Below are positions 1 through 64,000 of a stretch of DNA of 64,000 nucleotides, piece by piece. The stretch's first letter is position 1. Every line of letters begins with the position of its first letter. The stretch spans positions 1-64,000 of the forward strand of contig JAQTXA010000008.1 in the NCBI GenBank assembly GCA_028689025.1, in the 5' to 3' direction. Both the position numbers and the translations under genes were made by a program. The notes under the pieces were generated by a model, which searched no databases, was not told the origin of the DNA, and saw nothing but the letters and a program-made list of their open reading frames with translations. The DNA comes from Aliarcobacter sp. GTDB lineage: Bacteria; Campylobacterota; Campylobacteria; Campylobacterales; Arcobacteraceae.

Positions 1-47
1 TGAGTTCTTTTTCTTGGAGTATTGTGCGGTTGATACGTTCTTTTCAT
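1..47 (-). CDS. rpmH: 50S ribosomal protein L34, 5' part only (cut by window edge)
   Basis: On the minus strand an ATG at 47 is preceded by AGAGGAAA and opens MKRTYQPHNTPRKRT before the window ends. This is the highly conserved N-terminus of L34, a small basic protein of the large ribosomal subunit. Only 15 codons plus two bases are visible. In bacteria rpmH is usually followed by rnpA and yidC, which would lie outside the window. The identification rests on the exact family start and the strong ribosome binding site. Confidence 0.9.
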   Translation of the reverse strand, partial: MKRTYQPHNTPRKRT

Positions 48-83
48 CTTAGATTTCCTCTATATTCACTAAATAAGTTGGGG

Positions 84-89
84 ATTATA
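84..89 (-). promoter_or_regulatory. putative -10 element of rpmH promoter
   Basis: On the minus strand TATAAT lies about 37 bases upstream of the rpmH ATG, in the gap between the clpB stop and rpmH. No good -35 is seen, which is common for sigma-70 promoters in Campylobacterota. Inferred from position and consensus only. Confidence 0.4.
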
Positions 90-112
90 GTTAAATTTTG
101 CTTAAATATTCT

Positions 113-2689
113 TTAGTTAATCTTTACAATTACTTCATTATCTTGAACATCAAACTCAATAATACTTCCCTCACCTATTTTATCTTCTAAAATTAAATCG
201 GCTAATTTATCCTCAACTATCTCATAAATCGCCCTTTTTAGAGGTCTAGCACCATAAACTGGATCAAAACCAATTTTTGCAATATACTCTTTTGCATTTA
301 GAGTTAAAGAAATTTGTATATCTTTTTCTTCAACTTTTTTCTTAATATTATTAAATAAAATATCTACAATATTTGTAATTGCTTCTAAATTTAATTGTTC
401 AAAAATAACAATGTCATCTAATCTATTTAAAAATTCTGGTCTAAAATGATTTTTTAATTCATTTAAAACAGCTTTTCTTCTTTCATCTTTATCATTTATT
501 TCAATTATTCTTGCGCTTCCAATATTTGAAGTTAAAATTATAATTGTATTTTTAAAATCAACTGTAACACCTTTGTTATCAGTTAATCTTCCATCATCTA
601 AAACTTGCAATAAAATATTAAATACATCAGGATGAGCTTTTTCAACCTCATCAAATAAAATTACACTATATGGTTTTCTTCTAACAGCTTCTGTTAATTG
701 TCCACCCTCTTCGTATCCCACATAACCAGGAGCAGCTCCAACTAATCTTGAAACTGCATGTTTTTCCATATATTCACTCATATCAAATCTGATAAGTGAT
801 TTTGGATCATCAAATAAGAATTTCGCTAAAGTTTTTGCACTTTCAGTTTTTCCAACACCGGTTGGTCCTAAAAATAAGAAAGATCCAATAGGTCTATTAG
901 CTTCACTTAATCCTGCTTTATTTCTTTTTATAGCTCTACTAATTGCTTTTAGTGCTTCATCTTGACCAATAACATCTTTTTTTAGAACTTCTTCTACCAT
1001 TAAGATTTTTTGTTTTTCGCTATCCATCATTTTATTAACTGGAATTCCAGTCCATCTTGAAACTATACTTGCTATTGCTTCTTCATCAACTGAGTTTCTT
1101 AAAAGAGTTCCCTCTTTTTGCATTCTTTTCCATTTTTCTTCATTCTCTTTTATTTTTGCTTCTAAACTTGGAATTTCACCGTATTCTATTTGAGCTGCTT
1201 TTTCGAAATTTGATTCTCGTTTTGCAATATTTGCTCTATTTTTTAGCTCATCAATTTTTATTTTTAACTCGCTTGTAATATTAAAAGTCTCTTTTTCATT
1301 TGCAAATCTAGCTTCTAAATTTTGTTTTTCTTCATTTTTATCTGCTAGTTCTTTTTCTATTTGAACAATTCTTTCATCATTTTTTTTACCCTCTTCCATT
1401 TTAAGAGCTTCTTTTTCTACATTTAAAGTTTGAATCTCTCTTTTAATTGATGAAAGTGCATTTGGTTCTGATTCGATTTGCATTTTAAGTTCAGCTGCTG
1501 CTTCATCTATTAAGTCAATCGCTTTATCTGGTAAGAATCTATCTGTTATATATCTATTTGATAATTTTGCAGCTGCAACTAATGCACTATCATTTATAGT
1601 TACATTATGGTGAGTTTCAAGTTTCTCTTTTATACCTCTTAAAATTTGTAAAGCTTCATTTACTGTTGGCTCATCAACTTTTACAGGTTGAAATCTTCTT
1701 TGCATTGCTGCATCTTTTTCAAAATATTTTCTATACTCTTTAAGTGTTGTTGCACCAATTGTATGTAATTCACCTCTAGCAAGAGATGGTTTTAAGATAT
1801 TTGCGGCATCCATAGAACCTTCACTTGCACCTGCACCTATGATTGTATGAATTTCATCAATAAATAAGATGATATTTCCAGCTTTTTTAACTTCATCTAT
1901 AACTGATTTTAATCTATCTTCAAACTCACCTCTATATTTAGCACCTGCAATCATGGCACTCATATCTAACGTTACAACTCTTTTATTAAGTAGTGAAGTT
2001 GGTACTTCTTTATTTACTATTCTTTGAGCAAGACCTTCAGCAATTGCTGTTTTTCCAGTTCCTGGCTCTCCCAATAATATTGGATTATTTTTTGTTTTTC
2101 TAATTAAAATTTGCATCATTCTATTGATTTGTTCATCTCTTCCAATAACGGGATCAAGTTCACCATCAATAGCTTTTTTATTTAAATCTATTCCATATTT
2201 ATTTAAAGCTTCTAAATTCTCATCGCTACTTGAGCTATCAATAGTTTTACCAGCACGCATTGCTTCAAGTTCTTTTTTTGCTTCTCTTAAATCTAAATAT
2301 TTACCTAATACATCTTTCATTATTTGAGAATCAAAATTTGAAATTAGCCATGTATCAACAGCTATAAATTTATCCCCAAAACTAGTCATTAAACCTTCAG
2401 CATTTTGTAAAGATGAGTGAAGATTTCTTGATAGTTTTATACTCTCTTTAGTTACACTTGAAACACTTGGAAGTTTTTGTGCATATGATTTTGCTTCAAG
2501 CTCAAGGGCAGCTTTATTCACATTCATTTTATTTAATAGTTGATTTAAAACAGAATTTGTATTTGTTAATAATGCCCAAATTAAATGTATTACTTCAACC
2601 TCTTGGTTTTTGTTGTGTAAAGCTAAAGCTACACCTGAGTCAATTGTTTCTGTTAGTTGATTTGTTAGTTTTTCAAAAATTTTATTCAT
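113..2689 (-). CDS. clpB: ATP-dependent disaggregase ClpB (Hsp100)
   Basis: Cytoplasmic AAA+ unfoldase that, with DnaK/DnaJ/GrpE, pulls polypeptides out of aggregates through a hexameric pore. The 858-residue product has the family's normal length: N-terminal Clp repeat domain (about 1-145), first AAA+ module with Walker A GEPGTGKT near residue 205, a long coiled-coil middle domain (about 400-520), and a second AAA+ module with GPTGVGKT and the [13 protein letters not shown] region. A longer reading from a GTG at 2698 is possible, but that codon overlaps the AAGGAG ribosome binding site, so the ATG at 2689, eight bases downstream of it, is chosen. Monocistronic, with its own promoter and a HAIR-like operator just upstream. 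Confidence 0.97.
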
Positions 2690-2722
2690 AATTGGCACTC
2701 CTTTATTTTAACTGCTAATAAA

Positions 2723-2752
2723 ATTATAGCACTTGAGTCATTTGTTGTCAAG
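2723..2752 (-). promoter_or_regulatory. clpB promoter overlapping a HAIR-like (HspR) operator
   Basis: Read on the minus strand, TTGACA (2746-2751) and TATAAT (2723-2728) are separated by exactly 17 bases, an ideal sigma-70 promoter. Overlaid on it is CTTGACA-N7-ACTCAAG (2732-2752). The HspR operator HAIR consensus is CTTGAGT-N7-ACTCAAG, so one half-site is perfect and the other matches 5 of 7. HspR represses chaperone genes in Helicobacter and Campylobacter. Binding here is inferred from the site and the target gene. It starts directly after the stop of the neighbouring kinase gene. Confidence 0.65.
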
Positions 2753-4900
2753 TTATATAATATAATCTTCTAAATTCTTTATCTCATTTATTGGTAAAAT
2801 GATAATCAAAGAACAACCTTTATAAACTTCTTTATTCTTTTTAAATTCAATATTTCTAACATTAATACTTCCTTTCATGTGTTCAACAATGATTTGATGG
2901 GACATGTATAATCCAATTCCAGTTCCTTGAGATTTATGTTTTGTTGTAAAATATGGATCAAATATTTTTGTAATTATATTTTCATCAACTCCACCTCCAT
3001 TATCATTTATCTCGATAACATACTCTTTATTTTTAGCATAAGTTTTAATATTTATAAATCTTGAATTTACAGGTTGTGTCAATAGTGCATCTTTAGCATT
3101 ATTTATTAAATTTATTAAAACTTGTAAGAATTCATTTGGATAACCATTTATAATTAATTCTCCATCTAAATGGGTTTCAACTTGAATACTATGATTTTGT
3201 ATACTAGCTTTTAATAGCTTTAATACATGAATAATACTTTCATTTATACAAAAATCTTCTACAACTTTATCAACTTTGAAAAAATTTCTAAAATCATCAA
3301 TTGTTTTTGATAAATATTGAGTATTTTCAACAATTAAATCTAATGCATCAAATAATCTATCATCTTTTTCTTCATTGAACTCTTTTTCAAATTTCACACC
3401 ACTTGCGCAAGTACTAATTACGCTTAATGGTTGTCTCCATTGATGGGCAATATTTCCAATCATTTCGCCCATTGAAGCCATTTTTGATTGTTGAAAAAGT
3501 AGTCTATCTTTAGCTTTTAATTCTGTTATATCAATTAATGCAGAAAGTTTTACTTTTTTTCCATTTAATTTAATAAATTTTCCTTGTCCTAAACAAGTGT
3601 GTTTTACACCGTTTTCAATTATGTCAAATTCATAAGGTAGAGTATTTTTTTTGTAGTTTCTTACCAATAATTCTTTGTATTTATCATCAACAAACTCTAA
3701 TAAGTTTTTACCTATTAACTCTTTTTTGTCATTTAGTTTTAAAAATTTTATAGCAACATTATTTGCATCTATACAAATTCCTTTATCATGTATTACGATA
3801 ACTTCCATTGTTGAATTAAATAAAGATTTAAAACTATTTAAAGAAGCTCCTAAAGAGTCTTCCCTTTTATCTATCTCTATTCTCATTTTATTAAAACTAT
3901 TTAAAAGTAAATTAAATTCATTGTAGTAGGATTTTCTAATATCAATATTATAATTTCCATCAGCAATATTTGTTGTTGTTTGTTGCAAATCATCTAAAGA
4001 TCTAAATACTCTTTTTGAAATTTTTAATGATAAAACTACCGCTACTATAATAAAAATTAAAATACTAAAAATCATTCCGAAAACGATACTATTTAAAGAT
4101 TTTAAAATTATTTCATAACTCTCCCTAACAACAATTTTCCAACCAGTTCTTTCTATTGATGTATAAGTTCCATACTGTTGTTGTTCGAAAATTTTTGAAT
4201 AAAATACTGCAAATTGATAAGGTTCAAGAACCTTGATTAATTTTGTAAATACTTCATGTGTTTTTTCATTAAATCTTTGTAACACTAAATCTGGATTATT
4301 GGGATTTAAAATCATCGTTCCACTATTATCAAAAATTTTTATCATGTTACTTGAATCTTGATTTTTAAACCTTGATATAAATTCTGAAACTTCTTTTAAC
4401 TGAACCATCAATACAACAACTTTATCCTGTAATCTAAAACTGTAAGAAATTGAGACTTCCTCATCAACTGTTGATAAGAATACATTTGACCAATAATCAT
4501 CATTTTCTTTAATCTCTTTAAAATATTCTTGATTGGAATAATCAAAACCTTTATATATATTAAGGTTTGTAGTTGCATAAAAGTCTTCAATAATTCCATT
4601 TTTATTCAAAACTAAAATACTAGATATATTTGTATTTGTATCTACAATATTTTTCAATAAATCACTATTTTCGCCATAATTATTTTTGATATATAAAGAA
4701 ATTTTGTCAATTTTTAATAAAAATTTATCAATTTCAGATTCAATTTGAAATAAAATCTGTTTTTGATTATGTTCAATAATATTTAATTTAGAGTAATAAA
4801 AATTTACCATAGCAATTAAACCTACCGAAATTGCTACAAAAATTGAAAAAGAAATTAAGATTAGTAAAATCTCTTTTTTTAGGCTTTTTTCTCTTTTCAT
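2753..4900 (-). CDS. membrane sensor histidine kinase (dCache-HAMP-PAS-HisKA-HATPase)
   Basis: A 715-residue inner-membrane kinase. TM1 is at about 10-34, a periplasmic dCache-like sensor at 40-270 (with the YSNQEYF motif typical of such domains), and TM2 at 271-293. HAMP follows at about 295-345, a PAS domain at about 352-462, then an H-box with His486 in IAHQWRQPL. The C-terminal ATPase carries DNGGG and GTGIGLYMS. It starts within the stop of the upstream binding-protein gene (ATGA overlap), so the two are translationally coupled and probably sense together. No response regulator is encoded next to it. The ligand is unknown; a LivK-like partner suggests an amino-acid or amide-like compound. 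Confidence 0.9.
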   Translation of the reverse strand: MKREKSLKKEILLILISFSIFVAISVGLIAMVNFYYSKLNIIEHNQKQILFQIESEIDKFLLKIDKISLYIKNNYGENSDLLKNIVDTNTNISSILVLNKNGIIEDFYATTNLNIYKGFDYSNQEYFKEIKENDDYWSNVFLSTVDEEVSISYSFRLQDKVVVLMVQLKEVSEFISRFKNQDSSNMIKIFDNSGTMILNPNNPDLVLQRFNEKTHEVFTKLIKVLEPYQFAVFYSKIFEQQQYGTYTSIERTGWKIVVRESYEIILKSLNSIVFGMIFSILIFIIVAVVLSLKISKRVFRSLDDLQQTTTNIADGNYNIDIRKSYYNEFNLLLNSFNKMRIEIDKREDSLGASLNSFKSLFNSTMEVIVIHDKGICIDANNVAIKFLKLNDKKELIGKNLLEFVDDKYKELLVRNYKKNTLPYEFDIIENGVKHTCLGQGKFIKLNGKKVKLSALIDITELKAKDRLLFQQSKMASMGEMIGNIAHQWRQPLSVISTCASGVKFEKEFNEEKDDRLFDALDLIVENTQYLSKTIDDFRNFFKVDKVVEDFCINESIIHVLKLLKASIQNHSIQVETHLDGELIINGYPNEFLQVLINLINNAKDALLTQPVNSRFINIKTYAKNKEYVIEINDNGGGVDENIITKIFDPYFTTKHKSQGTGIGLYMSHQIIVEHMKGSINVRNIEFKKNKEVYKGCSLIIILPINEIKNLEDYII

Positions 4901-6000
4901 TCTGCTTTTTCAAACTTTCCATTTATTACTTTAAATGTATTGAATTTTCTGATAACATCACCATATTGGTCAAAAATGATAATATCTTGTAATCCTTGAA
5001 ACTCTTTTTTAATCAAAAGATTTTTCTTAAGCTCTGTTTGATCTCCTATTTTAAGAAGTTCAATTATAACCCTAGCTAATTCATAACCTTTTGAAGCATA
5101 TAAAGAAGGTTCAATATTGTACTTTTCTTTAAATTTTTTTGAGAAATTTATAAAATCTCTACTTTTTGAATTTTCATCATAATCAATATTAAAAATAATA
5201 CCTTCACTATATTTTCCACTATTTTCAATAAAAGCAGGAGTCATTGCCCATTCAGATGAAGCAATCTGAGTTTGTACACCCTTCATTTTTAGATATTGAA
5301 CAACTCTTGCAGCATCTACAGAATTTGCACAAATTAAAATTAAATCAGGATTTGAACTATTTATATCTTGAACTAAATCATCTAAATTTTCATTTGTTTT
5401 TGCATACTTTATAAATTTCTCACCACCAGTTAATAGAAAACTTTTTTCAAAATTTTCTAAATAATCTTTTGTATATGTTATATTATCAGGGTCATAAATC
5501 CCATAAATTTTTTTATAACCATTATCTTTTATATATTTTGTGAAGGTTGAAAATCTTTGTTCATTATTTGCAACATGAACTCTAAAAAATTGATCATCAA
5601 TTCCAGAAAATTCATTACTTGCAGATGCAGCTGAAATCATAAACATATCTTTATGTTGGTTTATAATAGACATAGAAATTTTTGACATACTACTTGTCAC
5701 ATTTCCTATAACTATTTTTATTCCTTGACTTATAAAATCATTTACAATTTGTCTGTTTACTTGTTCATCTTTTTTATCATCTTTAAATATTAGCTCTATT
5801 TTTTTGCCATTAATTTCATATTTTTCTTCTTCAAAAGCTAGAATTATTCCGTTCATCATAGGATTACCTAAATCAGAATATTTTGCAGTTAATGCCCCTA
5901 CAAAACCTATTTTAATAAGTTCCTTAGAACTTTTAAAAAAGAATAAAAAATAAATAACTAGTATTGAAATAATTGCAAGGAGTAGATAAAGCTTTTTCAT
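4897..6000 (-). CDS. LivK-like periplasmic binding protein (Peripla_BP_6), kinase-associated
   Basis: A 367-residue type I periplasmic-binding-fold protein of the branched-chain amino acid/amide family: IKIGFVGALTAKYSDLG at the N-terminus and NGIILAFEEE and IGNVTSSMS further in are characteristic. Residues 1-22 form a hydrophobic signal or anchor. There is no lipobox cysteine, so it may stay attached by an uncleaved segment. It is first in a two-gene operon with a sensor kinase (4-base overlap), and no permease or ATPase genes are nearby, so a sensory role is more likely than transport. Its ligand cannot be read from the sequence. Confidence 0.85.
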   Translation of the reverse strand: MKKLYLLLAIISILVIYFLFFFKSSKELIKIGFVGALTAKYSDLGNPMMNGIILAFEEEKYEINGKKIELIFKDDKKDEQVNRQIVNDFISQGIKIVIGNVTSSMSKISMSIINQHKDMFMISAASASNEFSGIDDQFFRVHVANNEQRFSTFTKYIKDNGYKKIYGIYDPDNITYTKDYLENFEKSFLLTGGEKFIKYAKTNENLDDLVQDINSSNPDLILICANSVDAARVVQYLKMKGVQTQIASSEWAMTPAFIENSGKYSEGIIFNIDYDENSKSRDFINFSKKFKEKYNIEPSLYASKGYELARVIIELLKIGDQTELKKNLLIKKEFQGLQDIIIFDQYGDVIRKFNTFKVINGKFEKAE

Positions 6001-6087
6001 TATAATCCCACTTATTAACTTTTATCTATGATTATATAATTTTTTTCTATAAATGTTATAATAAATTATATTTTAAAAGGAAGTTTA

Positions 6088-6660
6088 ATGTTATGTGGTA
6101 TTGATGAAGCTGGGAGAGGTCCAATTGCAGGTCCTTTAGTTGTTGCTGGTGTTGTTTTAATTGAAGAGATAAATGGATTAAATGATTCAAAAGTTTTAAG
6201 TGAAAAAAAAAGAGAAAAACTTTTTGAAGAAATAACTAAAAAATCAAAATATCACATAGTTTTTACAGATGCAAAAACAATTGATGAAAAAGGATTAAGT
6301 TTTTGTCTTAAAAATTCAATCACAGAAATTATGGAAACTCTAAAAAATGATTGTAAAGAGTTTTTAATGGATGGGAATACAACTTTTGGAATACAAACTC
6401 TAAATTGTAAAATTAAAGCTGATGCAACCGTACCACAAGTAAGTGCTGCCTCAATTTTAGCAAAAGTTAGTCGAGATAGATATATGTGTGATATTAGTGT
6501 TAGATATTCTGAATATAATTTTGCTAAACATAAGGGATATGGTACAAAAGCACATGTGGAGGCTATCAAAAAATTTGGTAGAAGTGACGAACATAGAGTG
6601 AGTTTTAAATTAAAAGCATTAAATGAACAAATTGATTCACAAATGATAATTGATTATTAA
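6088..6660 (+). CDS. rnhB: ribonuclease HII
   Basis: Endonuclease that cleaves the RNA strand of RNA-DNA hybrids and starts removal of single ribonucleotides from DNA. The 190-residue protein shows the type 2 RNase H signature: GIDEAGRGPIAGP at residues 4-16 (catalytic Asp and Glu), the FLMDGN aspartate, and AASILAKVSRD with the last acidic ligand. The ATG at 6088 follows AAAGGAAG. Divergent from the binding-protein/kinase operon and followed after 58 bases by a diguanylate cyclase gene on the same strand. Confidence 0.96.
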   Translation: MLCGIDEAGRGPIAGPLVVAGVVLIEEINGLNDSKVLSEKKREKLFEEITKKSKYHIVFTDAKTIDEKGLSFCLKNSITEIMETLKNDCKEFLMDGNTTFGIQTLNCKIKADATVPQVSAASILAKVSRDRYMCDISVRYSEYNFAKHKGYGTKAHVEAIKKFGRSDEHRVSFKLKALNEQIDSQMIIDY

Positions 6661-6718
6661 CTATAAAGAAAGCTTGTTTAAAGTAAAATAATTGATTATT
6701 TAATTAGGGAACTATTTA

Positions 6719-8560
6719 ATGGAAAAAAAAACCATCTATCAATTTACAGCTGTTACATTATTAACAACCTTAATTGTTACTGTAATTGCTACGTATAACT
6801 CAAAAAACAATTCAATTAAAGATTCAATTCATGATGCAGAAATCATTTCTGAAATAGTAAAAAATAATTTAACCACTCACATGGTAAATAAAAATATGCA
6901 CCAAATGGAAACATATTTATACTCTATGTCAAATGTTAAAAATATCATGAGTTTATGGACAGTAAGAGATGAATCAATAAACAAACAGTATGGCATTAAT
7001 GAGAATAAAAAAGCCAAAGATGATATCGATAAAGAAGTTTTAAAAACTGGTAAAACTATTTATAAATTAAATAAAAATTCCAACTATTCTGTCATGCGTA
7101 TAACTGTTCCCTATAAAGTAGTATTTGAAAATGGTATTGACTGTCTTAGTTGTCATAATGCTTCTCAAGGTGATACATTGGGTGCAATATCAATGGAATT
7201 AAATATAAATGAATTAGGGGATCCTGAATTAGAAAATATCTATATAATTCCTATTATTGTAATTATTGGTATGTTATTAATTTTATTTATATTTAAAAAA
7301 ACATTTAACCAATACTCATTAATTTTTAATAATTTATCTAAAAGCTTGGATTCTGCAATTAATGGTAAATTTAGGATAATATCTTATCCTGAAAATTTAT
7401 CTAGTGACATGATAATTTTAATGGATAAATTTAATAATTTAATGACAACTTTCAAAGATACAACAACAGACATAGATAAAAAATTAAAAGGTTTTATTGG
7501 AAGTAAAATAAGTAATCAAACTAATCCTTTACAAGATTCAAAAGATATAGTTTTAAATCTATCAAATTTATATCAATTTAAAAAAGAGATTGAGCTTGAT
7601 AATACTAAAGAAGAAATTTATAATAGATTATCAGAAATTTTTATTAATCAATTTAAAATCACAAACTTTACTTTTATTGAAGTAGATGTAGCTAAACATA
7701 AAATGAACACAACAAAAGAGGTTGGAAATACATTTTATTGTAAAGAAAATATTGAAAATGAACCTCAATTATGTCGTGCAGCAAGAACTAAAAATGACGT
7801 AATTACAACTGCATACCATAATACTTGTCCATATTTTGAAAAAGAGAATAAATTTCATTACTGTATTAGCACAGATATTAGTAAAGATATTTATTTGATA
7901 ATAAACTTTGTATTTGATACAAATGAAGAGTTAGATTATCTAAAAGAAAAAATTTCATACATTAAAAGTTATATTAATGAAGCAGCGCCTTCAATTGAAG
8001 TTAAACTTCTAATGGAAGCACTACAACAATCAGCATTTAGAGATGGATTAACAGGGTTATACAATAGAAAATTCCTAGAGGAACATACAAAAAAACTTAT
8101 TCCTCAAGCAACTAGAGATAAATTTAATATTGGTGTATTATTATTAGATATGGATCATTTTAAAGCTGTAAATGATGAGTATGGACATGATATTGGTGAT
8201 AAAGTATTAAAAGAGTTAGCAAGAATTTTAAATGAAACGGTAAGAGAATCAGACCTTATTATTAGATATGGTGGTGAAGAGTTTATAGTTTTATTAGTTA
8301 ATATCAAATCGGAAGAAGATGCCTTAGCAGTTGCTAATAAAATTAGAACAAAAGTTAGTGAAAATGAAATTGATGTTTATGCTGGAAGCAAATTAAGAAA
8401 AACTGTTAGTATTGGACTATCAATGTTTCCAGAAGATTCATCTTCTTTAGAATCAGTAATAAAACAAGCAGATATTGCCCTTTATGAAGCGAAAAGTAAA
8501 GGAAGAAATAAAGTAATTAGATTCCAATCAGAACAAGTTTCAAGTATTGATTTATTCTAA
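6719..8560 (+). CDS. diguanylate cyclase with periplasmic heme-c site and cysteine-rich cytoplasmic domain
   Basis: A 613-residue membrane protein. TM1 at about 8-25 and TM2 at about 174-193 enclose a periplasmic sensor domain with a heme-c attachment motif CLSCH (142-146), as in Tll0287/DUF3365-like sensors. A cytoplasmic region (about 290-430) resembles GAF and carries spaced cysteines in FYC, QLCRAARTK, NTCPYF and HYC, which could bind a metal. The C-terminal GGDEF domain has DMDHFKAVND and RYGGEEF, so it should make c-di-GMP. An inhibitory I-site RESD sits five residues before GGEEF. Redox or gas sensing is inferred. The start is ATG after AGGGA. Confidence 0.9.
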   Translation: MEKKTIYQFTAVTLLTTLIVTVIATYNSKNNSIKDSIHDAEIISEIVKNNLTTHMVNKNMHQMETYLYSMSNVKNIMSLWTVRDESINKQYGINENKKAKDDIDKEVLKTGKTIYKLNKNSNYSVMRITVPYKVVFENGIDCLSCHNASQGDTLGAISMELNINELGDPELENIYIIPIIVIIGMLLILFIFKKTFNQYSLIFNNLSKSLDSAINGKFRIISYPENLSSDMIILMDKFNNLMTTFKDTTTDIDKKLKGFIGSKISNQTNPLQDSKDIVLNLSNLYQFKKEIELDNTKEEIYNRLSEIFINQFKITNFTFIEVDVAKHKMNTTKEVGNTFYCKENIENEPQLCRAARTKNDVITTAYHNTCPYFEKENKFHYCISTDISKDIYLIINFVFDTNEELDYLKEKISYIKSYINEAAPSIEVKLLMEALQQSAFRDGLTGLYNRKFLEEHTKKLIPQATRDKFNIGVLLLDMDHFKAVNDEYGHDIGDKVLKELARILNETVRESDLIIRYGGEEFIVLLVNIKSEEDALAVANKIRTKVSENEIDVYAGSKLRKTVSIGLSMFPEDSSSLESVIKQADIALYEAKSKGRNKVIRFQSEQVSSIDLF

Positions 8561-8570
8561 AAAAGATAAA

Positions 8571-8603
8571 AAGCTTGTAAAATAAAAATAATTTTACAAG
8601 CTT
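8571..8603. terminator. bidirectional hairpin between convergent genes
   Basis: AAGCTTGTAAAAT (8571-8583) and its exact complement ATTTTACAAGCTT (8591-8603) form a 13-bp stem with a 7-base loop. On the minus strand it is followed by TTTTATCTTTTTT, a good U-tract that lies upstream of the cyclase end, so it best terminates the thiamine-binding gene. It probably serves both convergent units. Confidence 0.7.
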
Positions 8604-8629
8604 AAAATAAATTTTCTAAACTCACAAAA

Positions 8630-8944
8630 CTATTTTGAAACTTCCCCAATATGTCTCTCAATAGACTCTATTTTTGTTTTTAATCTATTATCATGACCTT
8701 TTCTAATATCAAATTTCAAAGTTGAAAAAACTCTATTACATCCTAACTCTTCCAATTTTGAATAACATTTTTCAACTAAGGATAAAGCTTCTGAAATTGT
8801 TTCTGTTTCAATTATTGTGGCCATTGCTGTTAATTGATAATTTATTCCACTCTCTCTTATTATTTTTATTACTTCTGAAACTTCTTTACTTTTACTCTCA
8901 CTTTTATCTGTGGGAAACATAGACATTTCCATTAAAATTGACAC
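8630..8944 (-). CDS. MTH1187/YkoF-family thiamine-binding protein
   Basis: A 104-residue protein of the small ferredoxin-like MTH1187 (DUF77) family, whose members bind thiamine or related pyrimidines. The LMEMSMFPTDK start, the YQLTAMATIIETET middle and the late KFDIRKGHD segment are family features. The start is GTG at 8944, five bases after AGGAG. No thiamine genes are adjacent and no TPP riboswitch is seen upstream, so the cellular role is open. It forms a single-gene unit. Confidence 0.85.
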   Translation of the reverse strand: MSILMEMSMFPTDKSESKSKEVSEVIKIIRESGINYQLTAMATIIETETISEALSLVEKCYSKLEELGCNRVFSTLKFDIRKGHDNRLKTKIESIERHIGEVSK

Positions 8945-9062
8945 ATTAACTCCTTGATTATAATTTATACATATAGCTTTGAATAATATATATATTTTTT
9001 AGTAATTATTTAAAATAATTTTGATAGTATATATTATAACTAAAAAAACAAGAAGGATTAAA

Positions 9063-9401
9063 ATGCAATTAGAAGTATCTGCTGAAGTTATATTATCGCA
9101 ATTAGGATATTCAAAAGGTGAAGCTTCACTAAAACAAGCTGAAAAAATGATGGAATCTACAATAAATTTTGATAAATTTGCAAAACATATTTTTACACTA
9201 AATGATCACCTAAAAAAAATGAATGCTTATGTAGGTCTATCTAACAAATCAAATCATTTAAAAATTAAATGTGATGAAAATGACTCTGAAGAGATTTTAC
9301 AAGAATTTCATGAAGAAGTTTCACATTGGGCTGATAAACACAATGTGAACCTTGAGAAAACAGATAATAAACATCTTTACTATATATTAGGAAGTAATTA
9401 A
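9063..9401 (+). CDS. conserved hypothetical protein, 112 residues
   Basis: Not recognised. A small, soluble, mildly acidic protein with helical N-terminal half (SAEVILSQLGYSKGEASLKQAEKMM) and no signal peptide or cysteine pair. An in-frame ATG at 9021 exists, but the ATG at 9063 directly follows AAGAAGGATTAAA, so the shorter start is preferred. Its TAA overlaps the stop of msrA on the other strand by three bases. Confidence 0.7.
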   Translation: MQLEVSAEVILSQLGYSKGEASLKQAEKMMESTINFDKFAKHIFTLNDHLKKMNAYVGLSNKSNHLKIKCDENDSEEILQEFHEEVSHWADKHNVNLEKTDNKHLYYILGSN

Positions 9402-9892
9402 AATATCTTTCTATAACTATGACAATAAGGCATCTTTTGATGTCTTTCATAGTAATCTTGATGATACTCTTCTGCTTCGTAAAATGGCACTAACTCATGT
9501 AAAGAAGTAGCAACTTTAAAACCTTTTTCACTTAACTCTTTAATCAACTTTTCACTTATATTTTTTTGCTCAATATCTACATAAAATATTGCAGATAAAT
9601 ATTGACTTCCAATATCTGGACCTTGTCCATTTGTTTGAGTAAAATCATGGATTTCAAAAAACAATTTTGTTAATGTTTCAAAAGAAACAATAGTTTCATC
9701 ATAAGATACTTCTACAACTTCTAGGTGTCCTGTAGAACCTGAACAAACCATTTGATAACTTGGATTTTCTATGTGTCCACCCATATAACCTGATATTGCA
9801 GAGATAACACCTTTTAATTTTTCAAAATGATATTCAACTCCCCAAAAACAACCTGCTGCGAAATATGCTTTTTTAATATTTTGATTTTGCAT
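9398..9892 (-). CDS. msrA: peptide methionine sulfoxide reductase MsrA
   Basis: Reduces the S-epimer of methionine sulfoxide in proteins. The 164-residue protein carries the catalytic motif GCFWGVEYHF (Cys at about 16), plus GYMGG, GSTGHLEVVEV and DIGSQYLSAIFY, all standard for the family. No signal peptide, so cytoplasmic. It is the last gene of an msrB-NYN-msrA operon, starting only one base after the NYN gene stop, with AGGAATTAAA as ribosome binding site. Confidence 0.96.
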   Translation of the reverse strand: MQNQNIKKAYFAAGCFWGVEYHFEKLKGVISAISGYMGGHIENPSYQMVCSGSTGHLEVVEVSYDETIVSFETLTKLFFEIHDFTQTNGQGPDIGSQYLSAIFYVDIEQKNISEKLIKELSEKGFKVATSLHELVPFYEAEEYHQDYYERHQKMPYCHSYRKIF

Positions 9893-9893
9893 T

Positions 9894-10631
9894 TTAATTC
9901 CTATTATCTCTTATTAACATTACTGTTTTATTTTCACCTAATATTTTTATATCGAATAATTCAGTGGCTTTTATTAATTCACCCAATTTTTTATATCCAT
10001 AATTGATTGGTGAGAAAGATGAATTTTGATTGATATATAAACCAACAGCAGCAATATTTGACCAACCACTATCATCTGAGGTTTGTTCTGCTGCTTTTCT
10101 TAAAAGTGCCACAAGTTTTGTATCTTTTCTTAATTGAACTTTTGTTAGTTTACTGTTATTTGAACTAGCACAGGCAACATCTTCTTTTGTATAATCAAAA
10201 AGTTTTTCCACATAAATAAACTGTGAACAAGCATTTACAAAAGACTCGGGAGTTTTTTCTTCTCCATATCCATAAACTGTAATTCCATTTGATAATATTC
10301 TTGAAACAACAGGAGTAAAATCACTATCACTTGTTACAAGAGCTAAGGCTCCAAGATTTCTAGTATATAGCAAATCCATAATATCAATAACCATTGCAAT
10401 GTCACTGGCATTTTTACCTTTTGTATAGGCAAATTGTTGGATTGGTTTTATATTATATTTATGTAAAATATCTTCCCAGCCTTGAAGTCTTTTATCTTTC
10501 CAATTTCCATAGGCATTTCTAATATTTATAGTTCCATATTTTGATAAATCATTTATAATACTATCAATATATTTTGCACTTACATTGTCGCAATCTATTA
10601 GCATTGCGATATTTATTTGAGGGATAATCAT
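9894..10631 (-). CDS. NYN (LabA/PIN-like) domain protein with C-terminal OST-HTH/LOTUS-like domain
   Basis: A 245-residue predicted nuclease or RNA-binding protein. The NYN fold is at about 8-150: IAMLIDCDNVS, KNASDIAMVIDIMDLL and LVTSDSDFTPVV provide the acidic residues of a PIN-like active site. The C-terminal part (about 170-240, SGWSNIAAVGLYINQ to YKKLGELIKATELFDI) resembles an OST-HTH/LOTUS RNA-binding domain. It overlaps msrB by 4 bases and abuts msrA, so it is co-translated with both methionine sulfoxide reductases. The functional link to oxidative damage is inferred from context only. Confidence 0.88.
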   Translation of the reverse strand: MIIPQINIAMLIDCDNVSAKYIDSIINDLSKYGTINIRNAYGNWKDKRLQGWEDILHKYNIKPIQQFAYTKGKNASDIAMVIDIMDLLYTRNLGALALVTSDSDFTPVVSRILSNGITVYGYGEEKTPESFVNACSQFIYVEKLFDYTKEDVACASSNNSKLTKVQLRKDTKLVALLRKAAEQTSDDSGWSNIAAVGLYINQNSSFSPINYGYKKLGELIKATELFDIKILGENKTVMLIRDNRN

Positions 10632-10990
10632 GCTTTTGCTTTAAAGTTTAACGAAATAGAATTCACACAATGTCTTGTATTTTTTGAAGTTATTCTTTCA
10701 CCTTCAAAAACATGTCCTAAATGTCCACCACAAGAAGCACAAACAATCTCTATTCGTCTTCCATCTTTATCTGGAACTCTTTTAACTGCACCTTTTATTT
10801 CATCGTCAAAACTTGGCCATCCACAACCTGATTTAAATTTATCATCTGATTTATAAAGTGGCGCATCACATTTTTTACATGTAAAAATTCCTTCTTCATA
10901 AAAATCATCATATTTCCCAGAAAATGGATATTCTGTTCCTTTTTTTTCTATTACATATTTTTCTTCATCATTTAATTCATTATATTTCAT
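10628..10990 (-). CDS. msrB: peptide methionine (R)-S-oxide reductase MsrB
   Basis: Reduces the R-epimer of methionine sulfoxide. The 120-residue protein has two zinc-binding CxxC pairs (CKKC near 38 and CASC near 85), SGCGWPSF, GGHLGHVF and the catalytic cysteine in TRHCVNS. No signal peptide. First gene of the operon with the NYN protein and msrA; its stop overlaps the next start (ATGA). Confidence 0.96.
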   Translation of the reverse strand: MKYNELNDEEKYVIEKKGTEYPFSGKYDDFYEEGIFTCKKCDAPLYKSDDKFKSGCGWPSFDDEIKGAVKRVPDKDGRRIEIVCASCGGHLGHVFEGERITSKNTRHCVNSISLNFKAKA

Positions 10991-11004
10991 TATATATTCT
11001 CCTT

Positions 11005-12147
11005 TTATTTATCAAATCTTATTATATATTTTATTCCATCTTCTGTTTTTTCTACACTTAATAATCCAAAATTTTTCTCAACAAATACCTTTACTAAATA
11101 AAAACCTAAATCAAAATTGTCATGTTTTAAAGAACATGGTGTTAAAAAAAACTTTTCTATTTGTTCTTCATCATAAGCATCAGTATTATCTTTATAAATA
11201 ATAAAAATTGATTGATTTGAATCTTCAAAATTAATAGTTATTTGTTTATTTTGCACTAGATTATTTGACTTAAAATTCTCTATTGATTTTGATATTAATT
11301 TACTAAAAATATGTTTTAATTCATCAAACACAATATTTAAAGATAATAGATTATCACCTTGGATATTAATATCTATATTTAATCTATTCATTTCATCTTT
11401 TAAAGAAAAAAGAACATTATCCAAAGAGACTTTAATATTTACATTTTCTTTATTTTTTCTATTATTAAAAAACTTATGAAAATCATCCATAACTACATCT
11501 AACTTATTTACTTCTTCCAATGTTTTTTTGAATATCTCATCAGATTTAAACTCATTAATATTTGTAAATTTAAGGTCCAAAGATTGTAAATAGAGTTTTA
11601 TTTTATCAAGTGGTTGTTTCCATTGTAAAGTTATAACATCAATTATAGAAGCCATTGCACTTATTTTTGATTGTTGTACAATTATCTCATCTTTTTGTCT
11701 TATTTGGTTTACTTGTTCTTTTACTAGCACATTTAAATTTGTATTTACAAGTTCAAGCTCATTCATTACACTTGCAAGTTTTAAATGAAGTTCAACTCTT
11801 TTTAGTAAAACTTCACTGTAAAAAGGTTTTGTAATATAATCAACTGCACCTAATTCAAACCCTTTTACAATATCTTTTTCATCATCTTTAACAGTTAAAA
11901 AAATTACTGGGATTTTTTTTGTTTTTTCATTCTCTTTTATTTTTGAACAAACAAAATAACCATCCATTGTTGGCATTACAACATCAAGTAAAATTAAATC
12001 GAATCTATTTTTTTCCAATAACTCTAAAGCTTTATCTCCACTTTGGGCATAAATCACATTGTAATCTTTTAAAATACTCATAGCAACTTGTAAGTTTTTC
12101 GTATCATCGTCAACTAATAAGATTTTATTTTCATATTTTTTTTGCAT
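11005..12147 (-). CDS. response regulator fused to a degenerate histidine-kinase module
   Basis: A 380-residue cytoplasmic protein. A canonical REC domain (about 7-120) has phosphoacceptor Asp55 in LLDVVMP and Lys108 in ITKPF. A coiled coil (about 130-165) leads to a region aligning with the H-box of neighbouring kinases, but the histidine of IAHQWRQPL is replaced by Leu174 (ITLQWKQPL). The C-terminal part has no recognisable glycine-rich ATP boxes. It is therefore probably a signalling adaptor rather than a kinase. The start is the ATG at 12147 after AAAGGAAAA, two bases upstream of which the CheY-like gene ends. An ATG-less longer reading into that gene is disfavoured. Confidence 0.85.
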   Translation of the reverse strand: MQKKYENKILLVDDDTKNLQVAMSILKDYNVIYAQSGDKALELLEKNRFDLILLDVVMPTMDGYFVCSKIKENEKTKKIPVIFLTVKDDEKDIVKGFELGAVDYITKPFYSEVLLKRVELHLKLASVMNELELVNTNLNVLVKEQVNQIRQKDEIIVQQSKISAMASIIDVITLQWKQPLDKIKLYLQSLDLKFTNINEFKSDEIFKKTLEEVNKLDVVMDDFHKFFNNRKNKENVNIKVSLDNVLFSLKDEMNRLNIDINIQGDNLLSLNIVFDELKHIFSKLISKSIENFKSNNLVQNKQITINFEDSNQSIFIIYKDNTDAYDEEQIEKFFLTPCSLKHDNFDLGFYLVKVFVEKNFGLLSVEKTEDGIKYIIRFDK

Positions 12148-12148
12148 A

Positions 12149-12562
12149 TTAATTTTCCTTTGATATTTCAAATTTATCTTCTAATTGCTTTAATCTTGTA
12201 TAAGAGTTTGCTTTTGTAATTAATTCTATAGTAATAAATGGTTTTACAACATAATCAATTCCACCACATTCATAGGCTTGTTCTATATCTTGAGAGGAAT
12301 CTTTTCCTGATAAAAATATAACTGGGATTCTTTTAGTTTTTTCATTATCTTTTATTTTTTTACATACTTCAAAACCATTCATATCTGGCATCATTATATC
12401 TAACAATATTAAATCAAAATCATGTTCACTAACTAATTTAAGTGCCATTTCTCCACTTTTAGCATAAAACATTTTATAACCTTCATCTTTTAAAATATTC
12501 ATTGCCATTTGAATATTTTTGGGTATATCATCTACAATTAAGATTTTGCTATTTGTTTCCAA
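12149..12562 (-). CDS. single-domain CheY-like response regulator
   Basis: A 137-residue stand-alone REC domain: ILIVDD at the N-terminus, Asp55 in LLDIMMP, Ser in IFLSGKD and Lys in VVKPF. A TTG start at 12562 follows AAAGG and lies 14 bases inside the end of the hybrid kinase gene. Sandwiched between a BvgS-like kinase and a REC-pseudokinase, it probably receives phosphate from the former. There is no output domain, so the effect is through protein contacts. Confidence 0.88.
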   Translation of the reverse strand: METNSKILIVDDIPKNIQMAMNILKDEGYKMFYAKSGEMALKLVSEHDFDLILLDIMMPDMNGFEVCKKIKDNEKTKRIPVIFLSGKDSSQDIEQAYECGGIDYVVKPFITIELITKANSYTRLKQLEDKFEISKEN

Positions 12563-15500
12563 TTTTAGCCTTTAAATTATCTATTAAGCCTAAATAACTA
12601 TTCATTAAATAATCAACTTTTTCTATATCAAAAGATTCTACATTTTTTATTAATTCATCTGCGTAATCTTTTAATAAATATACATCTTCATCTACAGATA
12701 ATTTATTTAGTTTTTGAGCAAATCTTTCTATTAAAGTAAAATCTCCAGCATCTTTTATATTTAGCCACTCATCTTTAAATTCATTTTCTAATTTCCCAAT
12801 CACTAAATTTAATCTACTTAGGTCAATTATTTTATCTCTATTCTCTTCTATTATATCTTTATTTATAAAATGATATTTAAGATATTTTGCCAACTCTTCA
12901 ATTAAATCATCCAAAATAACTGGTTTTCTCAAATATCCATCAAAACCAAATTGTGACACTTTTTCCAAATCTTTTCCCATAACCGAGGCAGTTAGTGCAA
13001 TTAATGGAATATTTTTTAATTTAGGATTATTTTTTATAATATTAGTAGCTTCGTATCCATCCATAACTGGCATTCTTAAATCCATTAAAATCAAATCTAC
13101 ATTAATGTTTTTTAATTTATCTATTGCTTCTTGACCATTTTGCGCCATTATTATATCTATATCAAAATCTTTTAAACTAGCAAGTACTAGTTTTCTATTC
13201 TCTTCCACATCATCTACTACTAATATTTGTGCTTTTTCAAACTCTATATTTGAAGTTAGTAATTTTTGAGTAACTATTTCCTCTTGCATTGAACTAACTG
13301 GAATATCTCTTAAAATTACAGTAAATATTGAACCTTTGTTTTTTTCACTTTTAACACTTATTTCACCATTCATCATGTGAACTAATTTTGTACAAATAGC
13401 AAGGCCTAAACCTGTTCCTCCATATTTTGCAACATCATGATTATTTGTTTGTTCAAAAGCATTAAAAATCGATTCTAAATTCTTTTCATCAATTCCTATT
13501 CCTGTATCTTCAATACTAAAAAGCAAATCAATTTTACTTTTTATATTATCTTTGTAAATATTTTCTACTTTTAATTTTATTTGACCTTTTTGTGTAAATT
13601 TAATTGCATTTCCAATTAAATTAAAAAGTATTTGTCTTATTCTTACTCCATCAATTATTATATATTTAGGAATATCTTTATCTATATCCAGAACAAAATT
13701 TATATTTTTACTTATAATTTTTGAGTGGAAAATTGACTCTATTTCTAAAAAAATATTTGCTGGATTTAAAGATTCATTTCTGATTTCAAGTTTTCCAGCT
13801 TCTATTTTTGATAAATCTAAAATATCATTTATAATTCTTAAAAGGGAATTTCCACCTTTTTTTATTGAGTCTAAGTACTCTTTATGAAGTGGATTTTTTA
13901 TCTCTTTTTCTAAAATTTCAGTAAAACCAATTACAGAATTCATGGGAGTTCTAATTTCATGACTCATATTTGCTAAAAATTCACTTTTTTGTTTTGCAAT
14001 ATTTTCAGCTATATCTTTTGCTTTTTTTAGCTCTTCATTTAAAGAATTTATATTATTTCGTTCAGTTTCTAACTCTTTTTGTATTTTTTCTTTTTCTTTT
14101 ATTTCTTGTTTTAATTTTCTATTCCAATAAAATATAACTGATAATAAAATTATTGAAATTGTTAATATTTTCCAAATTAGCTCATAATCTATTTTTTGTT
14201 TATAATCAATTTTTATCCATTTTCTATATATTTCATCTTTTTTTTGTATAGGAACACTATCTAATAATTTATTTAAAATAGAGACTAAAACTACATTATC
14301 TTTATTTATACCAAAACCATATTTATAGGTATAACCTGAGGGTCCTACAATTTTTAGATTACTTAGACCATATTTTTTACTATAAAACTCAAAAGAAGGA
14401 ATATCTAAAATAAAATAATCTATTTGAGAGTTTGACAACTCTTTTAAACCTTCCAAAGGAGTCGCATATTCTTTAATACTTTTTATTTGAGGAAAATCAT
14501 ACTTTATCTCTTCAATTATTGAGTAACCTTTTACAGTAGCAATATTTTTATCTGTGATATTATTAAAAGAATTAACATAACTATCATCTTTATTATTAGC
14601 AATTATTACTATTTCAGCACCAATATATTTATTAGAAAAGTTTAAATATTCAGCCCTTGAAGAGGAATATGATATGGCATCAATTAAATCAAGTTTTTTG
14701 TTTTTTATTAAATTAATAGTATCAGACCAAGAATCAGTTTTTATATACTCTAAATTAAGACCACCATTTTTAAATACTTCATTTACTAAATCAGGTACTA
14801 TTCCTGTATAGTTGCCTTTTTCATCATAAAAAGAGTATGGAGGCCAAAAAGCATCTCCTGCGATTTTTATTTTAGGGTTTGCTTTTATCCAATCAATTTC
14901 CTCTTTTGTAAAACTAATTGATTTTTTCTCTTCTTTTAATTGAAATATCCATTTTTTATTTATCTGCTCTTCTTCTTTTTTAATAATTAATGGCATAATT
15001 TTTTGAATAATATTAAATAGTATTTCATTCTCTTTTAAAATAGCCATTGATAAATCAATTTTGTCAAAATCTGCTTTGAATTTAACTTCAATATTTGTAT
15101 ATAACTCTTTTTCTACAAAGTATGAAAATACTGGCATATTTCCAATAAAAATATCAGCTTTTCCATAAGAGACTAATTCAAAGGCTTCTTTATTTGAGGT
15201 GGCAAAAATGAATTTTATATTTGGGTATCTTTTAATTAGATTTTCATATACAAAATTGCCCTTTTGAACGGCAATTGTATAATTTTTTATCTCATCAAAA
15301 TTTTTAATTTGTAGCTCTTTTTTAGCAATTACAACAACATCTATATTTAAATATGGTGTAGTGTAATTTAGATAATTTTTTCTATCTTCTGTTTTTGCAA
15401 CACAAGCTAACATATCAAGTTTTTTTTCTTTGATTTTTGATATTACACTATACCAATCATCTGCATTTACTTCAAATTTCAGACCTGTATATTTACTAAG

Positions 15501-15710
15501 TAACTCTAAATATTCAGAGGCAATTCCTTGATAATTGCCTTTATCATCCACATACTCAAACGGTGGCCAATCAGAATCTGCCCCCACTTTTACAACTGGA
15601 TTATTTTTTATCCATTGCAACTCTTCAGTGCTAAACATCGATTTATCATATTCATTTACAGAAGCAAAAAGAGAACTAATAAAAAGAATTATAAAAATCA
15701 GATGTTTCAT
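12549..15710 (-). CDS. BvgS-like hybrid sensor kinase with two periplasmic SBP_bac_3 domains
   Basis: A 1053-residue hybrid kinase. Signal peptide at 1-17; two tandem periplasmic solute-binding domains of the SBP_bac_3 type at about 38-255 and 280-500, each opening with the family pattern I/V-K-x-D/A-x-x-W-P-P; TM at about 511-529; coiled coil; HisKA with His584 in NMSHEIRTPM; HATPase with DTGIGI and GGTGLGLAI; and a REC domain (about 820-940) with the Asp of LMDLRMPVMDG. The last ~100 residues are helical and Hpt-like but lack an obvious histidine. First gene of a three-gene signalling operon. The sensed ligand is unknown. Confidence 0.92.
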   Translation of the reverse strand: MKHLIFIILFISSLFASVNEYDKSMFSTEELQWIKNNPVVKVGADSDWPPFEYVDDKGNYQGIASEYLELLSKYTGLKFEVNADDWYSVISKIKEKKLDMLACVAKTEDRKNYLNYTTPYLNIDVVVIAKKELQIKNFDEIKNYTIAVQKGNFVYENLIKRYPNIKFIFATSNKEAFELVSYGKADIFIGNMPVFSYFVEKELYTNIEVKFKADFDKIDLSMAILKENEILFNIIQKIMPLIIKKEEEQINKKWIFQLKEEKKSISFTKEEIDWIKANPKIKIAGDAFWPPYSFYDEKGNYTGIVPDLVNEVFKNGGLNLEYIKTDSWSDTINLIKNKKLDLIDAISYSSSRAEYLNFSNKYIGAEIVIIANNKDDSYVNSFNNITDKNIATVKGYSIIEEIKYDFPQIKSIKEYATPLEGLKELSNSQIDYFILDIPSFEFYSKKYGLSNLKIVGPSGYTYKYGFGINKDNVVLVSILNKLLDSVPIQKKDEIYRKWIKIDYKQKIDYELIWKILTISIILLSVIFYWNRKLKQEIKEKEKIQKELETERNNINSLNEELKKAKDIAENIAKQKSEFLANMSHEIRTPMNSVIGFTEILEKEIKNPLHKEYLDSIKKGGNSLLRIINDILDLSKIEAGKLEIRNESLNPANIFLEIESIFHSKIISKNINFVLDIDKDIPKYIIIDGVRIRQILFNLIGNAIKFTQKGQIKLKVENIYKDNIKSKIDLLFSIEDTGIGIDEKNLESIFNAFEQTNNHDVAKYGGTGLGLAICTKLVHMMNGEISVKSEKNKGSIFTVILRDIPVSSMQEEIVTQKLLTSNIEFEKAQILVVDDVEENRKLVLASLKDFDIDIIMAQNGQEAIDKLKNINVDLILMDLRMPVMDGYEATNIIKNNPKLKNIPLIALTASVMGKDLEKVSQFGFDGYLRKPVILDDLIEELAKYLKYHFINKDIIEENRDKIIDLSRLNLVIGKLENEFKDEWLNIKDAGDFTLIERFAQKLNKLSVDEDVYLLKDYADELIKNVESFDIEKVDYLMNSYLGLIDNLKAKIGNK

Positions 15711-15762
15711 TTTAGGCCTTTGTTAAATAAAAAATATTATAACGTAATAATCATATTCCTAA

Positions 15763-16377
15763 TTAAATAACTTTAAAATCACACTCTATAATAATTTCAT
15801 TGTTCAATAATATTTTACCCACAAATTCATCACCGATAGAAAACTTTCCAACGCCACTTGGTGTTCCACTCATTAAAATATCTCCATCTTCAAAACTAAG
15901 AAAAGTTCTAGCATCACTTATAATCTCATTTGGCTTATTTATCATTAAAGAGTAATCACCTTTTTGTTTTAATTCACCATTTATATAAAGTTCTATTCCA
16001 AGTTTTGATATATCCCCATCAAAACTTACAAATTTTGAAAAAACAGCTGCTCCATCAAAAGATTTTGCTCTCTCCCAAGGAAGTCCTTTATCTTTTAATT
16101 TACTTTGAACTTCTCTTAGAGTTAAATCAAGGCCAAAAGCAACTGCACTTATTTTATTATCTTCAATTAAAAATGAAATTTCTGCTTCATAATGACAAGA
16201 GTTTTGATTTTTTGGGAAAACTAATTTATCTGAAATAGCTGAGTTTGGTTTTATAAAAAAAACCATATCTTGGGGAACTTCATTATTTAATTCTTTAATA
16301 TGTTCTATATAATTTCGTCCAATACACACAACTTTTGATGGAAATATTTCACTGTTTCCTAATAATATCCTATTCAT
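15763..16377 (-). CDS. fumarylacetoacetate hydrolase (FAH) family protein
   Basis: A 204-residue protein of the FAH fold. KVVCIGRNYIEHIKEL, FFIKPNSAI, the metal-binding HYEAEISF and GLDLTLREVQ are typical of the YcgM/FAHD1-like subgroup, which includes acylpyruvate hydrolases and oxaloacetate decarboxylases. Residues EAE and the later GD/GTPSGVG segment suit a divalent-metal enzyme. No catabolic operon surrounds it, so the substrate is not predictable. It starts at ATG after AAAGGTG. Confidence 0.85.
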   Translation of the reverse strand: MNRILLGNSEIFPSKVVCIGRNYIEHIKELNNEVPQDMVFFIKPNSAISDKLVFPKNQNSCHYEAEISFLIEDNKISAVAFGLDLTLREVQSKLKDKGLPWERAKSFDGAAVFSKFVSFDGDISKLGIELYINGELKQKGDYSLMINKPNEIISDARTFLSFEDGDILMSGTPSGVGKFSIGDEFVGKILLNNEIIIECDFKVI

Positions 16378-16437
16378 TTTACACCTTTAAAAAATTTATT
16401 ATATAATCTTGGAAAATTATAACTAAAGGCTTTTTAA

Positions 16438-16779
16438 ATGAAAGATAATTTACTAATTGTTTGGACAAATGGAGATATTGAAGTTGCTAATAAATTCCCA
16501 CTTTTATACTCATCTGTAATTTTAGATAGAGGATATTGGAAAACTGCCCATTTAATGCTTTGGGGTCCATCTATAAAATTAACAAAAGATAATTTACAAA
16601 TACAAGAACAACTAAAAAAAATACAAAATACAGGTGTAAGAATGAGTGCTTGTATTGTTTGTGTTGAAGATTATGAAGCAAATTCTATTTTAGAAGAGTT
16701 AAATATTGAGATAACTCACACTGGAGAGCTTTTAACAACTGCCCTAAAAGATGATACTTGGGCAGTTATGACTATCTAA
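16438..16779 (+). CDS. DsrE-family protein
   Basis: A 113-residue single-domain protein of the DsrE/DsrF-like fold (LLIVWTNGD, LWGPSIKL, MSACIVCVEDY). A cysteine pair C-I-V-C sits where sulfur-carrier members keep their active cysteine. No sulfur-relay partners are adjacent. Its stop overlaps that of the Nudix gene on the opposite strand. Function beyond family is not inferred. Confidence 0.8.
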   Translation: MKDNLLIVWTNGDIEVANKFPLLYSSVILDRGYWKTAHLMLWGPSIKLTKDNLQIQEQLKKIQNTGVRMSACIVCVEDYEANSILEELNIEITHTGELLTTALKDDTWAVMTI

Positions 16780-17432
16780 TATTTTTTTAATAAATCTTTT
16801 ATGATAACAGAAGTAATTCCCCAAATTACTTCACCTTCATATTTATAAACCCAAACTTTGTGTCTTTTATTTCCCCAAGGTTTTCTATATGTTTCAGGAA
16901 GTCCCAACTCTTCAACTGGGAAAAAAATCTCTTTTTCACCGTTTTCATGAATTTTATATGGTTGAATTTCATGGGCTAAAGTGTACTCATCTGGTTCATT
17001 TTCTTTAAAAAAAGAAAGAGGAATCAAAAGAGTTTTTTCAACTTCATTAAAATCTATTTTCATATTTTTATAGGCTTTTTTCTTAACTCTTGCAACAAAT
17101 GATTCAATTATAGTTCCAATTGGAGCCATGTACGTGTCAAGTTGTCCTAATATTTTTATATCTTTTTTTTGGATTCCTAACTCTTCGAAAGTCTCTCTAA
17201 GTGCAGTGTCTTGAAAATTTTTATCAACATCTTTTTCAAAACCACCACCTGGAAAACAAATATCTCCACCTTGTCTTATATGTATAGATCTTTTTTGAAA
17301 TAAAAGATGATATTCACCTTTTATTTTTACAAGTGGAATTAATACTGCACTATTAAAAAAGTTATCTCTACCTAAAACATTTGGATGTTTTGGTAAGTTT
17401 GATACAAGTTTTTTTAAGTTGTCTTTTTTCAT
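16776..17432 (-). CDS. Nudix hydrolase, CoA pyrophosphatase-like (NudL/YeaB type)
   Basis: A 218-residue Nudix protein with the box around FPGGGFEKD and RETFEELGI; the preceding LLFQKRSIHIRQGG resembles the UPF0035 motif of NudL-type coenzyme A diphosphatases, though the usual H-x-G-Q is Q-G-G-D here. Predicted to hydrolyse CoA or a related nucleotide diphosphate derivative. Starts inside the bioA stop (ATGA), so co-translated with it. Confidence 0.82.
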   Translation of the reverse strand: MKKDNLKKLVSNLPKHPNVLGRDNFFNSAVLIPLVKIKGEYHLLFQKRSIHIRQGGDICFPGGGFEKDVDKNFQDTALRETFEELGIQKKDIKILGQLDTYMAPIGTIIESFVARVKKKAYKNMKIDFNEVEKTLLIPLSFFKENEPDEYTLAHEIQPYKIHENGEKEIFFPVEELGLPETYRKPWGNKRHKVWVYKYEGEVIWGITSVIIKDLLKKY

Positions 17433-18703
17433 TTATTATCTTTTTTTATGCTTTTAATTGCATTTATCATTGTTCTTACTATTTTTCTTAAATCATCTTC
17501 ATTTATAGTATATGCAACTATAGAATAAATTAATTTCCCAAATGGTCTAATCCAAACTCCATTTTTTACACAATAATCTTGAATCTCTTGGGCATAACAA
17601 TCATCTTTTAGTTCTATTACTCCAATAGCTCCTATGTTTCTTGCTGAACTTACAAGTTCTAACTCTTTAGCAAATTCTAATTCTTGAGAAAATATAGCTT
17701 CAATATTTTTTACATTTTTTTCCCAAGAAGATTCTAATAATAAATCAATACTTGCATTTGCAACACTACAAGAAAGTGGATTACCCATAAAAGTTGGACC
17801 ATGCATTAAAACACCAATTTCACTATTTGATATAACATTACTTACATTTTTTGAAGTAATCATTGCAGCCATTGTCATATAACCACCAGTTAAGCCTTTC
17901 CCAACAGTCATAATGTCAGGTTTGATATTCGCATGTTCAACTGCAAACATCTTTCCTGTGTGTCCAAAACCTGTTGCAATCTCATCTGCAATTAATAAAA
18001 TATCATATTTAAAACATAACTCTCGTGCTTTTTTTAGATATTCAGGATTATATATTCTCATTCCACCTGCACCTTGAACAATTGGTTCTAGAATAAATCC
18101 TGCTATTTGTTCATTGTGTTCTTCAAAGTTTTTTTCTAACTCTATTATTGAATTTGAACAATCACTATCAAAGCCCATTTCTGGTGCTTTTGTAAAAATA
18201 TGATCACTTAAATATGTTCCATAAATACTGTGCATAGAATTATCTGGATCACAAACACTCATGGCACCTAAAGTATCTCCATGGTAAGCATTCTTTAAAG
18301 CTAAAAATTTATACTTTTTTAAACCCTTTGCTTTTTGATAAAGTATTGCAGTTTTTAGTGCTACTTCAACAGAAACTGAACCACTATCACATAAAAAAAC
18401 ACTATGTAGTCCTGATAAATCTGAAAGCTTTTTAGCTAATAAACTAGCTTGTTCGTGAGCTAATCCCCCAAACATAATATGAGGCATAATATCAACTTGT
18501 TTTTTTAAGGCTTCACTTAATTTTGGATTATTATAACCATGGATTGCACTCCACCATGAACTCATTCCATCAATTAACTCTTCACCTGTTTCTAAAAAAA
18601 TTGAAGTATTATTTGTACTTTTAACGGGTAATAATTTTGTTTTTGAGGGAAGTGAGTTATAAGGATGCCAAACGTGATTTTTATCAATTTCTAACCAATT
18701 CAA
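17429..18703 (-). CDS. bioA: adenosylmethionine-8-amino-7-oxononanoate aminotransferase (biotin synthesis)
   Basis: PLP-dependent class III aminotransferase converting KAPA to DAPA using S-adenosylmethionine. The 424-residue protein opens with the BioA-type HVWHPYNSL, contains GMSSWW and the GYNNPKL segment, NAYHGDTLGAMS, LLIADEIATGFGHTGK and the PLP lysine in TVGKGLTGG. HVWHPY and SSWW distinguish it from other class III enzymes. The start is TTG at 18703, preceded by AGGAAAATTA. No other bio genes are in the window. Confidence 0.95.
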   Translation of the reverse strand: MNWLEIDKNHVWHPYNSLPSKTKLLPVKSTNNTSIFLETGEELIDGMSSWWSAIHGYNNPKLSEALKKQVDIMPHIMFGGLAHEQASLLAKKLSDLSGLHSVFLCDSGSVSVEVALKTAILYQKAKGLKKYKFLALKNAYHGDTLGAMSVCDPDNSMHSIYGTYLSDHIFTKAPEMGFDSDCSNSIIELEKNFEEHNEQIAGFILEPIVQGAGGMRIYNPEYLKKARELCFKYDILLIADEIATGFGHTGKMFAVEHANIKPDIMTVGKGLTGGYMTMAAMITSKNVSNVISNSEIGVLMHGPTFMGNPLSCSVANASIDLLLESSWEKNVKNIEAIFSQELEFAKELELVSSARNIGAIGVIELKDDCYAQEIQDYCVKNGVWIRPFGKLIYSIVAYTINEDDLRKIVRTMINAIKSIKKDNK

Positions 18704-18776
18704 TAATTTTCCTAATATCTATATTGTTTAAATTATATCCAAAGATTATTACAAAATTGATAAAATAGTTTTTTGC

Positions 18777-21383
18777 TTATTTCTCAAGATTAAGAGTAAT
18801 AAGTGCTAAAGTTCCTTCATATTTTTTGTCGTTATATTCAAACTGTGTATTTGAAATATCAAAAGAGCCATTCATATGTTTAAGAATAATCTCTTGATAC
18901 ATATATAGTCCAATTCCAGTACCTCGTGATTGATGTTTTGTTGTAAAGTATGGTTCAAAAACTTTATCAAGTATATTTTCAGGTATTCCTCCTGCATTAT
19001 CTCTTATTTTAATTATTGCCTTATTATTTACTCTTAAAACATCAATAAGAATAAGTTTTTCACCTGAACTTAATTCTAATGCATCTTTAGAGTTATTTAA
19101 AATATTTATTAACACTTGAATTAATTCTGTTTCATATCCAAAGATTTTTATGTCATCAATATTATTAATAATTTTTATATCTTCATTTAGAAAATTTGAA
19201 TGTATTAAATCTATTGTTTTAGTACAACACTGTTTTAAATGAAAATATTGTTTCTCTTTTTCTGGTTTGAAAAAATATCTAAAATCATCAATAGTATTTG
19301 ATAAATATTTTGATGTATTTATAACTGAGTCAATTGTACTAAACAAAAATTCATCATCTAAATCATTTAATTGTTTTTTTAATTTAATCCCACTAACACT
19401 AGTTGTAATTAAAGATAGAGGTTGTCTCCATTGGTGAGCTATATTTTCTATCATTTGACCCATTGAAACCATTTTTTGTTGCTGAGATAAAAGCCTATCT
19501 TTTTTTAGATTTTCTTCTACTTCTTTTTTTATTCTAATTTCTAGGTCGCTATTTATTTCTCTTAATTCTTTTGTTTTTTCTTCAACTTTTCCTTTTAAAG
19601 AGTCATTCAAATTATTCAAAAGTTTTTGTCTATATAAAATTGCTATAATAATTATTGAAATAACTAAAAGAACTTTCCATAAAATGTTATAGTCAAACTC
19701 TTTTTTATATTCAACAGAAATCCACTTATTAAGCATCTCATCTTTTGTAAAATCATCAATACTCAACACTGCTTTTTGAAAAATACCAAATAAAATAGAA
19801 TCATCATTTCTCACAGCTATTGATAAAGTAGCTGTTTCATCAAGTTTTGCTGAAACAGCAAGTTGAGTCAAATATTTAGTTTGTAATTTATACCAAGCAG
19901 TTGCAATTGTATCAATATGACCAAAAGTTTCTTTATTTAAGACTTTATCTAAACCCTCATCAATATCTTTAACTGTAACAAATTCAATATCTTTATATCT
20001 ATTTTTCAATAAATTTAAAATTGCATAATTTTCAACAATTGATATTTTTTTATCTTTTAATGACGATAAATCAGTTATAAAAGAAGTACCACTTTTTGTT
20101 AAAAGAACAAAAGGGACATTTAAATATGATTTTGAGAAATTAAAATAATTTTCACGCTCTGTTGTGTCTGTTGCAGATGATAAAATATCACATTTTCTAT
20201 CTTTTGCAAACTCTAAAGATTCTGTCCAACTTTTAGTAGGAACTAAAACTATTGGTTTTTTTATCTTTTTTTCAATTAAATTTATATAATCAGCAACAAA
20301 GCCTGTAAGTTTCCCATCTTTTATATCACTATAAGGCATTGAATTTGGCATAACACACATTTTTATACTATCTTTTTCTTCAATATATTTTATCTCTTTT
20401 TCAGAAAATGAAAAATTTATCAAATTATTTATATCAAAAACAAATTTATCTAAATTTATAGGTGTTGTTACTAATCCCATAACATTATATAAATCATAAA
20501 TTCTTTGAATTTTATCTCTTCTAATTTCACCTAAATTTGAAGTTTTAAAATATGAAAGTTTTTTTAACTCTTTTGCCTCATACAATAACTCTTCTTTTGA
20601 TAACTTTTGAGAATTATATTTTTCAATTATTAAATCAGCGCTCTCATCCATATTTGAATAGGCATATTCCCAACCTTTTAGGGATGCCTTTTTAAATAGT
20701 AAAACTGTATTTAAATCATAATTAATAAGATTTTGATTTGTATATAACAAATCACTATACATATCAAAACCATATTTTTTTGGATCAAAAATATTATATT
20801 CTATACCCTCTTTTTCCAAAGTATAAGGTGATTTTGAAATATATGCAGAGATAACATCTGTATTTTTATTTACTAAATCGTTAATATTATGAGTATGTTT
20901 TAGAAATGTTAAATTTTCAAGTTTAACTTTATTTGAACTAATCATTGCTTTTAATGATACTTCACTTGCATCATCAATTGTTGTCATAATTCTTTTATTT
21001 GAAAAATCATTTATATTCTCAATTCCAGAATCTTTTGTACTCATTAAAATTAAAGGTGTTGATTGAAAAAGAGCATATAATGCAACGATATTGGGATTTT
21101 TTATTCTTTCTAGAATTAAAGTTTCACGTCCTACAGCAAAATCAATTTTGCCATCATTTACATTTTTAGGTATATCAATACCAAATTCAAAAGGTTTTAT
21201 CTCAACATCAAGTCCTAACTCTTCATAGAAACCTTTTTGTTTTGCCATATAATAACCTGCAAATTGGAATTGATCAAGCCAAGATAATTGAATAGTGATT
21301 TTTTTTAATTCTTGTGCAAATAATAGTTGAGAAAATAGAATAATAAAGATTAATAGAAATTTGATTTTTTTTAATAAACTCAA
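18777..21383 (-). CDS. sensor histidine kinase with NMT1/ThiY-like plus SBP_bac_3 periplasmic domains
   Basis: An 868-residue kinase. After a signal peptide (1-23), residues about 26-310 match the NMT1/ThiY/SsuA-like binding fold (QLSWLDQFQFAGYYMAKQKGFYEE is hallmark), then an SBP_bac_3 domain at about 335-560, TM at about 568-585, coiled coil, HisKA with His650 in IAHQWRQPL, and HATPase with DNAGGIPENI and GTGIGLYMY. Two different binding-protein folds in one sensor suggest recognition of more than one ligand or state. TTG start at 21383, seven bases after AAAGGA. No cognate regulator is adjacent. Confidence 0.9.
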   Translation of the reverse strand: MSLLKKIKFLLIFIILFSQLLFAQELKKITIQLSWLDQFQFAGYYMAKQKGFYEELGLDVEIKPFEFGIDIPKNVNDGKIDFAVGRETLILERIKNPNIVALYALFQSTPLILMSTKDSGIENINDFSNKRIMTTIDDASEVSLKAMISSNKVKLENLTFLKHTHNINDLVNKNTDVISAYISKSPYTLEKEGIEYNIFDPKKYGFDMYSDLLYTNQNLINYDLNTVLLFKKASLKGWEYAYSNMDESADLIIEKYNSQKLSKEELLYEAKELKKLSYFKTSNLGEIRRDKIQRIYDLYNVMGLVTTPINLDKFVFDINNLINFSFSEKEIKYIEEKDSIKMCVMPNSMPYSDIKDGKLTGFVADYINLIEKKIKKPIVLVPTKSWTESLEFAKDRKCDILSSATDTTERENYFNFSKSYLNVPFVLLTKSGTSFITDLSSLKDKKISIVENYAILNLLKNRYKDIEFVTVKDIDEGLDKVLNKETFGHIDTIATAWYKLQTKYLTQLAVSAKLDETATLSIAVRNDDSILFGIFQKAVLSIDDFTKDEMLNKWISVEYKKEFDYNILWKVLLVISIIIIAILYRQKLLNNLNDSLKGKVEEKTKELREINSDLEIRIKKEVEENLKKDRLLSQQQKMVSMGQMIENIAHQWRQPLSLITTSVSGIKLKKQLNDLDDEFLFSTIDSVINTSKYLSNTIDDFRYFFKPEKEKQYFHLKQCCTKTIDLIHSNFLNEDIKIINNIDDIKIFGYETELIQVLINILNNSKDALELSSGEKLILIDVLRVNNKAIIKIRDNAGGIPENILDKVFEPYFTTKHQSRGTGIGLYMYQEIILKHMNGSFDISNTQFEYNDKKYEGTLALITLNLEK

Positions 21384-21455
21384 AGATAAATCCTTTAATA
21401 AAATTACTCAGAGTATATCAAAAAAAAATGGGAAACAAGTAAAAAAATAGATTAA

Positions 21456-21491
21456 AAGATACTATAAACGTAAATAAGTTCATAGTATCTT
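21456..21491 (-). terminator. rho-independent-like terminator of purH
   Basis: A 10-bp perfect stem AAGATACTAT / ATAGTATCTT with a 16-base loop lies 10 bases past the purH stop. On the minus strand it is followed by TTAATCTATTTTTTT. The stem is A/T-rich, as is usual in this genome. Confidence 0.6.
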
Positions 21492-21501
21492 CTTATTAAG
21501 A

Positions 21502-23034
21502 CTAATGTAAGAAGTGTCTAATTCCTGAGAAATATAAAGCCATTCCATATTCATTAGCAGCAGCAATAATTTCATCATCTCTAATTGAACCACCTGGCTC
21601 AATTACACATTTAACACCAGCCTCAGCTGCAGCATCAATACTATCTCTAAATGGGAAAAATGCTTCACTAGCTAATACAGCACCCGTTACATCAATTCCC
21701 ATATCTTCTGCTTTTCTTAATGCAGCTTTTGAAGCATCAACTCTTGAAGTCATACCCATACCAACAGCTACCATTGCAGAATCTTTTACATAAACAACAC
21801 AATTTGATTTTGTTAATGAAGCAATTTTATATGCAATTTCCATATCTTTTACTTCTTGTTCAGTTGCAATTCTTGTTGATTTTAATTCTGAATTTCTAAC
21901 TTCATCTTCTTTTACTTTATCAGCATCTTGGAATACAAATCCACCATCAACTCTTTTGAAGTCAATTGCATCATTTGCAAGTTCTAGATATTGTGTTCCT
22001 TGTTCAAATAATTTGATTCTTTTTTTAGAATCAAATACTGCAACAGCTTCAGGAGTGAAACTAGCTGCAAATATAACTTCTAAGAAAATCTCATTCATTT
22101 TTTCAGCTAACTCTTTATCAACACAACCGTTAACGGCTACAACTCCACCAAATGCAGAAACAGGGTCACATTTAAGTGCTTCAACATAAGATTCTAATAA
22201 TGAATCTTTAATTGCAAAACCACATGGATTTCCATGTTTTACAATACAAACAGCATTATCTTTACCAAAAGCAGCAGCAATTCTAGCAGCTCCAGAAATA
22301 TCACCCATATTATTAAATGATGCTTCACCTTTTACCGTTTTAAATTTATTTGTAAATTGTGTATCAAATTCGTATAATGCACCTTTTTGATGTGGGTTTT
22401 CACCATATCTTGTATCAAATACTTTTGAACCTACGATAAATTGTTTTGCTCCAAATCCACCGTTAAATCTTTTATTCATATAATTTGCGATCATTGAATC
22501 ATAAGCAGCTGTGTGCTCATAAGCTTTAATCATCATATCACGTCTGAATTCAACTGTATTTGTGTCATTTTTAAGATTATTAAGTACTAAATCATAATCA
22601 ACAACATCTGTAACAATAATAACTGAATCGAAGTTTTTAGCTGCACTTCTAACCATTGCTGGTCCACCAATATCGATGTTTTCAATTATTTCTTCAAAAT
22701 CATCAGTTTTTTCAATAGTTGCTTTAAATGGATATAAATTTACGCAAACTAAATCAATACCTTCAACACCTAATTCTCTTGCTTGATCAAGGTGAGATTG
22801 TTTATCTCGTCTATGTAAAATTCCACCATGAATATAAGGATTTAAAGTTTTTACTCTTCCTTCAAAACACTCAGGAAATTTTGTAACTTCATTTGCTTCA
22901 ATTACTGCAATTCCTGCATCTTTAAGTTTGTTATATGTTCCACCTGTTGAAATTATTTCATAACCTAATGATACTAACTCTTTAGCAAAATTTTCAACAC
23001 CACTTTTGTCACTTACACTAATTAATGCTCTCAA
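21502..23034 (-). CDS. purH: bifunctional AICAR formyltransferase / IMP cyclohydrolase
   Basis: Catalyses the last two steps of de novo IMP synthesis. The 510-residue length fits. The N-terminal MGS-like cyclohydrolase domain begins [19 protein letters not shown] and has the STGGTY and [17 protein letters not shown] motifs; the C-terminal transformylase domain has [10 protein letters not shown] and [11 protein letters not shown]. The start is TTG at 23034 behind GAGGAAAA. Single-gene unit with its own terminator. Confidence 0.97.
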
Positions 23035-23181
23035 TTGTTTTCCTCAAGTTTTATAGTTTTTTGCATTATACAAAAAAAGCAATTAGGACTCCCTTGATTA
23101 AAAAGTGTATACTTTTTCTCTAGCTAGTAATAATTTTCTATGTTACAATAGTTTATCAGAGCATTTTAGAGGAGTTTACTA

Positions 23182-24999
23182 TTGGAAAATTTTAAAGAAT
23201 TAGACCTTTTATGGATATTAGTATGCAGTTTTTTGGTCTTTATGATGCAACTTGGTTTCTCATTAGTTGAAACAGGTATTGTAAGAACTAAAAATACTAT
23301 TAATGTGGCAATGAAAAATCTTATTGATACAGTATTTAGCATTATTTTCTTTTGGCTTTTTGGTTTTGGACTTATGTTTGGTATTGATAGTTATGGTCTT
23401 ATTGGCACAGATAATTTTTTAATAGATGGCAAAGATTTGCAATTAAATGGTTTTTTCTTTTTTCAAGCAATGTTTGCAGCAACCGCAATTACAATCGTTT
23501 CAGGAGCCGTTGCAGAAAGAATAAAATTTAATGGCTATATTGTTGTTGCGATTATCGTAAGTGCAATAATTTACCCTATTTTTGGCCATTGGGCTTGGAG
23601 TGAAAATGGTTGGCTTAAAACTTTAGGTTTTATAGATTTTGCAGGTTCAACAGTTGTACACTCACTTGGAGGTTGGATTGGACTTGCAGGTGCAATTGTT
23701 TTGGGGCCAAGACTTGGAAAATTTAGAAAAGGAAAAATAACTTATTTTGCGCCTAGCAATCACAACTTTGTGGTATTTGGAGTATTTATTTTATTTTTTG
23801 CTTGGTTTGGTTTTAATGCAGGTAGTTTATTAACTTTTAAAGCAGATGTAACATCTATTTTATTAAATACTTTATTAGCAGGTGTTTTTGGTGGTTTAAG
23901 TGCTTGGATAATTACCCTATTTAGTAAAGAGAAAGTAGGTGTTGAAATATTTAGTTTTGGTATTGTTGCAGGACTTGTAGGTATCACAGCTGGATGTTAT
24001 GAATTTACTACAACACAATCAGCATTTGTTGGATTTCTTTCTTCTTTTATAATGCATTATGCAGATATTGTTTTAACAAAAAAATTTAAAATTGATGACC
24101 CATTAAGTGTAGTTGCAATTCATGGATTTGTTGGGGCTTGGGGAACAATTGCAGTTGGAATATTTGCTAATCTTCCTGAAAATTTTACTAGATTTGAATT
24201 AATTTGTGTACAGACATTAGGAGTAATTGTTGCTTTTATTTTCTCATTTGGTTTTGGATTATTACTCTTTTTATTTTTACAAAAAATCAATCTTTTAAGA
24301 GTAAGAAAAAAACATGAAGTTTTAGGTTTAAATAGAAGTGAACATAATGCAAAACTTCCTTGGGTTGATACAATTCAAAGTATTATTCAAATAATGAAAA
24401 CAGGAAATGTTGATAAAAAAATATATGAAGAGAGAGATACAGAAATAGGAATTGTTTCAAAATTCTTTAACTATTTACTTAGTATGCTAAAAGAAAAAAA
24501 TAATGAACTAAGAAAATCAAATCAAAATTTATCCGTAAAAGCATACCATGATAATTTAACAAAAATTTTAAATAGAAATGGTCTTCTTAAAAAACTTATG
24601 GAAAAAAATAATGACTATATCTTAGCAATTATTGATATTGATAAATTTAAAAATATCAATGATACTTATGGACATGATGTTGGGGATTATGTGTTAAGGG
24701 ATTTAGCAGCTATTATTTCAAATAAAATTAGAGTTACTGATTTATTCGCTAGATGGGGAGGAGAAGAGTTTGTTCTTATTTTTGATACAAAAGATTTACT
24801 GCAAGCCCAAAACATTGCTGATAATTTAAGAAAAGATGTAGAAAACTCAAAATTTAAAACAGTAAATAAAATAACAATTTCTATTGGTGTTAGTGAATTT
24901 AAAAGTAAAAATGATACATTTGAAGATGTGTTTAAAAAAGCAGATCAGGCACTTTATCAGGCTAAAACTAGTGGGAGAAATAGAGTTTATGTCTATTAG
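23182..24999 (+). CDS. ammonium transporter (Amt) fused to a GGDEF diguanylate cyclase
   Basis: A 605-residue fusion. Residues 1-370 are an Amt/Rh channel with about 11 membrane helices; the two pore histidines are kept (His160 in VVHSLGGW and His314 in AIHGFVGAWGT), as are AGAIVLGPR and WFGFNAGS. A HAMP-like linker and coiled coil (about 395-450) lead to a GGDEF domain (about 455-605) with IDIDKFKNINDTYGHD, active site GGEEF (526-530) and an I-site RVTD (517-520). Likely an ammonium sensor that sets c-di-GMP levels; transport may or may not be retained. TTG start at 23182, seven bases after GAGGAG. No glnK/glnB gene is adjacent, unlike ordinary amtB. Confidence 0.93.
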   Translation: MENFKELDLLWILVCSFLVFMMQLGFSLVETGIVRTKNTINVAMKNLIDTVFSIIFFWLFGFGLMFGIDSYGLIGTDNFLIDGKDLQLNGFFFFQAMFAATAITIVSGAVAERIKFNGYIVVAIIVSAIIYPIFGHWAWSENGWLKTLGFIDFAGSTVVHSLGGWIGLAGAIVLGPRLGKFRKGKITYFAPSNHNFVVFGVFILFFAWFGFNAGSLLTFKADVTSILLNTLLAGVFGGLSAWIITLFSKEKVGVEIFSFGIVAGLVGITAGCYEFTTTQSAFVGFLSSFIMHYADIVLTKKFKIDDPLSVVAIHGFVGAWGTIAVGIFANLPENFTRFELICVQTLGVIVAFIFSFGFGLLLFLFLQKINLLRVRKKHEVLGLNRSEHNAKLPWVDTIQSIIQIMKTGNVDKKIYEERDTEIGIVSKFFNYLLSMLKEKNNELRKSNQNLSVKAYHDNLTKILNRNGLLKKLMEKNNDYILAIIDIDKFKNINDTYGHDVGDYVLRDLAAIISNKIRVTDLFARWGGEEFVLIFDTKDLLQAQNIADNLRKDVENSKFKTVNKITISIGVSEFKSKNDTFEDVFKKADQALYQAKTSGRNRVYVY

Positions 25000-25021
25000 G
25001 AAATTTTACTCTCCTAATAGA
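24992..25021 (+). terminator. terminator overlapping the Amt-GGDEF stop codon
   Basis: TCTATTAGGA (24992-25001) pairs exactly with TCCTAATAGA (25012-25021), loop of 10 bases, followed by TTTTATTTATTAT. The stop codon TAG lies in the left arm. It may also act on the convergent purL transcript. Confidence 0.7.
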
Positions 25022-25030
25022 TTTTATTTA

Positions 25031-27244
25031 TTATAAATCTTGTTCAATTACTTGTTTGAATCTATTGAAATAAACAAAACTAGCTTTATCTAAATCTTTA
25101 TAAATATCATTGATAGAAATTTTATCTCCACCAACTTGACCAATTTTTGAGCACTCAATATTGAAAGATTTTGCAACTTTTTCAAATGCTTCACAATTTT
25201 CAGGTCTTACTTCAACAATTGCTCTACTTAAAGATTCAGAGAATATATCTTTTGAATCATTTAAAGAAATAGAGATTTCAATTCCAATATTACCTACAAC
25301 TGCCATTTTAGAAGCACTTACTGCAATTCCACCGATGTTAACATCTTTTGCAGATTTTAATAAACCTAATTTATTTGCTTCAATTACAGTATTCCATAAA
25401 GCTAACTCTTTTTCAAAGTTTACTTCTGGGTGAACACCAGCAACTTTTCCATACATTTTTTTCATATATAAAGATGCACCAAACTCTGATTTTGTTTCAC
25501 CTAAAATATATAAAATATTTCCATTTTCTTGAACACAAGAAGGTAATACTTTATTTGCATCTTCATTTACTCCAACCATTGCAATTGAAGGTGTTGGGAA
25601 AACCCCTACTCCATTTGTTTCATTGTATAAAGATACATTTCCACCAATAACTGGAGTATTTAACTCTCTACAAGCTTTTTTAATACCTTCACAAGAAGCA
25701 GCAAATTGCCACATAACTTCTGGGTTTGTAGGATTTCCAAAATTTAAACAATCTGTAATTGCTTTTGGAACTGCCCCTGTCATTGCTACATTTCTTCCAG
25801 ATTCCATAACAGCAGCTGCTGCTCCTAATTCTGGGTTAATATAACAAAGTCTTGTATTACAATCTGCACTCATAGATAATGCACGTCCTGTCTCTTTGAT
25901 TCTAATAGATGAACCATCAAGTTTTCCTGGACCTTTAATTGTATTTGTTTGAACCATTGAATCATATTGAGAATAAACCCAAGATTTATCAACAACTTCC
26001 ATGTCACTAAATAAATCATCAAATGCAGCCTGATTTGAAATCTCTTTATCTAATTTAATATCTTCAATACCATCTAAATATTTTGGTTTTGATGTTGGTC
26101 TATCTAATACAGGAGCTTGTTCAGATACTGGTTGAACAGGAACTTCAGCACATTTTTCACCATGCCAGAACAGTTCCATATTTCCTGTATTTGTAACTTC
26201 ACCAATTACAGCAACATCTAATTCCCATTTTTCAAAGATATCAATAACACCTTGTTCACAACCTTTTTTAGCACAAATAAGCATTCTTTCTTGAGATTCT
26301 GAAAGCATAAAGTCATAAGGAGTCATTCCCTCTTCTCTAGCAGGAACTTTATCTAAATGCATAATCATTCCAGAACCTGAACGTCCTGCCATTTCAAATG
26401 AAGAAGAAGTAAGCCCAGCAGCTCCCATATCTTGAATACCAATAATTAAATCAGCTTTAAATAACTCTAAACAAGCCTCTAAAAGTAGTTTTTCAGTAAA
26501 TGGATCTCCAACTTGAACAGTTGGTCTTTTTGATTCAGAATCTTCTGTGAACGCAGCACTTGACATAACAGCTCCACCTAGACCATCACGACCTGTTTTA
26601 GAACCTACGTACATTACAGGATTACCTAAACCTTCTGCTTTTCCTAAGAAAATTTCATCAGATTTTGCAAGTCCAATAGTAAATGCATTTACAAGATTGT
26701 TTCCTGCATAACACTCTTCAAAAGTAGTTTCTCCACCAATCGTAGGAACTCCCATACAGTTACCATATCCACCGATACCAGCAACAACACCTCTTAATAA
26801 AAATCTATGTTTTTGTGCAGTTTCAGAATTTCCTTCAATTGAAGCAAATCTAATTGAGTTCATATTTGCAATTGGTCGTGCACCCATTGTAAATACATCT
26901 CTTAAAATTCCACCAACACCAGTAGCAGCACCTTGGTAAGGTTCAATAAAACTTGGATGATTGTGTGATTCCATTTTAAATACAGCAGCATATCCATCAC
27001 CAATGTCAATAACACCGGCATTTTCACCTGGACCTTGAATAACCCAAGGAGCTTTTGTTGGGAAACCATTTAAATATTTTTTACTTGATTTATATGAGCA
27101 GTGCTCAGACCACATAGCAGAGAAGATACCAATTTCTACATAGTTTGGTTCTCTTCCTAAAATTTCTTTGATATTTTCAAATTCTTCAAGTGTTAAAGAG
27201 TGAGCAAGTGCTATCTCTTGAAGGTTCATCTCTTGTTTTTGCAT
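25031..27244 (-). CDS. purL: phosphoribosylformylglycinamidine synthase, large subunit
   Basis: ATP-dependent conversion of FGAR to FGAM in purine synthesis. The 737-residue product is the short type that works with separate PurS and PurQ. Features: [19 protein letters not shown] near the N-terminus, [51 protein letters not shown] and [10 protein letters not shown]. Single gene, ATG start after AAGGCGAA. purS and purQ are not in the window. Confidence 0.97.
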
Positions 27245-27307
27245 CTTTCGCCTTAAAATATGGTTGTTATTTAGGGCGATTATATCTAAAAAGAGTTAAA
27301 TTTTATT

Positions 27308-28267
27308 TTAATCCTCAGATAGAATTTTTACTTGATTATTTGCTATTTCTAAAAACAACTCTTTTTTGCCATAAAATTTGACTGCTGGACTTAAGTATTC
27401 TTCATCCATTAAAACTTTATACATATTTTTTCCTAATGAATTTGGATAAGGAGAAACATCAATGTTTGAAAATTTGATTGATTTTTGTTCATTCTTAGAA
27501 AATATTGATCTTTTTTGTTCTGAAAACAAACTAAAACCAGTTTTGTCTGCTCTCTTAAAATCATTTGAATAAAAAGATAAATACTCTTCTATATTTGAGT
27601 ATTTCCAAGCATCTTTCCAGGTATAAATAGTTGCTAAAATTATAGACATATCTTCTTTAGTTGCTTTTTTAAAATTATTATCTACAGTAAGTAAAACTGT
27701 TTTACTTAAATCAACATTTTTTTCTAAATTTTCAAGCTCATTATTATTTAAAGCTATACACCCTTTAGTAAATTTTTCTCTATCAACATTAAAAGGCATT
27801 CCATGAATCCAAATTCCTGAACCTTTTTTATCTAAACTTTGGTCAAATACATTTGGATAAGAAGTTACAAGTGCAAAAGGTCCATAAAAACTATCTAAAC
27901 CTACTTTTTTTTCTACTAATTCATAAACACCCTCTGGAGTTTTTTTATCACCTTCAGTATATTTATCACCTTGATTTTCACCTACAATCACGCTATTTCT
28001 TAGGAGTAATTTATAATCATTCGCATCTTTTTCATAAAGTGCAATTTCTGCTTGCTCTTTTTGTGCTACAAGTACAAATTTTTTATATTCATAATAACCA
28101 AAATCAACATTTTTATCTTTTAAATACTCTTGCCAATATGTTATATTTTTTAACTTATTTTCTATCTCTTTTTCAACTGAATTAATACCCTCATATCTAT
28201 ATAATGTAACTAAATCTTGTGCATATACATTAAGAGCAAGTACTAAAAAAACTATAAATCTAAACAA
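27308..28267 (-). CDS. csd6: Csd6/Pgp2-like L,D-carboxypeptidase (YkuD fold plus NTF2-like domain)
   Basis: Periplasmic peptidoglycan-trimming enzyme. A YkuD/L,D-transpeptidase domain (about 70-200) has the catalytic IHGMPFN...FTKGCIAL motif; the C-terminal ~110 residues (TWKDAWKYSNIEEYLSFYS onward) resemble the NTF2-like domain of Helicobacter Csd6 and Campylobacter Pgp2, which cut tripeptides to dipeptides and set helical shape. An ATG at 28279 overlaps GGAGG; the TTG at 28267 lies five bases after GGAGG and gives a clean signal peptide (MFRFIVFLVLALNVYA) without the acidic EE, so it is preferred. Divergent from a Csd3-like gene. Confidence 0.85.
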   Translation of the reverse strand: MFRFIVFLVLALNVYAQDLVTLYRYEGINSVEKEIENKLKNITYWQEYLKDKNVDFGYYEYKKFVLVAQKEQAEIALYEKDANDYKLLLRNSVIVGENQGDKYTEGDKKTPEGVYELVEKKVGLDSFYGPFALVTSYPNVFDQSLDKKGSGIWIHGMPFNVDREKFTKGCIALNNNELENLEKNVDLSKTVLLTVDNNFKKATKEDMSIILATIYTWKDAWKYSNIEEYLSFYSNDFKRADKTGFSLFSEQKRSIFSKNEQKSIKFSNIDVSPYPNSLGKNMYKVLMDEEYLSPAVKFYGKKELFLEIANNQVKILSED

Positions 28268-28346
28268 ATATTCCTCCATGTTAATCTTTAAGTTGCGCCA
28301 TTGTATAATGTTTGCCCTAATTATTTAATAAAAAAGTGAATATGCT

Positions 28347-29534
28347 ATGAAAAGAATTATTTTATCAATTATTATATTTTTTAATTTTTTGTACTCTGCA
28401 CAAGTAGAAGAACTAACTTGGCCAAGAGGAGAAACTTTTCTAACTTTTTTAGATAAATACAAAATTTCTCAAAAGCTCTATTTTGATTTAGAAAAAGAAG
28501 ATCAAGAGTTATGTTCTGAGATATCAGCAGATGGAAGATATTACCTATATACCGATGATGATGGTAAATTAAATCAAGTTTTAATTCCTATTTCAGATGA
28601 CATGCAACTTCATATTTATAAAGATAGTAAAAATGAATATAAATTTCAAACTCTTCCTATAAACTACACAGAATTTACAGAAGTTGTTGCAATTGAAATC
28701 ACAGAATCAGTATCTCATGACATTGCAAAAGCAACAGGTGATGTAACTTTAGCTGCATTAATAAAATCAATTTTTACTGATGGTGTTAATTTTAGAAAAA
28801 TGCAAAAAGGTGATTTTATAGCTTTAGAATACTCACAAAAAGCTTATTTAGGAAAACCTCTTGGAATGCCTGACTTAAAGGCTGCAATGGTTCAAATTGA
28901 TGGCACATCTTATTTTAGATTTAAAAATTCAAAAGATGATAAATATTATGATGAAAAAGGTACTGGATTTACAAAATCCTATTTTTTCCAAATTCCAATA
29001 TCTTTTAAAAGAATTTCAAGTGAATTTACAAACAAACGATGGCATCCTGTTTTAAAAAGATTTAGAGCTCATTTAGGAACTGATTTTTCTGCACCTGTTG
29101 GAAGAACAATATTTGCAGCTGCTGATGGAAGAATTGAATTTGCTGGAATAAAAGGTGGTTATGGGAAAACTACTATAATTAATCATAATAATGGATACAA
29201 AACATTATATGCGCATCAAAGTGATTGGGCAAGGGGTATTAAACAAGGTAAAACTGTTAAAAAAGGCGACCTTATTGGATATGTTGGAAATACTGGACTT
29301 AGTTCAGGACCCCACTTACACTTAGGTTTATATAAAAATGGAACTGCAATTGATCCTTTAACAGTTATTAATAAACCAAGTGTTGATACATTAGAAGCAA
29401 AAGAAAGAAATATTTTTTTAGCATCTACAAAAGTTATTCAGAAAAAATTTGAAACTGAAATTAAAAATGAAAATAGAAATATAGCAACAAAGCTAGATAG
29501 AAACACAGATAGAAGTGAAATAAATATTTTCTAA
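28347..29534 (+). CDS. csd3: M23 peptidoglycan endopeptidase, Csd3/Pgp3-like
   Basis: A 395-residue periplasmic zinc peptidase. Signal peptide at about 1-17; an N-terminal inhibitory-type region with LysM/OapA-like features; and LytM/M23 catalytic core at about 240-345 with metal ligands in HLGTDFSAP and GPHLHLGL. Csd3 (HdpA) of Helicobacter is a D,D-carboxypeptidase/endopeptidase that sets helical shape, and Pgp3 is its Campylobacter counterpart. Divergent pairing with a Csd6-like gene supports this reading. The last ~45 residues are charged and probably disordered. Confidence 0.85.
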   Translation: MKRIILSIIIFFNFLYSAQVEELTWPRGETFLTFLDKYKISQKLYFDLEKEDQELCSEISADGRYYLYTDDDGKLNQVLIPISDDMQLHIYKDSKNEYKFQTLPINYTEFTEVVAIEITESVSHDIAKATGDVTLAALIKSIFTDGVNFRKMQKGDFIALEYSQKAYLGKPLGMPDLKAAMVQIDGTSYFRFKNSKDDKYYDEKGTGFTKSYFFQIPISFKRISSEFTNKRWHPVLKRFRAHLGTDFSAPVGRTIFAAADGRIEFAGIKGGYGKTTIINHNNGYKTLYAHQSDWARGIKQGKTVKKGDLIGYVGNTGLSSGPHLHLGLYKNGTAIDPLTVINKPSVDTLEAKERNIFLASTKVIQKKFETEIKNENRNIATKLDRNTDRSEINIF

Positions 29535-29565
29535 ATAAACCAATAGAAATTCTATTGATTTATTT
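29533..29565. terminator. hairpin shared by convergent csd3-like gene and folE
   Basis: AAATAAACCAATAGAA (29533-29548) pairs with TTCTATTGATTTATTT (29550-29565) with one mismatch. It covers the stop region of both converging genes (stops at 29534 and 29560). Likely bidirectional. Confidence 0.55.
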
Positions 29566-30132
29566 ATGAAGTGATTGTGCAACTATTGATAAGAACTCAT
29601 CTTTAGTTGTTTTATTAGATTTAAATAATCCTCGTAAAGCTGATGTAACAGTAGTTGAACAAATCTTTTCAACTCCTCTCATTTCCATACACATATGACG
29701 TGCATCAATCATAACAGCAACACCTTTTGGTTTTAAATGCTCATTTAAAGCATCACAAATTTGCTCAGTTAACTGCTCTTGAATTTGTAATCTTCTTGCA
29801 AATACATCAACAACTCTTGGTATTTTTGATAATCCAATAACTTTTCCATTTGGAATATACGCAACATGTGCTTTTCCAATAATTGGTAACATATGGTGTT
29901 CACATTGAGAATAAAACTCTATATCTTTTACAACAACCATTTCATCATTTGTTGAAGTAAAAAGAGCTTTTTCAATTATCTCTTTTGGATCTTGTTTATA
30001 TCCACTACACATAAATTCATAAGCTTTTCTAACTCTTTTTGGAGTATCAACTAAACCTTCTCTTGTTATGTCTTCTCCAACGTGCTCTAACATTTTTTTT
30101 ATAGCATTTTCAAATTCTATTTCACTACTCAT
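29560..30132 (-). CDS. folE: GTP cyclohydrolase I
   Basis: Converts GTP to dihydroneopterin triphosphate, the first step of folate synthesis. The 190-residue protein has [13 protein letters not shown], zinc ligands in [10 protein letters not shown] and the later cysteine of [12 protein letters not shown], plus [23 protein letters not shown] start after AAAGGATTATAAT. Downstream of corA in the same direction with a 38-base gap. Confidence 0.97.
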
Positions 30133-30170
30133 TAATTATAATCCTTTAAATTTTTATATTATTTCTAATA

Positions 30171-31124
30171 TTAAATCCAACCTTTTTTCTTAAAAATTAA
30201 GATTGGTGTAATTGATGCAATTATCATAAATATTATAGATACTAAATATCCATATTCCCAATGTAATTCAGGTATAAAATCAAAGTTCATTCCATAAATA
30301 CTTGCAATTAGTGTAGGAGGAAGGAAAATTACATTTACAATCGTAAATATTTTTATAACCTTATTTTGTTCAATACTTAAAATACCAATAAAGATATTTT
30401 GTAAGTAATCAAGTCTTTCAAAATTAAAATTAGTATGGTCAATTAATGACTTAATATCCTTTAACATAATTGGTAATTCATGTTTATCATCCACAAATTT
30501 TTGTGATTTTAAAAGTGAATTTAATATTCTTTGTTTATCCGTTAAGTTCTCTCTAATTTTCATATTCAAATCTTCAAATGTAGAGATTTTTTCAAGAATC
30601 TCTTCATCATCATTTGAATAATCTGTAAATACGTGTTTTCTAATTTTTGTTATCTCTTTTGATAAATTCTCAATTGTATCCGCATCCGCATCAATTCTAA
30701 TATCAATAATTTGGCAAAAAATCGAATAACCAGTTTTAAATTCTCGAGGAGAAATCAAAAGTTTTTTTGTAAAAGTATTAAATGTCTCAAGTTTTTTATA
30801 TCTAACAGAGATTAAAAGTGTTCCTTGTAAAATAAAAGAAACTGTTTCATTGAAAGCAGATTTATTATCATTTATCAAGAAGTAACTGTTTATCTCTATT
30901 CTATTATTCTCTTCCCAATATCTAGAACTCAGCTCAATCTCTTCTGTCTCTTGTTTTGTAGGGAATTGCATATCAAACATACTTTCAACTGCTCGAATCT
31001 CTTCAAGCGTTGGAAGAAGCATATCTATCCAGATTACGCTATTTTTATCTTCGTTACTCTCTAGAAACTCTATTCCTTCGATAACGTTAAGTTTATTCCC
31101 TTTTTTGATGTAACAGTTAATCAA
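30171..31124 (-). CDS. corA: CorA-family magnesium/divalent cation transporter
   Basis: A 317-residue channel protein: a large cytoplasmic N-terminal domain with long helices, then two C-terminal transmembrane helices (about 255-275 and 290-310) and the selectivity signature YGMNF at the end of the first. Acts as a homopentamer in the inner membrane. The C-terminus IFKKKGWI is basic as expected. TTG start at 31124, five bases after GGAG. Lies 12 bases downstream of the GspF-like gene and may be read through from it. Confidence 0.93.
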   Translation of the reverse strand: MINCYIKKGNKLNVIEGIEFLESNEDKNSVIWIDMLLPTLEEIRAVESMFDMQFPTKQETEEIELSSRYWEENNRIEINSYFLINDNKSAFNETVSFILQGTLLISVRYKKLETFNTFTKKLLISPREFKTGYSIFCQIIDIRIDADADTIENLSKEITKIRKHVFTDYSNDDEEILEKISTFEDLNMKIRENLTDKQRILNSLLKSQKFVDDKHELPIMLKDIKSLIDHTNFNFERLDYLQNIFIGILSIEQNKVIKIFTIVNVIFLPPTLIASIYGMNFDFIPELHWEYGYLVSIIFMIIASITPILIFKKKGWI

Positions 31125-31136
31125 AGTAACTCCTTT

Positions 31137-32327
31137 TCAAACTTTTATCATATTTCCCATATCCCATATGGGCATAAAAATTCCTAACACAATCCAAAGT
31201 ATTAAACCCATAATTACAATCAAAAATATTGGTTGTATCAGAGATGTTAGTAAATTCATTTTATCATTAAATCTATTTTTGTAAATCTTCTTTATTTCAT
31301 CTATAGTAATACCCAAAGAGTTTGAAACTTCCCCAGTATTTATTAGATTTAAAACTATATCATCGAATATTTGTATTTCTAAAAAAGAGTCATTGATACT
31401 TTTTCCATTTTGTAATAAATTATCAATTATAGATATTTTATCCAATAGATATTTGTTTTTTAATAAAATTTTTGAGGAAATGAAAGCTTTGTGAAATTCA
31501 TAATTTGATTTCAACATAATATCTATAACTAAAAAGAGTTTATATAGTTGCATATTTAAATATATATCTTTTATTAAAAATATTTTTGAAATAAATAATC
31601 TATCTAAGAAGTACTTAAATCGGCTATTCTTCATGTATAAATAACTAAAAATAATAAAGAATCCTAGAAAAGTAAAAAGAATAAATAAAGAATAAATCTC
31701 AAAAATATATTGAGTTTTTAGTAACAATTTGGTTGCAAAAGGAAGCTCTTGCGTTGTTTGAGAAAAAATCATTTGAAATTTTGGAATAACAAAAGTAAAG
31801 ATTGATATTAAAGAAAAAATAAATGAGATAATCAAAACAATAGGATAAGCCATTGCTTTAAAAAAAGCTTTTTTTATTTCATGATTCTCACTTAATAAAC
31901 TACTCAAAGCTTTAACATTTAAAGCAATATTTCCTCTATCTTGGGATATTTTTAAAAAAGCAGGAATTAGATAATTTATTTTAAAATCATTTAAATTTTT
32001 ATCTATCTCTTTTCCAGTTGAAAAACTATATTTTATAACTTCTAAAAATCCTAAAATATTTTTGTCTTTTTTATTTTTGATTAAAATATCAAGGGCATCA
32101 CTGATATTTATATTTGATTGAAGCATTATATTTAATTCATAAAAAAGAAGATTTAGTTTTTTATCATCTAATCTTTTTTTTCTAAAAAATCCAAAATTAA
32201 AATGCTTTTTAAACTCTTTTATTTCAATTATATTTGAAGGTAGAGTTTCATTTGATAGATTATTTGTTTCTAAAATTAGCTCATTTATTTCACTTTTATC
32301 TTGGTATTTTATTTTATATTTTTTCAT
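31137..32327 (-). CDS. type II secretion/competence inner-membrane protein, GspF/PilC family (CtsF-like)
   Basis: A 396-residue polytopic platform protein. Two T2SSF modules: about 60-190 and 255-380, with the three membrane helices near 165-190, 215-240 and 370-390 (GLILWIVLGIFMPIWDM is the typical C-terminal end). Its ATG shares one base with the stop of the ATPase gene (TAATG). In Campylobacter the analogous ctsE-ctsF pair is needed for DNA uptake, so a competence role is likely, inferred from the lineage and the small gene set. Confidence 0.88.
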   Translation of the reverse strand: MKKYKIKYQDKSEINELILETNNLSNETLPSNIIEIKEFKKHFNFGFFRKKRLDDKKLNLLFYELNIMLQSNINISDALDILIKNKKDKNILGFLEVIKYSFSTGKEIDKNLNDFKINYLIPAFLKISQDRGNIALNVKALSSLLSENHEIKKAFFKAMAYPIVLIISFIFSLISIFTFVIPKFQMIFSQTTQELPFATKLLLKTQYIFEIYSLFILFTFLGFFIIFSYLYMKNSRFKYFLDRLFISKIFLIKDIYLNMQLYKLFLVIDIMLKSNYEFHKAFISSKILLKNKYLLDKISIIDNLLQNGKSINDSFLEIQIFDDIVLNLINTGEVSNSLGITIDEIKKIYKNRFNDKMNLLTSLIQPIFLIVIMGLILWIVLGIFMPIWDMGNMIKV

Positions 32328-33688
32328 TAAAAACTTGCAACTTTATAAACTTCTTCTAGAGAAGTTTGATTTTGTTCTACTTTTTGTTTTCCATCATCTA
32401 AAATGCTTTTAAAATCAATTTTTGCAAGATAATTCTTCAATTCATTAATTTCTGATTTTCTAAAAATCATAGAAGATATTTTTTCATCAACTTTTAAAAT
32501 CTCAGCAATTGTTGACCTATCATAATATTTTGTATAATTACACTTTTCACATCCAAGTGCCCCACAAAATTTACAATAATTTAAAACCAATCTTTGAGCC
32601 ATTACAAGTTTTAAAGTGCTTGAGATTAAAAATGGATCAGCTTGCAAGTCTATAAGTCTAAGAATCGTCTCAACTGCATTATTTGCATGAATACTAGCAA
32701 TTACTAAATGTCCAGTCAAAGAAGCTTGTAAGGCAATATCTAAAGAGAACTTATCTCTTATTTCACCAATAAAAATAATATCTGGATCTTGACGTAAGAT
32801 ATTTTTTAAAACCAATTCAAAACTAAGTCCAATTTTACTATTTATTGGAATTTGACAAATTGAATCAATTTTATATTCAATGGGATCTTCAACTGTAATT
32901 ATCTTTTTTTCTTCACAATTTAACTCTTGTAATATTGAGTATAAAGTTGTAGTCTTTCCACTTCCGGTTGGTCCTGAAATCAAAATCAAACCTTGGGTTA
33001 ATTTTAGAGTTTGATTTAAAATCTCAAGTAAGTTTAGTGACAGACCTAAAGTTTGCAGATTTTTATCTATATTTTTATTATCTAAAATTCTTAAAACTAT
33101 AGATTCAGCTTCAAGTGTTGGCATAGTTGAGATTCTAAAATCATAAGTTCTATTTTTTATATTTAAAGAAAACCGACCGTCCAATGGAAGACGAACCTGA
33201 GTCATATCTAAATTTGAAATCAATTTAATATAAGAAGAAATTAGTTTAAAAAATTCACTTTTAAATGCAAAAAAAATTTTTAATCTTCCATCAATTCTAA
33301 ATTTAAATAAAACTAAATCTTTATATTGCTCAATATGAATATCACTTGTTCGTAGATGTATTGAAAAAGATATTAACTCTTCTAAAAATTTATCTATATA
33401 TTTTTCAAAACTATTTTGACAAATTGCTTTAAAAGCAAAGGAATATAATAAGATTTTTCTATTTATGTGACTTAAAAGGAAAAGAAGTTCTAACTCTTCA
33501 ATCTCAATAAAAGTGATTAATTTATTAAAATCATCTTTTATTGTTTGTAAGTTTGAACTTTTACAAACAGCAATTTTGATACTAATTTCATTTTCACAAA
33601 TGGGCAATATTCTATTATTTACAAAATAATCTTTATCATATTTTTCAAATAAAGAGTAATCAATTAAGGTTTTTAATATCGTCTTCAT
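32327..33688 (-). CDS. type II secretion/competence ATPase, GspE/PilB family (CtsE-like)
   Basis: A 453-residue traffic ATPase. Features: Walker A GPTGSGKTTT near 242, the Asp box VEDPIE, Walker B region IIFIGEIRD, His box ASIHANNA, and the C-terminal zinc tetracysteine CKFCGALGCEKC. The N-terminal domain is shorter than in E. coli GspE. It starts 29 bases before the end of the upstream gene, with GAG eight bases before the ATG. Energises assembly or retraction of a pseudopilus; no pseudopilin gene is present here. Confidence 0.93.
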   Translation of the reverse strand: MKTILKTLIDYSLFEKYDKDYFVNNRILPICENEISIKIAVCKSSNLQTIKDDFNKLITFIEIEELELLFLLSHINRKILLYSFAFKAICQNSFEKYIDKFLEELISFSIHLRTSDIHIEQYKDLVLFKFRIDGRLKIFFAFKSEFFKLISSYIKLISNLDMTQVRLPLDGRFSLNIKNRTYDFRISTMPTLEAESIVLRILDNKNIDKNLQTLGLSLNLLEILNQTLKLTQGLILISGPTGSGKTTTLYSILQELNCEEKKIITVEDPIEYKIDSICQIPINSKIGLSFELVLKNILRQDPDIIFIGEIRDKFSLDIALQASLTGHLVIASIHANNAVETILRLIDLQADPFLISSTLKLVMAQRLVLNYCKFCGALGCEKCNYTKYYDRSTIAEILKVDEKISSMIFRKSEINELKNYLAKIDFKSILDDGKQKVEQNQTSLEEVYKVASF

Positions 33689-34385
33689 TATTTAACTCTA
33701 ATATAATTTTATTGTTTTCATTTTCTAAGACCACAAAATTCCTTTCTATTTTAGTAAGAACAAAATCATCAATTTTTTCACTCTTTTTAAGCCATAAATC
33801 ATTTATAAAAGCATATTCTGAAATGATTCCATTTATTTTGTACTTGATAGCTTTTCCCTTACTAACTAATTCATTATTTACTTTTTCATCTACAGGTTCT
33901 GCTTGTTTTACAATCTTTTTAATATAAAATTTATTTAAATCAATCTGTAATTCGAATGAATAATTTTTTAAATCTTGTTTATTTAGAATGAAAGATTTTA
34001 TGTTTGTAAAGTTATTAAGATTTTCTATTTTGCCAAGAAACTTTTTTATATTTTCCAAATTTGCTTTTGCTTTTATTGAAACTATCTTTTTATTGTTTGA
34101 GATATTAAATATAACAATCTGATTTTTTGAAGCATAATCTTGAATATTTGAAAATAAATCCAAAAAAGAGTCTTTAAATTCTAAATTTGAATAATCATCA
34201 ATTTTTATTTTAGTTTTTATATCAACACTATCTTTGGCGGTATATGAGAAAAGAAAATAGATAAGATACAGAAGCAATAAAGGAAGTAAATATAACTCTA
34301 TTTTAGTTTTTAAAGAGCTTGAATTAAATCTATTATTTAGATAATTTAACATAAATAGTCGATTCATAAATTTTTTCATTTTCAA
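33660..34385 (-). CDS. single-pass membrane protein with PilO-like and PilP/GspC-like regions
   Basis: A 241-residue bitopic protein. One TM helix at about 30-48 is followed by a periplasmic region with a coiled segment and ferredoxin-like part (about 60-150), then a C-terminal beta-rich region (about 175-240, YKINGIISEYAFINDLWLK to VVLENENNKIILEL) that resembles PilP/GspC homology regions. It would link the inner-membrane platform to a secretin. The start is uncertain: the ATG at 34385 overlaps the upstream gene by 53 bases, and ATGs at 34367 or 34352 would shorten the overlap; none has a strong ribosome binding site. No clear homologue name is assigned. Confidence 0.6.
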   Translation of the reverse strand: MKMKKFMNRLFMLNYLNNRFNSSSLKTKIELYLLPLLLLYLIYFLFSYTAKDSVDIKTKIKIDDYSNLEFKDSFLDLFSNIQDYASKNQIVIFNISNNKKIVSIKAKANLENIKKFLGKIENLNNFTNIKSFILNKQDLKNYSFELQIDLNKFYIKKIVKQAEPVDEKVNNELVSKGKAIKYKINGIISEYAFINDLWLKKSEKIDDFVLTKIERNFVVLENENNKIILELNNEDDIKNLN

Positions 34386-35217
34386 AATAGTTTATATCAT
34401 GGGAAATTAAATTTGTTTTTAATTCATTAAAAAAAGAGTAAATATCAGATTTTATTGATGTTGAAAGAATAATTTTTACTTTATTTTCCTTATATTCAAA
34501 AGTTTTTAGGTTTAAATTATATTTTTGAGATAAACTAATCAACTCACTAAAATTAGATGAAAAAGTGTCAAATGAATACTCCTTTTTTAATTCTTCAACA
34601 CTATTTATGGAATTTAGCTCTTTGTAATCTTTATTATTTTCTTTATAATTTATATAGAGATATATAAAAAAAAGTAAAAGTATTAACATATATATTAGAT
34701 AAATTTGAAAAGAAAAATCTTTTTTACTGTTAAAATTTAAAAGCACATTTTTTAAAGATTTTTTTAGATAGGAATTTTTCAACTCCTCTTTATATGTTTC
34801 GTCTATTATTTTAAATATATTAATTTTTATAGAAAAAATCTTATTTATATATTCAACTAAATCATCAACAAAAATTTCAGATTCTAGATTTTGATAATAG
34901 TAGAATTTTCCATTCTTATATAAACAGAAAAACTCTTTTGTGATATATAAATCAAAACTATTTAACTCTTTTTTATCTATATAAAATTGATTAAATATTT
35001 CAAATATAACATTTTTATAATGGTTTGGGAAAATCAAAATTTGATATTGTTTTAGTTCACAAATAAAATTTATATGTACAAAATCATTTTTTTTAATTAC
35101 TAGGTTTTTTAATTTTAGTGAGGTAAAAATAAATTTCTGTAGATTTTTATTCTCTATCTCTTCTGAAACATCAATAAATAGAGATTTTATTTCATTAGCT
35201 TGAGCAAAATTTAACAT
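34333..35217 (-). CDS. putative GspL/PilM-PilN-like platform protein of a type II secretion/competence system
   Basis: A 294-residue protein with a cytoplasmic N-terminal domain (about 1-165, with alternating strand pattern compatible with an actin-like PilM/GspL fold), a single strongly hydrophobic TM at about 172-192 (YLIYMLILLLFFIYLYI), and a periplasmic C-terminal domain of about 90 residues. This layout is that of GspL or a PilM-PilN fusion. Sequence is very AT/Lys/Asn-rich and not confidently alignable by eye. First gene of the four-gene set; GGATTTAT precedes the ATG. Confidence 0.6.
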   Translation of the reverse strand: MLNFAQANEIKSLFIDVSEEIENKNLQKFIFTSLKLKNLVIKKNDFVHINFICELKQYQILIFPNHYKNVIFEIFNQFYIDKKELNSFDLYITKEFFCLYKNGKFYYYQNLESEIFVDDLVEYINKIFSIKINIFKIIDETYKEELKNSYLKKSLKNVLLNFNSKKDFSFQIYLIYMLILLLFFIYLYINYKENNKDYKELNSINSVEELKKEYSFDTFSSNFSELISLSQKYNLNLKTFEYKENKVKIILSTSIKSDIYSFFNELKTNLISHDINYFENEKIYESTIYVKLSK

Positions 35218-35310
35218 ATAAATCCAATTTATATTATTTTAAAAAGTATATACAATTATTGCTTAAGTTTATTAATAAAGTTAAAAATTATTTTTGTTTA
35301 AATAAGTGAG

Positions 35311-35338
35311 TTTAAAAGAGAAAAGATTCTCTTTTAAA
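35311..35338 (-). terminator. hairpin at the 3' end of era
   Basis: TTTAAAAGAGAA and TTCTCTTTTAAA form a perfect 12-bp stem with a 4-base loop. It overlaps the era stop codon at 35334. The U-tract on the minus strand is weak, so it may act as a 3'-end stabiliser rather than a strong terminator. Confidence 0.5.
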
Positions 35339-36218
35339 AAGTTACGTCGTAACCTAGTTCTTTTAGACCTTGTCTATTTTTTGTCCAACCTTTTTTGATT
35401 GAAACAAAAAGTTCAAGATAACATTTTTTGCCAGTTAGTTTTTCAATTTTAAGTCTTGCGTCTTTTCCAATTCTTTTTATTGCCGTTGCATCTTTACCAA
35501 TAATCATACCTTTTTGAGTACCTTTTTGTACAATTATTGTAGCTTTGATAACATCCACACCTGGTTTTTCATCAACTTTATTTATCATAACATCAGTTTC
35601 ATAAGGAATTTCATCACTAATATTTTCAAAAATTGATTCTCTAATAAACTCTTTAAAAAGATCTCTTAAATGTTCAGTTGTCATAATTTCTGGATCAAAT
35701 AGATATGGATGAACAGGTAGATGTTTTACAACATCATTTAAAATATCTGCTTGTGTAGTCTGTTTTTTTATAGAAATTGGAATAATCGCTTCATATTTAT
35801 CATTATATTTTTCATACTCTTTGATTTTTTCTAATACTTCTGCATTTGATACAAAATCTATTTTTGTAAGTAATAAAATATGTTTTACACCTTTTTTATT
35901 TTTTACTAAAAAATCTTCATAGTGTGAAACTTTATCTGTAACTGGTGCTAAGAATAGAATTAAATCGCAATCACCCATTGCTTTTAATGCTTCATCAAGC
36001 ATAAATTGATTTAATAGTTTTTCAGTTTCATGGATACCTGGAGTATCTATAAATACAATTTGATCATCATTGTGCATTACAATAATATTTGATCTTTTTC
36101 TTGTGGCATTAGCTTTATGTGAAACCATTGCAATTTTTTCACCAACTAACCAATTAAGCAGTGAACTCTTACCTGCATTTGGTCTTCCTACTACTGATAC
36201 ATATCCGCATTTTGTCAT
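35334..36218 (-). CDS. era: GTPase Era (16S rRNA / 30S maturation)
   Basis: A 294-residue GTPase with standard layout: G1 GRPNAGKSSLLNWL near residues 9-22, G3 DTPGIHE, G4 LTKID, and a C-terminal KH domain with KGTQKGMIIGKDATAIKRIG. Binds near the 3' end of 16S rRNA and couples ribosome assembly to the cell cycle. ATG start after AAAGGGATAAAA. Upstream is comM with a 103-base gap. Confidence 0.97.
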   Translation of the reverse strand: MTKCGYVSVVGRPNAGKSSLLNWLVGEKIAMVSHKANATRKRSNIIVMHNDDQIVFIDTPGIHETEKLLNQFMLDEALKAMGDCDLILFLAPVTDKVSHYEDFLVKNKKGVKHILLLTKIDFVSNAEVLEKIKEYEKYNDKYEAIIPISIKKQTTQADILNDVVKHLPVHPYLFDPEIMTTEHLRDLFKEFIRESIFENISDEIPYETDVMINKVDEKPGVDVIKATIIVQKGTQKGMIIGKDATAIKRIGKDARLKIEKLTGKKCYLELFVSIKKGWTKNRQGLKELGYDVTF

Positions 36219-36321
36219 TTTTATCCCTTTGTAATCAATACGAAGTTTCCCTTCGCAAAATCTAATTTTTTTACATTATACAATAAAAATGCACTTTTTA
36301 AAAACTATGGTTTAGTTTGGG

Positions 36322-37833
36322 TTATCTTCTTCTAAAATTCAAGCTTTGTAATAAATCATTTTTACTAATAATCTCATTATCATTTAAATCAGCTATTGTT
36401 CTTGCAACTTTTAAAACTTTGTTAATACTTCTAAATGAGAGTTGATAATTTATTCTAGCTTTTTCCAAAATCGCTTTTGATTCCTCATCTAAAATGCAAT
36501 ATTTTTTTATATCCTCTTCTGATAATTTTCCATTTAACTCTTTTTGATTTCTACTTTTCTGTTTTATAAAAGCTTTTATAATATTTTCATGAAGTTCTTT
36601 TGAATTTACAATATTTTTATTATCACTAAAACTATCATTCATAACTACATATAAATCAATCCTATCTAAGAAAGGTTCACTCAAGCGGTTTTTGTATCTT
36701 TGAATCTCAAGAACATTACATCTACACTCTTTTAGACTTGATAGCAAATTTCCACAAGGACAGGGATTCATAGCTGCAATAAAAATAAATTTTGTTTCAT
36801 ACATGATTTTACTATTTACCCTTGAGATTAATATCTTATTATCTTCAAGTGGTTCTCTTAAAGCTTCTAAAATTGATTTTGAAAAGTGCGGCAATTCATC
36901 AAAAAATAAAATCCCATTGTTACTTAAAGCAATTTCACCCATCTTTGCATTTATACTTCCACCTCCAAAAATTGAGGATTTTGTGGAACTGTGATGGGGG
37001 CTTCTAAAAGCTCTAATAGGTGAAAAATCAACCTCTTTAAAATCCAAAGCTTGAAGTTTTGCTTTTTCTAAAATCTCTTCCAAACTCATGGGAGGCATGA
37101 TATATTGTAATCTTTTAGAAATCATAGATTTCCCACAACCAGGACTTCCCTCAAAAATTATATTATGATTTCCAGCAGCACTAATTAACGCTGCATATTT
37201 AGCCATTTCTTGCCCAATAACATCAGAAAAGTTATCTTTATAAATTGTCTCATAATAAAACTTTTCATCATTAATTTCTAATGTTTTATACTCTAAAATC
37301 TTCTTTTGGAATAAAAAATTCTCTTTCTTTTTTGATTTAGCAAAAGTAATTGCTTCTTCTAAATTTTTTACTTTATAAATTTCTAAATTTGGAATATTTG
37401 ATAATTTTTCCGCACTTGTTTCACAAACCAAAACTTTTTTGATAATATTTTGTTTTACAAGAGATAAAATAATTGGAAAAATAGAACTTGTATCTTTTAT
37501 ATTCCCATCAAGTGCTAATTCACCAAAAAAATATATATCCTCAAAATCAATATTTTTCTCTTCATAAAGTGCAATTTGTAAAGCAATAGCCAAGTCAAAA
37601 TGAGTTCCTTTTTTGTTTATTTCAGAAGGGGAAAGATTAACTGTAATTTTTAGCGGTGGAAATTTAAAGCCATTTGTTAGAAGTGCAGATTTTACTCTGT
37701 CTTTTGATTCACTAATACTTGTGCTTATCATTCCAACAATTGTAAATGTAGGTAAACCTTTTGTAAATGTTGATTCAACATCAATGCTAATTGCATCTAA
37801 GGTATCAAGGGAAGCTGATTTTATGATTTTCAT
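36322..37833 (-). CDS. comM: YifB/ComM-family Mg-chelatase-like AAA ATPase
   Basis: A 503-residue AAA+ protein. The N-terminal Lon-like domain (about 20-170) opens with the family start IKSASLDTLDAISIDVES and FTIVGM; the AAA core has Walker A GSPGCGKSM near 235 and the FRSPHHSSTKSSIFGGG motif; AAMNPCPCGN and the zinc-type cysteines in ECRCN follow. ComM proteins are hexameric helicases that extend branch migration during natural transformation. Location close to a CtsE/F-like set fits that role. Confidence 0.93.
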   Translation of the reverse strand: MKIIKSASLDTLDAISIDVESTFTKGLPTFTIVGMISTSISESKDRVKSALLTNGFKFPPLKITVNLSPSEINKKGTHFDLAIALQIALYEEKNIDFEDIYFFGELALDGNIKDTSSIFPIILSLVKQNIIKKVLVCETSAEKLSNIPNLEIYKVKNLEEAITFAKSKKKENFLFQKKILEYKTLEINDEKFYYETIYKDNFSDVIGQEMAKYAALISAAGNHNIIFEGSPGCGKSMISKRLQYIMPPMSLEEILEKAKLQALDFKEVDFSPIRAFRSPHHSSTKSSIFGGGSINAKMGEIALSNNGILFFDELPHFSKSILEALREPLEDNKILISRVNSKIMYETKFIFIAAMNPCPCGNLLSSLKECRCNVLEIQRYKNRLSEPFLDRIDLYVVMNDSFSDNKNIVNSKELHENIIKAFIKQKSRNQKELNGKLSEEDIKKYCILDEESKAILEKARINYQLSFRSINKVLKVARTIADLNDNEIISKNDLLQSLNFRRR

Positions 37834-37970
37834 ATTTTACAACCGTTTAATAATATAATTAATTATATATTATCCTTATTTATATAAAATTCAAGTTATC
37901 AATTTATACTACTAACCATTCTTTTAACTTCACTTGCTATAATTGGCAAAAAAAATAGGAATTTACACAA

Positions 37971-38351
37971 ATGTCATCACTTATAAATTGCCCCGAGTGC
38001 AATCATGAAATACTATCAAGATTAGGAACAGTTTGCCCGCAATGTGGTCATACAGTTGGTTATTTTGATGGAGATAAAAAAAGAAAAGTTTATGGTAAAT
38101 TTTTTGCTCTAACGGTTTTCATACCTTTTATATCATTTATTACAATATTATTTGCATCACAAAACAAATACACAATGTATGTAGGAATTGCAATTTTCTT
38201 CTATTTAGCAATTAAATCTTGTCCATTATTATTTAAAGATATTTTTTTTACAAAATTTGAAAAAGGATTTTTTTGGGGAATTTGGATTCTATCAAATAGT
38301 TTGATATTTTCAATGATATTTAATGTATTAAGAAAAGGGTTTGCAGTATAA
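37971..38351 (+). CDS. small membrane protein with N-terminal zinc ribbon
   Basis: A 126-residue protein. Two cysteine knuckles CPEC (8-11) and CPQC (24-27) form a rubredoxin-type zinc ribbon, followed by three hydrophobic helices (about 45-62, 67-85 and 100-120). Family not recognised. Start ATG at 37971, ten bases after TAGGA. Sits alone between divergent comM and convergent def. Confidence 0.7.
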   Translation: MSSLINCPECNHEILSRLGTVCPQCGHTVGYFDGDKKRKVYGKFFALTVFIPFISFITILFASQNKYTMYVGIAIFFYLAIKSCPLLFKDIFFTKFEKGFFWGIWILSNSLIFSMIFNVLRKGFAV

Positions 38352-38365
38352 AAAGAGTTAAGGTT

Positions 38366-38391
38366 AAAGATAAAAATTATTTTTTATCTTT
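38366..38391 (+). terminator. terminator overlapping the def stop codon
   Basis: AAAGATAAAAA (38366-38376) pairs with TTTTTATCTTT (38381-38391), loop TTAT, followed on the plus strand by TATCTTTTTTTT. Best fits termination of the zinc-ribbon gene; on the other strand it covers the def stop. Confidence 0.55.
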
Positions 38392-38892
38392 TATCTTTTT
38401 TTTCCACTCTTTTTCAAACTTCTTTCTTTTGATTATTGATAAATTTTCAATAAATAGATGACCTGCTAAATGTTCCATCTCATGTTGCCAAGCAACTGCT
38501 AGAAAATCTTCGCACTCCATACTCTGTTTATTTCCATGTCTATCAAAATATTCAACTATGATATGTTGAGCACGAGTAACATCTTCTGAAAAACCAGGAA
38601 CGCTCAAACAACCTTCTGTAAATACTTGTGTTCCATCTTTATGTGTAACTACAGGATTTATTGCTTCAATTAACTCTTCTTTATCTTGAATGTCTTCTTC
38701 GTTTGGTAAACTTATAATTAACACATTTAAGGGAATTGATATTTGAATAGCAGCTAATCCAACGCCACCTTGTTCCATCATAGTATCATACATATCATCC
38801 AAAAGAGTGTGCAATTCATTATCGAATTGCTCCACATCCTTTGATTTAAATCGAAGTAATTTATTTGGATAAGTTATAACTTCTCTAATCAT
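38377..38892 (-). CDS. def: peptide deformylase
   Basis: Removes the formyl group from nascent N-terminal methionine. The 171-residue metalloenzyme has the three family motifs: GVGLAAIQI (about 43-51), EGCLSVPG, and WQHEMEHLAGHLF with the metal-binding HExxH. A TTG at 38898 would add two residues, but the ATG at 38892 is better placed behind AAGAAAG. Last gene of tig-clpP-def, 11 bases after clpP. The C-terminus is lysine-rich. Confidence 0.96.
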   Translation of the reverse strand: MIREVITYPNKLLRFKSKDVEQFDNELHTLLDDMYDTMMEQGGVGLAAIQISIPLNVLIISLPNEEDIQDKEELIEAINPVVTHKDGTQVFTEGCLSVPGFSEDVTRAQHIIVEYFDRHGNKQSMECEDFLAVAWQHEMEHLAGHLFIENLSIIKRKKFEKEWKKKIKDKK

Positions 38893-38903
38893 TAACAACT
38901 TTC

Positions 38904-39488
38904 TTATTTATGCTTAGCAATAACTTCGTCAATCAAACCATAAGCACAAGCTTGTTCTGCACTCATGAAATTATCTCTATCAGTATCTTTTTCAATAATT
39001 TCTAAAGCTTGTCCTGTTTGTTCAGCGATAATAGCATTTAAAGAATCTTTCATTCTTTGAATCTCTTTTGCCTGAATTTGAATATCAGTTGATTGCCCTT
39101 GAGCTCCACCTGATGGTTGGTGAATCATTATTCTAGAATTAGGTAAAGAGTATCTTTTCCCTTTTGTTCCAGCAGATAATAAAAATGCTCCCATAGATGC
39201 AGCTTGACCTATACAAATAGTACAAACATCAGGTTTGATATAATTCATAGTATCATAAATAGACATACCACTTGTAATTACTCCACCCGGAGAGTTGATA
39301 TATAAATAGATATCTTTATCTGGATCTTCAGCTTCTAAGAAAAGTAACTGTGCAACAACTGTAGAAGCTACAGCATCATTTATTTCTCCACTTAACATAA
39401 TAATTCTATCTTTAAGAAGTCTTGAATAAATATCGTAACTTCTCTCCCCTCTTCCTGTTTTCTCAACTACGTATGGTATATAACTCAT
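38904..39488 (-). CDS. clpP: ATP-dependent Clp protease proteolytic subunit
   Basis: Serine peptidase forming a 14-mer that degrades substrates delivered by ClpX or ClpA, including tmRNA-tagged peptides. The 194-residue protein has [22 protein letters not shown] at the start, catalytic Ser in [11 protein letters not shown], His in [10 protein letters not shown] and Asp in DTDRDNFM. Between tig and def with 16- and 11-base gaps, so one operon. AGGATTAAAT precedes the ATG. Confidence 0.98.
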
Positions 39489-39504
39489 ATTTAATCCTAT
39501 TTTA

Positions 39505-40806
39505 TTATTTTCCTAATTTTTCATCTAATAATTTAGTTATAACTTTCTCTTCAATCATAGACATTTTAATTGCAGGTAGGTATCCAGCTTCTTGATATTG
39601 TTTTACAACTTCTTGTGGATTTTGTCCCATTTGCATTGCCTCATAATAAAGAACTTGCATAACTTCTTGATCAGATACTTGAACATTTTCAGCTTTAGCT
39701 AATGCATCAATAATGAATGTAGCTTTTACAGAATTAACTGCATCTTCTTTTAATTCATTTCTCATTTCTTCAACTTTTGACTCATTTTCTCTTAATACAG
39801 AAATTTCTTCTTCAGTCATAGTTCTTACTTTATTATTTAAAGCATAGTTAATCTCTTGATCAACTACAGAATTTGGTAATGCAAATTCTATTCTCTCAAC
39901 TAAAGTTTCTAAATATGCAGGTTTTAATTCTTCTCTATAATATTTGCTCATGATTTCAGATTTCATTTGCTCTTTAATTTTTTCTCTTAAAGTATCAATT
40001 GTTACATTCTCTTCACCTGGTAACATTCTTTGTGCAAATTCATCATTTAATTCAGCTGCAACTTTTTCTTGGATTTCATGTAAAGTTACTTTAAATGTTG
40101 CTTCTTTTCCAGCTAAATTTTTAGCTTGGTAAGACTCAGGGAAAGTTACAACGATATCTTTTTGCTCTTCATATTTCATACCAATTACTTGTTCTTCGAA
40201 TCCTGGAATAAATGAACCTGAACCTACTGGTAATGGATATTTTTCAGCTTTTCCACCTTCAAATGCAACACCATCAACAAAACCTTCAAAGTCGATAACA
40301 GCATGGTCACCATCTTTTACAGCTCTTTTTCTACTAAGTTTTTCTAAAGGAGCTGAAGATTTAGCAATTTCTTCTAATCTAGCATCAACTTCAGTTGCAT
40401 CTACAGCTTTATCTTCAATAGCTGGAATTAAAGATTTATAATCACCTAAATCAATAGTTGGTTTACAAGCAACAGAAATTTCTACATCAATAGAACCATC
40501 TTCTTTTTTGTCAAATTTTGAAATTGTTGGCTCACCAATTAAATCAGCACTTGCAATTTTTAATTCTTTTAAAGAGTCATCTAAAATTTTTCTTAAAGCG
40601 TCAGCTTCTGCATCTTCTCTTAATTTATCAGCAAATCTTTGTTTTACAACAGCTACAGGAACTTTACCTTTTCTAAAACCTTGAACACTCATTGTTTTAG
40701 CAGCTTGTTTTGCTACTTTGTCTAAATTTGATTCTACTACTTCTTTTGCAATAGTTGCAGTTATAACCGCATTTGCACCATCAACTCTATTTGCGCTAAA
40801 TTCCAT
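39505..40806 (-). CDS. tig: trigger factor (ribosome-associated chaperone and prolyl isomerase)
   Basis: A 433-residue protein with the three trigger-factor domains: N-terminal ribosome-binding domain with the signature FRKGKVP (GFRKGK, near 44-50), a middle FKBP-type PPIase domain (about 155-240, with [15 protein letters not shown] and [12 protein letters not shown]), and the long helical C-terminal chaperone arms. First gene of the tig-clpP-def unit, with CGGAGTAAATTTA before the ATG. Confidence 0.97.
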
Positions 40807-40938
40807 TAAATTTACTCCGATTGTTATAATTTTAACGCTGATTTTATCTAAAATTTACTAAGTCTTTACTAAAAGATGGCTTTTAAAGAATTTTTAAAGG
40901 GAGTTTGTAGTTATTAATATAGTTTTTTATTATAAAAG

Positions 40939-40968
40939 AAATCAAAAGATTTAATAATCTTTTGATTT
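40939..40968 (-). terminator. hairpin at the 3' end of the PPK2 operon
   Basis: AAATCAAAAGATT (40939-40951) and AATCTTTTGATTT (40956-40968) make a 13-bp perfect stem with loop TAAT. It overlaps the stop of the distal PPK2 gene and is followed on the minus strand by CTTTTATAATAAAAAA. Confidence 0.6.
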
Positions 40969-42081
40969 TCTCATTTGTAGAAGTTCTTTTTGAACAGAGA
41001 TATTTATCTCTTCATTTGCATCAAAATCTAATGAATAATTTCTTCCATCATAATCAACAGAATTTAAAATGATTTTTAAAGCTTCAAGTCTAGCTTTGTG
41101 TTTATCATCACTTCTTACGATATGCCAAGGAGCAGATCGTGAAGTTGTTCTTCTTAACATCTCATATTTTTTTTCTGAGAATTCATCCCATAAATCTTGA
41201 GCTTGCATATCAACTTCTGAGAATTTCCATTGTCTTAATGGATCTTCAATTCTTCTTTCAAATCTTCTTTTTTGTTCTTCTTTTGAAACAGAAAAATAAA
41301 GTTTAATTAAAATCATTCCTTGTCTTACTAAATCTTGTTCAAAATTAACAATATCTTCCATGAAAATTTCATGTTCTTCTGGTGTACAAAATCCAAAAAT
41401 TGGCTCAACCATAGCTCTGTTATACCAAGATCTATCAAATAAAACTATCTCTCCACCTGTTGGGAATCGCTCAATATATCTTTGTAAAAACCATTGATTT
41501 CTTTGTGTCTCAGTAGGTTTTCCTAATGCAACTACTCTATAATGTTTATTATTCATATATCTAGTAATTCGTCTAATAGCTCCACCTTTTCCAGAAGCAT
41601 CTCTTCCTTCAAAAAGAATAATCATTCTTTTGTTCTCTTTTTCAAGCCAATTTTGAAGTTTAATCAACTCAATTTGATATTTTTTTAAAGCTTCTAAATC
41701 ATAAATCTTTTGAACACCATCTGATAATACATGAGGATTTAATTTTTTATAATTACCCAAAATTGATTTTAAAAGCTCATTCTCTTCTTGTAACTTTTTA
41801 ACAACTTCATTATCTTTAGTCAACAATTTCTTTTCCTCTGGCTTGATTTTTTCTTCAACTTTTACTTCAGTTTTTAAGACAATAGAATCTTTAAAATCTT
41901 TAAATAATTCGATTGCATCTTTTCTAGTTAAATTATCTTTTTTTGTATATCCTAAAACTTTTACATATCTCTTTTTGTCATATTGGAATCTAGCTATATA
42001 TTTATTACCAAATTCAGGATGACTCTCTTTTGAAATATATAATCCACTACAATTTGTTCTTTCAAAATCACCTAAATTCAT
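40951..42081 (-). CDS. PPK2-family polyphosphate kinase with an extra N-terminal domain
   Basis: A 376-residue protein. The C-terminal ~250 residues are a PPK2 domain: Walker A EGRDASGKGG (158-167), the lid and Walker B in VLFDRSWYNRAMVEPIFGFCT, and RFERRIEDPLRQWKFSEVD. Such enzymes phosphorylate nucleotides from polyphosphate or make polyphosphate. The first ~65 residues (GLYISKESHPEFGNKYIARF, KRYVKVLGY, then TRKDAIELFKDFK) look like the arm/AP2-like DNA-binding domain found at the N-terminus of tyrosine recombinases, joined by a charged coiled linker (70-110). Only one base separates it from the preceding PPK2 gene stop, so translation is coupled. Confidence 0.9.
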   Translation of the reverse strand: MNLGDFERTNCSGLYISKESHPEFGNKYIARFQYDKKRYVKVLGYTKKDNLTRKDAIELFKDFKDSIVLKTEVKVEEKIKPEEKKLLTKDNEVVKKLQEENELLKSILGNYKKLNPHVLSDGVQKIYDLEALKKYQIELIKLQNWLEKENKRMIILFEGRDASGKGGAIRRITRYMNNKHYRVVALGKPTETQRNQWFLQRYIERFPTGGEIVLFDRSWYNRAMVEPIFGFCTPEEHEIFMEDIVNFEQDLVRQGMILIKLYFSVSKEEQKRRFERRIEDPLRQWKFSEVDMQAQDLWDEFSEKKYEMLRRTTSRSAPWHIVRSDDKHKARLEALKIILNSVDYDGRNYSLDFDANEEINISVQKELLQMRKSKDY

Positions 42082-42082
42082 A

Positions 42083-43027
42083 TTAAGACACCCTCGCTAA
42101 TTTATGATCTTGTTCCATATTCTCGATCTCATGAGTACCACTAATTAAGATATCTTTGTCAATTTTAAATAAGTCTTTATTTTCACTTTTCTTTTCATAT
42201 TTAAGATTTGATAAAATGTGTCTTATGCAATTTAATCTAGCTCTTTTTTTATCATCACTTTTGATTATTGTCCAAGGAGCATTGTCTGTATTTGAAGCCA
42301 TTAACATAGAAAATTTTGCAATTGTATATTTATCCCATAAATTTTGAGATTCTTTATCTACAGGAGAGAGTTTATACTGTTTTAAAGGATCTATTTCTCT
42401 TTTTTTAAATCGTTTTAATTGCTCTTTTTTAGACACTGAAAAATAATACTTAAATAAAATAATTCCAGATTTAACTAGCATTTTTTCGAATTCAGGAACT
42501 TCTCTTAAAAATTCATGGTGTTCTTCTGTTGTACAAAATCCCATAACTGGCTCAACACCTGCTCTGTTGTACCAAGATCTGTCAAATAAAACTATTTCAC
42601 CTGCACTTGGAAGAAATTTTGTATATCTTTGAAAATACCATTGTGTTCTTTCTATATCACTTGGCTTTTCTAAAGCTACAACTCTTGCACCCCTAGGATT
42701 TAGATGTTCAGTAATTCTTTTAATAGTTCCACCTTTTCCAGCAGCATCCCTACCTTCAAAAATCATTAAAATTTTAAGACCTTCTTCTTTAACATGATTT
42801 TGAAGTTTTAAAAGTTCAATTTGAAGTTTTGTTAACTCTTTTTCGTATTCTAAAGTCTCTTCTCTAACCCAAATTTGAACTTTTTTAGTTCCATCTTCTT
42901 CTTTTTTATCTAACTCTTCTCTTTTTCTATCTTTATTTTTATAATCATGTTTTATTGATTTTTTACTATCAATAACTTCCATATCTGAAAATTCATGATC
43001 AATAATATTTCTTTCGTGTCCAGTCAT
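42083..43027 (-). CDS. PPK2-family polyphosphate kinase
   Basis: A 314-residue single-domain PPK2: EGRDAAGKGGTIKRITEHLNP carries the Walker A loop, FDRSWYNRAGVEPVMGFCT the Walker B region, and KRFKKREIDPLKQYKLSPVD the conserved basic motif. The N-terminal 60 residues are charged and probably flexible. It precedes a second, divergent PPK2 copy, and the two may have different nucleotide preferences or form a heteromer; neither can be read from sequence alone. AGGAGATTAA precedes the ATG. Confidence 0.93.
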   Translation of the reverse strand: MTGHERNIIDHEFSDMEVIDSKKSIKHDYKNKDRKREELDKKEEDGTKKVQIWVREETLEYEKELTKLQIELLKLQNHVKEEGLKILMIFEGRDAAGKGGTIKRITEHLNPRGARVVALEKPSDIERTQWYFQRYTKFLPSAGEIVLFDRSWYNRAGVEPVMGFCTTEEHHEFLREVPEFEKMLVKSGIILFKYYFSVSKKEQLKRFKKREIDPLKQYKLSPVDKESQNLWDKYTIAKFSMLMASNTDNAPWTIIKSDDKKRARLNCIRHILSNLKYEKKSENKDLFKIDKDILISGTHEIENMEQDHKLARVS

Positions 43028-43035
43028 TTAATCTC

Positions 43036-44184
43036 CTATGAAAGTCTCATTTTGTAATCATTATAACCAAAGTTTTTTACAATTTGATAACTTTCTTCAT
43101 TATGTTTTATAACAATTGATGGTAATTTTATTCCATTAAATGTAGTTGTTTTTACCATTGTATAATGAATCATATCCTCAAAAATGATTTTATCCCCTAC
43201 TTCTAAAGGTTCATCAAAAGAGTAATCTCCAATAATATCTCCAGCTAAACAAGTATTTCCACCTAATCTATAAGTATACTTTTTTTCACCTGCAAGGCCT
43301 GAATTTCTCACCATTGCTCGATATGGCATAGCTAAAGTATCAGGCATGTGAGCTTCTGCTGAAGTATCTAAAATAACTAAATCCATACCATTATTTATTA
43401 CATCTAATACTGTTCCCACTAAATAACCAGTTTGCCAACCAATAGCTTCACCTGGTTCTAAATAAACTTTTAGATGTGGGTATCTTAATTTAAAATCTTT
43501 TAAAAGTTTAATTAAACCCTCAACATCATAATCAGCTCTTGTAATATGATGACCACCACCAAAATTTACCCATTTTAGTTTGTCAAAATATTGAGAAAAT
43601 TTATCTTCAAAAGCGGCTAGTGCACCTTCAAGTGCATCAACATTTTGTTCACAAAGTGCATGGAAATGGAAACCATCTAAAAACTCTAATTGTGATTCAT
43701 CAAAATTTGCTTTTGTTGTTCCCATTCTTGAAAATGGCGCACAAGGATTATACAAATCTACTTCAACAGATGAGTATTCAGGATTTAATCTAATTCCTAA
43801 TGATGTTTTTCCAAAAGCTTTATCTTTATATCTTTTTAATTGATTAAAAGAGTTAAAAACCACATGATTTGATATTGAAATAATCTCATCAATTTCATCA
43901 TCTTTAAAAGCAGCAGAATAAGTGTGAACTTCACCGCCAAACTCTTCTTTTGCTAAGATTGCTTCATGAAGACCCGATGCACAACACCCTTTTAGATATT
44001 TTTTGCATAAATCAAAAGTTGACCACATTGCAAAACCTTTTAGTGCTAAAAGAATATTTACATCTGCTTCATCTTGAATTCTTTTTAGAAGTATTAAATT
44101 TTTTTCTAAAAGTTTCTCTTCACATACAAAACTTGGACTTGGTAGTTTGTCAAAACTATCTACTATTATATTATTAGTCTTCAA
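43036..44184 (-). CDS. nspC: carboxynorspermidine/carboxyspermidine decarboxylase
   Basis: PLP enzyme (alanine-racemase fold, ornithine/DAP decarboxylase superfamily) removing the carboxyl group in the last step of the alternative spermidine/norspermidine route. About 382 residues. PLP lysine in [49 protein letters not shown] and YLEPGEA are typical NspC motifs. No ATG is available at the N-terminus; TTG codons at 44193 and 44184 are possible, and the second is better spaced from GAGGA inside the rubredoxin gene, so it is used here. Works with the dehydrogenase encoded at 44484-45677. Confidence 0.93.
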
Positions 44185-44338
44185 GTGGCTCAAAATCCTC
44201 TTTACTTACACCACAATCTGGGCATTCCCAATCTTCTGGTAAATCTTCAAATGCAGTTCCTGCTTCAATTCCTGAATCAGGATCACCAATTGCTGGATCA
44301 TAAATATAATCACACGCTGTACAAATATATTTTTTCAT
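44174..44338 (-). CDS. rubredoxin (54 residues)
   Basis: A short gene easily missed by length cut-offs. The minus-strand ATG at 44338 follows GAGGAGTTTGTG and encodes 54 residues with the two rubredoxin iron knuckles CTAC (6-9) and CPDCG (39-43), the YDP and DLPEDWECP signatures and an acidic C-terminus. A small one-iron electron carrier, often used in oxygen or peroxide detoxification. It overlaps the NspC start and follows the dehydrogenase gene, so it lies inside the polyamine gene set. Its redox partner is not in the window. Confidence 0.95.
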
Positions 44339-44375
44339 CACAAACTCCTCTTATTAAAATAGATAAATTAAAAGA

Positions 44376-44475
44376 TTTTTTTCATAATCAAGGCGAAGAT
44401 TAAATTTTATGAGAGAGTTTACAAGTAGTAAACGACCGATTAAAATTTAATCTTCAACGCAGAGTATGGAAAAAA
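44376..44475. repeat. about 100-bp imperfect palindrome (MITE- or ERIC-like)
   Basis: Outer arms TTTTTTTCATA (44376-44386) and TATGGAAAAAA (44465-44475) pair with one mismatch. Inner arms GAAGATTAAATTTTA (44395-44409) and TAAAATTTAATCTTC (44441-44455) are exact 15-mers. A third stem GTTTAC/GTAAAC (44417-44422, 44428-44433) sits at the centre. The element lies between the dehydrogenase gene and rubredoxin. It could be a terminator-like processing site, but three nested stems over 100 bases look more like a dispersed intergenic repeat. No second copy is seen in the window. Confidence 0.65.
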
Positions 44476-44483
44476 GAATTAAT

Positions 44484-45677
44484 TTATAGTTCTACAATTT
44501 TCCAAGGAAGACCTTGAGTCATCAACTCATCCATAAATGGTTTTGCATCAAATTCTTCGATGTTAAATACACCTTTATTTTTCCAAATACCTTTATAAAG
44601 TAATTTAGAACCGATCATTGCAGGAACTCCTGTAGTATAACTTACAGCTTGTGCTCCTGTTTCTTTATAACACTCTTGGTGGTCACAAATATTGTAGATG
44701 TAAACTTTTTTTGCTTTTCCATCTTTGATACCTTCGATAATACAACCAATGTTAGTAAGTCCTACAGTTCTTGGCCCAAGGCTTGCAGGATCTGGTAATA
44801 ATGTAGTTAAGAATTCAATCGGAGTAATCATCACACCTTTGTGCATAACTGGTTCAATTCCTAACATTCCAACATTTTGTAAACAATTCATATGTTGAAT
44901 ATATGCATCTCCAAATGTCATAAAGAATCTAATTCTTTTTAAACCTTTGATATTTTTAACTAATGATTCTAACTCTTCGTGGTATAAAAGATAAGAAGCT
45001 TTTACTCCAACTTCTGGATAATCATGGTCAACTCTAATTTCTAGAGGTGTAGTTTCAATCCATTGTCCATTTTCCCAATATCTACCATTTGCAGATACTT
45101 CTCTTAGGTTAATTTCTGGATTAAAGTTTGTAGCAAATTTGTAACCGTGGTCACCAGCATTACAATCCATAATATCTATAGTGTGAATTTCATCAAATAA
45201 GTTTTGTTGAGCATAAGCACAAAATACTCCTGTTACACCTGGGTCAAAACCTGAACCTAATAATCCCATAATTCCAGCTTCTTTGAATTGGTCATTTCTT
45301 GCCCATTGTAATTTGTATTCAAATTTTGCTTCATCAGGATGTTCGTAGTTTGCAGTATCTACATAATCAACTCCACATTTTGTACAAGCGTCCATAATTG
45401 TTAAATCTTGATAAGGTAACGCTACATTTAGTACTAATTTTGGATTTACTTTTTGAATTAATTTTGCTAATTCATCTACATTATCAGCATCAACAGAAGC
45501 TACATCAATTTGTACTCCTTGATTTTTTAAAATATCAGCAGCAATAGATTCACATTTTGAAACTGTTCTTGATGCCAATGTAATCTTTTCAAAAGTGTCG
45601 ATGTTCATTGCACATTTAACAGTGGCTACTCTACTAACTCCACCTGCCCCGATAATTAAAATACCTTTTTTACTCAT
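44484..45677 (-). CDS. carboxynorspermidine/carboxyspermidine synthase (saccharopine dehydrogenase family)
   Basis: A 397-residue NAD(P)-dependent enzyme that condenses aspartate semialdehyde with a diamine to make the carboxy-polyamine used by NspC. N-terminal Rossmann motif GILIIGAGGVSRVATVKCA; LASRTVSKCESIA, VNVALPYQDLTIMDAC and GFDPGVTGVFCAYA are characteristic of the saccharopine dehydrogenase (Lys1-like) family. Pairing with nspC makes the polyamine assignment firm, although lys1-like annotation is common for it. ATG start after CGGAGTGAATA. Confidence 0.92.
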   Translation of the reverse strand: MSKKGILIIGAGGVSRVATVKCAMNIDTFEKITLASRTVSKCESIAADILKNQGVQIDVASVDADNVDELAKLIQKVNPKLVLNVALPYQDLTIMDACTKCGVDYVDTANYEHPDEAKFEYKLQWARNDQFKEAGIMGLLGSGFDPGVTGVFCAYAQQNLFDEIHTIDIMDCNAGDHGYKFATNFNPEINLREVSANGRYWENGQWIETTPLEIRVDHDYPEVGVKASYLLYHEELESLVKNIKGLKRIRFFMTFGDAYIQHMNCLQNVGMLGIEPVMHKGVMITPIEFLTTLLPDPASLGPRTVGLTNIGCIIEGIKDGKAKKVYIYNICDHQECYKETGAQAVSYTTGVPAMIGSKLLYKGIWKNKGVFNIEEFDAKPFMDELMTQGLPWKIVEL

Positions 45678-45826
45678 TATTCACTCCGATATATTTTTAT
45701 GTAACTATTATACAGTTTTAAAGTATAAGAACGAATGAAACAAAATCCAATTTATCATTTAGTAACATTTTGATTACAATTAACATGGTTTTAATAATTG
45801 CTTATGTAAACTTCTTTTCGAGTTAT

Positions 45827-46644
<818 letters not shown>

Positions 46645-46690
46645 GTTTCAGAAGGTAACTTTTTTAACAATTTAACTGCCTATTTTTAAA

Positions 46691-47377
46691 TTAAACAATA
46701 CGATAACCAAGACCTTTTATATTTACAAAGATATCTGTAGAGAGTTTTTTTCTGAGTCTTAGAATTATATTTTTTATTGAGTTCATGTTTATTTCTTTAT
46801 AATTTAAAGCTTCACTAATTTGTTCATAGGTAAATACATTTTTTTTATTTTTAGTAGCTAATTGTAAGAGTTGTTGCTCTTTTAATGTTAAATCAATTCT
46901 TTTATCATCTATAATAATACAATGGTTTAAAATATCATATTGAATATTAGTAGTTATTTCAACTATAGTGGTTCTATCTTTGATATATTTCTTTCCAAAT
47001 TTTATTAATACATCTTGTAAATCAGCAAAACTATAAGGTTTACTTAAAAAATCAAAAGCTTGAATTTGAATAACTTTCCTAAAATCATTTATATTTGTGC
47101 TTGAAGAGATAAAAATAAAATCAATGTTTTTATCTAATTCTCTAACTTCTTGGGCAAACTCTGTTCCAGAGATTTTAGGAAGAAAAATATCACAGATAAT
47201 TAAATCAAAAGTATTTTTTTTAAATATATTTAAAGCTTCAAATCCATCTGTTGCTGTTGTAATATTTTTAAAATACATTGAGAGAATAGTAATAGTTTGC
47301 TCCATTTGAAAAGAGTCATTTTCTACATATAAAACTTTAAAATGTTTCAAATTTTGCATTATTTCAACATCATTCAT
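46691..47377 (-). CDS. OmpR-family response regulator
   Basis: A 228-residue two-domain regulator: REC (about 12-125) with Asp in IICDIFLPKISG and Lys in LSKPYS, and a C-terminal winged-helix Trans_reg_C domain (about 140-228, LTLKEQQLLQLATKNKKNVFTYEQI, ILRLRKKL, IKGLGYRI). It starts in the stop of the kinase gene (ATGA). Together with the broken kinase and another regulator it forms a three-gene unit divergent from the giant adhesin operon, which is its most obvious potential target. Confidence 0.92.
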   Translation of the reverse strand: MNDVEIMQNLKHFKVLYVENDSFQMEQTITILSMYFKNITTATDGFEALNIFKKNTFDLIICDIFLPKISGTEFAQEVRELDKNIDFIFISSSTNINDFRKVIQIQAFDFLSKPYSFADLQDVLIKFGKKYIKDRTTIVEITTNIQYDILNHCIIIDDKRIDLTLKEQQLLQLATKNKKNVFTYEQISEALNYKEINMNSIKNIILRLRKKLSTDIFVNIKGLGYRIV

Positions 47378-49164
47378 TTGTTAATTCCATCCATTTTATA
47401 TATTTTAATTAAAGCACCACTTGGAATATTCATAATTACAAAATTCCATCCATCTTTTGATACTATATCTTTACACATTTTCAAGCCTAAACCATTTAAA
47501 CTATTATCTTTAAACTTATTTAAAATATCTTCATTAAAGCCTCTACAATTATCTTCAATTATTATTGAACTTTCTCTTATTGTAATATTTATAATTGGAT
47601 TTAAAATATTCTCTTTGATTGCTTGATTAATGCAATTATTGATTAAATTAATCCAAACTTGCATCCATTGATTTCTAATAGAAACTACAGCTATATCATT
47701 TTTTATATTGTAATTTATAATTAGATTATGATTTTTTATTTTTGTGTTAATTATACTTACTGATGATTTTACAGACTCTAAAATATCAAATTCAATACGA
47801 TTGTCAGATGGCTTATAATAATCTAAAAAGTTTTGCCTAGTTTGAGACATGAAATCTAAACTTTTTTCAATTTCATTTGAAGATTTTTCTAAATAGTTAT
47901 TTGTAATCTCTTGTTTTAGTTGTAGTTTTGCTATGGTTGTAAGATTAATATAACTAATTTTTGTCAATGAATCTCTCCATTGATGGGAAATGTTTGCTAT
48001 TAGTTTTCCTATTTCTGCCTCTTTTTCTTTTTGAAATAATAGTTCTGATTGAACAAGATTTTTTTCAAGCTCTTTTTTTACCTCTTTTCTTAAAAGATAA
48101 TTCCAAAGTAATATTAAAGTCATAACAACTAATAAACCTATAAAAAACCAAAAACCAATACTAAAATAGTTAACGTTATTAATTTCTATAGAAACATGCT
48201 TATTAACAATTTCATCAATCTCTTTTTTTTTAATTGTTACAATAGCTCTATTTAATATATCTTTTAATACTTCTTCTTTCAATACTCCAATTCTCAGATA
48301 ATTAGAATATTCTAAAGGTCTTCCTACCATTTTTAAATTAAATAATCCATCTTTTTTTATAGTATAAGCAGCAACAATCAATGACCTTAAAGTTAAATCA
48401 GCTTTTTTACTTTCTACTAAATGAAAAGCTTCATTTTCACTATCCACAGGAATAAATATTAAATTTGGAAAATCCTTAGAAAATCTTTCATACATTGCAG
48501 TTCCTTTAGGAAGTGCAATGGAAGCTTTAATTTTAGATAAATCTTCAATCATAGGTATTTCAGCTCTTGCAACAAGTACATTTGGATCTTCAAAAATAGG
48601 TTCTGTAAATGTAAGCCATTTTTCTCGTTGGGGTGTTTTATTTAAAAAACTTAAAATATCACACTTTTTATTTTTTGAATATTCTAAAGTCTCTTCCCAA
48701 CCTTTTGTTTTTACAAGGGTAATTTCTAAATTTAATTTTTTAGCAATAAGTTTTATTATATCAGCTGCAATTCCTTCGTGTTCACCATTTTTATTTATAA
48801 TTTCAAAAGGTTCCCAATCTGGATCAACGCACATAGTAATCTCTTTTTTATTTTTGAGGTACTCTTTTTGTGAATCATTAAGTTCTATGATATTTCGTTT
48901 TGATTCTACTGTTCTTTGTATGAGTAGGCTATTGATTTTTAGTAAATCTTCTTTTGATATGGAATTTATAGCTTTATTAAGTATTGATATTAAAATAGGA
49001 TAATCATTTCTTACAATACTATAAATTTTAAATTCATAATCTTCAATAGTTTCTATTTTGATATTTGAAAATTCTTTACTTTTTTTCATATAATCAACAA
49101 CAATAATATTTTCAATCATAGCATCAGCTTTTTTTGAATTTACTAGATTTAGAGCCTCTTCCAC
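47374..49164 (-). CDS. 3' fragment of the frameshifted kinase (second SBP_bac_3 domain, TM, HisKA, HATPase)
   Basis: A 596-residue open frame from a GTG at 49164. It begins in the middle of the first binding domain, so the GTG is not a natural start and the product would lack a signal peptide. It carries the second SBP_bac_3 domain (CVDPDWEPFEIINKNGEHEGIAADI), TM (about 340-358), ISHQWRDSL with the phospho-accepting His, and EDNCRGF...LNGLGLKM. The kinase core looks intact apart from a loosely conserved F-box. Confidence 0.6.
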   Translation of the reverse strand: MEEALNLVNSKKADAMIENIIVVDYMKKSKEFSNIKIETIEDYEFKIYSIVRNDYPILISILNKAINSISKEDLLKINSLLIQRTVESKRNIIELNDSQKEYLKNKKEITMCVDPDWEPFEIINKNGEHEGIAADIIKLIAKKLNLEITLVKTKGWEETLEYSKNKKCDILSFLNKTPQREKWLTFTEPIFEDPNVLVARAEIPMIEDLSKIKASIALPKGTAMYERFSKDFPNLIFIPVDSENEAFHLVESKKADLTLRSLIVAAYTIKKDGLFNLKMVGRPLEYSNYLRIGVLKEEVLKDILNRAIVTIKKKEIDEIVNKHVSIEINNVNYFSIGFWFFIGLLVVMTLILLWNYLLRKEVKKELEKNLVQSELLFQKEKEAEIGKLIANISHQWRDSLTKISYINLTTIAKLQLKQEITNNYLEKSSNEIEKSLDFMSQTRQNFLDYYKPSDNRIEFDILESVKSSVSIINTKIKNHNLIINYNIKNDIAVVSIRNQWMQVWINLINNCINQAIKENILNPIINITIRESSIIIEDNCRGFNEDILNKFKDNSLNGLGLKMCKDIVSKDGWNFVIMNIPSGALIKIYKMDGINK

Positions 49165-49178
49165 ACCATTTGTAATAA

Positions 49179-49679
49179 TTAACTCTTTAATTTTTCTTTT
49201 ATATATTCATAAGCTGTGATACCTCTTGCTACAGCAATAGTGAGTTTTGAAGAGTTTTCTTTCAAGTTATAAATTGGCTTATCATCATTTGAAGCAATTA
49301 CTAAATTAACTTGCATAAAAGGATCAGAAAAAATAGCATATTTTTCCCTATCAGAAGTTTTCCCACTTCCATCAATCATATCAATTTTTTTATTTTCTAA
49401 GGCATTTAAGACTTTTTCAAAGTTTATTCCATCACCTATTTTTTTAAACTCAAATTTTAATCCAGTTTTTTCTTCAATAAGTTTGTAGTACTCTTTGAAA
49501 ATACCTTGATAACTATTAGCTTCAACTTTTGAAAAAGGTTCCCAAGTAACATCACTAAATGAAATAGTAGGATGACTTTTAATAAACTCTTTTTCTTCCT
49601 GAGTAAAATCAATAGATGCACTAAAAGCACTATTGCAATATAAAATTAATAAAATAAAATAGATAGTAAGCTGTTTCAT
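49179..49679 (-). CDS. 5' fragment of the frameshifted kinase (signal peptide plus part of first SBP_bac_3 domain)
   Basis: A 166-residue open frame with signal peptide (1-20) and the first two thirds of a solute-binding domain (DVTWEPFSKVEANSYQGI, MIDGSGKTSDREKYAIFSDPF). It ends at a TAA six codons after the A-run where the frame is lost. On its own it would be a soluble, truncated periplasmic protein and is unlikely to signal. Confidence 0.6.
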   Translation of the reverse strand: MKQLTIYFILLILYCNSAFSASIDFTQEEKEFIKSHPTISFSDVTWEPFSKVEANSYQGIFKEYYKLIEEKTGLKFEFKKIGDGINFEKVLNALENKKIDMIDGSGKTSDREKYAIFSDPFMQVNLVIASNDDKPIYNLKENSSKLTIAVARGITAYEYIKEKLKS

Positions 49680-50356
49680 TAAACAATCATCTTATAGCCA
49701 ATATCTGGAATAGTGTGTAAAAAACTTTTTCCAAATCTTTTTCTAATTCTCATAATAAAATTGTTTAAAGCACTATCACTCATTGGTTCATTTTCATAAA
49801 TAACATTTGCAATCATATCTTTTGTAATAATTTTTGTTCTATTTTCACATAATAATTCAAAAAAAAGTATCTCTTTTTTATTTAATTCAAATATTTCATC
49901 ATTTTTAGCAATATTTTTTAGATTTTTATTATAAACAAAATCATCTTTTAGTATTACATTTACAATATTTTGAGAAATTAATTTCTTAGAACACTCTTGA
50001 AAAACATCCACAAGTGATTTGAAATTTACTGGTTTTACTAAATATCCAGTAAGATTTAAAGTCATGGCTCTAAATAATAGATTTTCATCTTTATAACCAT
50101 TTAATACAACAATAGGTATTTTTTGGTTTGTTTCTCTTATTTTATATATAAAATCCAAACCATTTTCATTTTTGAGATGAATATCGGATACAACAATATC
50201 AATAGCCTCTTCATTTAATATTTTATTTGCACTATTTATATCTTTTGCAATAAAAGTCTTTTTAACAAACATATTAAATAAAGAGATTATATTTTCAATA
50301 AAATCATCACTATCTTCTAAAAGTAATAGATTTTTATTTGATAAATTTTCTATCAT
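49679..50356 (-). CDS. OmpR-family response regulator
   Basis: A 225-residue regulator with REC (Asp in IVVSDIHLKNENGLDF, Lys in LVKPVN) and a winged-helix DNA-binding domain (ELNKKEILFFELLCENRTKIIT, MRIRKRFG, IPDIGYKMI). An in-frame start at 50410 would add 18 residues, but the ATG at 50356 follows TTAGGAAAATT and is preferred. Its stop codon shares a base with the kinase start. Second regulator of the same cassette; two regulators with one kinase is uncommon. Confidence 0.9.
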   Translation of the reverse strand: MIENLSNKNLLLLEDSDDFIENIISLFNMFVKKTFIAKDINSANKILNEEAIDIVVSDIHLKNENGLDFIYKIRETNQKIPIVVLNGYKDENLLFRAMTLNLTGYLVKPVNFKSLVDVFQECSKKLISQNIVNVILKDDFVYNKNLKNIAKNDEIFELNKKEILFFELLCENRTKIITKDMIANVIYENEPMSDSALNNFIMRIRKRFGKSFLHTIPDIGYKMIV

Positions 50357-50484
50357 AATTTTCCTAATTGAATAATTACTGACATTATACAAATAAATAA
50401 TATCAAACATATCGTAAGTTGGTCACAAAAAAGTCTCAATTAATAAAAATAAGCCTAAATTCAAAAACCTAAAACATGGGCTAG

Positions 50485-50528
50485 AGAGCAATTTTGGATG
50501 GGAAACATCTCCCATTCTTAGAAGCTCT
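50485..50528. ncRNA. candidate structured RNA or attenuator hairpin
   Basis: AGAGC (50485-50489) pairs with GCTCT (50524-50528) around an inner perfect 6-bp stem ATGGGA (50498-50503) / TCCCAT (50510-50515) with a 6-base loop, separated by two symmetric ~8-base internal loops. GGGCTTTTTC follows on the plus strand. The element is the only G/C-rich patch in the intergenic region. It does not match a riboswitch class I know. It could be a 5' leader of the adhesin operon if transcription starts farther upstream than the TATAAT at 50735. Confidence 0.35.
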
Positions 50529-50734
50529 ATTTCAGGGCTTTTTCATTATTCTAGAATCAATTTTTTATTTACTTATTTAATATTTATTAATGTATCTTTT
50601 TGTAAATTTTAATCTTTAAATAAAACTCTTACATATCCTACTAATATATCAAAAACTATTTATATATTACTCCTCAAGGAATTTAAATTATTCAAATTTT
50701 CTAATATTTTCAATATATCTTATTATTAAAAAGT

Positions 50735-50740
50735 TATAAT
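50735..50740 (+). promoter_or_regulatory. putative -10 element of the adhesin-export operon
   Basis: TATAAT is 30 bases upstream of the TolC-like ATG at 50770 and would place the transcript start near 50747, with AAGG (50758-50761) as ribosome binding site. No -35 is evident; the upstream 100 bases are T-rich, as in other Campylobacterota promoters. Confidence 0.45.
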
Positions 50741-50769
50741 GTCCAAAAGTAATATATAAGGTAAAAATA

Positions 50770-52221
50770 ATGTTAAAAAATGTTTCTAAAATTGTAGCTA
50801 TTTCTGTTGTTGCATCTTTTCTAATAACTGGTTGTGCTGTAACTCCTCAACCTTTTTTGGAAAACGAAGTTAAAGAACAAACTCAAAAAGATATGACTCT
50901 TTTAAATGAAGTAGTAGTTCCTATTACAAAACCTATTTCTTTAGATGAAGCAATTGAAAGAGGGACTAATCATAATCTACAAAAAAGAGTAAAAGTTCTT
51001 GAAACTGCATTGTCGGAGAAACAATTAGATTTAGTTTATTATGATATGTTACCAAATTTAACAGCAGCAGCTGGATATTCAGAGAGAAATAATTATGCAG
51101 CAAGTGCTAGCACTTCTTTTACTAATGGAAATCCGCAATCTTTAGGAGCTAATCCTCAATATTCAGTTTCGCAAGATAAAGAAAGAACAACAGCTGATAT
51201 TGGGTTTAGTTGGAATATTCTAGATTTTGGTTTATCATATGTTAGAGCGCAACAACAAGCAGATAAATTTTTAATAGCAAAAGAAAAAGAGAAAAAAGTT
51301 GAACAAAATCTTAGTCAAGAAATAAGAAGAGCATATTATCAAGCAGTTTCTTCACAAGATTTATTAAAAAGAATTCAACCTATGATGATTGAAGTAAATA
51401 AAGCTTTAGGTGATTCAAAACAAGTACAAAATCAAAGAGTTGCAAAATCTCCAATGGAAGCTTTATCTTATCAAAGGGAATTATTAGACATTTTAAGATC
51501 ATTACATACTCTTGAAAGCAGTTTGATTTCTGCAAAAATAGAACTTGCTGAATTAATGGGATTAAAACCGGGAATTGAATTTGAATTAGCTGATAAAGTT
51601 GAAAAAGATTATCAAATACCAGAGTTTAATATGAATATTGATGAAATGGAAAAATTAGCTTTAGAAAATAGACCAGAATTAGCAGAAGGTAGATATCAAG
51701 TAAGAATTTCTGAAAAAGAGTTAACGGCTGCAAAATTAAAAATGTTACCAGGAATTAATTTGAATACTTCATTATCTTATGAAAATAGTGATTATTTATT
51801 AAATAATGATTGGTATTCTTATGGTGCAAATGTTTCTTGGAATCTATTAAATGTATTTAAAGCTAACGAATATAATAAAATTGCAAAAACTCAAATAGAA
51901 GTTGCAAAAGAACAACAATTAGCATTATCAATGGCAGTATTATCACAAGTGCATTTATCAATTGTTAAATTTAACCAAGCTAAAAAAGAGTATTTCTTAG
52001 CAAAAGATTATTTAACTGTAGCTGATGATATTTACAACTTAATACAAGTTCAAAATGACTTAAATGTTAATGGTAGATTAATTTTAATCAAAGAAAAATT
52101 AAATGATATTCTAGCAACTTTAAGATATTCATCATCGTATGCAAATGTACAAAATAGTTATGGAAGAATTTTTGCTTCTATGGGAATTGATGATAAAAAA
52201 GATGTAATACAAGCTAAATAA
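50770..52221 (+). CDS. TolC-family outer membrane channel lipoprotein
   Basis: A 483-residue outer membrane efflux protein. The signal peptide ends in a lipobox LITGC with Cys22 as lipidation site, as in CusC/OprM-type channels. Two OEP repeats with long coiled-coil helices (about 60-270 and 280-470) follow: SLDEAIERGTNHNLQKRVKV, then DIGFSWNILDFGLSYVRAQQQA and its second-repeat match VSWNLLNVFKANEYNKIAKTQ. First gene of a five-gene operon with membrane-fusion proteins and a giant adhesin, so it is most likely the outer membrane pore for adhesin export. Confidence 0.92.
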   Translation: MLKNVSKIVAISVVASFLITGCAVTPQPFLENEVKEQTQKDMTLLNEVVVPITKPISLDEAIERGTNHNLQKRVKVLETALSEKQLDLVYYDMLPNLTAAAGYSERNNYAASASTSFTNGNPQSLGANPQYSVSQDKERTTADIGFSWNILDFGLSYVRAQQQADKFLIAKEKEKKVEQNLSQEIRRAYYQAVSSQDLLKRIQPMMIEVNKALGDSKQVQNQRVAKSPMEALSYQRELLDILRSLHTLESSLISAKIELAELMGLKPGIEFELADKVEKDYQIPEFNMNIDEMEKLALENRPELAEGRYQVRISEKELTAAKLKMLPGINLNTSLSYENSDYLLNNDWYSYGANVSWNLLNVFKANEYNKIAKTQIEVAKEQQLALSMAVLSQVHLSIVKFNQAKKEYFLAKDYLTVADDIYNLIQVQNDLNVNGRLILIKEKLNDILATLRYSSSYANVQNSYGRIFASMGIDDKKDVIQAK

Positions 52222-52232
52222 AAGGTTCTTTA

Positions 52233-52949
52233 ATGAAAAAATTTCTAAGTTTTATTTTGTTGGCATCTTATTTATATGCTGAAGATTTTTCGGCAAGAGC
52301 AGTTATTATTTCACTTGATAGAACAATTTTATCAAGTGAAATAGCTGGTGAGATAATTGAACTTTCTAAATATGAGGGAGATTCTTTTAAAAAAGGAGAT
52401 TCTCTAATCAAAATTGATTGTGCTGTTTATAGTGCGCAAAGAAGAAAAATCGAAGTTGAAAAAGAGATTTCAAGACTTGAACATGAGAAAAACAAAAAAT
52501 TAGATACTTATGGTTCTATTGGTACATTCGAAATACAAATTTCGCAAGAAAATTATAACAAGCAAAAAGCTGAGAGTGATATTGCATCTATAAATGTATC
52601 AAGATGTAATATTCAAGCTCCTTTTGATGGAAGAATTGCTTCAAAAAAAGTATCAAAATACCAAAGTGTTAAACCACAAGATGAACTTTTAGAAATAGTT
52701 AGTTTAGATAATTTAGAAGCTAGAGTTGTAGTACCTTCTTCTTGGCTTGTTTGGTTAAAAAAAGGTATGGATTTTGATTTGAATATTGATGAAACAAAAG
52801 CAACTATAAAAGCTCAAGTTGTTCAAATAGATTCAATTGTTGACCCAACAAGTCAATCTATATCTTTAAGAGCTAAGCTTATAAAACCTTATGACAACAT
52901 AATACCAGGTATGAGTGCAACTGCAAACTTTTACCAAAAAAATAACTAA
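52233..52949 (+). CDS. small periplasmic membrane-fusion (HlyD/RND adaptor-like) protein
   Basis: A 238-residue adaptor. Signal peptide at 1-16 (MKKFLSFILLASYLYA); split biotinyl-lipoyl domain (IAGEIIELSKYEGDSFKKGDSLIKID and later IQAPFDGRIASKKV) around a short alpha-hairpin (about 65-105), then a beta-barrel domain ending IIPGMSATANF. Much shorter than drug-efflux adaptors. Placed 11 bases after the TolC-like gene and 15 before the adhesin. It probably docks onto the TolC-like channel. One of three HlyD-like modules in the operon. Confidence 0.88.
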   Translation: MKKFLSFILLASYLYAEDFSARAVIISLDRTILSSEIAGEIIELSKYEGDSFKKGDSLIKIDCAVYSAQRRKIEVEKEISRLEHEKNKKLDTYGSIGTFEIQISQENYNKQKAESDIASINVSRCNIQAPFDGRIASKKVSKYQSVKPQDELLEIVSLDNLEARVVVPSSWLVWLKKGMDFDLNIDETKATIKAQVVQIDSIVDPTSQSISLRAKLIKPYDNIIPGMSATANFYQKNN

Positions 52950-52964
52950 TCAAGGATTTGAGTT

Positions 52965-55900
52965 ATGAAAAAAAGAAATATGAAAAAACCAATAATAAGC
53001 GCCCTTGAACAAAGAATTCTTTTTGATGGTGCAGCAGTTACTACTGCGGTTGATGTTCTTGATAATAGTAGTTTTACTACAATAACTAAAGACTCAACTG
53101 CTACAAATAATGATGCTACAAATAATAGTGCGGAAAATATTGTACATGAAGCGCAAGCAGTTCAAACATTTGAAAAAGATAGAAGAGAAGTTGCTTTTGT
53201 GGATTCAACTGTTAAAGATTATCAAACTTTAGTTGATGGAATAGGAAAAGATGTAGAAGTATATCTTGTTAGTTCACTTGATGAAATAAACTCAATACTT
53301 CAAAACCAAAAAAATATTAATGCAATACATATCTTATCACATGGAAGTACAGGAGAAATAACTGTAGGAAATGATATTTTAAATAGTGATACATTAGATG
53401 AAAATACTCTATTACTTGAAACTATAAAAAACTCTTTAACAGAAAATGGAGATATTTTACTTTATGGATGTAATGTAGCAAGTGATGGAAATGGAGAAGG
53501 ATTTATAAACTCAATAGCCCAAATCACACAAGCTGATGTTGCTGCTTCTGATGATTTAACTGGTTCTTCTACACTAGGTGGAGATTGGATTTTAGAAAAG
53601 AGTATAGGTGTTATTGATACAAATGATTTAAATATTGCTAGCTATGATGGTACTTTAGCAGCTACAACATTTAATTTTTCAAGTGGAACAATAGACATAA
53701 ATTATACAAACCATGTTAGACAAAATATAGGTGGAGTTGTTGTTGATGCAACTATTCTAGATTCAGGAACAAGTCCTACTGTATCAGGCGGTATTTTTAC
53801 AGATAGTTCAAATCAGGGTAAAACGATGCAGTTTAACTTTAGTACACCATCTGTTGCTTCAAGTATTAAAGTTGGATATTATAGTAATACGGGAATTGTA
53901 GGTGATTTTTCAGTTAAAGGTTATGATGGTGCCACACTATTATATTCTTATACAATTTCAAGCCCTAATGTGAGTACCACTTATACTTTAGATTTGGCAA
54001 CTTTAGGATGGAGTTCTAATTTAACAAAAATTGAAGTTAATAATACAGGGGCAGGAAAAGTTACTTTTTTTGCTGATGATATTGTTATTGCACCATCAAA
54101 TCCAGCTCCAACAGATATTCAACTATCTTCGACTTTAGCACCACAAGATTTAACAGGAGCTAGAATAGCTAATATTAGAGCATATGATAAAAGTGGATTA
54201 GTAAGTTCACTAGGAAACTATCCTAGTTATGCTTATACCTATGCAACAGATACAGTTACTTTTTCAGAAGTAACAGATAGTAGTAATTTATTTAATGTTA
54301 GTTCTTCTGGAATATTATCACTAGATAGTGGTAAATCATTAGCAAATGGGGCAACTGCAAATATTACTATTAGAGCTACAGATAGTGCAAATAATTATTT
54401 TGATAAAACCTTTACAATAACAGGTGGCGCATATAATAGTATAACTGTTACTCCAAGTACAACAGGTACTTTTACATATAGTGGCACGACAATTGGAAAT
54501 ACATATACAAATACTAATTGGACTAATAATGATGATAGTTTTTATATATTAGCACCAACTGCTTCAGGATCTGATTTAAATGACCCGGAATGGGGAGATA
54601 CGTTAAGTAGTGCAATCACATATGATCCTTTAAATAATGCACAAAATGTTGAATATGTTGCAGGTGCTAGTAATGGAACAGATACTTTTGTTTTGGGAAA
54701 TGAATATTATGTTGTAACAGTTGGTTCTGTTGTAGATACAACTCCCCCAACATTTGATGTGACACCATCTGCTTCGAATGTAAGCTCAACTACTTTAGAT
54801 TTAAGTGCAAGTTTAAATGAAGCAGGAACTATCTATTATGTAGTTGTAGCAAATGGAGCAACTGCTCCAAGTGTAGCTCAAGTATTAGCAGGACAAGACT
54901 CAAGTGGTGCATCCGCACTAAAATCAGGAAATGGTAGCGTTGCAACTACTCCTTTTACAGGAACTTACAACATCTCAGGACTGAGTTCAAATACAGCTTA
55001 TGATATTTATGTAGTTGGAAAAGATAGTGCTGGAACACCAAATGTAATGACTACAGCTACAAAAGTTGATGTTACGACAGCTGGTTTATCTGCAACATTT
55101 GATTTTGAATCAAATATGACAGGAGTTGGTACAAAAACAGTAACTCAGACTGTTTCAGGTGTTACCTTGTCAATTACTTCGACAACGATATCAATTGTTG
55201 ATTCAAGTACAACTTCAGGACAAGATATTCAAGGTACAACTACATTAAGTACGGATTATGGTACAGCTTTAGAAACACAGTTAGATTTTTCAGTTACTGG
55301 TTATACATTCAATTTAGATTCACTAATTATTTTTAATGTAAATACTAATGAAACCTTTACATTAACTGCAAATGGACAAACTGCTAGCTTATTAATAACA
55401 TCAGGTGCTACTCCTACATGGAATATTTCTGGTTCTGCTGATGCATCAAAATTTCAAAATATTTCAAGTTTTACTTTGACAGCAACTAATCCTTATGCAA
55501 TTGATTTTGATAGTATAATTCTTACAAATATTACTCCCGCAGGTCCTACTGCACCAAGTGCTCCCAATATGACAGCTGGAAGTGATAGTGGAAGTAGTTC
55601 TACAGATAATAGTACAAATGATAATACACCAACTTTTACAGGAACTGCAGATGCAAATGCAACTGTCAATTTATATGACACAGATGGAACAACAGTTCTA
55701 GGAACAACAACTGCTAATGGTTCTGGTAATTGGTCAATTACATCATCAACTCTATCAGACGGTGCTCATACAATTACAGCAAAACAAACCGTATCAGGTC
55801 AAGAATCATCTGCTTCTTCAAGTTTATCTGTAACTATAGATACATCTACTCCTAGTGCTTCTGCAACAACTGCAACATTAAAAAATAGCACAAATGCAAC

Positions 55901-58900
55901 GGTACAAAGTAGTGAAACTGGAACAGCATATATAATTAAAGATACAGTTATTGTTTCTAATATATCAGACATAACAAGTGCATCTGATGATAACTTTAAT
56001 AGTATTACAATATCAAGTGCAAACACTAATACAAATATGGCACTTTCAGGTTTAGTTGATGGAACTTATAAAGTTTATTCAACTGATACAGCTGGAAATT
56101 TATCATCTGCATCTACAAATACAATCACTATAGACACAACTGCCCCAACTTCACTAGCGGTTAGTACAAATAGTATCTCATCTTCAATCACAGGTACAAA
56201 TTCAAATATTGCAACAATATCAGCAACAGATACACACACTATAACATATGCACTTGCAAGTGGAAATGGAACAAATGATGCAAATAATTCAAGTTTTAAT
56301 ATTTCAGGAACAGATCTTAGAACAAGTTCAGCTCTAAGCGCTGGAACTTATAATATTTATTTAAGTGCAACTGATTCTGCTGGAAATGTAACATATCAAG
56401 CACTTACCATCACAGTAAATAGTGGACCAACAGTAAGTACAGCAACAAGAACATATACAGACACCTCTGCAAATGACACATTCACTAATACAACAGGAAC
56501 AATAAGCGCAACAGCTTCAAGTGGTTCAATTACTGGATATGGTATTAATACAGGAACAACTGGTGGGACTGATAATATAGGTGGGACTGTGTATGATGTG
56601 TCAAAAGCAGGAACTTATGGAACATTATATGTAAAATCAAGTGATGGAAGTTATGTATATGTTCCAACAAGCAATAGTGCAATAAATGCAACTTCAACAA
56701 CTGTTACCGATGCCTTTACAATAGAGGCAACTGATAGTGCTGGAACAAAAGGAAATACTTTAACTATTACGATTAATGGTGTAAATGATACTCCGATATT
56801 AACAGCACCAAGTGCAGGAAGTTATGCAGATACAAGTGCGTATGATACATTTAGTAATACAACAGGAATTTTAAGTGCTAGTGATAGAGATACTGGAACA
56901 ACATTAACTTATGGAATAAGCACCGGAACAACCGGTGGAAGTGATAATTTTGGTGGAACTATTTATGATATTTCAAAAGCAGGAAGTTATGGAACATTAT
57001 ATGTAAAATCAAGTGATGGAAGTTATGTTTATGTTCCAAATGCAAGTGCAATAAATGCACTTACAAATAATACAACAGATAATTTTACAGTAACAACATC
57101 AGATGTTGGATTATCTGATTCTCAAACATTTACAGTAAATATTACAGGTGTAAATGATACACCAACAGCAGTAAATAAAACAATCACAATAAATGAAGAT
57201 ACGCCAACACTATTAAGTGCAAATGACTTTGGATTTAGTGATGCAGATAGTGCAAGCACATTATCAAGTATAAAAATAACAACTTTAGAAACAGTGGGAA
57301 CATTAGAATATTATAATGGAACAGTATGGACAGATGTAACATTAAATCAAGTAATAACAAAAGTAGATATAGATGCAAATAAATTAAGATTTAGTCCCTC
57401 TTTAAATGGGAATGGAGATAATTATTCAACATTCCAATTTACAGTAAATGATGGAACAATAGATTCTGTAAGTGCCAATACAATAACGTATAATGTAACA
57501 GCAGTAAATGATGCACCAATAGTTGCCAATGCAATAGTAGATCAAAGTGCTAGTGTATCTAATGCTTTTAGTTTCCAATTTGCTACAAATAGTTTTACAG
57601 ATGTAGATACTAGTGATACATTGAGCTACACTACTCAACTTGTAGATGGAAGTGGGAATTTAGTAAATAGTGGAACACTTCCAACATGGTTGAGTTTTAA
57701 CTCAGGAACAAGAACATTTAGTGGTACTCCTGCAATTGGTGATGCAGGAACTATTTATCTAAAAGTGATAGCAACTGATAATGGCACAGGCAATTTAAAT
57801 GTTTCTGATATATTTTCAATCACAGTAAATAGTGGACCAACAGTAAGTACAGCAACAGGAACATATACAGACACCTCTGCAAACGACACATTCACTAATA
57901 CAACAGGAACAATAAGCGCAACAGCTTCAAGTGGTTCAATTACTGGATATGGTATTAATACAGGAATAACTGGTGGGACTGATAATATAGGTGGGACAGT
58001 TTATGATGTGTCAAAAGCAGGAACTTATGGAACATTATATGTAAAATCAAGTGACGGAAGTTATGTATATGTTCCAACAAGCAATAGTGCGATAAATGCA
58101 ACTTCAACAACTGTTACAGATGCCTTTACAATAGAGGCAACTGATAGTGCTGGAACAAAAGGAAATACTTTAACTATTACGATTAATGGTGTAAATGATA
58201 CTCCAACTGTAGCAAATATAATTGGAAATCAAACTGCAACACAAGATAGTGTATATAATTTTCAATTTTCATCAAATGTATTTTCAGATGTAGATTCAGG
58301 AGATACTCAAACTTATACAGCCCAATTAGTTGATAGTAATGGAAATTTAGTTAATAGTGGAACATTACCTACTTGGTTAACATTTACATCAGGAACAAGA
58401 ACTTTTAGTGGAACACCTACAAACTCAGATGTCGGAATAATTTATATAAAAGTTATAGTAACAGATGGATCAAGTGCAACAATAAGTGATACATTTGCAT
58501 TAACAGTAAATAATGTAAATGATGCTCCAACAGGAAGTGTAATAATAAATGGAATACTAAAACAAGGTGAAACATTAACAGCAAGTAATAATATAGCTGA
58601 TATAGATGGATTGGGAACAATTACTTACCAATGGTATGCTAATGATGTTCTAATAACTGGAGCAACAAATTCAACATATCTATTAACTCAAAATGAAGTA
58701 GATAAAGTAATAACTGTAAAAGCGAATTATACAGATGCACAAAGTACAAATGAAACAGTAACAAGTAGTGCAACAACTTCAATTGTAAATGTAAATGATG
58801 CACCAACTGTATCATCAGAAAATATAGATGTTGTCCTTCCTTTTGGAAATAATTATGTAAAAGATATATCTACATTATTTAGTGATATAGATAATTCAAA

Positions 58901-59810
58901 CACTTTTACTTTTGAAGCAATAAATTTACCAGCAGGATTATCAATAAACTCTCTTACTGGAGTAATTTCAGGTAAACCTACACAATCAGGTGATTTTATT
59001 ATTACTATAAAAGGAATAGACTCAGGAACACCAGCTATGAGCATTAGTAGAACATATAATATGTTAGTTCTACCAGGCGCACAAACGAGAGTAGATACAC
59101 TGCCTAACATACCAATATTAAATAATACTAATCCAATAGGAACTAATACAAATATATCTTTAAATAGTTTTAAAGACAATACAAATTTAGGGGTATTAAA
59201 CTATAGTGTAAATGGAGACAATGTTGATAATACAGGTGAAGGTTTCATAAAAACAAATGAAACAAACAATAGAAATACGCAAAATAATACTCCTCAAAAT
59301 AATACAGACACACCAAATCAGCCTAATTATCAAACGGATAATGGAAAAGGAATGATACAATCAAATGTAAATTTAAATGTATCAACAAATGGGCAAGTAT
59401 CATTTAATCAATCTAATCAAGACTCTTTTTCAGTTGTTGGAATAACAATTGAAGATATTAAAGTTGAAAATGGTAGATTAGAAATTAAAATACTAGATAC
59501 AAATCTTTCTAATAATTTCATTATTACTAAAACCGATGGAACACCGCTACCTGCTGGACTATCTTTTGATCCAAAAACAGGAAGTATTTCAGGTTCAATT
59601 CCTGAAAATTTAGAGAAATTAGAAATAAGTATTAAATCTGTAAATACAGATGGAACAACTAAAATTCTAAATCTAAAACTTGATTTAAAACAATTAAAAA
59701 ATAAAAATCAAGCTGATACACAAAGTTTTATAGGCTTACAAGAGCAAGTAGCATTTGAAAATCAAAAACTAGATGGTTACGGAACTTATCTTACAAAATT
59801 ATTCGCGTAA
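52965..59810 (+). CDS. giant repeat adhesin with LEPR-XLL-like N-terminus and DUF4347 domain
   Basis: A 2281-residue surface protein. No ordinary signal peptide; instead [12 protein letters not shown] (13-24) matches the LEPR-XLL N-terminal motif of very large exported proteins. A DUF4347 domain spans about 75-225, with LSHG (His126) and YGCN (Cys169). The rest is a chain of Ig/cadherin-like repeats: a Big-type unit near 870-970, VCBS-like units joined by GVNDTP or VNDAPT linkers, and several He_PIG/CADG units (LPTWLSF...RTFSGTP). It lacks glycine-rich RTX calcium nonapeptides. The C-terminus ends in a conserved-looking helical tail. The composition is Thr/Ser/Asn/Gly-rich. Predicted role: adhesion, aggregation or biofilm matrix binding. 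Confidence 0.9.
56411..56794 (+). repeat. 384-bp internal adhesin repeat, copy 1
   Basis: Nearly identical to 57821-58204 at a fixed offset of 1410 bases, with only about eight visible base differences, mostly synonymous. Encodes one VCBS-like unit (about residues 1150-1277), from [10 protein letters not shown] to GVNDTP. Other repeats in the gene are far more diverged. Confidence 0.9.
57821..58204 (+). repeat. 384-bp internal adhesin repeat, copy 2
   Basis: Second copy of the unit at 56411-56794, encoding about residues 1620-1747. Protein-level differences include Arg to Gly and Thr to Ile; the rest are silent. Flanking repeats differ, so the copy was probably made by recent duplication or gene conversion. 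Confidence 0.9.
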
Positions 59811-59829
59811 ATAAAGGACTGAATAGAAA

Positions 59830-61176
59830 TTGGAAACAAATATCTCAAAACTTCTACAGTTGGAACACAACTGTAGAAATTGTGAAAGTTTAAAAGAGCT
59901 TTATTATCAAATAGTTAATGAAACAAGAAGTTTAGTTCCATATAGCCAAGGTGTTTTATTAACTACTGATGTAACTGGTAAATATAAAGTGGTATCAATA
60001 TCAGATATAGCGGCTGTTGATTCAACTTCTCCTTTTGTTCAATGGATTGAAAATATAATAATAGATTTAAATAACAGTGAAAAAGCAAAAAACATTTTTA
60101 TTGTTGATACAAAAAATGATTTAAAAGAGATTAATCTTAAATCAATGCATGAATATTCACCTTCAAATCTTGTATATCTTCCTTTAAAAAGTATGAAAGA
60201 TTATATGGAGATCAATTATATTTTACTCCTATTCAAAGAGGAAGAATGGTTAGAAAATGATGTTTTAATATTAAAACATCTTTCATCATCTTTATCATAT
60301 TTTTTATTTGCAATGAGAAGTTGTGGAATATTTCAAACATTAAAAAAGTTATCGTTTAAAAACAAATATTTAAAATATGTTCTTATTTTCATAATAGCTT
60401 TAATGTTTTTACCAGTAAGGCTCTCAGTTTTAGCACCTTTAGAAGTTGAAGCAAAAAATCCTTATGTTGTAACTTCTCCTTTAAATGCAGTTATAGAAGA
60501 AGTGAAAATTTTTCCAAATGAAAAAATAGAAAAAAATCAATTAATAGTAAAATTTGATGATGTGGATTTTAATAATAATTATTTAGTTGCAAAAAGAACT
60601 TTAGATGTGGCAAATGCTCAATTACATACAGTTCAACAAGGAAGTTTTTTTGATGCAACACAAAAAAGCCAAATTTCTCAATTAGAAAGTCAAGTTAAAC
60701 TAAAAGAGGCTGAATTAAATTTTGCTTTAGATCAATTAAATAAAACAAAAATAAATGCAATAGAAGATGGGATTGCAATTATTAATAATCCAAATGATTG
60801 GAAAGGAAAACCAGTATCTACAGGTGAGAGAATTTTTCTAATAGCAAAACCTGAAAATATAGAATTAAAAATAATGTTACCAGTTAGTGAAGCTATATTT
60901 TTAGAAGAAAATGCACAAATAAAAGCCTTTTTTGATAATGATCCTACAAACTCTTGGCTTGGTAAAATTAAATATATCTCATATAAACCTGAATTAACAG
61001 AACAAAATATTTTATCATATAAAATAATTGCAAATTTTGATGATATTAAAGAGAATGGTTATATTCCATCTATTGGATTAAGAGGAACTGCAAAAATCTA
61101 TTCAAAAAAAGTAACTCTATTTTTCTATTTATTTAGAAAACCAATAACTGCCACAAGACAATGGATAGGTTGGTAA
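59830..61176 (+). CDS. GAF-TM-HlyD protein (cytoplasmic sensor fused to periplasmic adaptor)
   Basis: A 448-residue bitopic protein. Residues about 15-165 are cytoplasmic and GAF-like (LVPYSQGVLLTTDVTGKYKVVSISD, LVYLPLKS, ILLLFKEEEWLENDVLILKHL). One TM at about 182-200. The periplasmic part (about 205-440) is an HlyD-type adaptor: VTSPLNAVIEEVKIFPNEKIEKNQLIVKFD, a coiled coil, and LRGTAKIY. It may sense a cytoplasmic state and gate or anchor the export complex. TTG start at 59830 behind AAAGGA, 19 bases after the adhesin stop. Shares its stop base with the next start (TAATG). Confidence 0.87.
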   Translation: METNISKLLQLEHNCRNCESLKELYYQIVNETRSLVPYSQGVLLTTDVTGKYKVVSISDIAAVDSTSPFVQWIENIIIDLNNSEKAKNIFIVDTKNDLKEINLKSMHEYSPSNLVYLPLKSMKDYMEINYILLLFKEEEWLENDVLILKHLSSSLSYFLFAMRSCGIFQTLKKLSFKNKYLKYVLIFIIALMFLPVRLSVLAPLEVEAKNPYVVTSPLNAVIEEVKIFPNEKIEKNQLIVKFDDVDFNNNYLVAKRTLDVANAQLHTVQQGSFFDATQKSQISQLESQVKLKEAELNFALDQLNKTKINAIEDGIAIINNPNDWKGKPVSTGERIFLIAKPENIELKIMLPVSEAIFLEENAQIKAFFDNDPTNSWLGKIKYISYKPELTEQNILSYKIIANFDDIKENGYIPSIGLRGTAKIYSKKVTLFFYLFRKPITATRQWIGW

Positions 61177-63290
61177 TGCTTGAACAAAAAATATTATTAC
61201 CAAAAATAAGAAATGATTTAAAACTTTTAGAAACATCTGCAAGTGAAGATGGCTCTAAAAGATGGCTAATATTTGATCCAATTCAAAATAAATATTTTAA
61301 TATAGGAATTGATGCCTTTGAACTAATTTCGAAATGGCAAAATAATATAGAAATTGAAGAGTTTATTCAAATACTAAAAGAAAAAGATTATGATATTGAC
61401 AAAGAATCTTTACAAACTTTTATAGAGTTCTTAAAAAATAATAATCTAATTTTATGTGAAGAAATTCAAGATATACAAAGAATAAAAAATGTTCATAAAC
61501 AATCAAAACAAAACATATTTAAATGGCTAATTCATAACTATTTATTTATAAGATTTCCTCTTGTAAAACCTGATAAATGGCTTGAAGAAAATAAAAATAG
61601 AATAAATTTTTTATACTCTAAACTTTGGCAAAATATTATATTTTTTCTTGGGTTTATAGGTATTATTTTTGTGTTAAGAGATTGGGAAAATTTTACTTCA
61701 ACTTTTATGTATCTGTTTACAAAAGAGGGATTTTTTTACTATTTTTTATCTTTAGTTTTTGTGAAGAGTTTCCATGAATTAGGACATGCTTTTGCTGCTA
61801 AAAGACTAGGTTGTAAAGTTCCAACAATGGGAGTAGCTCTTTTAGTTCTATTCCCTGTTTTATACACAGATACCACAGATGCCTGGAAATTAAAATCAAA
61901 ATACCAAAGATTGCAAATAGTAGTAGCTGGAATGAAAGTTGAACTATATATAGCTTTAGTTGCTACATTTTTATGGTCATTTGCACCTGTTGGAATTTTT
62001 AAAAGTATATTATTTATTCTTGCAACAACAAGTTGGATTAGTTCAATTTTAATAAATATTAGCCCTTTTCTACGATTTGATGGATATTATGCTCTTTCAG
62101 ATATAACTGATAGTAAAAATTTACAACCAAGATCTTTTGCAATAGCTAGATGGTTTATACGGAAAAATATTTTGGGATTAGAAGAAGAGATACCTGAAGT
62201 TTTATCTAATAAAAAACAAAAATTCTTCATTGCTTACGCTATTTCAACTTGGATTTATAGATTCTTTTTATTTTTAGGAATAGCAATATTAGTATATTAT
62301 TATGCTTTTAAAGTTTTAGGAATAATTTTATTTTTGGTTGAAATAATTTGGTTTATATTTTTGCCTGTCTATAAGGAATTAAAAGTGTGGTGGATGAAAA
62401 GAAATAGTTTAAAATTTAACAAAGAAAATAAAATCTCTTTACTTATATTTTTAGTTTTTATATTACTTATTTTTCTACCTTGGAATTCAAATATAAAAAT
62501 GCCAGCCATAATTGAATCAGAAAATTATTTTGAATACTATACTCCTGAAGATGCATATATTGAAAGTATCTTTTTTACAAATGGGGAAGAAGTAAAAAGT
62601 GGACAACTTTTACTAAAACTAAAATCTCCACAATTGGAGTATAAAATTTCTCAAGTAAAAGAAGAAATTGAACTTTCACAATTAGAATTAAATAGACAAG
62701 CAGGATTCAAAGAGAATCTAGATAAAAGATTTATTTTAGAAGAGTCATTATTGAAAAAAACAAATGAACTTGAGGGACTAAAAAAAGTAACTGAAAAGTT
62801 TGAAGTAAAAGCATCTTTTAATGGAAAAATATATCTTTTTGATAGTTATAAAGAGAAACAATGGGTAAATAAAAAAGAACCTATTTTTGTTTTATATGAT
62901 AATACAAACTTTAAAATAACAGGTTTTTGTAATGAAAATGATTTAAATTTATTAAAAGAAAATGCAAAAAGTAAATTCATTTTTAATTCAGGAGATTTAA
63001 GTGATATATCTTCAAATATAACGACAATTTCAAGGGTTTCTGTTCCTTATTTAGAATATTCGGAGTTGTCTTCTGATTTTGGAGGAACAATTCCAACTAG
63101 ACAAGATTCAAACAAAAGAGTAAAAACAGAACAAGCATATTATAAAATCACTATGAATTTAAAAGATTATAAGTTAGATTTAAAAAGTAGAAAAGTTGGA
63201 GTTTTAGTATCTAAAGGTGAATCTACAACTATTATTTCAAAAATTATAAAGAAAAGTATTTCAGTTATTATAAGAGAGAGTGGATTTTAA
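61176..63290 (+). CDS. PqqD-like / M50 site-2 metalloprotease / HlyD adaptor fusion
   Basis: A 704-residue polytopic protein. N-terminal ~95 residues resemble PqqD-type peptide-binding winged helix (WLIFDPIQNKYFNIGIDAFELI). A membrane region (about 150-410) carries the intramembrane zinc protease motif SFHELGHAFAAKRLG (HELGH at 200-204) and the distal FLRFDGYYALSD aspartate. The C-terminal ~270 residues after a further TM are a HlyD-like periplasmic arm (AYIESIFFTNGEEVKSGQLLLKL, coiled coil, ASFNGKIYLF). ATG at 61176 follows AGG and couples to the previous stop; an ATG at 61161 would add 5 residues. Probably the inner-membrane centre of the adhesin export system; processing of the adhesin is inferred. 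Confidence 0.88.
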   Translation: MLEQKILLPKIRNDLKLLETSASEDGSKRWLIFDPIQNKYFNIGIDAFELISKWQNNIEIEEFIQILKEKDYDIDKESLQTFIEFLKNNNLILCEEIQDIQRIKNVHKQSKQNIFKWLIHNYLFIRFPLVKPDKWLEENKNRINFLYSKLWQNIIFFLGFIGIIFVLRDWENFTSTFMYLFTKEGFFYYFLSLVFVKSFHELGHAFAAKRLGCKVPTMGVALLVLFPVLYTDTTDAWKLKSKYQRLQIVVAGMKVELYIALVATFLWSFAPVGIFKSILFILATTSWISSILINISPFLRFDGYYALSDITDSKNLQPRSFAIARWFIRKNILGLEEEIPEVLSNKKQKFFIAYAISTWIYRFFLFLGIAILVYYYAFKVLGIILFLVEIIWFIFLPVYKELKVWWMKRNSLKFNKENKISLLIFLVFILLIFLPWNSNIKMPAIIESENYFEYYTPEDAYIESIFFTNGEEVKSGQLLLKLKSPQLEYKISQVKEEIELSQLELNRQAGFKENLDKRFILEESLLKKTNELEGLKKVTEKFEVKASFNGKIYLFDSYKEKQWVNKKEPIFVLYDNTNFKITGFCNENDLNLLKENAKSKFIFNSGDLSDISSNITTISRVSVPYLEYSELSSDFGGTIPTRQDSNKRVKTEQAYYKITMNLKDYKLDLKSRKVGVLVSKGESTTIISKIIKKSISVIIRESGF

Positions 63291-63404
63291 TTTTATATTT
63301 TTTATAAATTAAAAAGAAAATATTAATTTTTCTTATATCTTATGATTAAAGAAATTCTTTATAATTTATTTAAAAGTAAAAATGTTAATTTTTATAAAAT
63401 TTAA

Positions 63405-63443
63405 TTTGATATAAATAGAGATTAACTTCTATTTTATATCAAA
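63405..63443. terminator. hairpin between convergent M50 gene and cache-domain gene
   Basis: TTTGATATAAATAGA (63405-63419) pairs with TCTATTTTATATCAAA (63428-63443) with one bulged base; loop of 8 bases. Lies between converging 3' ends (63290 and 63453) and is probably used from both sides. Flanks are A/T-rich. Confidence 0.6.
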
Positions 63444-63452
63444 TATTAAAAT

Positions 63453-63896
63453 TTATTTATAAAAACCTGAGCCTATGAGAATATTATTTCCAATGTTTTT
63501 TATAAAAGAACTTTTATCTGCATTTTGTTTAGTTTCAGGATTTGACCATTTATAATCTATCCATCCTTCACCCTTTGTTTTTGCAATATTAATAAATTCT
63601 TGAAATATCATCGTTCCATCAGGAGATTTAATATTATAAAGATTTTTCCCAACAATTGTTGGATTTCCTCCATGAGCTAATGTTATTCCTTCATAATTAA
63701 TTGCAAATATATATAATGACCCTTTTACAAAATCACCTTTTTTATCATTAAATGATGACAAACACACATCAATACCCTTTTCTTTACATAGTTTCACACC
63801 ATCTTCTATCAAATTCGTAACATCCTCTTTTGTTGTTGCAAAAGCATATATTGAATTGATTAATAGAAATATACCTATTTTCAATAAAATTTTCAT
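63453..63896 (-). CDS. secreted single-Cache-domain protein (sCache_2-like)
   Basis: A 147-residue protein with a signal peptide (1-20) followed by one Cache-like sensory domain: SLYIFAINYEGITLAHGGNPTIVGKNLYNIKSPDG and GEGWIDYKWSNPET are typical of sCache_2 domains of chemoreceptors and kinases. No TM, kinase or methyl-accepting domain follows, so it is a free periplasmic binding domain. ATG start after AAAGGTACTTTATT. Not clearly part of the adhesin operon (convergent). Confidence 0.85.
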   Translation of the reverse strand: MKILLKIGIFLLINSIYAFATTKEDVTNLIEDGVKLCKEKGIDVCLSSFNDKKGDFVKGSLYIFAINYEGITLAHGGNPTIVGKNLYNIKSPDGTMIFQEFINIAKTKGEGWIDYKWSNPETKQNADKSSFIKNIGNNILIGSGFYK

Positions 63897-64000
63897 AATA
63901 AAGTACCTTTTTTTATATAAATTTTCGATCTAATTATCATCTAACATTTAATTTTTTACTTATTAATATTTTTGTACAATAAGTGTAAATTTCAACAAAA

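Follow-up and report, generated by a model that had tools for sequence, protein, structure and literature searches.

The stretch of DNA analysed here (the window) comprises 64,000 nucleotides of contig JAQTXA010000008.1 of Aliarcobacter sp. (assembly GCA_028689025.1), and its positions 6719..8560 (+) hold an intact open reading frame with an ATG start, which encodes a membrane GGEEF diguanylate cyclase of 613 aa. The gene and the features along it, as read from the sequence and from an AF2 model of the whole protein (mean pLDDT 81.5, pTM 0.40), are as follows.

6719..8560, plus strand: whole gene (613 aa; AF2), with an sCache_heme-like sensor, a four-cysteine (Cys4) GAF domain and a GGEEF diguanylate cyclase
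6722..6886, plus strand: helix 2–56 (AF2), in which a predicted first transmembrane helix (~residues 5–25, a hydrophobic stretch in the sequence) runs into the sensor domain
6881..6883, plus strand: Met55, predicted distal axial heme ligand (HMMER alignment with Met60 of GSU0935)
7142..7156, plus strand: CLSCH (142–146), predicted covalent heme c attachment, with His146 as putative proximal ligand
7223..7360, plus strand: helix 169–214 (AF2), predicted second transmembrane helix and cytoplasmic extension
7520..8032, plus strand: region folded separately, residues 268–438, with a GAF fold and the Cys4 loop between strands 2 and 3 (AF2, fold search)
7739..7741, plus strand: Cys341 (C1; FYC)
7772..7774, plus strand: Cys352 (C2; QLC), followed by the conserved Arg353
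7826..7828, plus strand: Cys370 (C3; NTC)
7862..7864, plus strand: Cys382 (C4; HYC)
8021..8518, plus strand: GGDEF domain, residues 435–600 (TIGR00254, E 3.6e-57; PF00990, E 4e-50)
8243..8254, plus strand: RESD (509–512), which we take to be an RxxD inhibitory I-site
8270..8284, plus strand: GGEEF (518–522), active site

The GGDEF domain is full-length, its I-site and active site read RESD-LIIRY-GGEEF with both intact, and from this sequence the protein appears to make c-di-GMP. The strict pattern RxxD-x5-GGxEF is absent in 44 of 147 aligned rows, so that feedback control varies. In the AF2 model, helical linkers lie between the second membrane span and the GAF domain, and the whole protein contains exactly six cysteines.

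The CLSCH motif sits between the predicted membrane helices 2–56 and 169–214, each of which would hold one membrane span, and is flanked by strands 124–133 and 153–162 of the whole-protein model. A CxxCH motif arose in 15 of 20,000 shuffles, a chance estimated for the window protein only. Relatives were compared in a set of 110 rows, in which the window protein is joined by 109 homologues of 30–93% identity from 120 relative genomes; these were picked as good full-length matches and therefore favour conservation, and CxxCH is present in 109 of the 109 rows that cover the region; L021 starts inside its contig and does not reach it. A profile of the N-terminal 200 aa (alignment A2, 28 of 52 representatives, plus-strand rows only) found GSU0935 (3B42) as its best PDB match (E 0.005), in an alignment of 125 positions that keeps CxxCH and Met60 in register; the runner-up, PrgX (E 0.015), aligned over only 51 positions without the motif. 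In the 3B42 alignment, the His of CxxCH is chain position 110 and a Met is chain position 26. The axial heme ligands of GSU0935 are given as Met60 and His144 (PMC8396549), and since an offset of 34 fits both chain positions, His144 and Met60 fall on His146 and Met55. According to the same source, the GSU sensors switch the spin state and the Met ligation of the heme as its redox state changes (PMC8396549). Position 55 is Met in 106 of 110 rows, and Met55 thus occupies the Met60 position of the GSU0935 type of sCache_heme domain, suggesting that His146 and probably Met55 would be the axial ligands. Met ligation is not universal, because position 55 is Ile or Val in four heme-motif rows of a 141-row set (which omits L021, the partial L119–L122, and L123, L124, L146, L150 and L151 as repeats or partial) and Thr in L160. 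In L132 and in Poseidonibacter ostreae L141, the motif reads CISCN or CINCI and Met55 is replaced by Asn with the four GAF cysteines intact, so that His146 and Met55 are lost together there. These two genes (L132:3501-5339 and L141:3501-5339) are natural heme-minus close relatives.

The protein misses the Pfam cut-offs, scoring 14.9 bits for PF11845 (curated 24.1) and 21 bits for PF21563 (curated 27), and the N-terminal 200 aa alone still fall below them (17.1 and 24 bits); among 28 relatives, PF21563 matches eight at E 0.01 or better, the best at 3.5e-6. On the strands of the whole-protein model, on which the Cache placement rests rather than on a domain-only fold search, CxxCH lies between Cache strands 3 and 4, on what would be the extracytoplasmic side. 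The same layout, an extracytoplasmic domain with a single CxxCH placed between the third and fourth strands, is found in the sCache_heme/Tll0287-like (PF11845) and Mcp40H-20_sensor (PF21563) families, GSU0935 and GSU0582 (3B47), of which GSU0935 also shares the axial Met position. The window protein differs from the sCache_heme/Tll0287-like domains in falling below both Pfam cut-offs and in its output through a Cys4-GAF domain, and whereas Tll0287 has a Cys axial ligand, the window protein offers no periplasmic Cys besides those of CLSCH. The heme half is therefore no formal Pfam member, but it is homologous to these domains and likely works alike. The covalent periplasmic heme of the original prediction, made from the single CLSCH motif, is borne out as the expectation: CxxCH, the topology, the likeness to 3B42 and the conserved axial Met position all point to one covalent periplasmic heme c.

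A 2026 preprint gives such domains the new name sCache_heme and proposes that they sense NO; it places the heme insertion between Cache strands 3 and 4 and reports GGDEF/EAL fusions and the presence of the domain in over half of the genomes of Campylobacterota (PMC12889525). Its spectra and NO off-rate support NO sensing by one membrane member with a HAMP domain, and the signalling relative tested is read as a sensor of NO, not O2 (PMC12889525). Because such fusions are reported there, the general principle of a GGDEF protein controlled by heme c is already known. Another diguanylate cyclase under periplasmic heme control, PA14_53310, differs in that its heme binds a CHASE4 domain.

The whole-model VIA search was filled by GGDEF domains, and the GAF region (residues 268–438) was therefore refolded alone (AF2 mean pLDDT 89.4, pTM 0.85). 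Its top VIA match was 3cit (Z 13.3, rmsd 2.8 over 146), followed by many GAF, phytochrome and LuxR-type chains at Z 11–13, and its best Foldseek match was the GAF domain 5w10 (E 4.3e-5, TM ~0.5). Pfam GAF_2 matches three of 51 relatives (best E 1.2e-5) and leaves the window protein itself unmatched. The modelled region thus has a GAF fold, and the term GAF-like in the original prediction was apt. Over model residues 300–602, GAF and GGDEF together match the Pseudomonas aeruginosa diguanylate cyclase Dcsbis (4zmu, Z 25.2), the N-terminal domain of which is presumably a GAF domain; the high rmsd (14.7 over 284) indicates that the domains match one at a time. GAF domains bind ligands between their second and third strands, and the cysteine loop, which the model places there, probably lines this pocket. 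A PDB search with a profile of the cysteine domain gave a best match of only E 0.78, and a tblastn search of this domain against plasmids gave no match.

The four spaced cysteines that had been proposed as a metal or Fe–S site from FYC, QLC, NTC and HYC are Cys341, Cys352, Cys370 and Cys382, arranged as C341-x10-C352-x17-C370-x11-C382. The proposal was staked on their conservation among close homologues, which holds: in the 110 rows, Cys352, Cys370 and Cys382 are each kept in 109 and Cys341 in 104, and some distant homologues are without the cysteines. (L041 counts as lacking C1 among the 110 rows and reads CCCC in the 141-row set, as the alignments differ.) Among 51 GAF representatives (alignment A1, 51 of 52, with the Cys-less L109 left out), the only invariant columns are Cys352, Cys370 and Cys382, with Cys341 in 49, while in the median GAF column the most frequent residue accounts for 21 sequences. 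The segment contains 8.6 Cys per 100 aa, against 0.54 in the rest of the cytoplasmic part. The C2-x17-C3 spacing is fixed in all 104 of 104 rows with four cysteines and variable elsewhere (C1–C2 5–11, C3–C4 10–14). Six rows (L158–L163), representing the six weakest genomes of the GAF-profile search, were added later; in 147 rows, cysteines fill four of the four columns in 134, three in seven, two in none, one in four and none in two. Six of the seven three-cysteine rows still count four or more Cys across the segment, and L105 and L116–L118 carry a substitute Cys three residues past C3. The four cysteines are therefore nearly all-or-none and behave as one unit, a pattern that fits one shared site and leaves the identity of a cofactor unnamed. 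The weakest matches, L159–L163, have none or one Cys in the segment; together with L109 they are natural Cys-minus members that keep GGEEF and, except for L163, CxxCH. A heme regulatory (CP) motif at Cys370-Pro371 was considered and rejected, since many aligned rows have lost the Pro.

Each half also occurs by itself. The four cysteines are found without CxxCH in eight of 147 rows and CxxCH without the four cysteines in five, L163 having neither. L158, a weak match, combines four Cys and GGEEF with a long, different N-terminal input region and no CxxCH, and L159–L162 keep CxxCH when read stop to stop, L161 and L162 included. Joint function is thus not obligatory. Among 397 sampled genomes of the phylum, the GAF profile is found in 131 (E 1e-5 or better), the heme profile in 170 (E 1e-10 or better) and both in 121. 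Nine of the ten GAF-only genomes belong to the family (f15) of L113–L115, whose proteins have no CxxCH, and the tenth, G287, does hold a CxxCH (L162) that was missed at E 1e-10. When the six weakest GAF-profile genomes were opened, five were without the cysteines, so that at most 126 of the 397 genomes hold the four-cysteine form. On a quickly built tree with long branches, two changes are needed to explain the seven CxxCH-less rows of the 141-row set. A scan of genome contigs with one 8-residue pattern gave 29 loci, most of them with titles naming Arcobacteraceae or other Campylobacterota. The record L144 is titled Helicobacter pylori PMSS1 MAG and groups with Arcobacteraceae in the tree, and its title looks wrong. 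The Cys4-GAF domain is a conserved, separable module.

A cyclase with two inputs, heme c outside and a cysteine-ligated GAF cofactor inside, has in our judgement about an even chance of being the right reading. The near all-or-none behaviour of the GAF cysteines, the intact GGEEF and I-site and the constancy of CxxCH argue for it; against it stand the module shuffling, in which neither half needs the other, and the inability of sequence to separate Fe–S from Zn or a disulfide. We infer, for the signal, the coupling and the direction of its effect, a scheme in which the outer sCache_heme-like domain would hold one covalent heme c, the coordination of which, together with the packing of the domain, would change when the heme is oxidised or NO takes the place of an axial ligand. 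Inside, the GAF domain would hold a cofactor through Cys341, Cys352, Cys370 and Cys382, most likely an iron–sulfur cluster, which may report O2, NO or the redox state of the cytoplasm. The two signals would pass along model helices 169–214, 229–260, 270–293 and 402–439, which would determine the register of the paired GGEEF domains and make c-di-GMP output responsive to conditions both outside and inside the membrane. Such dual integration of both sites is plausible, and the protein may reach a single decision from two chemical readings, which are probably of redox or nitric oxide.

For the GAF cofactor, an iron–sulfur cluster would be favoured over zinc or a thiol switch. The cysteines do not form the ligand pattern of the [4Fe–4S] PAS sensors NreB/AirS, which is CxxC...CxxC. 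Wide cysteine spacing does occur in Fe–S sites. Precedents for Fe–S in GAF domains are CSK/Hik2, with a [3Fe–4S] cluster, and VnfA, with a proposed one; in both, the cofactor is assigned to GAF-region cysteines and the output is under redox or ROS control. They differ from the window protein in their kinase or enhancer-binding-protein outputs, and no four-Cys loop is described for them in the passages compared, the comparison covering cofactor and output control.

In a first alternative, the Cys4 site binds Zn, either to stabilise the loop or to sense Zn or hypochlorite as CZB domains do in some diguanylate cyclases, and only the heme senses redox or NO. Four cysteines are a common Zn ligand set, one or two additional Cys lie between C3 and C4 in 65 of 110 rows, and zf_Tbcl gives a weak match below its cut-off (E 0.07). 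Some diguanylate cyclases are regulated by Zn-binding CZB domains, although CZB is a helical bundle with three His and one Cys. In the window protein, no two of the GAF cysteines form a CxxC knuckle, and L109 and L159–L163 have lost all or nearly all four Cys yet keep the GAF region and GGDEF, which argues against a purely structural need. We consider the zinc site improbable.

Also unlikely is a thiol switch, in which the cysteines would work without metal as in free methionine-R-sulfoxide reductase (fRMsr; MsrC/YebR). The two share the GAF fold, fRMsr structures being among the top VIA matches (1vhm, Z 13.0; 3mmh, 13.0; 3ksf, 12.3; 3rfb, 12.2), and MAFFT sets three fRMsr cysteines on C341, C352 and C370. 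However, MAFFT is prone to pair cysteines, and hhalign, with four fRMsr sequences only, gives no family homology (Prob 0.25%) and pairs other residues; we therefore read the overlap as suggesting that the pocket can bring the cysteines together, and not as a sign of descent. The Glu of the fRMsr SEIV stretch, in the substrate region, aligns with His380, and the window protein is distinguished further by its cyclase fusion and by a fourth, equally conserved Cys, with 5–7 Cys in the segment in 87 of 110 rows. The MsrA (PF01625) and MsrB (PF01641) genes downstream of the cyclase gene would suit such a switch, but this synteny is confined to close relatives, MsrA being retained at three of 29 named loci. 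A heme-only reading, in which the GAF domain relays passively and its cysteines are empty or occupied by a small ligand, could draw on the NO-sensor properties of the HAMP-containing membrane sCache_heme protein (PMC12889525) and on L159–L162, which retain CxxCH and GGEEF without the cysteines, but it is very unlikely, as conservation within the GAF domain is highest at three of the cysteines and the full set of four survives in seven of seven heme-motif-less rows of the 141-row set and in L158 with its other input region.

The heme half of the two-input cyclase is of a known kind, and the Cys4-GAF half seems undescribed. Full-text searches of openly licensed PMC papers gave no four-cysteine GAF or Fe–S diguanylate cyclase in the titles and abstract beginnings of the matches listed (in two of the searches the best 20 of 41 and the best 15 of 294), a literature outside which most subscription papers fall. 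Neither 'iron-sulfur' nor 'Fe-S' appears in a 2022 census of c-di-GMP sensors, and the word GAF is absent from the main text of PMC12889525.

In the genome of the window (G000), the heme profile (E 0.001 or better) finds six proteins, all with GGDEF and/or EAL: C12:6719-8557 (the window protein), C10:7219+, C5:133.7-135.5 kb, C6:31.4 kb, C11:57.5 kb and C19:259.8 kb, the other five being L152–L156. Three are of the heme-Cys-GGEEF type, and one each is CxxCH-GGDEF, CxxCH-GGDEF-EAL and CxxCH-EAL, the last with a GGDEF domain that has no GG[DE]EF motif; one of the six matched through heme-profile positions 142–195 only. They possibly form a heme-c-wired c-di-GMP network in one cell. Tentatively, and with more doubt than confidence, we propose the Cys4-GAF as an undescribed Campylobacterota Fe–S sensor that would define the first Fe–S diguanylate cyclase family and, with heme c, a two-sided redox/NO gate, of which the three paralogues in G000 would be differently tuned versions. 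Campylobacterota often live at oxic–anoxic interfaces and respire many acceptors, and a common cyclase family that perhaps reads both periplasm and cytoplasm would tie respiration directly to c-di-GMP. As a candidate for a new sensor that binds a cofactor, the Cys4-GAF is clear-cut and open to testing, with the natural heme-minus and Cys-minus homologues as ready-made controls.

A conserved operon context was not found among the 29 named loci, several of which are short: RNase HII recurs at two and MsrA at the three noted above. Besides the cyclase, no neighbour is common to more than eight of 27 loci (alignment A4 holds the window and 26 of the 29 named loci, with L146, L150 and L151 (partial) out), and flanking-gene clusters differ by clade. 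A 91% relative in an Aliarcobacter MAG (L123) has the same neighbours as the window gene. Downstream of the cyclase gene, at window 9398-10990 (−), the MsrA gene, a gene for an NYN-LOTUS (OST-HTH) protein and the MsrB gene are grouped, and farther along, at window 52965-59810 (+), lies an open reading frame of 2281 aa.

Follow-up and report, generated by a model that had tools for sequence, protein, structure and literature searches.

The window, the whole 64,000-nt stretch of DNA analysed, carries a TolC-linked module in which a fusion protein with a PqqD-like domain, an M50 protease core and an HlyD arm is predicted to read, and probably to process, the N-terminal leader of a giant surface protein that would be moved by a SecA-type motor. 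The probability of this reading is put at about 0.52. It was reached by comparison of sequences, from the gene set, the joint inheritance of the fusion gene with its cargo, the intact catalytic residues, the match between leader type and protease clade, and an operon free of an ABC gene. On this basis we infer physical binding of the leader, its cleavage, a Sec route and a hand-over to TolC. The PqqD-like domain would hold the adhesin leader in the cytoplasm, and the SecA-type motor, the housekeeping SecA in this organism and a paralogue in most modules of a sister clade, would drive the chain across the inner membrane. The M50 site would cut the leader at the membrane, and three HlyD-type proteins would guide the chain to TolC.

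Organization of the operon

Five genes form a run that ends with the M50-HlyD gene, in the order TolC, small adaptor, adhesin, second HlyD protein and M50-HlyD protein. The open reading frames and Pfam matches of the window locus include no ABC gene in the operon. The features of the operon are as follows:

50770..52221, plus strand: TolC-family outer membrane channel, 483 aa (Pfam OEP, 128 bits)
52233..52949, plus strand: small periplasmic adaptor of the RND type, 238 aa (domain search)
52965..59810, plus strand: cargo adhesin, 2281 aa, with Ig/cadherin-like repeats (Pfam)
53004..53039, plus strand: leader core, 12 residues, adhesin residues 14-25 (conservation, predicted disorder)
53190..53645, plus strand: DUF4347 of the adhesin, caspase/CHAT-like fold (Pfam, 160.7 bits; fold match)
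59830..61176, plus strand: second membrane HlyD protein, 448 aa (Pfam)
61161..63290, plus strand: PqqD-like/M50/HlyD fusion protein, 709 aa (open reading frame; Pfam; structure model)

The second HlyD protein has a GAF-like N-terminus, recognized by eye, and GAF scored above its cut-off in a sister homologue. Upstream of TolC, the minus strand (47377-50410) encodes a response regulator, a solute-binding protein and a histidine kinase with a solute-binding domain; similar regulators flank the module in loci L026 and L142. Downstream of the operon, the minus strand (63453-63896) encodes a small protein that has a sensor domain of the Cache type.

Domains and fold of the fusion protein

The longest open reading frame of the M50-HlyD gene begins at an ATG at position 61161. 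This start overlaps the preceding gene, and 61176, the start given in the sequence-only reading, is an internal ATG in the same frame, so the true start is ambiguous. The protein is composed of the following parts:

61188..61451, plus strand: PqqD-like N-terminal domain (RiPP recognition element type), residues ~10-97 (model and profile comparisons)
61572..62396, plus strand: M50 membrane core, residues 138-412 (VIA-align)
61773..61787, plus strand: HELGH zinc-protease motif, residues 205-209 (sequence)
62076..62090, plus strand: FDGYY, residues 306-310, with the presumed third zinc ligand D307 (sequence; D307 invariant in 48 relatives)
62475..63242, plus strand: HlyD/MacA-type periplasmic adaptor arm, residues 439-694 (VIA-align with MacA; HlyD_3)

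In Pfam searches the window protein scored above the cut-offs of both Peptidase_M50 (PF02163; 34.3 bits, cut-off 27.2) and HlyD_3 (PF13437; 27.3 bits, cut-off 22.2). The AlphaFold model has a mean pLDDT of 87. By VIA-align, the M50 core of the model matched an RseP orthologue with Z 10.6 and SpoIVFB with Z 9.6, and the adaptor arm matched MacA with Z 16.1. A PDB fold search with the whole model gave a match list filled by the HlyD arm, in which the N-terminal domain was barely probed. The sequence-only reading had described a single protein that joins a PqqD-like domain to an intact site-2 protease motif (HELGH plus FDGYY) and a long periplasmic HlyD arm; the fusion and the arm are both confirmed by these matches. 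All 48 relatives compared keep the catalytic H, E, H and D unchanged, and HExxH and D are also retained in a second M50 clade of ~24% identity. This conservation across both clades favours the predicted catalysis by the M50 core.

The N-terminal domain is described here as PqqD-like and not as PqqD, because direct searches are weak and the homology is bridged by the sister clade. PF05402 gave no match to the window protein and matched 4 of 40 relatives weakly (best E 0.015); one sister protein passed the cut-off (24.1 against 23.4). When the N-terminal domain of the window's clade was compared directly with true PqqD by hhalign, P was 27.5 and E 6.5e-4. The same domain matched that of the sister clade with P 95.8 (E 8e-9), and the sister-clade domain matched true PqqD with P 95.5 (E 1.5e-8); all of these values are from single comparisons, for which the unrelated pair DUF3467/SecB gave E 0.46. 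The domain is modelled as three strands followed by three helices. The earlier assignment is therefore retained for the bridge through the sister clade and for the modelled fold, and it is not borne out by the direct search or by PF05402. PqqD-type domains bind leader peptides in RiPP systems, e.g. PadeB1 (PMC5067487).

Distribution and joint inheritance

The fusion, described in the sequence-only reading as a chimera, is no isolated case and belongs to a large family, with at least 328 relatives in one genome scan. The best 80 of these are mostly from Campylobacterota and from Gamma-, Beta- and Alphaproteobacteria. HELGH or HEFGH is present in all relatives of the scan listed, a figure biased by one scan pattern that itself contained a HELGH-type motif; in an unbiased family search, all full-length matches whose frame was read likewise carry HELGH or HEFGH. 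The second HlyD protein adjoins the M50-HlyD gene in 79 of the 80 related loci, and TolC (47 loci) and the small adaptor (61 loci) are within reach in many, the counts being affected by the many loci that end at contig ends. The same gene set was found in Campylobacterota, Pseudomonas, Enterobacterales, Burkholderiales and Alphaproteobacteria. Among 5426 complete E. coli genomes, 22 have the M50 gene (≥80% of its length), mostly on plasmids.

Several of the related loci have features of their own. The E. coli IncF plasmid NZ_CP081687.1 (L120/L122) carries the full module and a cargo of 4460 residues with the leader ALESRQLFDGAAL. On Rhizobium and Mesorhizobium plasmids (L169, L171), cargoes of more than 10,000 residues with the leader LEPRLLLSADF adjoin the module. 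The module of a Colwellia MAG (L029) is 57% identical to the Campylobacterota form, which points to an inter-phylum transfer or to an error in binning. In gammaproteobacterial modules another gene, for a sulfotransferase or for a protein with a phage tail-collar domain, separates the M50 gene from the adhesin:

L056:12501-13328: tail-collar or sulfotransferase open reading frame
L079:12350-13273: tail-collar or sulfotransferase open reading frame
L061:12143-13084: tail-collar or sulfotransferase open reading frame

In the genome family of the window (101 genomes), DUF4347 adhesins occur in 16 genomes, and all 16 have a full-length M50-HlyD protein, which is found in 18 genomes altogether. Fisher's test of this co-occurrence gave 1e-16, a value that overstates independence because the genomes of the family are related. 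Both genomes that have M50-HlyD but no DUF4347 are drafts, and their M50 gene is on a short contig or close to where its contig ends. The sister M50 clade serves cargoes whose leaders follow the pattern [LMI]E[PS]R-x-[LM][LM]-[SN]-A-D, and the M50 tree divides deeply along the same line as the leader types (28 FDG against 10 SAD, support 1.0). Locus L024 (genome G023) has a DUF4347 cargo like those of the first clade, but its M50 protein belongs to the sister clade and the cargo carries a SAD-type leader. Genome G002 holds both modules, each with the matching leader type. The match between leader and clade supports contact between the two partners and stops short of proof, since common descent of the gene sets would give the same pattern. 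A functional link of the fusion protein to the LEPR-type start of the adhesin, as suggested earlier, is supported by the co-occurrence, the leader-clade match and the conserved, exposed, non-Sec leader. The further suggestion that recognition is coupled to hand-over appears right in kind and is partly supported.

Leader, DUF4347 and possible leader release

The cargoes begin with a near-invariant leader, LE-x-R-x-L-F-D-G-A, which is conserved across phyla. Across 15 cargoes its L, E, R, F and D never change, and a variable linker follows. Of the open reading frames in the related loci, 43 of the 163 that are large or cut by an edge contain the motif, and none of 2004 smaller ones does. The leader of the window adhesin has Q where LEPR has P, and the LEPR-XLL model NF012209 scored below threshold on this protein (11.3 bits, cut-off 17, E 0.22). 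Residues 1-70 of the adhesin are predicted to be disordered. The leader shows no Sec-like hydrophobic core: its 12-residue hydropathy is 1.63, with a D inside, whereas the TolC signal reaches 2.89. Disorder and the lack of a Sec-like core are as expected for a peptide that is to be held.

DUF4347 lies directly behind the leader, and its fold best matches the structure of the T6SS effector Tce1 (Z 13.7), with CHAT at Z 9.7. The candidate catalytic residues are a conserved pair:

53340, plus strand: DUF4347 His126
53469, plus strand: DUF4347 Cys169

Cys169 is invariant in 15 cargoes and His126 is nearly so. DUF4347 is also present in a T6SS effector (PMC8262886), and in the adhesin it may act as an autoprotease. 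The leader could be released by the M50 site, by DUF4347 or by neither. It is somewhat unlikely that the M50-HlyD protein confines itself to reading the leader, with the cut made by DUF4347, or with no cut and the leader kept as an export or retention anchor. The position of DUF4347, its CHAT/caspase-like fold and its invariant cysteine are consistent with such a division of labour, but a pure scaffold would not need the HExxH and D that are kept in both M50 clades. In addition, several sister-clade cargoes have no evident DUF4347 near their start (by eye), and one cargo (L076) has no His126. Cutting by the M50 site is the preferred reading.

Proposed export motor

A Sec-type motor, housekeeping in the window's clade and dedicated in the sister clade, would be the simplest reading of the export step. 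In most sister-clade modules a SecA paralogue of ~650 residues is encoded directly behind the M50-HlyD gene. It matches SecA_DEAD with E down to 1e-103 and is also identified as SecA by phmmer. It is labelled SecA in two records and is often labelled prepilin peptidase or DEAD helicase. Examples, among others, are:

L022:15557-17509: SecA paralogue directly behind M50-HlyD
L148:16130-18115: SecA paralogue directly behind M50-HlyD
L152:16141-18099: SecA paralogue directly behind M50-HlyD

The window genome and the genomes with the window-type module only have one SecA, and genomes G002, G028 and G425, all with sister modules, have two. Modules of the window's own clade are without the paralogue, and it appears to be optional in the sister clade, as it is missing from two modules there (L024, L151). 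The sequence-only reading had overlooked both this paralogue of the sister modules and the lack of an ABC motor in the operon. The product of a small gene of the sister modules, DUF3467, was considered as a SecB-like chaperone and rejected, as the profiles did not match (E 0.46).

It is unlikely that the M50-HlyD protein serves as an accessory to an ordinary type I secretion system. A LapB-type ABC exporter encoded elsewhere would then move the adhesin, and the module would supply special adaptors and TolC. The TolC and HlyD proteins fit this arrangement, and two Pseudomonas loci of the 80 have a LapB-like ABC cluster just upstream of the module. All module-bearing Campylobacterota genomes searched also carry a LapB-type exporter, so an ABC exporter could act in trans. 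However, in the loci read, the module itself contains no ABC gene, and 78 of the 80 related loci have no exporter-sized ABC gene on the same strand. Kosakonia arachidis and Stutzerimonas stutzeri 24a13, cultivated organisms with draft genomes and the full module, gave no LapB/HlyB match at E 1e-150 and general ABC-level scores only in a PrtD search. No RTX repeats were found by Pfam in the window cargo.

It is quite doubtful that the C-terminus acts as a type I-like export signal, with the N-terminal leader serving for timing or anchoring. The pattern concerned, [GST]LxxQ[LIV], is represented in the window adhesin by one site:

about 59730-59755, plus strand: C-terminal motif GLQEQV of the adhesin

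Among 29 cargoes, 23 carry the pattern 25-50 residues before their C-terminus, whereas 3% of internal windows do, a contrast weakened by the definition of the pattern on the same cargo sequences after inspection. The remaining 6 of the 29 cargoes are without it, and none was seen in SAD-type cargoes. Least probable by far is that the fusion acts as a site-2 protease on an unrelated substrate and is tied to the adhesin by the operon only; M50 family members such as RseP and SpoIVFB often cut regulators, but the HlyD fusion, the strict joint inheritance with the cargo and the leader-clade match argue against such a role.

The reading with a SecA-type motor and leader processing by the M50-HlyD protein can be extended, tentatively and at less than even odds, to a distinct Gram-negative secretion class. 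Such a class would combine a SecA-type motor, a leader-reading and leader-cutting M50-HlyD protein, a GAF-HlyD partner and TolC, and would export cargoes of 1,500 to more than 10,000 residues free of an ABC transporter.

Implications

If the proposed route holds, some of the largest surface proteins of bacteria leave the cell by a non-type I route with a defined, testable leader and a processing protease. The LEPR-XLL motif would gain a function, and RiPP-style leader reading would be joined to protein secretion. The route would also explain large orphan gene sets of Pseudomonas, rhizobia, Aliarcobacter and some E. coli plasmids, which are currently annotated only as efflux adaptors. A TolC module that lacks its own ABC exporter, whose cargo starts with a leader and whose sister forms are linked to SecA, matters beyond a single chimera.

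Comparison with known systems

A PqqD-like domain joined to an M50 core without HlyD is already known from RiPP maturation. The daptide HExxH protease model NF041824 aligns to residues 39-397 of the window protein with 137.8 bits (cut-off 300) and matches 48 of 48 relatives, and the YydH/LiaK model matches 41 of 48 (E 0.01), with scores below the curated cut-offs where checked. These matches mark the PqqD-M50 half as kin to RiPP proteases. The YydH/EpeP/LiaK (NF058609) and daptide (NF041824) proteases have the N-terminal domain and the M50 core in common with the window protein. Their substrates are short RiPP peptides and their models stop after the membrane core, whereas the window protein continues into an HlyD arm and its cargo has thousands of residues. 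For EpeP, an M50 protease of the epipeptide type, both cleavage and export of its peptide have been proposed (PMC10885120). No short RiPP precursor with a modifying enzyme is found among the neighbours of the fusion gene, which encode TolC, HlyD proteins and the adhesin instead.

Type I adhesin secretion (LapBCE, SiiCDF) likewise uses TolC, HlyD-type adaptors and a giant repeat adhesin; the window module differs by its N-terminal leader, by having no ABC exporter and by a cargo in which no RTX was found. LEPR-XLL proteins (NF012209) are also giant proteins with an N-terminal LEPR-like motif, and sister-clade cargoes are annotated as such. LEPR proteins occur in Planctomycetes. The literature searched offers no mechanism for LEPR-XLL proteins, and searches of the open-licence literature for LEPR-XLL, for M50 with HlyD and PqqD, and for accessory SecA with TolC found no published study of the system. 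Accessory SecA2 systems resemble the sister modules in having a second SecA with a dedicated neighbouring cargo. The sister SecA differs in being shorter (~650 aa), Gram-negative and encoded beside M50-HlyD and TolC, and it is absent from the window module. The PCAT/C39 bacteriocin exporters are ABC transporters with a cysteine protease, in contrast to an M50 protease with HlyD, and in them one inner-membrane protein joins leader recognition, cleavage and export, as is proposed for the fusion protein of the window.
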